A stretch of 32,911 nt of DNA. Origin: Nesterenkonia sp. F. GTDB taxonomy: Bacteria; Actinomycetota; Actinomycetes; Actinomycetales; Micrococcaceae. Positions 1 to 32,911 of the stretch are shown piece by piece (within the stretch, counting starts at the first letter, position 1; each line of letters starts with the position of its first letter). The stretch covers positions 1 to 32,911 of the forward strand of contig NZ_AFRW01000088.1 in the NCBI RefSeq assembly GCF_000220985.1, given 5' to 3'. Position numbers and translations under genes: made by a program. The notes below the pieces were generated by a model that made no database searches, had not been told where the DNA came from, and saw nothing but the letters and a program-made list of their open reading frames with translations.

Positions 1-500
1 ACGTACGCATCGACTCCGCGGACATCGCCGCGCTCATCGACGCGCTGGCCGAGCGCGGCGCCGACGAGGTCGTCGCCGAGTTCACCCGTGGCGTCGGGGA
101 GTCCGCGCTCGCGGCCGCGGACTGGATCAACCACGCCTACTCCGGCGGCGACGTCGACATCATCCTCGCCCGGCTCGATGCGCTGACCGAGGATGTGCCG
201 GAGGCCGGAGACGCCGCGGATGTCATCCGTGCCCGCTCGCCGCTCTCGGTCCGGGTGGCCCACCGGGCGATCACCACCGCCGCGGACCTGTCGCTGGCCG
301 GGGCGCTGCTGCAGGAATACACCGTCGGGGTCCACATGCTGCGCTCCCACGACTTCCGCGAGGGCATCCGCGCCCAGCTGGTGGACAAGGATCGCAGTCC
401 GCAGTGGCGCCCGCCCACGCTGGCCGACGTCGACGACGACCTCCTCGACCATTTCTTCACCCCTGTGCCGCACAAGATCCTGGAGCTGCCGCATGACTGA
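1..500 (+). CDS. 3-hydroxyisobutyryl-CoA hydrolase, C-terminal part (5' end outside window)
   Basis: The frame is open from base 3 to the TGA at 498-500, about 165 residues, with no start inside the window. It reads as the C-terminal half of the crotonase-like ECH_2 family: a segment beginning [17 protein letters not shown], then [20 protein letters not shown], which corresponds to the family's conserved 'DF.EGvRA.LiDKdr.P.W' block. Family knowledge: the enzyme hydrolyses 3-hydroxyisobutyryl-CoA in valine degradation. The next gene, an enoyl-CoA hydratase, starts inside this one (8-nt overlap), so the two are translationally coupled and both steps fit branched-chain acyl-CoA catabolism. The catalytic N-terminal half is not visible, so activity cannot be judged. 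Confidence 0.85.
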
Positions 501-1275
501 GCCGACATACGCGACCATCAAGGTGTCCTCCGCGAAGCGGGTCGGGCGGATCCAGCTCAACCGGCCGGCGGCGCTGAACGCGCTCGACGAGCGGACCATG
601 GACGAGGTCGTCGCCGCGGCCGCGGCCTTCGACGCCGACGACTCGGTCGGGGCGATCCTGCTGGCCGGCTCGCAGAAGGCCTTCGCCGCCGGGGCGGACA
701 TCAAGGAGATGGTCGACAAATCCGCCGCCGAGATGCGTGCGGCCGACTGGTTCCGCCGCTGGGAGGACTTCGCCGCGCTGCGCACGCCCGTGGTGGCCGC
801 GGTCTCCGGCTATGCGCTCGGCGGGGGCTGTGAGCTGGCACTGATGGCCGACATCGTCATCGCCGGCACCGGCGCGACCTTCGGCCAGCCGGAGATCAAC
901 CTCGGCGTCATCCCCGGCATGGGCGGCTCGCAGCGGCTGACGCGGTCGGTGGGCAAGGCCAAGGCGATGGACATGGTCCTCACCGGACGCCACGTCGACG
1001 CCGCGGAGGCCGAGCGCATAGGGCTGGTCTCCCGGGTGGTCGAGGACGGCGAGCTGGAGGCCGAGGCGAAGACCGTCGCCGAACTCATCGCCTCGAAGTC
1101 CAAGCCGGCGACGCAGGCGGCCAAGGAGACCATCGCCGCGGCGTTCGAGACGCCGTTGCAGCAGGGGCTGCTGCTCGAACGCCGTCAGTTCCACGCGCTG
1201 TTCAGCACTGAGGACCAGGCCGAGGGCATGGCCGCCTTCCAGGAGAAGCGCAAGCCGCGCTGGCAGCACCGCTGA
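493..1275 (+). CDS. enoyl-CoA hydratase
   Basis: A 260-residue crotonase-fold protein of normal family length. It hydrates trans-2-enoyl-CoA to 3-hydroxyacyl-CoA in fatty-acid or branched-chain amino-acid oxidation. Visible motifs are the oxyanion-hole segment [11 protein letters not shown], the block [19 protein letters not shown] and [20 protein letters not shown]. The two glutamates matching catalytic Glu144 and Glu164 of rat crotonase (GGCE and QPE) are both present, so a true hydratase rather than an isomerase-only homologue is likely. The ATG at 493 overlaps the upstream hydrolase stop (ATGACTGA); the open frame continues upstream but only over the hydrolase gene. Chain-length preference cannot be read from sequence. 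Confidence 0.92.
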
Positions 1276-1309
1276 GCGGCGGGCCGGACGCCGGAAGAGG
1301 AGGGCCGCC

Positions 1310-1786
1310 GTGGTGACCGCGCGCGACGGAGTCGAGGAGTACCGCACGCTGGCCGAACGGCCGGAGCCGGACTATGCCCTGGGTGCGGGCTGGCGGGCGT
1401 TGCGCCTGTCCAGCGTGGTCCTCGGCCTGATCCCGGTGCTGATGGTCCTGCAGACCGTCCTCGGCGGAGGGGCCGCGGGCGAGGGGCGGGACGCCGGACT
1501 CGCCTGGACGGCGGCGCTGACCTGGGCGGTCTGCGTGGTCGGCCCGGCGGTGCTCTCCCGCTTCCCGCAGGTGTTCAATTACCCGACGATGCTCACCAGC
1601 GAGAACGTCCAGCGGCTCTACCGGCTGGGCGCGGTCACGATGATCCTCGTCGCCGCCGGCTGCACGGTGACCCTCTGGGGCGTGACCGCGACCCTGGGCC
1701 TGCCCGCCGGCTGGCTGAGCTGGGTCGGGATCGCCGGGCTGACGGCCGCGGTGATCTGGGCGGTCCGCGCGAGCCTGCGGGCCTGA
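1310..1786 (+). CDS. small membrane protein of unknown function
   Basis: A 158-residue protein starting at GTG, 34 nt after the enoyl-CoA hydratase and preceded by a good ribosome-binding site (AAGAGGAGGG). I do not recognise the family. The first 30 residues are charged and likely cytoplasmic. Four hydrophobic segments follow, at about residues 33-53, 65-84, 107-130 and 136-155, giving a four-helix membrane protein with a short basic end. It probably belongs to the same transcript as the two acyl-CoA genes, but nothing ties it to that pathway. The gene ends 10 bp from the convergent acyl-CoA synthetase. Confidence 0.75.
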   Translation: MVTARDGVEEYRTLAERPEPDYALGAGWRALRLSSVVLGLIPVLMVLQTVLGGGAAGEGRDAGLAWTAALTWAVCVVGPAVLSRFPQVFNYPTMLTSENVQRLYRLGAVTMILVAAGCTVTLWGVTATLGLPAGWLSWVGIAGLTAAVIWAVRASLRA

Positions 1787-1806
1787 GCGCCGAGGCTCAG
1801 CGGCGC
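1783..1806. terminator. short hairpins between convergent stops
   Basis: Two mutually exclusive 6-bp stems overlap the end of the membrane protein gene and of the convergent synthetase gene: CTGAGC/GCTCAG at 1783-1788 and 1795-1800, and GCGCCG/CGGCGC at 1787-1792 and 1801-1806. No T-tract follows on either strand. A weak bidirectional terminator is the likeliest role. Confidence 0.35.
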
Positions 1807-3569
1807 AGCTCCGGCAGGTCCTGCTCGCGGAACTCCTCCGCCGCCTGCTCCTCGCCGCGGGCGCGCTCGACGTCGCGCAGCTCCACGCGGCGGATCTTGC
1901 CGGAGATGGTCTTGGGCAGCTCGGTGCGCTCGATGCGCCGGATGCGCTTGAACGGCGGCAGCTGCTCGCGGCAGTGGGCCAGGATCGACGTCGCGGTCTC
2001 GGCGTCCCAGGTCCAGCCGGCGGCCAGCACCACGCAGGCCTTGGGCACCGCCAGCCGCACCGGGTCCGGGGCCGGGACGACGGCGGCCTCGGCGACGGCG
2101 GGGTGCTCGACGAGCACGGACTCCAGCTCGAAGGGCGAGATGCGGTAGTCGCTGGCCTTGAAGACGTCGTCGTTGCGGCCCACGTAGGTCAGCAAGCCGT
2201 CGGCCTCGCGTCGGACGACGTCGCCGGTGTGGTACAGCCCGTCGGCGAAGGCCTCGGCGGTGCGCTCGGCGTCGCCGTGGTAGCCGCGCATCAGCCCCAC
2301 CGGCCGGTCCTCGCCGGTCTGTGCGGCGCGGAGGCAGAGCTTGCCCTCCTCGGCCTCCGCGCCGGTGGTCGGGTCGATGAGCACCACGTCGAAGCCCGGC
2401 AGCGGCCGGCCCATCGAGCCGCGCACCAGCGGCTGGCCCGGGGTGTTGGCCACCTGCAGGGTGGTCTCGGTCTGGCCGTAGCCGTCACGGACCGTGCGGC
2501 CCCAGGTGCGCTCGACCTGGTCGATGACCTCGGCGTTGAGCGGTTCGCCGGCCGACACGGTCACCCGCGGCGGATTCCGCAGCGCAGTCAGATCCGCCTG
2601 GATGAGCATCCGCCAGACCGTCGGCGGGGCGCAGAAGCTGGTGACCCCGTGGGCGTCCATCTGCTCCATCAGCGTCGCGGCGTCGAAGCGGGTGTAGTTG
2701 TGCACGAAGATCGTCGCCTCGGCCAGCCATGGGGTGAAGAAGTTCGACCAGGCGTGCTTGGCCCATCCCGGGCCGGCGACGTTGAGGTGGACGTCGCCGG
2801 GCTGCAGGCCGATCCAGTACAGCGTCGACAGATGCCCGACCGGATATGAGGCATGGGTGTGCTCGACCAGCTTCGGCAGAGTGGTGGTGCCGGAGGTGAA
2901 GTAGAGCAGCTGGGTCTCGTCGGCGTCGGTGACCTGGGTGGGGGTGAACTCGTCCGGCGCGGAGGAGGCCGCGTCGATCCGGTGCACCGTCCGCGGTGCG
3001 CCGTCGGGGGAGGAGACCTCCGGCGTCGGGGCCTCGGGCGTGTGCACGCCGGGGACGTGGATCAGCGTCAGCGCCTCCTCGGCCGGCCGCACTGCGGAGA
3101 ACTTCACCAGGTCGTCGGCGCCGGCCACGGCCCATCGGGCCCGGCCGCGGGAGACGCGGTCCTGCAGGTCGTTCGCCCCCATCTGCGTGGTGGTCGGGAT
3201 GAGCACCGCGCCGATCTTGATGCCGGCGAGCATGACCTCCCAGAGCTCGACCTGGTTGCCGAGCATCAGGATCATCCGGTCGCCGCGGGCGACGCCGATC
3301 GAGGTCAGCCAGTTCGCCAGCTGGTCCGAGGAGCGGGCGAGCTCGGCGTAGCTGCGGCGCAGCACGGTGCCGTCGGCCTCGGAGATCACCAGCGCGTCCT
3401 GGTCGGCGCGCTCGCCGGCGGCGACGACGTCGAACCAGTCCAGGGCGAAGTTGAAGTGCTCGAAGCGCGGCCAGCGGAACGCCTCGCGGGCACGCCGCCA
3501 GTCCTGCTGGTGGTCGACGAGGAGGTCGCGGGCCGCGCGGAGCTCGGCGGCGGGATCGGTGCTGGTCAT
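1797..3569 (-). CDS. AMP-forming acyl-CoA synthetase (ACSM/acetyl-CoA synthetase-like)
   Basis: A 590-residue ANL-superfamily adenylating enzyme that activates a carboxylic acid to its CoA thioester via an acyl-AMP. In order: phosphate-binding loop YFTSGTTTLPK at about 222, then a segment containing GPGWAKHAWSNFFTPW that is typical of medium-chain/benzoate-type ligases, RDGYGQTETT (A5), YHTGDVVRREADGLLTYVGR (A7/A8 hinge), KASDYRISPFELE, and the catalytic lysine in PKTISGKIRR near 557. The length is normal for the family. ATG start with a GGAAGG ribosome-binding site. Residues 170-210 are a Pro/Ala/Ser-rich insertion of unclear role. It lies 92 bp downstream of ald on the same strand. The acid substrate (acetate, medium-chain or aromatic) cannot be fixed from sequence. 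Confidence 0.9.
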   Translation of the reverse strand: MTSTDPAAELRAARDLLVDHQQDWRRAREAFRWPRFEHFNFALDWFDVVAAGERADQDALVISEADGTVLRRSYAELARSSDQLANWLTSIGVARGDRMILMLGNQVELWEVMLAGIKIGAVLIPTTTQMGANDLQDRVSRGRARWAVAGADDLVKFSAVRPAEEALTLIHVPGVHTPEAPTPEVSSPDGAPRTVHRIDAASSAPDEFTPTQVTDADETQLLYFTSGTTTLPKLVEHTHASYPVGHLSTLYWIGLQPGDVHLNVAGPGWAKHAWSNFFTPWLAEATIFVHNYTRFDAATLMEQMDAHGVTSFCAPPTVWRMLIQADLTALRNPPRVTVSAGEPLNAEVIDQVERTWGRTVRDGYGQTETTLQVANTPGQPLVRGSMGRPLPGFDVVLIDPTTGAEAEEGKLCLRAAQTGEDRPVGLMRGYHGDAERTAEAFADGLYHTGDVVRREADGLLTYVGRNDDVFKASDYRISPFELESVLVEHPAVAEAAVVPAPDPVRLAVPKACVVLAAGWTWDAETATSILAHCREQLPPFKRIRRIERTELPKTISGKIRRVELRDVERARGEEQAAEEFREQDLPELRR

Positions 3570-3631
3570 CGGGAAGGCCTTCCTTCGACGGGGCGGGCCG
3601 GGTCACGTCGGCTCCAGACTACGCCAGCCGC

Positions 3632-3661
3632 CCCGCCGCCGGTCCGCCGCTCCGCGGCGGG
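3632..3661 (-). terminator. hairpin directly after ald
   Basis: A perfect 8-bp inverted repeat (CCCGCCGC at 3632-3639, GCGGCGGG at 3654-3661) abuts the alanine dehydrogenase stop codon. It has a GC-only stem and no clear T-tract. It may attenuate read-through from ald into the synthetase gene. Confidence 0.4.
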
Positions 3662-4774
3662 TCAGTCCAGCACGTCGGCGACGGCGGCCGCCTCCTCTCC
3701 CAGTGCGGCGGCCACCGGCGCGTAGGTCAGCCGGCCGTCGTGGACGTTGAGCCCGGCGGCGAGGTTCTCGTCGTCGCGCATCGCCTGCTTCCAGCCCTTG
3801 TCGGCCAGCCGCAGGACGTGCGGCAGCGTGGCGTTGGCCAGCGCCGCCGTCGAGGTGTGCGGCACGGCCCCGGGCATGTTCGCCACGCAGTAGTAGATCT
3901 GCTCGCCCAGGGTGAAGGTGGGGTCGGCGTGGGTGGTCGGCCGCGAGCCCTCGAAGCAGCCGCCCTGGTCGATGGCGATGTCCACCAGCACCGAGCCCGG
4001 GCGCATCTGTGCGGCCATCTCGCGGGTGACCAGCTTGGGCGCCGTCGCACCCGGGATGAGCACCGAACCGATGACCATGTCGGCGGAGGCGACCTCCTCG
4101 GTGATGGTCAGCGTGTTCGAGGCCAGCGTGGTCAGCCCGCGGGCGGAGAGCGCCGAGAGCTCGCGCAGCCGGTCGATGCTCAGGTCGATCACGGTGACGT
4201 CGGCACCCATGCCCATCGCGGTGATGGCGGCCTGTTCGCCGGCCTTGCCGCCGCCGATGACCACGACCTTCGCCGGCCGGGCGCCGGGCACGCCGCCGAC
4301 GAGCAGTCCCGAGCCGCCCTGAGAGTGCATCAGGTGGTAGGCGCCGACCTGCGGGGCCAGCCGGCCGGCGACCTCGCTCATCGGGGCCAGCAGCGGCAGT
4401 CCGTGGGAGCCGGTGACGGTCTCGTAGGCGATCGCCGTGACGCCGCGCTCCTGCAGCGCGGCGGCGCACTCCGGCTCGGCGGCCAGGTGCAGGTAGGTGA
4501 AGAGCACCTGGCCCGAGCGCATGGAGCCGAACTCCTCCGGCTGGGGCTCCTTGACCTTCAGCACCAGGTCGGCGGATCCCCAGACGTCGTCTGCGGTGTC
4601 GACGATGCGGGCGCCGGCGCGGGCGAAGTCCTCGTCGGTGAAGCCGGAGGCGGTCCCGGCCCCGCGCTGGACCAGCACCTGGTGGCCGTGGCCGATGAGG
4701 TCGACGGCGCCCGCCGGGGTCAGCGCGACGCGGAACTCGTTGTTCTTCACTTCCGTCGGGACTCCGATGATCAT
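3662..4774 (-). CDS. ald: alanine dehydrogenase
   Basis: A 370-residue cytoplasmic enzyme that reversibly deaminates L-alanine to pyruvate and ammonium with NAD. Full length, starting MIIGVPTEVKNNEFRVALTPAG. Key residues fall at the positions known from the mycobacterial enzyme: Arg15, Lys75 (LKVKEPQ) and His96 (YLHLA). The Rossmann segment VVVIGGGKAGEQAA and the later VDIAIDQGGCFEGSRPTTH block are intact. The ATG is preceded by AGGAG. It lies upstream of the acyl-CoA synthetase gene on the same strand, with a hairpin between them. No Lrp/AldR-type regulator is adjacent, unlike in some relatives. Confidence 0.96.
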   Translation of the reverse strand: MIIGVPTEVKNNEFRVALTPAGAVDLIGHGHQVLVQRGAGTASGFTDEDFARAGARIVDTADDVWGSADLVLKVKEPQPEEFGSMRSGQVLFTYLHLAAEPECAAALQERGVTAIAYETVTGSHGLPLLAPMSEVAGRLAPQVGAYHLMHSQGGSGLLVGGVPGARPAKVVVIGGGKAGEQAAITAMGMGADVTVIDLSIDRLRELSALSARGLTTLASNTLTITEEVASADMVIGSVLIPGATAPKLVTREMAAQMRPGSVLVDIAIDQGGCFEGSRPTTHADPTFTLGEQIYYCVANMPGAVPHTSTAALANATLPHVLRLADKGWKQAMRDDENLAAGLNVHDGRLTYAPVAAALGEEAAAVADVLD

Positions 4775-4990
4775 CTGATCTCCTCACTCCTCCGCGCGCC
4801 GACGTCCGTCGACGAGCACCGGGCCGGACCTCGTCGTCCGGCGGCTGACGCTCACGAGTGTCGCATGCGCCTGTGACGGGGCGGTGACGCGTCGGTCACA
4901 GGAGCGAGACGCGGCCTGTCGCCTGACCAGCGGCAGACTCCGCGTCCGGGAGTCGTGCGACACCTGCAGAGTATGGCCGCCGGAGCCGTT

Positions 4991-5014
4991 CTGCCAACAG
5001 CCCCGCTGTGGCAG
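4991..5014. promoter_or_regulatory. inverted repeat just upstream of the DUF456 gene
   Basis: CTGCCAACAGC and GCTGTGGCAG flank a 3-nt loop and pair with one bulged base, 10 bp before the ATG at 5025. It could be a leader hairpin near the ribosome-binding site, or an operator. Confidence 0.3.
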
Positions 5015-5024
5015 GCTGGGAGCC

Positions 5025-5537
5025 ATGCTCGATTCGACCCTGGGCGAGGGGATCGCCGCCGGCGTCGCGATGGTGCTGCTGCTGGTCGGCATGGCCGGCG
5101 TCGTGCTGCCGGTGCTGCCCGGCAGCCTGCTGATCATCGTCACGCTGCTCGGCTGGGCGGTGCTGCTCGGCGGGCCGGCGGCCTGGACTGCGGCGATCAT
5201 CGGCGCGGCGCTCGCCGTGGCAGGGTGGAGTGCGTCCACAGTGCTGACCGGGCGGGTGCTCCACCGGGAGCGGATTCCGCGCGGGCCGGTGCTGACGGGG
5301 CTCGTCGCCGCTGTCGTGGGCATGATCCTGCTGCCGCCGCTGGGGCTCTTCCTGGGCTTCGCGCTCGGGCTGTTCGCGGCGGAGTACCTCCGGCGCGATC
5401 GCGACTGGCGGGCCGCCGGCCGGTCGAGCCTGAAGGCGCTGCGCGCGATGGGCGTGGGGATCCTGGTGGAGTTCGGCTTCGCCGGTCTGGCGGTCTCGTC
5501 CTTCCTGCTCGGATCGCTGGTGCACCTGCTCAGCTGA
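5025..5537 (+). CDS. DUF456 family membrane protein
   Basis: A 170-residue protein beginning MLDSTLGEGIAAGVAMVLLL. The motif GVVLPVLPGSLLIIVTLLGW after the first membrane segment is the hallmark of the DUF456 family, whose function is unknown. Hydrophobic stretches near residues 9-50 (a hairpin pair), 50-75, 88-120 and 143-168 suggest five or so membrane spans. Basic loops (RRDRDWRAAGR) are likely cytoplasmic. The frame is open further upstream, but the ATG at 5025 starts the first recognisable family residues and has GGGAG just before it. It is divergent from ald and followed by a 199-bp gap before the regulator gene. Confidence 0.85.
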   Translation: MLDSTLGEGIAAGVAMVLLLVGMAGVVLPVLPGSLLIIVTLLGWAVLLGGPAAWTAAIIGAALAVAGWSASTVLTGRVLHRERIPRGPVLTGLVAAVVGMILLPPLGLFLGFALGLFAAEYLRRDRDWRAAGRSSLKALRAMGVGILVEFGFAGLAVSSFLLGSLVHLLS

Positions 5538-5558
5538 GCCGCCGGTTCGAGTGCCGGC
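5535..5558 (+). terminator. hairpin at the end of the DUF456 gene
   Basis: GAGCCG at the stop codon pairs with CGGCTC about 10 nt later, with additional GC pairing inside. No T-tract. Confidence 0.3.
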
Positions 5559-5674
5559 TCGGGCGCCGACCTGGGGCGGAGTCGACCGGCGCCTCCGAAG
5601 CGCCCGGCGGCGACGTCCAGCCGATGATCAGCTCCCGCCAGGCGAAGGTGGTGGTCGTCTCCTCCCGGAGTCGA

Positions 5675-5680
5675 TATGTT
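5675..5680 (+). promoter_or_regulatory. possible -10 element (TATGTT) for the regulator gene
   Basis: TATGTT stands out in GC-rich sequence 57 nt before the GTG start. No convincing -35 is seen at 17 bp. Confidence 0.3.
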
Positions 5681-5736
5681 GGCAGTCCGGGCGGGATGCC
5701 GATCACGGCCGGAGGACGTCAGGACGGAGGGCGAGT

Positions 5737-6504
5737 GTGGGCGATGAGCCGGTCGACGAGGCCGACGCCGCGGCTCTGCACGTCTCCTCGCCGGTGCTGC
5801 TGCTCGGCGGTCCGTCCCCGGCGCAGTCCGAACTCACCCAGCGGCTGCGCGCCCTGGACGTGAAGGTGCTCCATGCTCCGAGCGCGGAGGTCGCGCACAG
5901 TCTGGCCGCCCAGGAGCGGCCGCAGCTGCTGGTCGTCGACGCCCGCTCGAGCCGGCGGGTGCCGGAGACCGAGGCGCTGCTGGCCGAGCTGCGGCGGGCG
6001 GAGGAGCATCTGGTCGCGCTGATCTGGTTCGACGCCGAGGCGACGACCGCTGAGGTGATCGTCGGCTGTGCGCCGCTGGACGACCACATCCTCGGCAGCC
6101 CCGACGGCGAGGAGGCGATGCGCCGGCTGCACCTGCTCAGTCGGCGACTGCCGGCCCGCCGCGAGGGGGAGCGGCTCGTCGTCGGGGACCTGGAGATGGA
6201 CACCTCGGCGCGGACGGTCCGTCGCGGCGACCGCGACATCGACCTCTCCGAGACCGAGTTCCGCCTGCTCCGGCTGCTGATGCGCCATGCCCGCACCGTG
6301 CTGTCCAAGACGGAGATCCTCCAGCAGGTCTGGGAGTATGAGTTCGCCGGGCAGGCCAACATCGTCGAGCTCTATATCTCGTACCTCCGGAAGAAGATCG
6401 AGGCGGACCGGGCGCGGATGATCCACACCGTCCGCGGGGCCGGGTACGTGCTGCGCCCCGCCGAGCCGGCGACGGAGCCGGCAGATGAAGCTACCGCTGG
6501 GTAG
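5737..6504 (+). CDS. atypical (GlnR-like) OmpR-family response regulator
   Basis: A 255-residue DNA-binding regulator. Residues about 15-130 form a receiver-like domain and about 150-245 a winged-helix Trans_reg_C domain (LSETEFRLLRLLMRHARTVLSKTEIL, then the recognition segment ANIVELYISYLRKKIE and the wing HTVRGAGYVL). The receiver is degenerate. The acidic pair normally after strand 1 is replaced by LLLGGPSP and the conserved Lys-Pro is missing (DDHILGSPDG), although an Asp in LLVVDAR sits at the usual phosphoacceptor place. This pattern resembles the orphan nitrogen regulator GlnR of actinomycetes, but orthology is not proven. GTG start at 5737 with GGAGGG 7 nt upstream. No histidine kinase gene is next to it. 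Confidence 0.8.
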   Translation: MGDEPVDEADAAALHVSSPVLLLGGPSPAQSELTQRLRALDVKVLHAPSAEVAHSLAAQERPQLLVVDARSSRRVPETEALLAELRRAEEHLVALIWFDAEATTAEVIVGCAPLDDHILGSPDGEEAMRRLHLLSRRLPARREGERLVVGDLEMDTSARTVRRGDRDIDLSETEFRLLRLLMRHARTVLSKTEILQQVWEYEFAGQANIVELYISYLRKKIEADRARMIHTVRGAGYVLRPAEPATEPADEATAG

Positions 6505-6508
6505 CTTC
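6487..6508 (+). terminator. perfect 9-bp hairpin across the regulator stop codon
   Basis: GAAGCTACC (6487-6495) and GGTAGCTTC (6500-6508) form a perfect stem with a GCTG loop that contains the TAG stop of the regulator. It is followed by TGTGG rather than a T-run. The thioesterase ATG lies 17 nt downstream, so it may be a terminator or an operator. Confidence 0.4.
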
Positions 6509-6525
6509 TGTGGCAGACTGGCGGC

Positions 6526-7080
6526 ATGCATGTGATCCTGCGCACTCTGCTGACCCTGCTGCGCGCCCGGAGGCGCCCGACGCTCTCGCCGTGGGAGCCG
6601 GCGTCGCTGACCCTGCGCGCGCTGCCCACCGACGTCGACCTGGCGCTGCACATCAACAACGGCCAGTACTTCTCGCTCTTCGACCTGGGACGCTACGACC
6701 TCATGGCCCGCGCCGGGGTCTGGTCGCGCATGCGCCGGCTCGGCTGGACGCCGGTGGTGCAGTCCGAGCAGATCACCTTCCGCCGCGCGGTGACGCTGAT
6801 GCGTCGTTTCACCATCCGCACGCGGATGCTGGGCTTCGACGAGCGCTGTCTGTTCTTCGAGCAGCGGGTCGTCGTCGACGGCGAGATCTTCGTCCGCGCG
6901 CACATCGCCGCCCGGCTGCTCGGTCCTGACGGTCCGGTCTCCCGCGAGGAGATCCTGGCTGAGCTGGCCGCGCTGGGCCACGAGCCGCCCGAGGACGTCG
7001 AGGTCTCCGAGGAGCTGCGGAGCTGGCGGGCGGAGGCCGCGCTGCCGTCGACGCGCCGTCCGGCGCCGCACCGGTGGTGA
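6526..7080 (+). CDS. acyl-CoA thioesterase, hotdog fold (THEM6-like)
   Basis: A 184-residue cytoplasmic protein of the 4HBT/THEM6-like thioesterase family, which hydrolyses acyl-CoA or related thioesters. The diagnostic stretch is DVDLALHINNGQYFSLFDLG (about 36-55), then a segment around VVQSEQITFRRAVTL and the strand FFEQRVVVDGEIFVRAHIAA. The N-terminal 25 residues are basic and hydrophobic and could associate with membrane. A 40-residue charged tail follows the fold. The ATG at 6526 is 21 nt after the regulator stop; no strong ribosome-binding site is seen. Substrate unknown. Confidence 0.82.
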   Translation: MHVILRTLLTLLRARRRPTLSPWEPASLTLRALPTDVDLALHINNGQYFSLFDLGRYDLMARAGVWSRMRRLGWTPVVQSEQITFRRAVTLMRRFTIRTRMLGFDERCLFFEQRVVVDGEIFVRAHIAARLLGPDGPVSREEILAELAALGHEPPEDVEVSEELRSWRAEAALPSTRRPAPHRW

Positions 7081-7081
7081 C

Positions 7082-7100
7082 CCGGCGGTGACGTCGCCGG
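7082..7100 (+). terminator. small inverted repeat after the thioesterase gene
   Basis: CCGGCG (7082-7087) and CGCCGG (7095-7100) form a 6-bp stem directly after the stop codon. Weak; no T-tract. Confidence 0.25.
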
Positions 7101-7154
7101 TCGACTCCGGGCCGCCTTCCGGGGCGAGGTCGGCGTCGGCCCGGGGCGCACCGT

Positions 7155-7166
7155 GTGGTGAACCAC
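7155..7166. promoter_or_regulatory. possible operator upstream of the DoxX gene
   Basis: GTGGT-GA-ACCAC, a perfect 5-bp inverted repeat 33 nt before the ATG of the DoxX gene. Short, so a chance match is possible. Confidence 0.2.
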
Positions 7167-7199
7167 GTCGCGGCGGACGGCGAGTGTCACAGTAGGAGC

Positions 7200-7656
7200 A
7201 TGCGGAACCACTTCAGCACCGATCTCGGCCTCCTCCTGCTCCGGCTCGCCGCCGGCATCCTGTTCATCATGTCGGGCCTGCGCCGCGTCTCCTGGCTGGG
7301 GCTCGACGGTTCCCGGGACTACGCCGGGGATCTCGCGCTGCCCTTCGCGCAGCAGGTGGGGGCGGCGCTGCCCTTCGTCGAGATCATCGGCGGGGCGCTG
7401 CTGATCATCGGACTGCTGACGCGCTTCTGCGCTGCCGTGCTCACTGTGGTCTGCGCCGCGGCCGCCGTGGTCCTGGCGCAGGAGGCGACGTCGACGTCGG
7501 CGCTGCTGAGCCAGGACGAGCCGATGCTGCTGCTGGTCGGCGGGACGCTGGAGTTCTCGGTGCTGCTCGCCGTGATCACCCTGGTGCTGGCCTGCGACCG
7601 GGGGCGGCGCGATGAGCGTGGACGCGCCGGCCTGGCGCTCGATCCGTCGCCGCTGA
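7200..7656 (+). CDS. DoxX family membrane protein, frameshifted in this sequence
   Basis: From the ATG at 7200 the frame reads MRNHFSTDLGLLLLRLAAGI and continues with four hydrophobic segments and the motif PFVEIIGGALLIIGLLTRFCAAVLTV cut here to PFVEIIGGALLIIGLLTRF, typical of DoxX/SURF4-like proteins (about 150 aa). As given, the frame then runs on for some 500 more codons antisense to the next gene. Removing one G from the five-G run at 7600-7604 instead gives an ending with GGAMSVDAPAWRSIRRR and a TGA at 7654-7656, total 151 residues. 'G..S.DA' followed by arginines is how DoxX proteins usually end. I therefore annotate a +1 frameshift, probably a sequencing error. Function uncertain; some homologues act in redox/thiol stress. 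Confidence 0.75.
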
Positions 7657-7684
7657 CTCGAGCCGCGGGTCCGATCGGCGTGGC

Positions 7685-7709
7685 CCGGGCCGGGGCCCGT
7701 CCCGGCCGG
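7685..7709. terminator. GC-rich hairpin between convergent genes
   Basis: CCGGGCCGGG (7685-7694) and CCCGGCCGG (7701-7709) pair over 9 bp with one bulge. It lies between the DoxX stop and the stop of the convergent surface protein gene. Confidence 0.45.
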
Positions 7710-7727
7710 AGCCACGGCCGCTCGGCC

Positions 7728-9044
7728 TCAGCCGGCGCGGCGGCGGCCCAGCACGGTCAGCAGGATCGCGCCGGCCGCGATGGCCGTCAGCGCCAGGGCG
7801 ACGACTGTGCTGGTCGAGGAGCCGGTGAACGCCAGGCCGTCGTCGGAGGCGTGGTCCGCGGCGACTGGCTCGTCAGAGATCTCGCGGCCCGTGTCTCCCG
7901 CCTCGGGGGAAATCGGTGCGGAGGTCTCGTCGGAGTCCTGCTGCGCACCGCCTCCGGTCTGGGACTCCGGGGTCGCTCCTTCGTCGTGGCCCTGCAGCGT
8001 ATCGGGCTGCGTGGAGTCCGGCTGCGTGGAGTCCGGCTGCGTGGAGTCCGGCTGCGCGGAGCCGTCCTGCCCGGCGCCGGGGTCGGGCGCCGGGGTCTCG
8101 GCCGGGTCCCGGCTCGTCTCAGTCTCGGCGGCGCCGGCAGTCTCGTCCGTCCCCTCCTCGAGGTCCCCGTCGCTCGTGGGCTGAGGGCCTCCGGGCACGG
8201 GCAGCGAGGCGTCCAAGGTGTCGTGGTCGTGGGTGGTCGAGCTGCTCGGTGCGGTGCCCGAGGTGGAGCCGTCGGGGGAGGAGGTCGTCTCCCGTCCTGC
8301 GCCGGGGAGGAAGTCCTCGGCGTCGGCGTCCCCGGTCGGGCTGGTCTCCGCCCCCGAGGTCTCCTCCTCGGCGCCGTCGGTCGTCTCCGGGGCGGAGGGA
8401 GCGTCCGAGGCGTCCTGCGACCCGGCCGGCGCGATGTAGAACGTGGCCTCGCAGCGCTCCGTCGTGCCGTCCTGTGCGGTGGCGAGGATCGTGTAGACCT
8501 CGGCGACGGTGCCGTCCACTGTGCTCGGGTCCGGCGCGGTGTAGGACAGCGTGCTCCCGGAGATGCTCACCTCGCCGCCGGCGGTGCCGACGGAGTTGGA
8601 GACCTCGAGCCGCTCCACGGTCGAGGACGCGGAGATCGACGCCGTGGCGGTCTCGCCGGCGATGACGTCGGTCGAGGGGCAGGTCAGCGTGATCCCGGAG
8701 GGCGTCTTGGAGCCGTCCGTCTCCGCGGAGCCGGAGTCCGTGGTCTCGGTGGCCTCGTCGGTGGAGTCCTGGGTGGAGTCGTCGGCGGAGGCGGCGGTCT
8801 CGTCGTCGGTGGCCGCGGCGTCCTCCCGCGCCGGCTCCTGCGCGGTGGGTCCGGCCTCCGTCGTGGAGGGGCTCTCGGAGCCGTCCGCCGTCGGTGTGCT
8901 GCTCGGGGAGGCCGTCGCCGTCGGCGTGGCCGTGGTCGTCGCGACCGCCGCGGCGGGGCTGAGCAGGACCAGGCCGACGACGAGGCTGAGGCCGCCGGTC
9001 ACGGCCAGCGCCGTGCGTCGCGGCTGGGTGTCGAAGGTGCTCAC
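7728..9044 (-). CDS. LAXTG-anchored, acidic Ser/Thr/Pro-rich surface protein
   Basis: A 438-residue secreted protein. GTG start at 9044 with GAGG 8 nt upstream. Residues 1-35 form a signal peptide (RR, hydrophobic core, AAAVA). A Thr/Pro/Ser-rich region follows. Next comes one compact segment (about 140-240) starting ITLTCPSTDVIAGETATASI and ending near ERCEATFYIAPAG, likely a beta-sandwich with a possible Cys-Cys disulphide. A long Asp/Glu/Ser/Thr/Pro stalk carries tandem STQPD repeats. The end is a cell-wall sorting signal: LAFTG (404-408), a hydrophobic helix and RRRAG. LAXTG is the class E sortase motif. No sortase is encoded in the window. Similarity to known proteins cannot be judged because most of the length is low-complexity. 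Confidence 0.85.
   Translation of the reverse strand: MSTFDTQPRRTALAVTGGLSLVVGLVLLSPAAAVATTTATPTATASPSSTPTADGSESPSTTEAGPTAQEPAREDAAATDDETAASADDSTQDSTDEATETTDSGSAETDGSKTPSGITLTCPSTDVIAGETATASISASSTVERLEVSNSVGTAGGEVSISGSTLSYTAPDPSTVDGTVAEVYTILATAQDGTTERCEATFYIAPAGSQDASDAPSAPETTDGAEEETSGAETSPTGDADAEDFLPGAGRETTSSPDGSTSGTAPSSSTTHDHDTLDASLPVPGGPQPTSDGDLEEGTDETAGAAETETSRDPAETPAPDPGAGQDGSAQPDSTQPDSTQPDSTQPDTLQGHDEGATPESQTGGGAQQDSDETSAPISPEAGDTGREISDEPVAADHASDDGLAFTGSSTSTVVALALTAIAAGAILLTVLGRRRAG
8011..8055 (-). repeat. three perfect 15-bp tandem repeats in the stalk
   Basis: GTGGAGTCCGGCTGC is repeated three times without change at 8011-8025, 8026-8040 and 8041-8055, with degenerate units on both sides. 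On the coding strand each unit encodes a five-residue STQPD-type repeat. The unit keeps frame, so copy number can change stalk length without breaking the gene. Confidence 0.9.
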
Positions 9045-9085
9045 GCCGGGTACCTCGTCGTCAGGGGCTGGGGATTGCGACGCCC

Positions 9086-9091
9086 ATTCTA
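9086..9091 (-). promoter_or_regulatory. likely -10 element (TAGAAT) for the surface protein gene
   Basis: TAGAAT on the minus strand, 41 nt upstream of the GTG. The same hexamer precedes the BadF-type kinase gene. No good -35 at 17-18 bp (TTATGC at best). Confidence 0.4.
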
Positions 9092-9312
9092 TGAGCGAGA
9101 GCCCCGTCCGCATAACGATTTGATCACTCCGCTCCGGAAGCGGTGTCCGGAACGCGTCGAGCCCTCCGCCCGGGAGCGTCAGGAGGTGACGACGTCCCAG
9201 GTCAGAGGGCTCGAGGGGGCGGTGTGCGCAGCGGCGCGGTCCGGAGTGTGATGTTCGTCGCGCGGTGTGGCGCGTTGCGACCGGTCCGCGATCCTCTCGT
9301 GATCCGCGGCGG

Positions 9313-10317
9313 TCAGGTCAGGCGGGTCTCCGGGGAGACGGTCAGCGCCGGGTCGTCCTTGGCCAGATGCCCGACGGCGGCGTCGATCGCCTCCATCGTC
9401 GCCGAGTCCAGGGTGACGCCGGCGGCGTCGACGTTGGACTGGATCTGCTCCGGACGCGAGGCGCCGACCAGCGCCGAGGCCACGTTCTGGTTCTGCAGCA
9501 CCCAGGCGACGGCGAGCTGGGCCTGGGTCAGCCCGTTGTCCTTCGCGATGGGCTCCAGCTTCTCGACTGCGGTGAGGATCTCGTCGTCGAGGTACTTCTG
9601 GATGAACTGGGCGCCGCCGTCGGCGTCGGAGGCTCGCGAGCCCTCCGGGATCGGCTGGCCGGCGCGGTACTTGCCGGTCAGCACGCCCTGGGCGATCGGC
9701 GACCAGACGATCTGACTGATGCCCAGCTCCTCCGCGGCCGGCACGACCTCGGGCTCGATGACCCGCCAGAGCATGTTGTACTGCGGCTGGTTGGAGATCA
9801 GCTGGATGCCCAGCTCCTTGGCCAGCGCGTGGCCGGCGCGCAGCTGCTCGGCGGTCCACTCGCTGACGCCGATGTATAGCGCCTTGCCCTGGCGGACGAC
9901 GTCGGCGAAGGCCTGCATCGTCTCCTCGAGCGGAGTCTCGTGGTCGAAGCGGTGGGCCTGGTAGAGGTCGACGTAGTCGGTGCCCAGCCGCTTCAGCGAG
10001 CCGTCGATGGACTCCATGATGTGCTTGCGGCTCAGCCCGGTGTCGTTCGGGCCCTTCGGCCCGGTGGGGAAGTAGACCTTGGTGAAGATCTCCAGCGACT
10101 CGCGGCGCTGGCCGGCCAGTGCGTCGCCGAGGACCTGCTCGGCGACGGTGTTCGCGTAGACGTCGGCGGTGTCGAAGGTGGTGATGCCGGCCTCCAGCGC
10201 GGCGTGCACGCACCGGGTGGCGACGTCGTTCTCGATCTGCGAGCCGTGGGTGATCCAGTTGCCGTAGGTGATCTCGGAGATCTTGAGACCGCTGTGGCCG
10301 AGGTACCTGTGCTCCAT
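9313..10317 (-). CDS. aldo/keto reductase
   Basis: A 334-residue NADPH-dependent oxidoreductase of the AKR superfamily, resembling the voltage-gated potassium channel beta-subunit-like group. It begins MEHRYLGHSGLKISEITYGN. The catalytic tetrad is complete: Asp49 and Tyr54 in FDTADVYANTVAE, Lys80 in EIFTKV and His122 in LYQAHRFD. The cofactor segment near the end reads SALVGASRPEQIQSNVDAAG. I chose the ATG at 10317 (GGAAGGG 12 nt upstream); an in-frame ATG at 10329 would add MTPR. The gene is divergent from ferritin across 283 bp. Substrate cannot be inferred. Confidence 0.92.
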   Translation of the reverse strand: MEHRYLGHSGLKISEITYGNWITHGSQIENDVATRCVHAALEAGITTFDTADVYANTVAEQVLGDALAGQRRESLEIFTKVYFPTGPKGPNDTGLSRKHIMESIDGSLKRLGTDYVDLYQAHRFDHETPLEETMQAFADVVRQGKALYIGVSEWTAEQLRAGHALAKELGIQLISNQPQYNMLWRVIEPEVVPAAEELGISQIVWSPIAQGVLTGKYRAGQPIPEGSRASDADGGAQFIQKYLDDEILTAVEKLEPIAKDNGLTQAQLAVAWVLQNQNVASALVGASRPEQIQSNVDAAGVTLDSATMEAIDAAVGHLAKDDPALTVSPETRLT

Positions 10318-10400
10318 GCGGGGCGTCATCCCTTCCATCGATGCGCGGGGCGGATGAGCGGCGGGGGTGATGTGATCGTGCTCATCCTCTGCCGCGCACC

Positions 10401-10430
10401 AGCCTACGCCGCCCGGCTCGCCCGTGTCGG
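10401..10430 (-). promoter_or_regulatory. candidate promoter of the aldo/keto reductase gene
   Basis: Minus strand -35-like CCGACA (10425-10430), 18-bp spacer, -10-like TAGGCT (10401-10406). Predicted leader of about 77 nt. Confidence 0.35.
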
Positions 10431-10502
10431 CACTGAGGCCAGGCATGCCTGCGCCACCTTCCGCACCGTCGGGGTGTGCCGGTGAGGTGCGCCTCTCCTC
10501 CG

Positions 10503-10531
10503 TGGTCAGGGCCGCGACGGCTGGCTAGAGT
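10503..10531 (+). promoter_or_regulatory. candidate ferritin promoter
   Basis: TGGTCA (10503-10508), 17-bp spacer, TAGAGT (10526-10531). The -10 is reasonable, the -35 weak. The start site would be about 63 nt before the ATG. No clear iron-regulator box was seen. Confidence 0.4.
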
Positions 10532-10600
10532 GTCGAGCAGAGGGCGGCGTCGTCCGACGTCGGCCCGTCACGGACACGAGACGAGGAGAGTGGTCACGCC

Positions 10601-11122
10601 ATGGCACAGCTCACCGGCACGCTCGAAGAAGCATTCAACGAGCAGGTCACCCTGGAGCTGGAGGCCTCGCTGGTCTACCGTCAGCTGGGCATCGAGATGG
10701 ACATGCTGGACCTGCCCGGCATGGCGTCCTGGTTCCGCGCGCAGGCGGACGAGGAGGTCGTCCACGCCAACAAGTTCATCGGCCATATGACCGACCGCGA
10801 CGCCCACCCGCGGATCCGGGCGGTGCCTGCGATCTCGGTCTCCGCCACCTCGGTGCTGGAGGCCTTCGAGGCCTCGCTGGGTCACGAGCGGCGGGTCTCC
10901 GAGTCGATCCGGAACCTGTACCGGCTGGCGCAGCAGGAGGGCGACATCGACGCCCTGCCGCTGCTGAACTGGTTCATCGACGAGCAGCTCGAGGAGGAGG
11001 CGACGATCTCCGAGCTGATCGGCAAGGTGAAGCTCATCGCCGACGACGGCCCCGGCCTGTTGCGCCTGGACCAGGAGCTCGGCGCCCGGCAGTCGTCCGG
11101 CACGGAGGCCGACGCCCAGTGA
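10601..11122 (+). CDS. ferritin (non-haem)
   Basis: A 173-residue iron-storage protein that oxidises Fe(II) and stores it as mineral in a 24-mer shell. Four-helix ferritin fold with the ferroxidase ligands readable by alignment to E. coli FtnA: Glu19 (VTLELEASLVY), Glu52 and His55 (DEEVVHANKF), Glu96 (GHERR), Gln129 and Glu132 (IDEQLEEE). No haem-ligating Met of bacterioferritin is evident. The ATG at 10601 is preceded by GAGGAG with a slightly long spacer. The gene is monocistronic and ends before a strong hairpin shared with the convergent regulator gene. Confidence 0.93.
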   Translation: MAQLTGTLEEAFNEQVTLELEASLVYRQLGIEMDMLDLPGMASWFRAQADEEVVHANKFIGHMTDRDAHPRIRAVPAISVSATSVLEAFEASLGHERRVSESIRNLYRLAQQEGDIDALPLLNWFIDEQLEEEATISELIGKVKLIADDGPGLLRLDQELGARQSSGTEADAQ

Positions 11123-11148
11123 CCCGCTGAGTGCCGCCCTCCCGGCGC

Positions 11149-11204
11149 TGACTCGGCGGAAAGCGTGGGAAAGCGCCCGTATTCCCACGCTTTCCGCCGA
11201 GTCA
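11149..11204. terminator. perfect 23-bp inverted repeat between convergent genes
   Basis: The arms at 11149-11171 and 11182-11204 are exact reverse complements (23 bp) around a 10-nt loop. The inner half of the stem (AAAGCGTGGGAA) is less GC-rich than the surroundings. It lies between ferritin (+) and gntR (-) stops and should terminate both directions. The stem is unusually long and perfect for a terminator. Confidence 0.75.
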
Positions 11205-11234
11205 TCGCGGAGGGGCGTCATCGCGGAGGAGGAA

Positions 11235-11942
11235 TCAGCGCTCGGCGGCGTCTGAGGCGGCGTCGTCGGTGCCCGCGTGCTCGGTCTGGCGGATCAGCCG
11301 ATCGAGCGCCTCATGCATATGCGCCTCGATCTCGCGCATCAGCGCAGCCTCGTCGGCGGCGACGATCGCCTCGGCGATGCGCCGATGCTCGGCGACCTGC
11401 TCCTCGGGATCCAGATAGGTGCCCTGCAGCGCGGTCAGGCACATCCGCGTCTCGACCATCAGCGTCTCGTGCATCCGGCGCAGCCGCGGGCTGCCGGACA
11501 TCGTCACCAGCAGCTCGTGGAAGTCGAAGTCGGCGTCGGAGAGCGTCGACAGCCGTCCCGACTCGGCGGCGCGCTGCATCGCGTCGCAGGCCTCGAGCAG
11601 CGCCGTCGACGGCTCCGAGCTCGGCGAGCGGACGATCATCCGCGCCGCGGCCGTCTCGATGGCGATGCGCGCGGCGTAGAGGTCGCGGATCTCGTCGTCG
11701 TCGAGCTCCTTGACGAACAGCCCGCGGTTCGGCTCGCTGCGCACCAGTCCCTCCTGGACCAGGCGCTGCATCGCCTCGCGCAGCGGCCCGCGGCTGACGC
11801 CGAACTCCTGCGACAGCGCGGACTCGGAGAGCTGCGTGCCGCCGGGCAGGGAACCGTACATGATCCCCTCGCGCAGCTGGCGGGTGATCAGCGAGGCGGT
11901 GGACTCGCGGTTCACCGGGCGGAATTCCGGGCTCTTCCTCAT
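11235..11942 (-). CDS. GntR-family transcriptional regulator, FCD subfamily
   Basis: A 235-residue regulator. The N-terminal winged helix (about 10-75) reads ASLITRQLREGIMYGSLPGG then LSESALSQEFGVSRGPLREA, the classic GntR helix-turn-helix. Residues about 85-215 are an all-helical FCD ligand-binding domain with the candidate metal ligands Asp (DADFDFHELL), His and the late EHRRIAEAI histidine. The ATG at 11942 begins the first family-like residues, though the nearest AAGGAG is about 17 nt away. It is the last gene of a leftward unit with two racemase-family genes. A near-palindrome at 12008-12021 just upstream suggests autoregulation. Its ligand is probably an acid of the local pathway (inference). 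Confidence 0.9.
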   Translation of the reverse strand: MRKSPEFRPVNRESTASLITRQLREGIMYGSLPGGTQLSESALSQEFGVSRGPLREAMQRLVQEGLVRSEPNRGLFVKELDDDEIRDLYAARIAIETAAARMIVRSPSSEPSTALLEACDAMQRAAESGRLSTLSDADFDFHELLVTMSGSPRLRRMHETLMVETRMCLTALQGTYLDPEEQVAEHRRIAEAIVAADEAALMREIEAHMHEALDRLIRQTEHAGTDDAASDAAER

Positions 11943-12007
11943 GGCGGCTGCGGTGTCATCTCCTTCGCGACGGCGTCGCCGGGACGCCCCGACGGTGCAG
12001 ATCTGCA

Positions 12008-12021
12008 GATTGTCGACGATC
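12008..12021. promoter_or_regulatory. second copy of the putative GntR operator
   Basis: GATTGTCGACGATC between gntR and the upstream racemase gene matches the core of the palindrome at 13746-13765 (GATTGTTGACAATC) at 12 of 14 positions. Confidence 0.45.
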
Positions 12022-12025
12022 CATC

Positions 12026-12814
12026 CTATCGGCTCGCCCCCGAGGCGTCCGACGGCGTCGTCGTCCGTCCCAGCCGGCCGAGCTGCGGCAGCGCGGGCAT
12101 CGGGCGGCCGGTCAGCCGCAGCCCCTCCCAGACGGTGACCTGGTTCGCCGTCAGCACCGGCTTGCCGAGGGTGTGCTCGACGTCGGCGACCCAGTCCAGC
12201 GAATGCAACGCCGTATCGGGCACCAGCACCGCCTCGACCTCGTCGGTGTCGACCGAGCGGATCATCGTCAGCATCAGATCGCGTCCCAGATGCCCCACCT
12301 CGGCGGCGGTGAACACGCCTTCGGCGGCGAAGGTCGCGACGTCGACGCCGTGCTCGGTCAGGAATCCGCGGAAGTGCTCGGCCAGCGGCTGCGGATAGGA
12401 GGCGGCGACGCCGACGCATCCCACGTCCAGGGCTTCCAGAGCGTGGGCGAAGGCCAGCGACGTCGACGACGTCGGCACGCCGGAGACTTCCTGGAGCGCC
12501 TCGACCTGCGTCTGGGCGCCGTCGCGGCCGAAGACGAAGCTGCCGGAGGTGCAGGCCCACATCAGCGCGTCGACGGCGTGGGCGGCCTGCAGTCGGCCGG
12601 CGCCCTCGGCCAGCCGCTCGTGCGATCCGGTCTCGCGCAGCGCCTCGACGGTGTGCTCGTCGACGCCGATGGTGGTGTGCACCAGCGGCAGGCGCAGCGC
12701 CTGGGGCTCGGCGGCGGCCAGGCGGGGATAGTCGTCCTCGGCGGCGTGGCCGGGGTAGAGGATGCCGACGGTCGGCGGGGCGACGGCGGCGTCGCGGGCG
12801 GGTGCGGGCGTCAT
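12026..12814 (-). CDS. Asp/Glu racemase superfamily protein (maleate isomerase/AMDase-like), copy 1
   Basis: A 262-residue cytoplasmic protein related to maleate isomerases and arylmalonate decarboxylases. ATG at 12814 with GGAG 6 nt upstream. The first half carries the catalytic-type cysteine in MWACTSGSFVFG. At the place of the second catalytic cysteine it reads VLVPDTALHSLDWV, an Asp instead of Cys, followed by the conserved LGKPVLTANQVTVWEGL. With one cysteine only, the classical two-base racemase mechanism looks impossible, so a decarboxylase, lyase or isomerase variant is more likely (inference). It lies 71 bp downstream of a paralogue that has both cysteines. Confidence 0.85.
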   Translation of the reverse strand: MTPAPARDAAVAPPTVGILYPGHAAEDDYPRLAAAEPQALRLPLVHTTIGVDEHTVEALRETGSHERLAEGAGRLQAAHAVDALMWACTSGSFVFGRDGAQTQVEALQEVSGVPTSSTSLAFAHALEALDVGCVGVAASYPQPLAEHFRGFLTEHGVDVATFAAEGVFTAAEVGHLGRDLMLTMIRSVDTDEVEAVLVPDTALHSLDWVADVEHTLGKPVLTANQVTVWEGLRLTGRPMPALPQLGRLGRTTTPSDASGASR

Positions 12815-12885
12815 CTGGACTCCTTCGTCGTCTCGGGCGGTCGGTGTCGTCGGTGTCGTCGGGGCGTTCGGGACCCCGCGTCGGC

Positions 12886-13707
12886 TCAGACGGCCGGTTC
12901 GGCCGCCGACAGCCGCGGCGTCGCGCGCAGCGCGGCTCCCGGTCCGGCGTAGGGCACGTCGAGGTGGCGCATCACCTGCCAGATCGTCGCCTGGTTCGCC
13001 GAGATCACCGGTTTGCCCAGGTCGTGCTCCAGGGCGTCGAGGACCTCGTAGGTGGGCAGGTTGGTGCAGGAGACCACGACGGCGTCGGCGCGATCGCTGT
13101 CGGCGGCGCGCACCAGGTCGTAGGTGCGCTCCGGCGGCACCGTCCAGATGCGCCCGGAGAGGCCGAGATTGGCGTTGTTCATCAGGTGTATGTCGGCCTC
13201 GGCGAAGAACGCCGCGAACTGGGCGGTGATCGCGTCGTCGTACGGCGTCGCCGTGGCGATGGTCTCCGCTCCCAGCGCCCGGACGGCGTCGAGCAGCGCT
13301 CCGGAGGTGGTGAAGGCCGGCACCGGCACGGCCGCGCGCATCGCTCGCCGCAGGGCGCGCTCGCCGGTGCGGCCGCGGATGAAGCTGCCCGAGGTGCAGC
13401 CGTAGACGGTCGCCTCCGGCCCGGTCTCGGCGATCGATCGGGCGCAGTCGGCGATCGCCCGCGGCTTCGAGATCGCCCGCGCCTGGCGCACGGTGACCTT
13501 CATCGGCTCGAAGCGCGTGCGGGTGAACAGCAGGTCCAGCTGTTCGGCGCCGGCGGGGTCGGCGGTGAACCGTCGCAGCTCGCGATCCAGCGCCATGTCG
13601 TAGGGGACCACCATGCCGACGGCCGGCTGCCGCGGCGCCGGCTGGAGCGGCGCGCGAGCCTCGGCACGAGCGGACTCGTCGGGGCGGTGAGCGGGGGAGA
13701 GGGCCAT
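12886..13707 (-). CDS. Asp/Glu racemase superfamily protein (maleate isomerase-like), copy 2
   Basis: A 273-residue paralogue of the neighbouring gene. The N-terminal 27 residues are a Pro/Ala/Arg-rich extension, then AVGMVVPYDMALDRELRRF. Both catalytic-type cysteines are present: VYGCTSGSFIRG and VVVSCTNLPTYEVL, followed by LGKPVISANQATIWQVM. Maleate isomerases of this family use such a pair for cis-trans isomerisation, and related enzymes racemise Asp or Glu. ATG at 13707, TTGGAG 8 nt upstream. First gene of the leftward unit, divergent from the dehydrogenase gene and next to the putative operator. The precise reaction is not known. Confidence 0.87.
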   Translation of the reverse strand: MALSPAHRPDESARAEARAPLQPAPRQPAVGMVVPYDMALDRELRRFTADPAGAEQLDLLFTRTRFEPMKVTVRQARAISKPRAIADCARSIAETGPEATVYGCTSGSFIRGRTGERALRRAMRAAVPVPAFTTSGALLDAVRALGAETIATATPYDDAITAQFAAFFAEADIHLMNNANLGLSGRIWTVPPERTYDLVRAADSDRADAVVVSCTNLPTYEVLDALEHDLGKPVISANQATIWQVMRHLDVPYAGPGAALRATPRLSAAEPAV

Positions 13708-13745
13708 CGGCGGCTCCAATCGCGGACGTGCTGACGAGTCTCCAT

Positions 13746-13765
13746 GAAGATTGTTGACAATCTTC
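13746..13765. promoter_or_regulatory. perfect 20-bp palindrome, putative GntR operator
   Basis: GAAGATTGTTGACAATCTTC is a perfect palindromic repeat (two 9-bp arms, 2-bp centre) in the divergent promoter region of the catabolic locus. The TTGT..ACAA core resembles sites of FadR/FCD-type GntR regulators, such as the one encoded at 11235-11942. Confidence 0.7.
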
Positions 13766-13783
13766 TGAAGGTCTCCATAGCAT
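13754..13783 (+). promoter_or_regulatory. rightward promoter of the catabolic locus
   Basis: TTGACA (13754-13759), 18-bp spacer, TAGCAT (13778-13783). The -35 lies inside the palindrome, so a bound repressor would exclude RNA polymerase. The leader to the ATG at 13895 is about 105 nt. Confidence 0.55.
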
Positions 13784-13894
13784 AGCCGCACAGTCGCCCC
13801 GTCGGGAAGCACCCGCCGGGGAGGACCCACCACATCCTTCCGCCGGGCGCCGGCGGAGGCCCCGAGGCCCCTCGACAGCACCCGGAGGTGACCG

Positions 13895-14890
13895 ATGGCG
13901 AGCACTCTGCCGGTCGTCACAGTCCTGTGCCCCGCCGGTGTCGACGGCGTCGACGGCGCCGACGCCCCCGCCGGGCTCGACACGCTCCGCGACCGGGCGG
14001 AGATCCGCACCGTCGTCGCCGAGGACCTCGCCGACGGACTGCGCGGCGCCGACGCCCTATTCCTCTGGGACTTCTTCTCCAGCGCCGTCTCCGACGCCTG
14101 GCACGCCGCCGACGCGCTGCGCTGGATCCATGTGGCCGCCGCCGGCGTCGACAAGATGCTCTTCGACGAGCTGATCGCATCCGACGTGGTGGTCACCAAC
14201 GCGCAGGGCATCTTCGACCGCCCCATCGCCGAGTACGTGCTCGGGGCGGTCATCGCCCGGGCCAAGGACTTCGCCGGCAGCCTCACCCGTCAGCACGACG
14301 GCGTCTGGGAGCACCGCGAGACGCATCAGGTGCGCGGCAGCACTGCGCTGGTCATCGGCACCGGCGCCATCGGCCGCGAGATCGCGACGCTGCTGCGCGC
14401 CGTCGGCGTGGAGGTCTTCGCCGCCGGCCGCACCGCCCGCTCGGACGATCCCGACTTCGGCACGGTGATCGCCAGCGAGGACCTCGCCGCGCACATCGGG
14501 GCGGCCGACCACATCATCAACGCCGCCCCGCTGACCCCGCAGACCCGCGGACTGATCGACGGGGACGCGCTGTCCGCCGTCGCCGAGGGTGCGCATCTGG
14601 TCAACATCGGCCGCGGCGAATCCGTGGACGAGGCCGCCCTGGTCGAGGCTCTGGACTCCGGGCCGCTGGGCTTCGCCACCCTGGACGTCTTCGCCGTCGA
14701 GCCGCTGCCGGAGGACTCCCCGCTCTGGGGGCGGGAGGACGTGCTGCTCTCGGCGCACATGTCCGGCGACGTCGTCGGCTGGCGCGACGCGCTGGCCGAG
14801 CAGTTCCTCGACAACGCGCGGCGGTGGCTCGATCGCGAGCCGCTGGCCAACGTGGTCGACAAGGAGAGGGGCTACGTGCCCCGCACCTGA
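13895..14890 (+). CDS. D-isomer-specific 2-hydroxyacid dehydrogenase
   Basis: A 331-residue NAD(P)-dependent enzyme that interconverts a 2-oxoacid and a D-2-hydroxyacid. The nucleotide-binding segment ALVIGTGAIGREIATLLRAV lies at about 150-169. Catalytic residues are Arg240 (NIGRGESVDEAALV), Glu269 (VFAVEPLPEDSPLW) and His288 (LLSAHMSGD), approximate numbering. ATG at 13895 with GGAGGTGA upstream. First gene of the rightward unit, directly behind the palindrome-controlled promoter. Together with the FAD/Fe-S D-2-hydroxyacid dehydrogenase at the end of the unit it points to a 2-hydroxyacid intermediate in the pathway. Its substrate is unknown. Confidence 0.9.
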   Translation: MASTLPVVTVLCPAGVDGVDGADAPAGLDTLRDRAEIRTVVAEDLADGLRGADALFLWDFFSSAVSDAWHAADALRWIHVAAAGVDKMLFDELIASDVVVTNAQGIFDRPIAEYVLGAVIARAKDFAGSLTRQHDGVWEHRETHQVRGSTALVIGTGAIGREIATLLRAVGVEVFAAGRTARSDDPDFGTVIASEDLAAHIGAADHIINAAPLTPQTRGLIDGDALSAVAEGAHLVNIGRGESVDEAALVEALDSGPLGFATLDVFAVEPLPEDSPLWGREDVLLSAHMSGDVVGWRDALAEQFLDNARRWLDREPLANVVDKERGYVPRT

Positions 14891-14937
14891 GTGAGGCGCC
14901 CGCGACCGCGGCGCCCGGCTTCCGAGGAGGTAGTGGC

Positions 14938-16434
14938 ATGAGGGATCCGGCTGAGATGACGGCCGTCGAGCTCGTCGCGGGGTACCGCGCGGGCGACCTG
15001 TCCCCGGTGGAGGCCGCCGAGGCGTGCCTGGCTCGGATCCACGCCCGGGACGCGTCGCTCAACGCCTTCGTGCTGGTCGAGGACGAGGCCGCGCTGACCG
15101 CCGCTCGCGAGTCCGAGGCGCGCTGGGCGCAGGGGAGGCCGCTCGGGCCGGCCGACGGCGTGCCGATGACGATCAAGGACATGTTCCCCACCGTCGGAGC
15201 TCCCACGGTGAAGGGCAGCCGGCTGCTCGACGCCGACGACGACGCGCTGGACTTCGACGCGCCCTGCGTGGCTCGGCTGCGCGAGGCCGGGGCTGTGCGG
15301 CTGGGCAAGACGACGACCCCGGAGTTCGCGTGGAAGGGCACCACCGACAGCCTGCGCCACGGGGCCACCGGCAACCCGTGGGACACGACGACGACGCCGG
15401 GCGGCTCCTCGGGAGGCGCCGCGGCCGCAGTGGCCTCCGGGATGGGCGCCTGGGCGGTGGGCACCGACGGCGGCGGATCGGTGCGCATCCCCGCCTCCTT
15501 CACCGGCACAGTGGCGCTGAAGCCCACCTACGGCACGGTGCCGATGTACCCTTCCTCGCCCTTCGGCACGCTGGCCCACGCCGGTCCGATGGCCCGGACG
15601 GTCACCGATGCGGCGGTGCTGCTGGACGTCATCTCCGGCTTCGACTCGCGCGACTGGTCGGCGCTGCCGATGCCGACGGCGTCCTTCACCGAGGGGCTCG
15701 AGGACGGGATCGCCGGGCTGCGCATCGCCTACTCGCCGACGCTGGGCTTCGGCAGCAACGATCCGGAGGTCGAGCGGCTCGTCGCCGAGGCGGTCGAGGT
15801 CCTGGCGGCCCAGGGGGCGACGGTGGAGCAGGTCGACCCGGGGCTGTCGGATCCGGTGGAGGCCTTCCACATCCTCTGGTTCACCGGGGCGGCGAAGGTC
15901 CTCGAGCCCTTCGGCCCGGACGCGCTCGAGCGGGTCGACCCGGGGCTGCGTCGGGGCATCGAACAGCATCTGGACGATTCCGCGCTGGACTATCTGGGGG
16001 CGACGGCCCGGCGCATGGACATGGGCGTGCGCATGGGCGCCTTCCACGAGACCTATGACCTGCTGGTCACTCCGACGATGCCGATCACCGCCTTCAGCAA
16101 GGAGCGGCAGACGCCGGAGGGGTGGGGGTCGGAGTCCTGGACCAGCTGGACGCCCTACACCTATCCGTTCAACATGACTCAGCAGCCGGGCGCCTCGGTG
16201 CCCTGCGGGACCACCTCGACGGGCATGCCGGTCGGTCTGCAGATCGTCGGGGCGCGGACGCAGGACCGGCTGGTGCTGCGCGCCGCGCGCGCCTACGAGC
16301 GGGCCGCCGGCGAGGGCTTCGCCCGCCCGGTGGAGCTCGACGAGGCGCGGCGTCGCGCGTCCGGCGTCGAGGCGGGATTCGGCGCGGCCGCCGACTCGGG
16401 GTCCGCCGACCAGACCACGAGCATCGGGAGGTGA
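14938..16434 (+). CDS. amidase (amidase signature family)
   Basis: A 498-residue hydrolase of normal family length that cleaves a C-N amide bond. The Ser-cisSer-Lys triad is present: Lys at about 80 (PMTIKDMFPTVG), the cis-Ser in TPGGSSGGAAAAVASG near 155, and the nucleophile in VGTDGGGSVRIPASFTG near 180. ATG at 14938 with GAGGAGG upstream. The frame is open far upstream, but that part overlaps the dehydrogenase gene in another frame and is not coding. It lies 47 bp after the dehydrogenase and 2 bp before the DUF3830 gene, hence the same operon. The C-terminal 35 residues are a divergent tail. The amide substrate is unknown; maleamate-type or N-acyl compounds are possibilities, not evidence-based. 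Confidence 0.92.
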   Translation: MRDPAEMTAVELVAGYRAGDLSPVEAAEACLARIHARDASLNAFVLVEDEAALTAARESEARWAQGRPLGPADGVPMTIKDMFPTVGAPTVKGSRLLDADDDALDFDAPCVARLREAGAVRLGKTTTPEFAWKGTTDSLRHGATGNPWDTTTTPGGSSGGAAAAVASGMGAWAVGTDGGGSVRIPASFTGTVALKPTYGTVPMYPSSPFGTLAHAGPMARTVTDAAVLLDVISGFDSRDWSALPMPTASFTEGLEDGIAGLRIAYSPTLGFGSNDPEVERLVAEAVEVLAAQGATVEQVDPGLSDPVEAFHILWFTGAAKVLEPFGPDALERVDPGLRRGIEQHLDDSALDYLGATARRMDMGVRMGAFHETYDLLVTPTMPITAFSKERQTPEGWGSESWTSWTPYTYPFNMTQQPGASVPCGTTSTGMPVGLQIVGARTQDRLVLRAARAYERAAGEGFARPVELDEARRRASGVEAGFGAAADSGSADQTTSIGR

Positions 16435-16436
16435 GC

Positions 16437-16937
16437 ATGGCCCGTCGGCTGAGGATCGAGCTGACCCGGCGCGGAGTCAGCTGCACGGCACGACTCCTGG
16501 ACGAGCAGGCCCCGCGCACTGCTGATGCGGTGTGGGAGGCTCTGCCGCAGTCCGGGCAGGTCTATCACGGCAAGTACGCCCGCAACGAGATCTATGCGCT
16601 GGTCCCGCCGTTCGGCGGGATCGGGGACACCCGGGAGAACACCACGGTGACTCCTATTCCTGGTGACATCTGCTATTTTCACTTCACTCCTGAGCAGCTG
16701 GGCAATCCGGCCTACGGATATGATGCCGACTCCGAGGCCGGCACCGGCGACCTGGTGGATCTGGCGCTGTTCTACGGGCGGAACAATCTGCTGATCAACG
16801 GTGACCAGGGGTGGATCCCCGGCACAGTGGTCGCCACAGTGGAGGAGGGGCTGGAGGAGATGGCCGCCGCCTGCGCCTCCATCTGGATGGACGGCGCCCG
16901 GGGCGAGACGCTGGCCTTCAGCCGTCTGGAGGGCTGA
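16437..16937 (+). CDS. DUF3830 family protein
   Basis: A 166-residue protein starting MARRLRIELTRRGVSCTARL, ATG at 16437 with GGGAGGTGA overlapping the amidase stop. The pattern ARLLDEQAPRTADAVWEALP then YARNEIYALVPPF and TPIPGDICYFHF is that of the DUF3830 family, predicted to have a cyclophilin-like beta-barrel and of unknown function. It is tightly coupled to the amidase (2-nt gap) and followed after 72 bp by the FAD/Fe-S dehydrogenase. Location between two catabolic enzymes suggests an accessory or lyase/isomerase role in the same pathway; this is inference from context only. Confidence 0.8.
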   Translation: MARRLRIELTRRGVSCTARLLDEQAPRTADAVWEALPQSGQVYHGKYARNEIYALVPPFGGIGDTRENTTVTPIPGDICYFHFTPEQLGNPAYGYDADSEAGTGDLVDLALFYGRNNLLINGDQGWIPGTVVATVEEGLEEMAAACASIWMDGARGETLAFSRLEG

Positions 16938-16947
16938 GCTCGGAAGG

Positions 16948-16971
16948 CCGGGCCCGGACGATCGGGCCCGG
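16948..16971 (+). terminator. 9-bp hairpin in the operon spacer
   Basis: CCGGGCCCG (16948-16956) and CGGGCCCGG (16963-16971), perfect stem with GACGAT loop, 11 nt after the DUF3830 stop. No T-tract; may be an intra-operon attenuator or mRNA-stability element. Confidence 0.4.
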
Positions 16972-16980
16972 AGGACTGGA

Positions 16981-16994
16981 CCCGGCATGCCGGG
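16981..16994. repeat. palindrome CCCGGCATGCCGGG
   Basis: A perfect 14-bp palindrome 16 nt before the GTG of the FAD/Fe-S dehydrogenase gene. The same GGCATGCC core recurs at 21875-21884 and 32740-32755. Confidence 0.6.
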
Positions 16995-17009
16995 GGAGAG
17001 GAGCTGCAG

Positions 17010-19948
17010 GTGACCGCGACGCTCGCCCAGCGTGACGACGACGTCGACGCCGGCCGGCAGATCGCCGAGAGGCTGCGCGCCGCCGGCGTGGGCGGCGTGG
17101 ACGACTCGACGCTGACCCGGGGCATGTACTCCTCCGACGCCAGCCTCTATCGGGTGGTGCCGCAGGTCGTCGCCCGCCCCGACCACGTCGAGCAGCTCCA
17201 TGCCGTCCACGAGGTCTCCCGCGAGCTCGGCGTGCCGCTGACCCTGCGCGGGGCGGCACCTCGATCGCCGGCAACGCCGTCGGTGAGGGGATCGTCGTCG
17301 ACACCCGGGACCTCGACGGGATCCTGGAGATCGATCCCGAGGCCCGCACCGCCAGAGTGCAGCCCGGCGTCGTGCACGCGCAGCTGCAGTGCGCCGTCGC
17401 CGCCCACGGGCTGCGCTTCGGCCCCGATCCCTCGACCCACACTCGCTGCACGATCGGCGGGATGATCGGCAACAACGCCTGCGGCACGCGCGCGCTCGGC
17501 TACGGGCGGACGGTGGACAACCTGGTCTCGGCGCAGGTGCTCTTCGGCAACGGCGAGCTCGCCTCGCTGAGCGCCGACTCCACGGGGCTGACCTCCGCTC
17601 CCGGTTCCACCGCGGCGTCGCTGGCGGAGCTGGCGCAGGAGAACCTCGCTCACATCCGCACCCACTTCGGCCGCTTCGACCGGCAGGTCAGCGGCTATTC
17701 GCTGGAGCACCTGCTGCCCGAGCACCGCGGCCGCGTCGATCGCTTCCTGGTCGGCACCGAGGGCACGCTGGCCACGCTGCTGGAGGCCGAGGTCAATCTG
17801 GTCGCCGACGAGCCGAACCGGCTGCTGCTGGTGCTCGGCTATCCCGACGTCGGCGAGGCCGCGGATGCGGTGCCGGCTCTGCTGCAGGCCGCGCCCGGCC
17901 GGCTGATCGCCTGCGAGGGCATGGACTCTCGGCTGGTGAACCTGGTGCGCGGCGCGGGCAAGCCGGTCCCGGATCTGCCGAACGGGCGCAGCTGGCTCTT
18001 CGTCGAGGCCGCCGGCGAGGACGCCGCCGACGTCCTGGCCGCCGTCCGCGACGCCTCCGGGGCGGTCGGCACGCGCGTGGTGGATTCGACCGCCGAGGCC
18101 GCCGCGCTCTGGGGAATCCGCGCCGACGGCGCCGGACTGGCCGGCGTCAGCCTGGACACCCCGGCCCACTCCGGCTGGGAGGACGCCGCGGTGCCGCCCG
18201 AGCAGCTGGGCTCCTGGATGCGCGAGTTCGAGTCCCTGCTCGAGCAGTTCGGGCTGCACGGCTATCCCTACGGGCACTTCGGCGACGGCTGCATCCACTG
18301 CCGCATCGACTTCCCCTTCCACGCCGGGGACCCGGACTCCACCGGGGTCTTCGCCGAGTTCCTCGACGCCTGCGCCGAACGGCTGGCCGAGGTCGGCGGA
18401 TCGCTCTCCGGCGAGCACGGCGACGGGCGGGTGCGCTCCTCGCTGCTGGAGACGATGTACGACGAGACCTCGCGGGAGCTCTTCTCCGCGGCCAAGCAGC
18501 TCTGCGATCCCGACGGGCTGCTGAATCCCGGCATCATCGCCGACCCGGTGTCCAACACCCAGGACCTGCGTCCGGTGCGGCCGGCCGCGCAGCTGCCCTG
18601 GCCCGGGCTGCGGATGCGCCACGACGACGGCGACTTCGCCGCCGCAGTGCACCGGTGCACCGGCGTGGGCAAATGCGTCGCCCCGCAGACCTCCTCGGTG
18701 ATGTGCCCGTCCTATCTGGCCACCGGTCAGGAGAAGGACTCCACGCGCGGACGCGGGCGCATCCTGCAGGAGGCCGTCGACGGCTCGCTGGTCGACGGGC
18801 TGGCCGATCCGGCCGTCCACGAGGCGCTGGACCTCTGCCTGTCGTGCAAGGGCTGCGCCGTCGACTGCCCGGCCGGCGTGGACATGGCCGCCTATAAGTC
18901 CGAGGCGCTGCACCAGACCTACGACGTCGGCCCGGAGAAGCGGCGCCGCCCGCGGGCCCACTACTTCCTGGGGAGGCTGCCCTTCTGGGCCCGGCTGGCC
19001 GCGCCGTCGGCGAAGCTGCTCAACCGGGTCAGCGGCGTGGAGCCGCTGGCCGGCATCGCCAAGCGGATCGCCGGCATGGAGCCGCGGCGCGGAGTCCCGC
19101 AGTTCGCCGAGACCACGCTGCGTCGGGGTGCTCGGAAGGAGGTGCGGGAGGCGACGAAGGATGCCCGGAGCAAGGCGCCCGCGGCGGCGACTGCGGCCTC
19201 GCCGGCGCCCGACGTCTGGGTCTGGGCCGACTCCTTCACCGACCACTTCTTCCCGCAGTCCGGCCGCGCGGCCATCGAGTATCTGCGCGGGCAGGGTCTT
19301 CAGGTCCGCGTCATCGAGCAGCACGGCTGCTGCGGGCTGCCCTGGATCACCACCGGCCAGCTGGATCAGGCCCGCGGGCTCGTCGACGGCGTCGTCGGTC
19401 TGCTCGCCGGACATCTGGCCACCGGCGCGCCGGTGCTGGCGCTGGAGCCCTCCTGCCTGGCCACGCTGCGCTCCGACGTCCTGGAGCTGACGTCCCGGCC
19501 CGAGGCTCGCGACGTCGCCGCCGGAGTGCGCAGCTTCGCCGAGCTCGTCACCGAGCTGCACGCGGCAGGACGTGTCGAGCTGCCGGAGCTGGCCGGGGTG
19601 CGGGCGCTGGCGCAGCCGCACTGCCACCAGCGGGCGGTGGTGGGCTGGTCGGCGGACCGGGCGCTGCTCGAGGCGGCCGGAGCGCAGGTCGAGGACGTGT
19701 CCGGCTGCTGCGGGCTGGCCGGGAACTTCGGCGTCGAGGCCGGCCACTACGAGGTCAGCGTCGACGTCGCCGAGACCCACCTGCTGCCGGCGGTCCGCTC
19801 CGCCCGCGCCGAGGATCCGGAGACGGTGGTGCTGGCCGACGGGATGTCCTGCCGGATCCAGCTCGACGACCTCGCCGACGTCGAGGCGCGGCACCTGGCC
19901 GAGCTCTTCGCCGAGCGGGCGCCCTCGCGCGCCGCCGGAGCCGTCTGA
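17010..19948 (+). CDS. FAD/Fe-S D-2-hydroxyacid (D-lactate/glycolate-type) dehydrogenase, frameshifted
   Basis: A membrane-associated-type flavoprotein of about 979 residues if repaired. Order: FAD_binding_4 (GGMIGNNACGTRALGYGR), FAD-oxidase C domain ending EHGDGRVRSSLLE, cysteine cluster CTGVGKC...VMCPSY, 4Fe-4S motif CLSCKGCAVDCPAG, and two CCG-type motifs (HGCCGLPW, GCCGLAGNFG) of the cysteine-rich domain. It oxidises a D-2-hydroxyacid to the oxoacid and passes electrons to the respiratory chain. At 17255-17256 one G is missing: frame 1 reads LTLRGAAPRSPATP, while restoring a base gives LTLRGAGTSIAGNAVGEGIV, the expected FAD motif. GTG start with GAGGAG upstream. Last gene of the catabolic unit. 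Confidence 0.88.
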
Positions 19949-19979
19949 GTCTCCGGCGACGTCGCGAGGAGGCGCCGCG

Positions 19980-21317
19980 TCAGTCGTCCGGGCCGTTCTC
20001 GACGAGGGAGACGGCCCCATCCTCGCCGACGGTGATCTCCGCGCTCATCGCCGCGGCGAGGTTCAGCCGCTGCCAGCTCTCCTCCTCGCCCGCGTCGAGC
20101 GGGTGCCCCGACTCGGTCGCAGTCAGCGCCAGCACCTCGCGGCGCTGCTCGTCGGTCAGGTCCGGGCGGCTGGTGGCCAGCAGCGACTCGGCGCCCTCGG
20201 GGACGACGACCTCCTCGCCGGTCTCGCCGGCCAGCGGGAAGTCGTAGCTCATCTTGTCCTCGTAGTAGTCCAGCGCCTCGTCGGTGCTCATGTACGGTTC
20301 GTCCTGCGCGACGCAGGTCTCCAGCGCGGTGCCGCACTCCTCCTCGAGCACGCCTCGCAGCTCCTCGGAGGCGTCCTCCATGAGCTCGGCGAACTCGTCG
20401 TCGGCCCAGCGCAGCTGGACGATCTTCTGGCCCATCATCCGGCCGCCGATGACGTCGAGCGCGTAGTGGGCGCCCATGACGATGCGGTTGTCCCCGGCCT
20501 CCGCGGTGCGGGCGAGGATCTGCGGCGCGAGCTCGGGGAGCATCGTGGCCAGGGCGGTGCCCTGCCAGTAGGCCTGCGAGGTGTGTCCTGACGGGAAGGC
20601 GCCGCTGGTGGAGTCCCAGGCGTCGCCGCCCTCCTCGTCCACCAGCGTCAGGCGCCCGCCCTCCTCGGTGCTGTGCACGAGCTCGCCGTCGACCATGTTC
20701 ATCTGCAGGTACGGCCGGTCGACGTCGAAATAGGTCTTCGGCGGGTTCGTCGAGGCCTGGGCGCCGATCATGCCGCCGTCCTTGGACAGCAGCTTCTGCG
20801 TGAGCGGCAGCTCGCCGGCCTCCATGGCCTGCTCGTAGATCGCGCCGAGCTCCTCGCCCAGCCCGTCGGCCATCGTCAGTGACATGTCGCCGTACTGGTC
20901 GGTGATCGCGCGCTCGTGCTCCTCCGCGGAGGCCGTGGTGTTGATCTCGACGGTGATGTCGTCGTTGTAGGTCATCACCTCCTCGTTCCCCGACCCGGCG
21001 TGCTCGCCGTCGGTGCGCAGCGTGTCGAAGACGTCGAGCATGCGGATGGACCAGTTGTCCGGGTCGGGGTCCTCCTGTGACCCCGTGCTCGTGGTCTCGT
21101 CCGAGGCGTAGGAGACCTCAGCGGCGTCCGGACTCTCCGAACGTGCCGAGGCCTCCGGCGACTCGGCGGCGTCGGGGGGCTCGGCGGTCGACTGGTCGTC
21201 GCCCGCCCCGTCGGCCGTGGCGCCCGGGGCACAGCCGGCGAGGCTCGGGACGAGCAGCCCGGCTCCCAGGCCGAGCGCGGCGAACCGCCGGAGTGTGGTC
21301 CTGCTGTCTGTCTGCAC
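19980..21317 (-). CDS. PAP2-type (class A acid phosphatase-like) lipoprotein
   Basis: A 445-residue exported protein. GTG at 21317 with AGGAG upstream. The signal peptide begins with RR and ends in the lipobox LAGC, with Cys29 as the predicted lipid-modified residue. Residues 30-90 are an acidic Ser/Pro/Glu spacer. The PAP2 signature is present: GAFPSGHTSQAYW (about 235-247) and ARTAEAGDNRIVMGAHYALD (about 266-285), with the phosphate-binding Ser-Gly-His, the Arg, and His/Asp catalytic pair. Probably a surface phosphomonoesterase. The last 130 residues are an acidic C-terminal extension not part of the PAP2 fold. It ends 31 bp from the convergent FAD/Fe-S dehydrogenase. Confidence 0.85.
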   Translation of the reverse strand: MQTDSRTTLRRFAALGLGAGLLVPSLAGCAPGATADGAGDDQSTAEPPDAAESPEASARSESPDAAEVSYASDETTSTGSQEDPDPDNWSIRMLDVFDTLRTDGEHAGSGNEEVMTYNDDITVEINTTASAEEHERAITDQYGDMSLTMADGLGEELGAIYEQAMEAGELPLTQKLLSKDGGMIGAQASTNPPKTYFDVDRPYLQMNMVDGELVHSTEEGGRLTLVDEEGGDAWDSTSGAFPSGHTSQAYWQGTALATMLPELAPQILARTAEAGDNRIVMGAHYALDVIGGRMMGQKIVQLRWADDEFAELMEDASEELRGVLEEECGTALETCVAQDEPYMSTDEALDYYEDKMSYDFPLAGETGEEVVVPEGAESLLATSRPDLTDEQRREVLALTATESGHPLDAGEEESWQRLNLAAAMSAEITVGEDGAVSLVENGPDD

Positions 21318-21449
21318 GGGTCTCCTCTGCAGTCGTGATGCGTGTGTTCGTCGCGGCCGATCAGGCCCACAGCAGGATGTCGGGCGGATCAGAACGCTTG
21401 GTGAACGACACGCGACCACGAGAAGACGCTCATGAGGAGAGTCGTTTCG

Positions 21450-21469
21450 GCCGGTCGGCGTCGACCGGC
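21450..21469 (-). terminator. 8-bp hairpin after the small membrane protein gene
   Basis: GCCGGTCG and CGACCGGC with a 4-nt loop, 17 bp past the stop at 21486. No T-tract on the minus strand. Confidence 0.4.
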
Positions 21470-21485
21470 AGGAGCGGCGCCGTGC

Positions 21486-21722
21486 TCAGCGTGCTGCGTC
21501 GCGCCGGCGGCTCCGGCGCCAGCGGTCGAGCGCCGTCCCGACGATGCCCAGGAGAAGTCCGAATCCGGTCGCCTTCAAGAGTCCTGAGACTGAGAACCCC
21601 TCGTCGGACATGCTGTTCACCGCCGTCGGGTTGAGATCGATCGGAGTGGTCGTCTCCAGGGTGAACAGGATCCCGACGCCGACGGCTGCGACGAGGGGGA
21701 AGGTGATGTCGGAGATCTTCAT
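21486..21722 (-). CDS. small membrane protein, unknown function
   Basis: A 78-residue protein beginning MKISDITFPLVAAVGVGILF. Two hydrophobic segments (about 7-22 and 47-62) flank a polar loop, and the end is strongly basic (DRWRRSRRRDAAR), so the C-terminus is predicted in the cytoplasm. ATG at 21722 with GAGAGGA about 12 nt upstream. I do not recognise a family. Base composition at third codon positions is less extreme than in neighbours. It sits upstream of the phosphatase gene on the same strand with a hairpin in between, and is divergent from the kinase gene. Confidence 0.55.
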   Translation of the reverse strand: MKISDITFPLVAAVGVGILFTLETTTPIDLNPTAVNSMSDEGFSVSGLLKATGFGLLLGIVGTALDRWRRSRRRDAAR

Positions 21723-21865
21723 GCAGTCGTCGTCCTCTCTCGATGCGGTCGTCTCGGACGAGCCTAGGTTCTGCGATCATCGTCGGCCAGGAGCGTGACT
21801 CGGCATGTCCCTGTCCAAAGTCGTCGGCATGCGCGTGACGGCGGGCGGCATCGCCACGACGTCCC

Positions 21866-21871
21866 TAGAAT
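21866..21871 (+). promoter_or_regulatory. -10 element (TAGAAT) of the kinase-helicase unit
   Basis: TAGAAT with a predicted start at about 21878, one base before an in-frame ATG (21879). Either a 48-nt leader to the GTG at 21927 or a leaderless mRNA is possible. No good -35. Confidence 0.45.
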
Positions 21872-21926
21872 GGACGGCATGCCGGGGCGCCGCTCCGGCC
21901 CCGGCCGAACCCGACAGGAGCCCGAC

Positions 21927-22940
21927 GTGACCTCAGCCGCGCGCGATGCCGACGCAGCGCAGGCGTCTTCCGTGCAGGAGGTGCTGCTGGCCGTCGACGC
22001 CGGCCAGACCAGCACCAAGGCCCGGATCGTCGCGTCCGACGGCGCCCGGCGGGAGCTGCGCCTGGACGGAGTGCGGACCGACCGTCCGCTGCCGCCGCAG
22101 CTGCGGGCGCGGATCCGGCAGGCGATCACCGAGTCGGGCACCAGCGTCGGGACCGTCGCCGTCGGCGTCTCCGGGCTCACCGACGGAGCGCGCGACGTCG
22201 TCGACCTGCTGGAGGGTGCGACGCCGGGCGATGCCCCGGGTGCAGAGGCGCCGCACACTGTGCTGCTGACCCACGACTCGGTCACCTCCGCCCTGGGCGC
22301 GCTGGGTGACGCACGTGGAGCCGTCGTCGCCGCGGGCACCGGCGTGGTCACCCTGGGCATCGGCCGCGAGGCCGTCGCCCGCGTGGACGGCTGGGGCCAC
22401 ATCATGGGCGACGCCGGCAGCGCGCACTGGATCGGACGGCAGGCGCTGATCCGGGTGATGCGCGCCCACGACGGACGCGGCCCGGCCACCGCCCTGACCG
22501 AGGGGGTCCGCCGACGGTGGGAGGACCTGGAGTCCGCCTACATCGCCCTGCAGTCTGATCCGCGGCAGGTCAGCGTCGTCGCCTCCTTCGCCGCCGAGGT
22601 CAGCCGGCTGGCCGCCGACGACGCCGTCGCCGCGGCCGTCTGCGCCGAGGCGGCGGAGGAACTGGTCACCTCGGCGCGCACTGCGCTGCGTCGGGTCGGC
22701 GAGCCGGCGCAGCAGGGCGTCGACGTCGCCGTCACCGGCGGCGTCTTCGACTCGCCGCCGATCCGCGAGCAGTTCACCGCCCGGCTGGCCGAGGACGTCC
22801 CGGCCGCCCGGGTGGTCGCCGCCCGCGGCGAGGGCGTCGACGGCGCCGAGCTGCTCGCCGGGCTCGCCGCCGACCACCCGCTGCAGCCGCGCATCGCCCG
22901 AGCTGGCCGAGCTGGCCGAGACAGGGGAGCGGCCGGATGA
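21927..22940 (+). CDS. BadF/BadG/BcrA/BcrD-type ATPase, N-acetylglucosamine kinase-like
   Basis: A 337-residue ASKHA-fold protein. The N-terminal phosphate loop is VQEVLLAVDAGQTSTKARIV; later come VAVGVSGLTDG, the adenosine-type motif VVAAGTGVVTLGIG, GWGHIMGDAGSAHWIGRQAL and VDVAVTGGVFDSP. These match the BadF/BadG ATPase family, which includes GlcNAc/glucosamine kinases. A sugar kinase role is likely but the sugar is not fixed. I chose the GTG at 21927 because AGGAG lies 7 nt upstream; an in-frame ATG at 21879 would add 16 Arg/Gly-rich residues. The stop overlaps the next ATG (ATGA). The last 16 residues are Arg/Ala/Gly-rich and unlike the rest. Confidence 0.82.
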   Translation: MTSAARDADAAQASSVQEVLLAVDAGQTSTKARIVASDGARRELRLDGVRTDRPLPPQLRARIRQAITESGTSVGTVAVGVSGLTDGARDVVDLLEGATPGDAPGAEAPHTVLLTHDSVTSALGALGDARGAVVAAGTGVVTLGIGREAVARVDGWGHIMGDAGSAHWIGRQALIRVMRAHDGRGPATALTEGVRRRWEDLESAYIALQSDPRQVSVVASFAAEVSRLAADDAVAAAVCAEAAEELVTSARTALRRVGEPAQQGVDVAVTGGVFDSPPIREQFTARLAEDVPAARVVAARGEGVDGAELLAGLAADHPLQPRIARAGRAGRDRGAAG

Positions 22941-25495
22941 GCGCGGGCGAGCACCCCGTGTCGTCTCACCCCGCGTCGTCTCACTCCGCGGCGACGGATC
23001 AGGGGCTGGAGCACACTGCCGAGTTCGACCGCGCCTTCGAGCTGCTCGAGGCCGGCCAGAGCTTGTTCCTCACCGGCCGCGCCGGCACCGGCAAGTCGAC
23101 GCTGGTCCGCGAGTTCCTGCGCACCACCGAGCGCACCGCCGTCGTCGCCGCGCCCACCGGCATCGCCGCGCTGAACGTCGGCGGATGGACCGTCCACCGG
23201 CTCTTCGGGCTGCGCCCGGGACTGACCGTCGAGGACGTCGCCTCCGGCCGCTACCGCCCCGGGCGCTTCGCGAAGACCCTGCAGGCGCTGGACACCCTGG
23301 TCATCGACGAGGCCTCGATGGTCCGCGCCGATCTGCTCGACCAGCTCGTCGCCGCGCTGGAGCGCTTCGGCCCGCGGCCGGGGGAGCGCTTCGGCGGCGT
23401 GCAGCTGGTGCTGGTCGGCGACCTGCTGCAGCTGCCGCCGGTGGTCACCGACGCCGAGCGCGAGTACTTCAGCACCCGCTACGAGACGCCGTACTTCTTC
23501 TCCGCCGACCGCTGGCGCGAGGAGGACTTCCCGACCCTGGTGCTGACCCGGGTCTTCCGGCAGGTCGGCGACGAGCGGCTGACCGGGGTGCTGAACTCGA
23601 TCCGCGAGGGCGTGCTGCTCGGCGGAGCCCGCGGCGAGCTCAACGCCCGCGTCGACGCCGAGTTCGAGCCGCCGACCGACGAGTTCTGGCTGACGCTGAC
23701 GACCACCAACCGGATGGCCACCGCTCGCAACAGGCGGCAGCTCGACCGGCTCCCGGCGGATCTGCGGGTCTCCACGGCGCGGACCACCGGCGAGCTGGAC
23801 GGCTTCGACCGACCCACCGACGAGCAGCTGGCGTACAAACTCGGCGCGCAGATCATGCTGCTGACCAACGACCCGGCGGGGCGCTGGGTCAACGGCACCA
23901 TGGGCCGGATCGTCGACGTGTCCACCACCGCCGACGACGAGCCGACGGTGCAGGTGCAGCTGCGCGACGGCGCGGTGGTCGACGTCGCCCCGCACACCTG
24001 GGACATCACCCGCCCGGTGGTCTCCTCGGGCAGTCTCACCCAGCAGGTGGTCGGCACCTTCACCCAGCTGCCCTTCGCGCTGGCCTGGGCGATCACCATC
24101 CACAAGAGCCAGGGGCAGACGCTGGATCGGCTGATCGTCGACCTCACCGGCGGCACCTTCGCCGTCGGGCAGCTCTACGTGGCGCTGAGCCGGGTGACCT
24201 CGCTGGACGGACTCGTCCTGCGCCGCGGCGTGCGGCCGAAGGACATGAAGACCGACCGGCGGATCCTGCGCTTCCTGCGTCGTGCCGGATCGGCGGGCTC
24301 GGCGGGATCGGCCGACGGCGGCGAGGGGCCCGGCGGGTCGGCGCCCGCACGGCGCTGCGGGATCGGCCTGCTCGCCGTCGGCGAGGAGGGCGCACGCTCG
24401 CGGCCCCGGCCGGTGGAGCTCGCCGTCGCCTTCGACGACGGCACCGCGATCAGCACGCTGATCGACCCGCAGCGCGATCTCGCCGACGCGCGCACCCGCT
24501 TCGGCATCAGCGCCGCCGACGTGCTCGCCGCCCCGACGCTGGAGCAGGCCTGGGCGCTGATCGGCCCCGCGGTGGCCGGCTGCACGCCGGTCGGCGCCGA
24601 CGTCGACGCCACGCTGGGGCTGCTGGACTTCGAGCGCAAGCGGCTGGGCAGCGGCGAGCCGATGCCCTTCGGTGTGGAGGTCGGCGACGCCGCGGACCGC
24701 CGGGATCCGCTGCCGGCCGAGGTCCGCCGCGGTCTCGACGCTCCGCGGGCGCTGGACCGGGCCCGGGCCGCGCTGCAGGCCCATGCCGCCGGAAGCGGCT
24801 CCGAGGCAGGGGCCACCGGGTTCGCGGACCCCGGGGCGGGGGAGCCCGATCTCGAGGACCAGGGGCGGGACCAGGACCAGGGGCGGGACCAGGATGTGGA
24901 CGACGGCGCCGCCGAGGCCGGGCGGCTGCTCACCCGGGACCCGCAGATCCCGGCGCCGGCGTTCGCCGACCGGCCGCAGCTAGCAGCGATCCTCGACGTC
25001 GGCCGGGAAGTCGGCGCGTCGCTGCTCGGCGCGGAGCCGTCGGCGACGCCGCGGCGCGACGCCGAGGAGTTCTGGACCGCGACGGCGCGCCGCCTGGTCG
25101 CCGAGCAGCTGCGCGCCGGACTGGCCGAGCAGTCGGTCCCGCGCGAGCTGGCCGAGCGGCTGGCCGGCGTGGAGCGGCATCTGGGGCATCCTGTCCATGA
25201 CCCCGACGCGGTGGCCTCGGGGACCGCGGCCGATCTGGTGCTCGGCCCCGGCGTGCGGGTCTGCTTCACCGGCGACGCCGCAGATCCGACCGGGAGGATA
25301 TGGTCGCGGGAGCAGATGCACGGGCTGGCCGCCGAGCGCGGGCTGCAGCCGGTGGACACGGTGACGAAGACGCGCTGCGACGCGCTGGTGGTCGCCGAGC
25401 TGGGCACCCAGTCGAACAAGGCGAAGAAGGCCCGGCAGTACGAGAAGCCGGTGCTGGTCGCCGAGGACTTCCTCGCCTGGGCGCAGGCGGGCTGA
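22937..25495 (+). CDS. Pif1-like helicase with DnaQ-like region and C-terminal BRCT domain
   Basis: An 852-residue protein. Residues about 30-445 form an SF1B Pif1/RecD2-like helicase: Walker A GRAGTGKST (47-55), DEAS (124-127), LVGDLLQLPPV (158-168), IHKSQGQTLDRLIVDL near 388 and GQLYVALSRVTSLDGL near 412. A Gly/Ser/Ala linker follows. Residues about 472-580 resemble a DnaQ-type 3'-5' exonuclease fold (STLIDPQRDL, ISAADVLAAPTL, DVDATLGLLDFERKRLG), but the first Asp-Glu motif is not recognisable, so it may be inactive. A variable linker with 18-bp repeats leads to a BRCT domain (VRVCFTGDAADPTGRIWSRE to the end). Probably acts on replication or repair DNA. ATG at 22937 overlaps the kinase stop. 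Confidence 0.87.
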   Translation: MSAGEHPVSSHPASSHSAATDQGLEHTAEFDRAFELLEAGQSLFLTGRAGTGKSTLVREFLRTTERTAVVAAPTGIAALNVGGWTVHRLFGLRPGLTVEDVASGRYRPGRFAKTLQALDTLVIDEASMVRADLLDQLVAALERFGPRPGERFGGVQLVLVGDLLQLPPVVTDAEREYFSTRYETPYFFSADRWREEDFPTLVLTRVFRQVGDERLTGVLNSIREGVLLGGARGELNARVDAEFEPPTDEFWLTLTTTNRMATARNRRQLDRLPADLRVSTARTTGELDGFDRPTDEQLAYKLGAQIMLLTNDPAGRWVNGTMGRIVDVSTTADDEPTVQVQLRDGAVVDVAPHTWDITRPVVSSGSLTQQVVGTFTQLPFALAWAITIHKSQGQTLDRLIVDLTGGTFAVGQLYVALSRVTSLDGLVLRRGVRPKDMKTDRRILRFLRRAGSAGSAGSADGGEGPGGSAPARRCGIGLLAVGEEGARSRPRPVELAVAFDDGTAISTLIDPQRDLADARTRFGISAADVLAAPTLEQAWALIGPAVAGCTPVGADVDATLGLLDFERKRLGSGEPMPFGVEVGDAADRRDPLPAEVRRGLDAPRALDRARAALQAHAAGSGSEAGATGFADPGAGEPDLEDQGRDQDQGRDQDVDDGAAEAGRLLTRDPQIPAPAFADRPQLAAILDVGREVGASLLGAEPSATPRRDAEEFWTATARRLVAEQLRAGLAEQSVPRELAERLAGVERHLGHPVHDPDAVASGTAADLVLGPGVRVCFTGDAADPTGRIWSREQMHGLAAERGLQPVDTVTKTRCDALVVAELGTQSNKAKKARQYEKPVLVAEDFLAWAQAG
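24857..24892 (+). repeat. two identical 18-bp tandem repeats in the helicase linker
   Basis: GACCAGGGGCGGGACCAG occurs twice in direct succession (24857-24874, 24875-24892), coding for a DQGRDQ-type repeat in the hydrophilic linker before the C-terminal region. Confidence 0.9.
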
Positions 25496-25560
25496 CCGAC
25501 GCGGCCGCCGGCGTCGACGTCGTCGGCGCTGGTCGTGGCGCCTGTCGTCGTGATGCCGCT

Positions 25561-25589
25561 TTGCCCCGGCGGCGGGGGCGGGCTACCAT
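25561..25589 (+). promoter_or_regulatory. candidate promoter in the rpmB upstream region
   Basis: TTGCCC (25561-25566), 17-bp spacer, TACCAT (25584-25589). Predicted start about 25596, some 355 nt before rpmB. Confidence 0.5.
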
Positions 25590-25640
25590 GGAACGTCGCA
25601 AGCCGTGCTGTGCTGTGCCCACGCGTGTGTCGTGACGGAG

Positions 25641-25658
25641 GATCGGAGCTCTCCGATC
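25641..25658 (+). other. 8-bp hairpin in the rpmB leader
   Basis: GATCGGAG and CTCCGATC around a CT dinucleotide. As RNA two or more inner pairs must open to form a loop. Could be part of a structured leader. Confidence 0.35.
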
Positions 25659-25951
25659 GGACGTCGTGCCTGCGGGTGGACTCGGCGCCGGAAAGCAGCC
25701 CGGCCGATTGTGAAGCCTGGATTCCAGCGCGCCACAAGCAACTGCACCACCGTGTTTCGTCCGCGATGAGAAGGCACTTCGGTTGGATCTCACCCAGCCT
25801 GGTCCGTCCTCGTAAGTAACGGTGTCACAACTGGTGGCGGGAACCGGCTCGACGAATGCGCGGGTCCGCCCGGCCCTGAGAGGGGACGGTCGACGCGTGC
25901 GCTCGCGGGCGCCGCCCGTATTCATTACGTACTTATGTTGGAGGAGTGATC

Positions 25952-26188
25952 ATGGCAGCACATTGCCAGGTGACCGGAGTGGGGCCGCAGTACGGCTACA
26001 ACGTCTCCCACTCGCACCGTCGCACCAAGCGCCGGTTCGACCCGAACATCCAGAAGAAGCGCTACTGGGTGCCCTCTCTGGGGCGTCACGTCACGCTGAA
26101 CCTGTCTGTGAAGGGCATCAAGACCATCGACGCCCGCGGCATCGACACGGTCGTCGCCGAGCTGATCCAGAAGGGGGAGAAGGTCTGA
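25952..26188 (+). CDS. rpmB: 50S ribosomal protein L28
   Basis: A 78-residue basic protein beginning [20 protein letters not shown] and containing the L28 motif [20 protein letters not shown]. Only one cysteine is present, so this is the form without the Cys4 zinc ribbon, like the second L28 of mycobacteria. ATG at 25952 with a strong GGAGGAG; a GTG two codons upstream is less likely. The stop overlaps the rpmG start by one base (TGATG), so L28 and L33 are translationally coupled. In some actinobacteria this cysteine-free cluster is induced by zinc limitation through Zur; I could not find a convincing Zur palindrome here. Confidence 0.97.
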
Positions 26189-26355
26189 TGGCCAAGGAGA
26201 AGGACGTACGTCCCATCATCAAGCTGAAGTCGACGGCCGGCACGGGCTTCACCTACGTGACCCGCAAGAACCGTCGCAACAACCCGGATCGCATCGTGCT
26301 GAAGAAGTACGACCCGGTTGTCCGCAAGCACGTCGACTTCCGAGAGGAGCGCTGA
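26188..26355 (+). CDS. rpmG: 50S ribosomal protein L33
   Basis: A 55-residue protein, [20 protein letters not shown] and then [20 protein letters not shown]. It is the cysteine-free, zinc-independent L33 form. The ATG overlaps the rpmB stop by one base, and AAGGGGGAGAAGG inside rpmB serves as ribosome-binding site. The rpsN ATG follows the stop after 2 nt. Order rpmB-rpmG-rpsN is the common actinobacterial arrangement of these paralogues. Confidence 0.97.
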
Positions 26356-26357
26356 TC

Positions 26358-26663
26358 ATGGCGAAGAAGTCGAAGATCGCGAAGAACGAGCAGCGCAAGG
26401 TCATCGTCGAGCGCTACGCCGAGAAGCGCCGCCAGCTCCGCAAGCAGCTGGTCGACCCGAACTCGACCGACGAGCAGCGCGAGGAGGCCCGCCTGGGCCT
26501 GCAGAAGCTGCCGCGCGACGCCTCGCCGGTCCGCGTCCGCGACCGCGACTCGATCGACGGCCGCCCGCGCGGCACGTTCCGGAAGTTCGGCGTCTCCCGC
26601 ATCCGCTTCCGCAACATGGCGCACAACGGCGAGCTGCCCGGCATCCAGAAGTCCTCCTGGTGA
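26358..26663 (+). CDS. rpsN: 30S ribosomal protein S14
   Basis: A 101-residue S14 of the long type, [20 protein letters not shown] at the start and [20 protein letters not shown] near the end. It lacks the CxxC zinc-binding motifs of short S14. AGAGGAGCGCTGATC precedes the ATG; the ribosome-binding site is inside the end of rpmG. Last gene of the cluster, followed by a strong hairpin at 26707-26754. Confidence 0.97.
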
Positions 26664-26706
26664 CTTCCGCCGCGCACAGCCGCTGACGTCGCGCTGAGCG
26701 AGCATC

Positions 26707-26754
26707 CGACGGCCCCCTGCCGCATCCTGCACGGATCGCGGCAGGGGGCCGTCG
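26707..26754 (+). terminator. terminator of the rpmB-rpmG-rpsN operon
   Basis: A perfect 17-bp stem (arms 26707-26723 and 26738-26754, CGACGGCCCCCTGCCGC type) with a 14-nt apex in which ATCC and GGAT pair again. Followed by TCGTATCC, only weakly T-rich. Confidence 0.8.
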
Positions 26755-26793
26755 TCGTATCCTGGGGCGGACTCCTCGGGAGGTGAGACGGCC

Positions 26794-27675
26794 ATGGACG
26801 AGCAGACTGCGGTGACCCGACGGACGGCACTGGGCGCGCTGGCGGCCGGGGCCGGCGCCGTCGGACTCGCGGGCTGTGTGCCGCAGGGCACGACCGCCGA
26901 CGACGCCGGGACGGCCGGGCACGCCTCGGGCGACACCACCCGGGGCGACACCGCCGGGGACGAGTCCGCCGGACGCCCGCGCCGGCTGGTCATCGCCGGC
27001 GACTCCACTGCCGCGGAGAAGCCGGAGTACCTCCATCCGATGGCCGGCTGGGGCATGGCGCTGCCCTTCTACACGACCTCGCGCCTGCGCGTGGAGAACC
27101 GGGCGCAGAACGGCCGCAGCTCCAAGAGCTTCATCGCCGAGGGGCATCTGGCGAGGATCGCCGAGGACCTCGGCGGCGACGACGTGCTGGTCATCCAGTT
27201 CGGCCACAACGACGAGATCGTCGGCGACCCCCGGCGGAGCACCGAACCCTGGTCGACGTTCCAGCAGATGCTCCGTGAGCACCTCGAGGTCGCCCGCGCC
27301 GCCGGAGCCGAGCCGGTGCTGGCCACGCCCACCGAGCGCCGGCGGGTCGTCGACGGCGAGCTGGTCGCCACCCACGGCCAGTACCCGGAGGCGGTGCGCG
27401 CGGTGGCCGAGGAACAGGGGATCGCGCTGCTCGACCTGCAGCGACGCACGCTGGAGCGCTGGCGTCAGCTGGGGCCGGAGGAGAGCAGCCGCTGCTTCGT
27501 CTCCCGGGACGGCCAGCAGGACCCCACGCATTTCTCCGTCCGCGGGGCCGGCGTCGTCGCCCGGATGGTCGCCGAGGGGCTGCTGGACCTCGGGGTCGTG
27601 CGCTCGACGGCGTTCCGCCGGCTCCATCGGACGCCCGCCGAGGAGGACCTGAGCTGGGACCTCGAGGAGCTCTGA
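26794..27675 (+). CDS. SGNH-type esterase lipoprotein (rhamnogalacturonan acetylesterase-like)
   Basis: A 293-residue exported hydrolase. The N-terminus TRRTALGALAAGAGAVGLAGC combines a twin-arginine start with the lipobox LAGC (Cys28), so Tat export and lipid anchoring are likely. A Thr/Gly/Asp spacer follows. Catalytic blocks: GDSTAAEK with nucleophile Ser71, NRAQNGRSSKSF (oxyanion Gly), QFGHNDE with Asn139, and DPTHFS with Asp243 and His246. This spacing matches the rhamnogalacturonan acetylesterase branch, which removes acetyl groups from plant polysaccharide. ATG with GGGAGGTGA upstream. Single gene, ending before a long hairpin shared with the convergent Nudix gene. Confidence 0.88.
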   Translation: MDEQTAVTRRTALGALAAGAGAVGLAGCVPQGTTADDAGTAGHASGDTTRGDTAGDESAGRPRRLVIAGDSTAAEKPEYLHPMAGWGMALPFYTTSRLRVENRAQNGRSSKSFIAEGHLARIAEDLGGDDVLVIQFGHNDEIVGDPRRSTEPWSTFQQMLREHLEVARAAGAEPVLATPTERRRVVDGELVATHGQYPEAVRAVAEEQGIALLDLQRRTLERWRQLGPEESSRCFVSRDGQQDPTHFSVRGAGVVARMVAEGLLDLGVVRSTAFRRLHRTPAEEDLSWDLEEL

Positions 27676-27689
27676 GGCCTCGGCGATCG

Positions 27690-27759
27690 TCGAGCGGGGG
27701 GATCTCTCGGGGTCTCGGCGTCCGTCCGGGCCGCACACCCCGAGGGATCCTCCGCTCGA
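27690..27759. terminator. long imperfect hairpin between convergent genes
   Basis: Arms 27690-27713 and 27737-27759 pair over about 22 bp with one bulge and two mismatches, around a 23-nt loop. The outer sequence (TCGAGCGGGGGGATCT) closely resembles that of the inverted repeat at 28933-29005. Likely bidirectional terminator. Confidence 0.65.
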
Positions 27760-27780
27760 TGCGCGGCGGCGTCGTCGGGT

Positions 27781-28350
27781 TCAGCCGCGGCCGAGCTCGG
27801 CGAGCACCGTGGCCAGCCGCTGGTCGAACTGGTCGGCGATGCCGGAGGGCAGATCGTCGACCGGCCACCAGGCGACGTCGTCGCTCTCCTCGCTGACCAG
27901 GACCTCCGCGTCGCGGGAGGCGACGGCGGCGAAGCCCACGTCCCAGTGAGCGCTGCAGCGGGTGAAGCCGGAGCCGAGCGGATGGATGTTCAGGTCCACC
28001 GGGATGCGTCGCACCGGGGTGACCGCCTCCAGGCCGCTCTCCTCGGCCACCTCGCGGAAGGCGGCGTCGGCGACGGAGCCGTCGTCGGCCTCGATGTGCC
28101 CGCCTAGCTGCACCCAGAACCGGCCCTTGCCGTGGAAGCAGAGCAGCACATGGGTGAAGGACGCGTCGAAGACGAAGCAGCTGGCGGTCAGATGCTCCGG
28201 GCGGGGCTGCCGCCGCCAGGCCTCGTCCCCATGGGCGAGCAGGTCCAGATAGCGGCGCCGCAGATCATCCTGGCCGGCATCGACCGGGTGCCAGGCGTCC
28301 AGGTCCTCGGCGAAGGCCGTGGTCAGGGCAGAGCGGGAGGTCGTCGGCAT
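27781..28350 (-). CDS. Nudix hydrolase
   Basis: A 189-residue cytoplasmic hydrolase of nucleoside-diphosphate-linked compounds. The Nudix box reads GGHIEADDGSVADAAFREVA followed by EESG, with the REVAEES core intact and a one-residue longer loop before it than in the standard box, as in several actinobacterial members. The fold's first strands include SCFVFDASFTHVLLCFHGKG and the box is preceded by FWVQLGG. ATG at 28350, 10 nt after the stop of the ASCH gene on the same strand, so probably co-transcribed. A TAAGCT hexamer 7 nt before the ATG could also allow a leaderless transcript. Substrate unknown. Confidence 0.88.
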   Translation of the reverse strand: MPTTSRSALTTAFAEDLDAWHPVDAGQDDLRRRYLDLLAHGDEAWRRQPRPEHLTASCFVFDASFTHVLLCFHGKGRFWVQLGGHIEADDGSVADAAFREVAEESGLEAVTPVRRIPVDLNIHPLGSGFTRCSAHWDVGFAAVASRDAEVLVSEESDDVAWWPVDDLPSGIADQFDQRLATVLAELGRG

Positions 28351-28357
28351 GCTCGCC

Positions 28358-28363
28358 AGCTTA
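28358..28363 (-). promoter_or_regulatory. possible -10 (TAAGCT) for a leaderless Nudix mRNA
   Basis: TAAGCT ends 7 nt before the ATG, so a transcript would start at or near the start codon. The hexamer includes the TAA stop of the ASCH gene. Confidence 0.3.
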
Positions 28364-28906
28364 TCCCGGCGTCGCCGCGTGCTGTGCGGAGCCCCTGGCC
28401 GGCGGCCAGATCACGGCGAAGTGCTCCAGGACCACCTCCATCTCCGGGGCGAAGCGGATGCCGGCGGCTGTGCAGATCCGGTCCCAGAACGCCCGGTGCT
28501 CGGCGCGCCACTGGGCCAGGCTCCGGTCGCCCTCGCCCTCGCCCTCGGCGCGGGCATGGGCGGCGTCGACGGCGTCGAAGCGGCGGATCTCCAGCCGGGT
28601 GGTGCGCACGATGACGCGGGGGACGCCGGAGCCGTCGCAGAACACAGTGTGCGCTCCGATCGACGGCGGCGTCTCGCCCTCCCAGCGGTACTCCGCCAGC
28701 AGGCTCGCCGTCGCCGTCTTGACTCCGTGCAGCACCAGGTCGAGCAGCTCGTCCGCCATGGCGCGATGGTCGTCGAACTGGCCGAGGGCGTAGGTCGCGG
28801 CCGGTGCGGCGGAGTCGGGGAGGGTGGAGACGTAGCCCTCCCACAGATCACGTGCCGCGGCCTCGTCGGGCACGATCAGCGGGCGCGGGTCCGTCGCAGA
28901 GGGCAT
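28361..28906 (-). CDS. ASCH domain protein
   Basis: A 181-residue protein. The region YALGQFDDHRAMADELLDLV, then HGVKTATASLL and a strand with PRVIVRTTRLEIRRFDAVDA, ending in SLAQWRAEHRAFW, matches the ASCH domain, a PUA-like fold thought to bind RNA; some members hydrolyse modified nucleosides. ATG at 28906 has no ribosome-binding site, but TACGCT lies 6 nt upstream, which fits a leaderless mRNA; the open frame continues upstream but only through an inverted repeat. First gene of a two-gene unit with the Nudix hydrolase, a pairing consistent with nucleotide/RNA house-cleaning (inference). Confidence 0.83.
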   Translation of the reverse strand: MPSATDPRPLIVPDEAAARDLWEGYVSTLPDSAAPAATYALGQFDDHRAMADELLDLVLHGVKTATASLLAEYRWEGETPPSIGAHTVFCDGSGVPRVIVRTTRLEIRRFDAVDAAHARAEGEGEGDRSLAQWRAEHRAFWDRICTAAGIRFAPEMEVVLEHFAVIWPPARGSAQHAATPG

Positions 28907-28912
28907 GAGGCC

Positions 28913-28918
28913 AGCGTA
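28913..28918 (-). promoter_or_regulatory. possible -10 (TACGCT) for a leaderless ASCH mRNA
   Basis: TACGCT lies 6 nt upstream of the ATG at 28906, which has no ribosome-binding site. Confidence 0.3.
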
Positions 28919-28932
28919 GTCGCCCCGAGGAA

Positions 28933-29005
28933 CATCGAACGGGGGATCTACTACGGCTGACGCGCCGGATCGGCGAGATAGCGGGAGTAGATCCCCCGTT
29001 CGATG
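28933..29005 (-). terminator. perfect 20-bp inverted repeat downstream of pyc
   Basis: Arms 28933-28952 (CATCGAACGGGGGATCTACT) and 28986-29005 are exact reverse complements, with a 33-nt loop holding a small CGCCG/CGGCG hairpin. Located 53 bp past the pyc stop and upstream of the ASCH start, so most likely the pyc terminator. Confidence 0.65.
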
Positions 29006-29058
29006 CGGAGAAGGGGAGTGGGGCATGCGGGCCCGGGCAGGACCTGCACGTGCCGGCC

Positions 29059-32000
29059 TCAGCCCTCGGCCGGGTCGAGGACCGCCAGCAGATCGCCGCC
29101 GTCGACCTGCTGGACGCCGTCGATCACCGTGCGTGAGACGGTGCCGGCCACCGGGGCGGTGATCGCGGCCTCCATCTTCATCGCCTCGATGGTGGCGACG
29201 TTCTCCCCGGCTCCGACGACGTCGCCGACGCCGACGACCAGCGTCACCGCCCCGGCGAAGGGCGCGGAGACGTGGCCGGGCCGGCGGGGTCGGCCTTCTC
29301 GGCGCTGCGCACCGTCGCCTCCACGGACGTGTCGCGGACGACCACCTGGCGCGGCTGGCCGTTGAGCGTGCAGACCACAGTCCGCATCCCCTTCTCGTCG
29401 GCCTCGGAGATCGACTGCAGGGTCACCAGCAGGCGCACGCCCCTGCCCAGTGAGATCACGTGCTCCTCGCCCTTGCGCAGCCCGTAGAGGAAGTCGCGGG
29501 TGTGGAGGACCATCACATCGCCGTAGGCGTCGGTCGCGGTCTCGAAGTCCCGCGTCGGGCCGGGGAAGAGCAGGCGGTTCAGCGTCGCCCGCCGGGTCTG
29601 GGAGTCGCCGGCGAGCCCCTCGCGGTCCTCGGCGGAGAGCTCCTCCTCGACCGGGTCGACCGTGCGTCCGCGCAGCGCCTTCGAGCGGAACGGCTCGGGC
29701 CAGCCGCCGGGCGGGTCGCCCAGCTGCCCGGCGAGGAAGCCGATCACCGAGTCCGGCAGGTCGAAGCTGCCCGGGTCGGCCTCGAACGCGGCCGGGTCGA
29801 CGCCCATGCCGACCAGCTGCAGGGCGAGGTCGCCGACGACCTTCGACGACGGGGTGACCTTCACCAGCCGGCCGAGCATGGTGTCGGCGGCGTGGTACAT
29901 CTCCTCGATGTCCTCGAAGCGCTCGGCCAGCCCCAGCGCGGTGGCCTGCTGCCGCAGGTTGGACAGCTGTCCGCCGGGGATCTCGTGCCGGTAGACGCGG
30001 CCCGTCGGGCTCGGCAGCCCCGACTCGAACGGCCGGTAGATCGCCCGCACCGCCTCCCAGTAGGGCTCCATCGAGGCGGCGGCCTCGAGCCCGAGGCCGG
30101 TGTCCCGCTCAGTGTGCTCCAGCGCGGCGACCAGCGCGGAGGCCGGCGGCTGCGAGGTCGTCGAGGCCATCGAGGCGGCGGCGACGTCGACGGCGTCGAC
30201 GCCGGCCTCCGCGGCGGCCAGCAGCGTGGCCAGCTGTCCGCCGGCGGTGTCGTGGGTGTGCAGGTGCACCGGCAGGTCGAAGCGTTCGCGCAGCGCGGTG
30301 ACCAGGACCTTCGCCGCCTGCGGGCGCAGCAGCCCGGCCATGTCCTTGATCGCCAGGATATGCGCCCCGGCCTCGACCATCCGCTCGGCCAGCCCCAGGT
30401 AGTAGTCCAGCGTGTAGAGGTCCTCCGCCGGGTCGGCGAGGTCGCCGGTGTAGCAGATCGCGGCCTCGGCCACGGCCGTGCCGGTCTTCCGCACCGCACG
30501 GATGGCGGGGATGATCTGGTCGACGTCGTTCAGCGCGTCGAAGATCCGGAAGATGTCCACGCCGGTCTCGGCGGCCTCGGCGACGAACGCGTCGGTGACT
30601 TCCAGCGGGTAGGGGTGTAGCCGACCGTGTTCCGTCCGCGCAGCAGCATCTGGATCGGGATGGTGGGCATCTCGGCGCGCAGCAGCGCCAGCCGCCGCCA
30701 CGGGTCCTCGGAGAGGAAGCGCAGCGCGACGTCGTAGGTCGCTCCACCCCAGGCCTCCACCGAGAGCAGCCCGGGCATCACGTGGGAGAGCGCGGGGGCG
30801 GCGGCGAGCAGGTCCCGGGTGCGCACCCGGGTGGCCAGCAGCGACTGGTGCGCGTCGCGGAAGGTCGTGTCGGTGACCGCCAGCGCCTGCTGGTCGCGCA
30901 GCCGGGCGGCGAAGCCCTCCGGTCCCTCGGCGCGCAGCACGTCCCGCCAGCCGGCGGGCTTCGCATGCGACGAAGGTCCGTCGAAGGGGCTGCGGTCGGG
31001 CTCGTCGCGCTTGTCGCCGGGGAAGCGCGGCAGCTTGTCCCGCGGGTCGATGCCGTCGATCCGCGGGCCGTGGGGCCGGTTCACCGTGGTCTCGGCCAGA
31101 TGCTGCAGGACCTTCGTGCCGCGGTCCTTGGACAGGTTCACCCGGGCCAGCTCGGGCCGCCGGTCGATGAAGTCGGTGGCGAAGTCCCCGGCGAGGAAGT
31201 CCTCGTCGTCGAGCACGTTCTTCAGGAACCCGATGTTGGTGGTCACCCCGCGGATGCGGAACTCGGCCAGCGCGCGGCGGGCCCGCCGGATCGCGGTCCG
31301 CCGGTCGCGGCCGCGGCTGGTCAGCTTCACCAGCATCGAGTCGAAGTGCGGGCTGATCTCGGCGCCGTTGTAGACGGTGCCGCCGTCGAGCCGGATGCCC
31401 GAGCCGCCGGCCGAGCGGTAGGCGGTGACCGTGCCGACGTCGGGCCGGAAGTCGTTGCGCGGATCCTCGGTGGTGATGCGGCACTGCATCGCCGCGCCGC
31501 GCACGGTCAGCTCATCCTGGCGGATCTCCAGCTCGGCCAGCGTCGCCCCGGCGGCGATGCGCATCTGGGCGGTGACCAGGTCGACGTCGGTGATCTCCTC
31601 GGTGACGGTGTGCTCGACCTGGATGCGTGGGTTCATCTCGATGAACACGTGCTGGCCGGCGCGCTCGCCGGCGGTGTCCACCAGGAACTCCACCGTGCCG
31701 GCGTTGCGGTAGCCCATGGCCCGCGCGAAGGCGACGGCGTCGCGGAACAGCGCCTGCCGGATCTCCTCGTCGAGCTCCGGCGCCGGGGCCATCTCGACGA
31801 CCTTCTGGTGCCGGCGCTGGATCGAGCAGTCGCGCTCGAAGAGGTGCACCACGTCGCCGGAGGCGTCGGCGAGGACCTGGACCTCGATGTGCCGGGGCCG
31901 CACCACGGCCTGCTCGAGGAAGACCGTCGGATCGCCGAAGGCCGTCTCGGCCTCGCGCATGGCCGCGCCCAGCGCGTCGGGCAGCTCTTCGCGCGTCTCG

Positions 32001-32512
32001 ACCCGCCGCATCCCGCGCCCGCCGCCGCCGGCGACGGCCTTGACGAAGATCGGGAAGCCGATGGACTCGGCGACGCCCACGAGCTCGTCGACGTCGTCGG
32101 AGGGGTCCGAGCTGTCCAGCACCGGCACCCCAGCCTCGCGGGCGGCGCGCAGCGCACGGATCTTGTCGCCGGTGGACTCCAGCACGTCGGCGGGCGGCCC
32201 GATGAAGGCGATGTCGGCCTCCGCGGCGGCGCGGGGCAGCTGCGGATTCTCGGAGAGGAATCCGTAGCCGGGGTAGATGGCGTCGGCGCCGGCCTCGCGG
32301 GCGACGCGGACGATCTCGTCGACGTCGAGGTAGGCGCGGACCGGATGGCCCTCCTCGCCGATGCGGTAGGCCTCGTCGGCCTTCTGGCGATGGTATGAGT
32401 TGCGATCCTCATGCGGGTAGACGGCGACCGTGCCGGCCCCCAGCTCATTGGCGGCGCGGAGACCGCGGATGGCGATCTCTCCGCGGTTGGCGACCAGGAT
32501 CTTGGAGAACAT
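29059..32512 (-). CDS. pyc: pyruvate carboxylase, with two frameshifts in this sequence
   Basis: Biotin enzyme that carboxylates pyruvate to oxaloacetate (anaplerosis); about 1151 residues if repaired, normal length. Order: biotin carboxylase (MFSKILVANRGEIAIRGLRA, KAVAGGGGRGMRR, EMNPRIQVEHTVTE near 294), carboxyltransferase (VTDTTFRDAHQSLLATRVRT, FRIFDALND, later HDTAGGQ), conserved C-domain, and the biotinyl domain with IEAMKMEAAI. Frame break 1: at the four-G run 30612-30615 a base is missing; GYTPTRWKS becomes GYTPYPLEVTDAFV when restored. Frame break 2: at 29278-29280, where restoring one base joins ADPAGP to GHVSAPFAGAVTL. Every domain is otherwise intact, so errors are more likely than gene loss. 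ATG with GAGGAA upstream. Confidence 0.93.
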
Positions 32513-32538
32513 CGTGAGGGGTGTTCCTCTCTGTCGTG

Positions 32539-32592
32539 CCGCACTCCATCGTGCGGACGGCGGACGTCATGCCGACGGCGCGCACCGTCGGC
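32539..32592 (-). other. two stem-loops in the pyc leader
   Basis: CCGCAC/GTGCGG (32539-32544, 32551-32556) and GCCGACGG/CCGTCGGC (32571-32578, 32585-32592) are perfect stems with 6-nt loops, 27-80 nt upstream of the pyc ATG. A 10-bp palindrome ACGGTACCGT follows at 32602-32611. Possible leader control or operator. Confidence 0.4.
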
Positions 32593-32717
32593 AGTACAGG
32601 CACGGTACCGTCTCGGCGTCGGCGTCGCCCGTGATCCTCGACACATCTTCGCATCGGAGGGACCCTCGCCGAAACGCCGGAATCGCGCGGAATCATGCCG
32701 GTCCAAGCCGTTGCGCG

Positions 32718-32726
32718 TGGTAAGTT
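32718..32726 (+). promoter_or_regulatory. extended -10 promoter of the HU gene
   Basis: TGGTAAGTT contains TGn and a TAAGTT hexamer. Start would be near 32733, giving a 55-nt leader. No clear -35. Confidence 0.5.
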
Positions 32727-32739
32727 GCCGTCCTGAAAG

Positions 32740-32755
32740 CCCCGGCATGCCGGGG
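32740..32755. repeat. 16-bp palindrome in the HU leader
   Basis: CCCCGGCATGCCGGGG, perfect; contains the same 14-bp palindrome as 16981-16994. It falls just after the predicted start of transcription, where it could be an operator or a leader hairpin. Confidence 0.6.
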
Positions 32756-32787
32756 ACTGCCACCGAACCAGTCCAGGAGGACACACC

Positions 32788-32911
32788 ATGGCTATGAACC
32801 GCAGCGAGCTCGTCGCAGCCGTCGCCGAGAAGTCCGGCAACTCCCAGGCCGCCGTCAACGGCGTGCTGGACGCGGTCTTCGAGGTCTTCACCTCGCAGGT
32901 CTCGCAGGGTG
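32788..32911 (+). CDS. HU-family DNA-binding protein, N-terminal part (3' end outside window)
   Basis: The visible 41 codons begin MAMNRSELVAAVAEKSGNSQ and continue into AAVNGVLDAVFEVFTSQV, the helix-turn-helix-like dimerisation start of HU/IHF proteins. The ATG at 32788 has a strong CCAGGAGG site. The DNA-binding arm and any lysine-rich C-terminal tail (as in actinobacterial HupB) lie outside the window, so which HU type it is cannot be said. Divergent from pyc across 275 bp. Confidence 0.88.
   Translation, partial: MAMNRSELVAAVAEKSGNSQAAVNGVLDAVFEVFTSQVSQG

Follow-up and report, generated by a model that had tools for sequence, protein, structure and literature searches.

A conserved actinobacterial gene set with a common operator, probably the core of a regulon for ectoine or 5-hydroxyectoine degradation

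A seven-gene locus of Nesterenkonia sp. F, at positions 11235 to 19948 of the 32,911-nucleotide stretch of DNA that was analysed (hereafter the window), probably forms the core of a catabolic regulon of Actinomycetota that is defined by its operator and most likely serves to degrade the salt-protecting compound ectoine and/or 5-hydroxyectoine. Gene content, conservation, a common palindromic operator and a third copy of this operator at an aminotransferase/aldehyde dehydrogenase (ALDH) pair were directly observed, and from these we infer the substrate and the order of steps. An earlier sequence-only reading had seen here a co-regulated catabolic unit, which is supported, and a self-contained pathway for a generic amide or dicarboxylate, which is not.

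Profile searches (Pfam/NCBIfam) recovered all seven genes with the families previously given to them. Three are on the reverse strand: a GntR/FCD-family regulator, a putative repressor (11235–11942; Pfam GntR 62.8 bits, FCD 82.8 bits), and two AMDase/EutA-like proteins, RacA (12026–12814; Pfam Amdase 62.8 bits) and RacB (12886–13707; 104.8 bits). A 187-bp region separates RacB from the divergent forward-strand unit, which encodes an NAD-linked D-2-hydroxyacid dehydrogenase (13895–14890; Pfam 2-Hacid_dh_C 153 bits), an amidase-signature hydrolase (14938–16434; Pfam Amidase 331 bits; NF004815 705 bits, cut-off 506), a DUF3830 protein of cyclophilin-like fold (16437–16937; Pfam DUF3830 202 bits; PDB 3kop) and a FAD/Fe-S (YdiJ/GlcD-GlpC-like) D-2-hydroxyacid dehydrogenase (17010–19948). 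The intergenic gaps in this unit are short, as already described (47, 2 and 72 bp). Arg240, Glu269 and His288 of the NAD dehydrogenase are at what we take to be the catalytic positions of the family, and Lys80, Ser157 and Ser181 of the amidase presumably form its catalytic triad. The FAD/Fe-S gene, formerly read as one open frame, is frameshifted near 17,255, by mutation or sequencing error: two frames meet there, the two pieces were profile-searched separately, and the intact homologue of N. halophila (978 aa, L031) aligns to the window in two frames. Since such a gene is found in only 7 of 39 DUF3830 loci, the enzyme is regarded as accessory. The core was defined as five genes, those for the two AMDase/EutA-like proteins, the NAD 2-hydroxyacid dehydrogenase, the amidase and DUF3830.

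These genes co-occur beyond chance. All five were found together in 20 of 39 DUF3830 loci from databases, a set that holds only close DUF3830 relatives because the search used short peptide patterns, and that includes several congeners and six loci of less than 12 kb. A GntR/FCD homologue is present in 20 of the 39 loci. Among 14 sampled genome stretches with a main-subfamily DUF3830 gene, one of them a 5-kb contig, 11 contain the complete core; in other DUF3830 subfamilies, core neighbours were seen in 0 of 23 loci. The co-occurrence of DUF3830 with both racemase-type genes and the amidase, proposed earlier as a check on the locus, is thus borne out. We found no paper on the exact gene set, in line with the remark that it matches no known pathway, but the set does resemble the known eut/doe kind.

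The gene set is apparently under one regulator, judging from a palindrome, GATTGTNNACAATC, that overlies the −35 box of the divergent promoter. The main operator, AAGATTGTTGACAATCTT (13747–13764), is an exact palindrome located between the RacB and dehydrogenase genes, at a position kept in relatives. It contains the −35 box of a forward-strand sigma-70-like promoter (TTGACA-18-TAGCAT, 13754–13783), the only promoter-like site in 11000–20100 (shuffles mean 0.1). A second copy, GATTGTCGACGATC, with one mismatch to the consensus, lies ahead of the GntR gene (12008–12021). The locus has two control sites, the divergent one and this second palindrome, instead of the single control region once proposed for all seven genes. 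Across the 39 loci, the palindrome occurs 36 times exactly and 57 times at one mismatch or fewer, compared with 0 exact copies and 1, 0, 0, 0 and 0 at up to one mismatch in five shuffles. All 57 copies are within −60 to 350 bp of the start of a cluster-associated gene, and such positions make up 15% of the sequence. At least one copy is present in 29 of the loci; against the regulon, none was found in the other 10, which include the Streptomyces clusters. Operator targets include DoeA-like M24, aminotransferase, ALDH, DUF3830 and ProP-like MFS genes. In genome G008, whose Ehu genes sit in a second cluster, a copy begins 41 bp ahead of the EhuB frame.

The Nesterenkonia sp. F genome contains only three operator sites (backward control, 0), two at the locus and one on another contig. 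The latter is exact and lies between an SSADH-like ALDH gene (73%) and an aminotransferase gene (67%), the pair spanning G000:C110:16744-19636; hence, the regulon exceeds the locus. An aminotransferase (Atf) and SSADH-like (Ssd) pair under common control is a mark of ectoine catabolic clusters, and here the two genes share the operator of the locus. A POT-family gene that follows the aminotransferase gene may encode a carrier. The stand-alone pathway of the sequence-only reading, in which an amide would be hydrolysed, a dicarboxylate isomerised or decarboxylated and a D-2-hydroxyacid oxidised, agrees with the families of the seven genes and with the AMDase and maleate-isomerase folds suggested by a RacA model. 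However, the regulon also holds the aminotransferase and the semialdehyde-dehydrogenase-like gene, relatives link the set to Ehu importers and DoeA-like (ectoine-hydrolase-like) genes, and the FAD enzyme is accessory. The pathway does not appear to be complete in seven genes, and this explanation is improbable. Nicotinate/maleamate or generic dicarboxylate catabolism was rejected too, as no neighbouring genes that would support it were seen.

The regulon palindrome has the same half-sites, ATTGT/ACAAT, as the operator of EnuR, ATTGTnnnnnnACAAT, and overlaps promoter elements likewise, but its spacing is 2 instead of 6 and the regulators belong to different GntR subfamilies (PMC8739950), FCD-type here and MocR-type for EnuR in proteobacterial clusters. 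At up to two mismatches, it was not found in three true eut loci (L124–L126). We assume that proteobacterial ectoine clusters and the actinobacterial regulon have a substrate-induced logic in common: the GntR/FCD protein would repress through the palindrome over the −35 box, and an intermediate would release it.

Importer genes of EhuABCD type beside the cluster in several relatives point to ectoines as the substrate. Ehu genes lie beside the core or DUF3830 in 5 of 14 sampled stretches, and EhuB is encoded in 6 of 39 loci. Of 15 genomes with main-subfamily DUF3830, 10 have an EhuB above the NCBIfam cut-off, versus 13 of the 281 remaining genomes (Fisher p 2e-9, kinship ignored); as a counterpoint, EhuB was not found at E≤1e-40 in the sampled main-subfamily genomes G065, G098, G163 and G270. 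The Leucobacter SBP matches EhuB (2q88) with 235 bits, the next match having 63. PMC6344544 assigns roles to an Arg and to aromatic residues of the ectoine pocket. At five examined pocket positions, all 13 linked SBPs have residues of the same kind, as do those of the three true eut clusters. We take these positions to be Glu21, Phe24, Tyr60, Phe80 and Arg85. The pocket is incomplete in the SBP of L140, an Ehu locus from a genome without main-type DUF3830, and the SBPs of DUF3830 genomes G050, G235 and G074 are without the third aromatic.

The same regulon could instead serve a different cyclic or N-acylated amino acid, imported via an EhuB relative of changed specificity, then opened, deacylated, transaminated and oxidised. 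Streptomyces-type linked SBPs that are only 35–39% identical to Sinorhizobium EhuB, DoeA-like M24s under the family cut-off, a Nesterenkonia sp. F genome without EutD and EutE, and a nearest DUF3830 fold that handles Trp-derived rings would all suit such a substrate. On the other hand, the pocket letters of all 13 linked SBPs are compatible with the ectoine cage and the same as in SBPs from true eut clusters of the same phylum, and DoeA-like M24 is among the operator targets. We consider another substrate possible but rather unlikely, and (hydroxy)ectoine the probable substrate class.

L070 and 5 of the 39 loci encode DoeA-like M24 proteins that are 41–45% identical to Sinorhizobium DoeA; these proteins score 380–416 bits, below the cut-off of 613, and in some relatives an M20 peptidase-family protein lies beside them. 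DUF3830 is absent from the three sampled genomes that combine EutB with a DoeA match above 570 bits. Against the ectoine reading, the Nesterenkonia sp. F genome gave no EutD/DoeA-like match at E≤1e-60 and no match to the EutE/DoeB deacetylase; an amidase is present in the locus. Neither EutB nor EutC was seen in the window or in the main-subfamily loci compared, save a 34% EutB-like gene adjoining DUF3830 in L050, nor was a Sinorhizobium-type EutC or DoeB seen in the compared loci. The Halobacteriales relative L067 has no convincing EutD.

The expectation that uptake is encoded elsewhere, no transporter being present in the locus, is supported. The best EhuB-like SBP of Nesterenkonia sp. F reaches 158 (cut-off 190.9) and lacks one pocket aromatic. 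The Ehu-like operon on contig 84 was rejected as the importer, its pocket being incomplete and an operator copy absent. The genome encodes EctC, which is in keeping with ectoine as the substrate. With EctC present and no convincing importer linked to the transporter-free locus, the cluster might serve to recycle endogenous ectoine upon osmotic down-shock and not to scavenge the compound, but the clusters of Streptomyces, Leucobacter and others have importer genes next to them, and recycling is very improbable.

RacA and RacB share both their fold and their first active-site Cys with the AMDase/maleate isomerase/EutA branch of the Asp/Glu racemase superfamily. RacB keeps both active-site Cys, as in racemases and EutA, whereas RacA has the first (CTSGSF) and an Asp in place of the second in 41 of 41 distinct sequences, counts that leave out L133–L135, L139 and L140. 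In these Ehu loci, from genomes without main-type DUF3830, a RacA- and/or dehydrogenase-like gene adjoins Ehu, with altered RacA-like active-site letters (Ser/Gly, Cys/Gly, SPGG/Asp). The AF2 model of RacA (pLDDT 89) has AMDase (3dg9) and maleate isomerase (4fq5) as top Foldseek matches. RacA and RacB match the EutA family TIGR02990 with 103 and 96 bits, far under the cut-off of 318, and are doubtful as EutA. Neither protein qualifies as arylmalonate decarboxylase (73–89 bits, cut-off 225), and the Gly74/Cys188 signature of AMDase (PMC4996985) is found neither in RacA (Cys/Asp) nor in RacB (Cys/Cys).

For DUF3830, the best folds after 3kop are the bacterial Pictet-Spenglerases KslB (E 2.7e-7, TMq 0.65) and McbB (E 2.5e-6; weak profile match, E 0.03); DUF3830 shares their fold at about 16–19% identity and with about half the length. 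The structure 3kop is solved, and no paper was found under DUF3830, PF12903 or 3KOP. DUF3830 is not simply a DoeA substitute, because it coexists with a DoeA-like M24 in six loci (L039, L045, L050, L056, L057 and L070).

In the ectoine pathway that we propose, the solute would be taken up by an Ehu-type ABC importer in some relatives, by a ProP-like symporter, or by another carrier in Nesterenkonia sp. F. The cyclic amidine would be opened by a hydrolase, DoeA-like M24 where present and possibly DUF3830 where M24 is absent, and deacetylation would fall to the amidase. Together, the class-III aminotransferase and the SSADH-like dehydrogenase may convert the terminal amine to a carboxylate, yielding aspartate or 3-hydroxyaspartate; the latter is itself a 2-hydroxyacid. 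RacB and RacA may set or alter the stereocentre adjoining the hydroxyl, and the NAD dehydrogenase, with the FAD/Fe-S enzyme in some strains, would then oxidise the hydroxyl-bearing product. These single steps are assigned less firmly than the substrate class and are individually doubtful.

The wider regulon set has in common with ehuABCD-eutABCDE of Proteobacteria (Sinorhizobium) and doe of Halomonas the Ehu-type importer, EutA-like proteins, class-III aminotransferase, SSADH-like dehydrogenase and, in some cases, DoeA-like M24. The actinobacterial core differs by its two EutA-like paralogues, DUF3830, amidase and 2-hydroxyacid dehydrogenase; the proteobacterial clusters carry EutE and EutB/EutC, whereas EutE is absent in Nesterenkonia sp. 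F and EutB-like is limited to L050 among the compared loci. A hydroxyacid dehydrogenase gene of undefined role, hdhD, is reported in some proteobacterial clusters (PMC5924519), and the EutABC steps continue to be called uncertain (PMC8739950). Gram-positive ectoine use was termed unexpected in 2026 (PMC13188858). The putative clusters given there for Actinomycetota and Bacillota, tentatively, hold EutD homologues together with amidohydrolase, aminotransferase, dehydrogenase and MFS/Ehu/BCCT transporters; they were traced via EutD and EutB, and the text names neither Nesterenkonia, Mycolicibacterium and Streptomyces nor amidase.

We tentatively suggest that actinobacteria possess a second, independently assembled route, by which 5-hydroxyectoine (and ectoine) would be degraded without EutBC and EutE. 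DUF3830 would be a new ring-opening enzyme on a Pictet-Spenglerase fold and RacA a Cys/Asp superfamily member with a new activity, the 2-hydroxyacid dehydrogenases would oxidise the hydroxyl, and one FCD-type GntR repressor would act at GATTGTNNACAATC. If true, ectoines would have a second biochemical route and DUF3830 would gain a function. Because the operator defines the regulon, pathway members can be tested directly in many genomes. With the conserved set, actinobacteria can probably use ectoine or hydroxyectoine as food by means of enzymes that are in part unfamiliar and include one of unassigned function.

The seven genes lie at the positions, and belong to the families, that the sequence-only reading had given them. 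On the right of the 187-bp divergent control region, successive genes are separated by 47, 2 and 72 bp, and on its left by 71 and 83 bp. The last gene, encoding the FAD/Fe-S dehydrogenase (17010-19948), has its frame broken at about 17,255 in this assembly (2.81 Mb, 138 contigs), and its homologue in Nesterenkonia halophila (locus L031) is intact. The closest named DUF3830 comes from N. halophila DSM 16378, with 98% identity. Between the ferritin and GntR genes lies a long imperfect inverted repeat (11138-11215), whose 34-nt arms are 88% complementary and flank a loop of 10 nt.

A scan of 84,980 species genomes with short peptide patterns yielded 39 DUF3830 loci, in which genes were counted at E≤1e-20 with overlaps resolved. 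RacA is found in 28 and RacB in 29 of them, the NAD dehydrogenase and the amidase in 26 each, GntR in 20 and the FAD/Fe-S enzyme in 7. Class-III aminotransferase (9/39), SSADH-like dehydrogenase (10/39), DoeA-like M24 (5/39), EhuB (6/39) and ProP-like MFS (5/39) genes also occur. Independently, 296 genomes were sampled evenly across the phylum; DUF3830 is present in 33 of them, and 15 genomes, including that of the window (G000), carry the main subfamily (>180 bits). The co-occurrence of DUF3830 with both racemase-type genes and the amidase, proposed as a check by the sequence-only reading, holds: these genes and the NAD dehydrogenase stand together in 20/39 loci and in 11 of the 14 main-subfamily genome stretches other than G000, and in none of the 23 stretches around lower-scoring DUF3830 genes. 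Genera with a complete or partial set include Nesterenkonia, Garicola, Mycolicibacterium, Mycobacterium, Streptomyces, Ornithinimicrobium, Segeticoccus, Prauserella, Leucobacter and Gandjariella.

The main putative operator is an exact palindrome, AAGATTGTTGACAATCTT (13747-13764), in the divergent promoter. The -35 box TTGACA of a sigma-70-like promoter, the only one found within 11000-20100, forms the centre of this palindrome. A second putative copy, matching the 14-bp core with one mismatch, precedes the GntR gene (12008-12021). The core GATTGTNNACAATC has 36 exact copies across the 39 loci (698,362 bases), and 57 copies when up to one mismatch is tolerated; in five dinucleotide shuffles there was no exact copy, and 1, 0, 0, 0 and 0 copies at that tolerance. 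All 57 copies are located at -60 to 350 bp of a cluster-associated gene start, a zone covering 15% of the loci. Copies are present in 29/39 loci; the ten loci lacking one include five from Streptomyces (L059, L061-L064). A comparison of four Streptomyces loci (L059, L061, L063, L064 or similar ones) showed an IclR-type gene in L059, L061 and L064. In G000, the pattern gives three sites and its backward control none. Two are at the locus; the third, exact, lies on contig 110 (18279-18292), flanked by two divergent genes, one SSADH-like (73% to that of Mycolicibacterium) and one for a class-III aminotransferase (67% to that of Prauserella). In genome G008, copies precede RacA, RacB and EhuB, the last of them 41 bp before the EhuB frame as called. 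The DoeA-like M24 genes of other relatives also bear copies. Proximity, family and autoregulatory placement suggest that the GntR protein would bind these palindromes. Overall, we are nearly certain that the locus forms the core of a broad regulon defined by this operator.

What this regulon degrades is suggested by its neighbors. EhuA/B/C/D homologues adjoin the cluster in Streptomyces, Leucobacter and others, mostly with 55-60, 32-48, 46-49 and 44-50% identity, respectively, to the ectoine importer of Sinorhizobium medicae. Against the NCBIfam model for EhuB, the SBPs score 275 and 280 bits, over its cut-off of 190.9, and their best PDB match is ectoine-binding EhuB (2q88). At the five pocket positions (Glu21, Phe24, Tyr60, Phe80, Arg85), 13/13 cluster-linked SBPs have Glu, three aromatics and Arg, as do SBPs of three sampled genomes encoding DoeA (57-62%) and EutB (49-55%); the third aromatic is missing in SBPs of G000, G050, G062, G074, G107 and G235. 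EhuB above cut-off is found in 10/15 main-DUF3830 genomes vs 13/281 others (Fisher p 2e-9, a figure that kinship inflates). L039, L045, L050, L056, L057 and L070 encode DoeA-like M24 proteins, 41-45% identical to DoeA of Sinorhizobium. Taken together, an ectoine-type substrate is somewhat favored. The three sampled genomes with DoeA and EutB (G097, G108, G194) carry Eut-type Actinomycetota clusters (L124, L125 and L126) that also include Ehu and, in two of them, EutC; their nearby regulator is GntR-type, not EnuR-type.

G000 encodes ectoine synthase, so ectoine is probably a solute of the strain's own. EutD gave no match there at E≤1e-60, a search for EutE found none, and the best EhuB-like SBP is doubtful. 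A POT-family transporter gene (L159, contig 110, 11366-12850), directly downstream of the operator-linked aminotransferase gene, is a candidate carrier.

Sinorhizobium EutA has Cys at both catalytic positions. RacB is mostly similar (Cys in 42/44 and 44/44 sequences), whereas RacA has Asp at the second position (41/41 distinct sequences) and Cys (37/41) or Ser (4/41) at the first. The Cys/Asp pair is absent from the PDB relatives whose alignments were inspected. The motif is altered in 3/3 Ehu-linked RacA examined without main-type DUF3830 (L133, L139, L140), whose genes are perhaps decaying with the pathway. As for DUF3830, 22 aligned homologues do not vary at 38 positions, including His44, Lys46, Glu51, Glu67, Asn68, Arg115, Asn116 and Asn117. 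Its predicted model (pLDDT 86) best resembles 3kop (TM 0.91), then KslB and McbB, whose reactions join an amine to a carbonyl by condensation and close a ring. This likeness in fold makes it a reasonable guess, and no more, that DUF3830 opens or closes the ring of a cyclic amidine. Other members of the family occur elsewhere: L104 (G177, contig 23, 24402-25787) has three tandem genes of a different subfamily, and the neighbors of a distant one on Mesorhizobium plasmid pB1-1-8 (L114; GntR, TIGR04076, aldo/keto reductase and branched-chain ABC genes) show that the family is found in other contexts too.

In a possible route, the imported substrate would be opened by the DoeA-like M24 protein and/or DUF3830, then deacetylated by the amidase or, in some relatives, by an M20 protein. 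The aminotransferase and the dehydrogenase would then yield aspartate or 3-hydroxyaspartate, and RacB/RacA with the 2-hydroxyacid dehydrogenases may handle the hydroxyl-bearing carbon. The assignment of single steps is doubtful. Two accounts of the ectoine pathway likewise place Atf and Ssd after deacetylation, and describe the EutABC steps as uncertain (PMC8739950; PMC13188858). An ordinary-looking catabolic locus proves to be the center of a wide regulon, which likely carries a new variant of ectoine catabolism.
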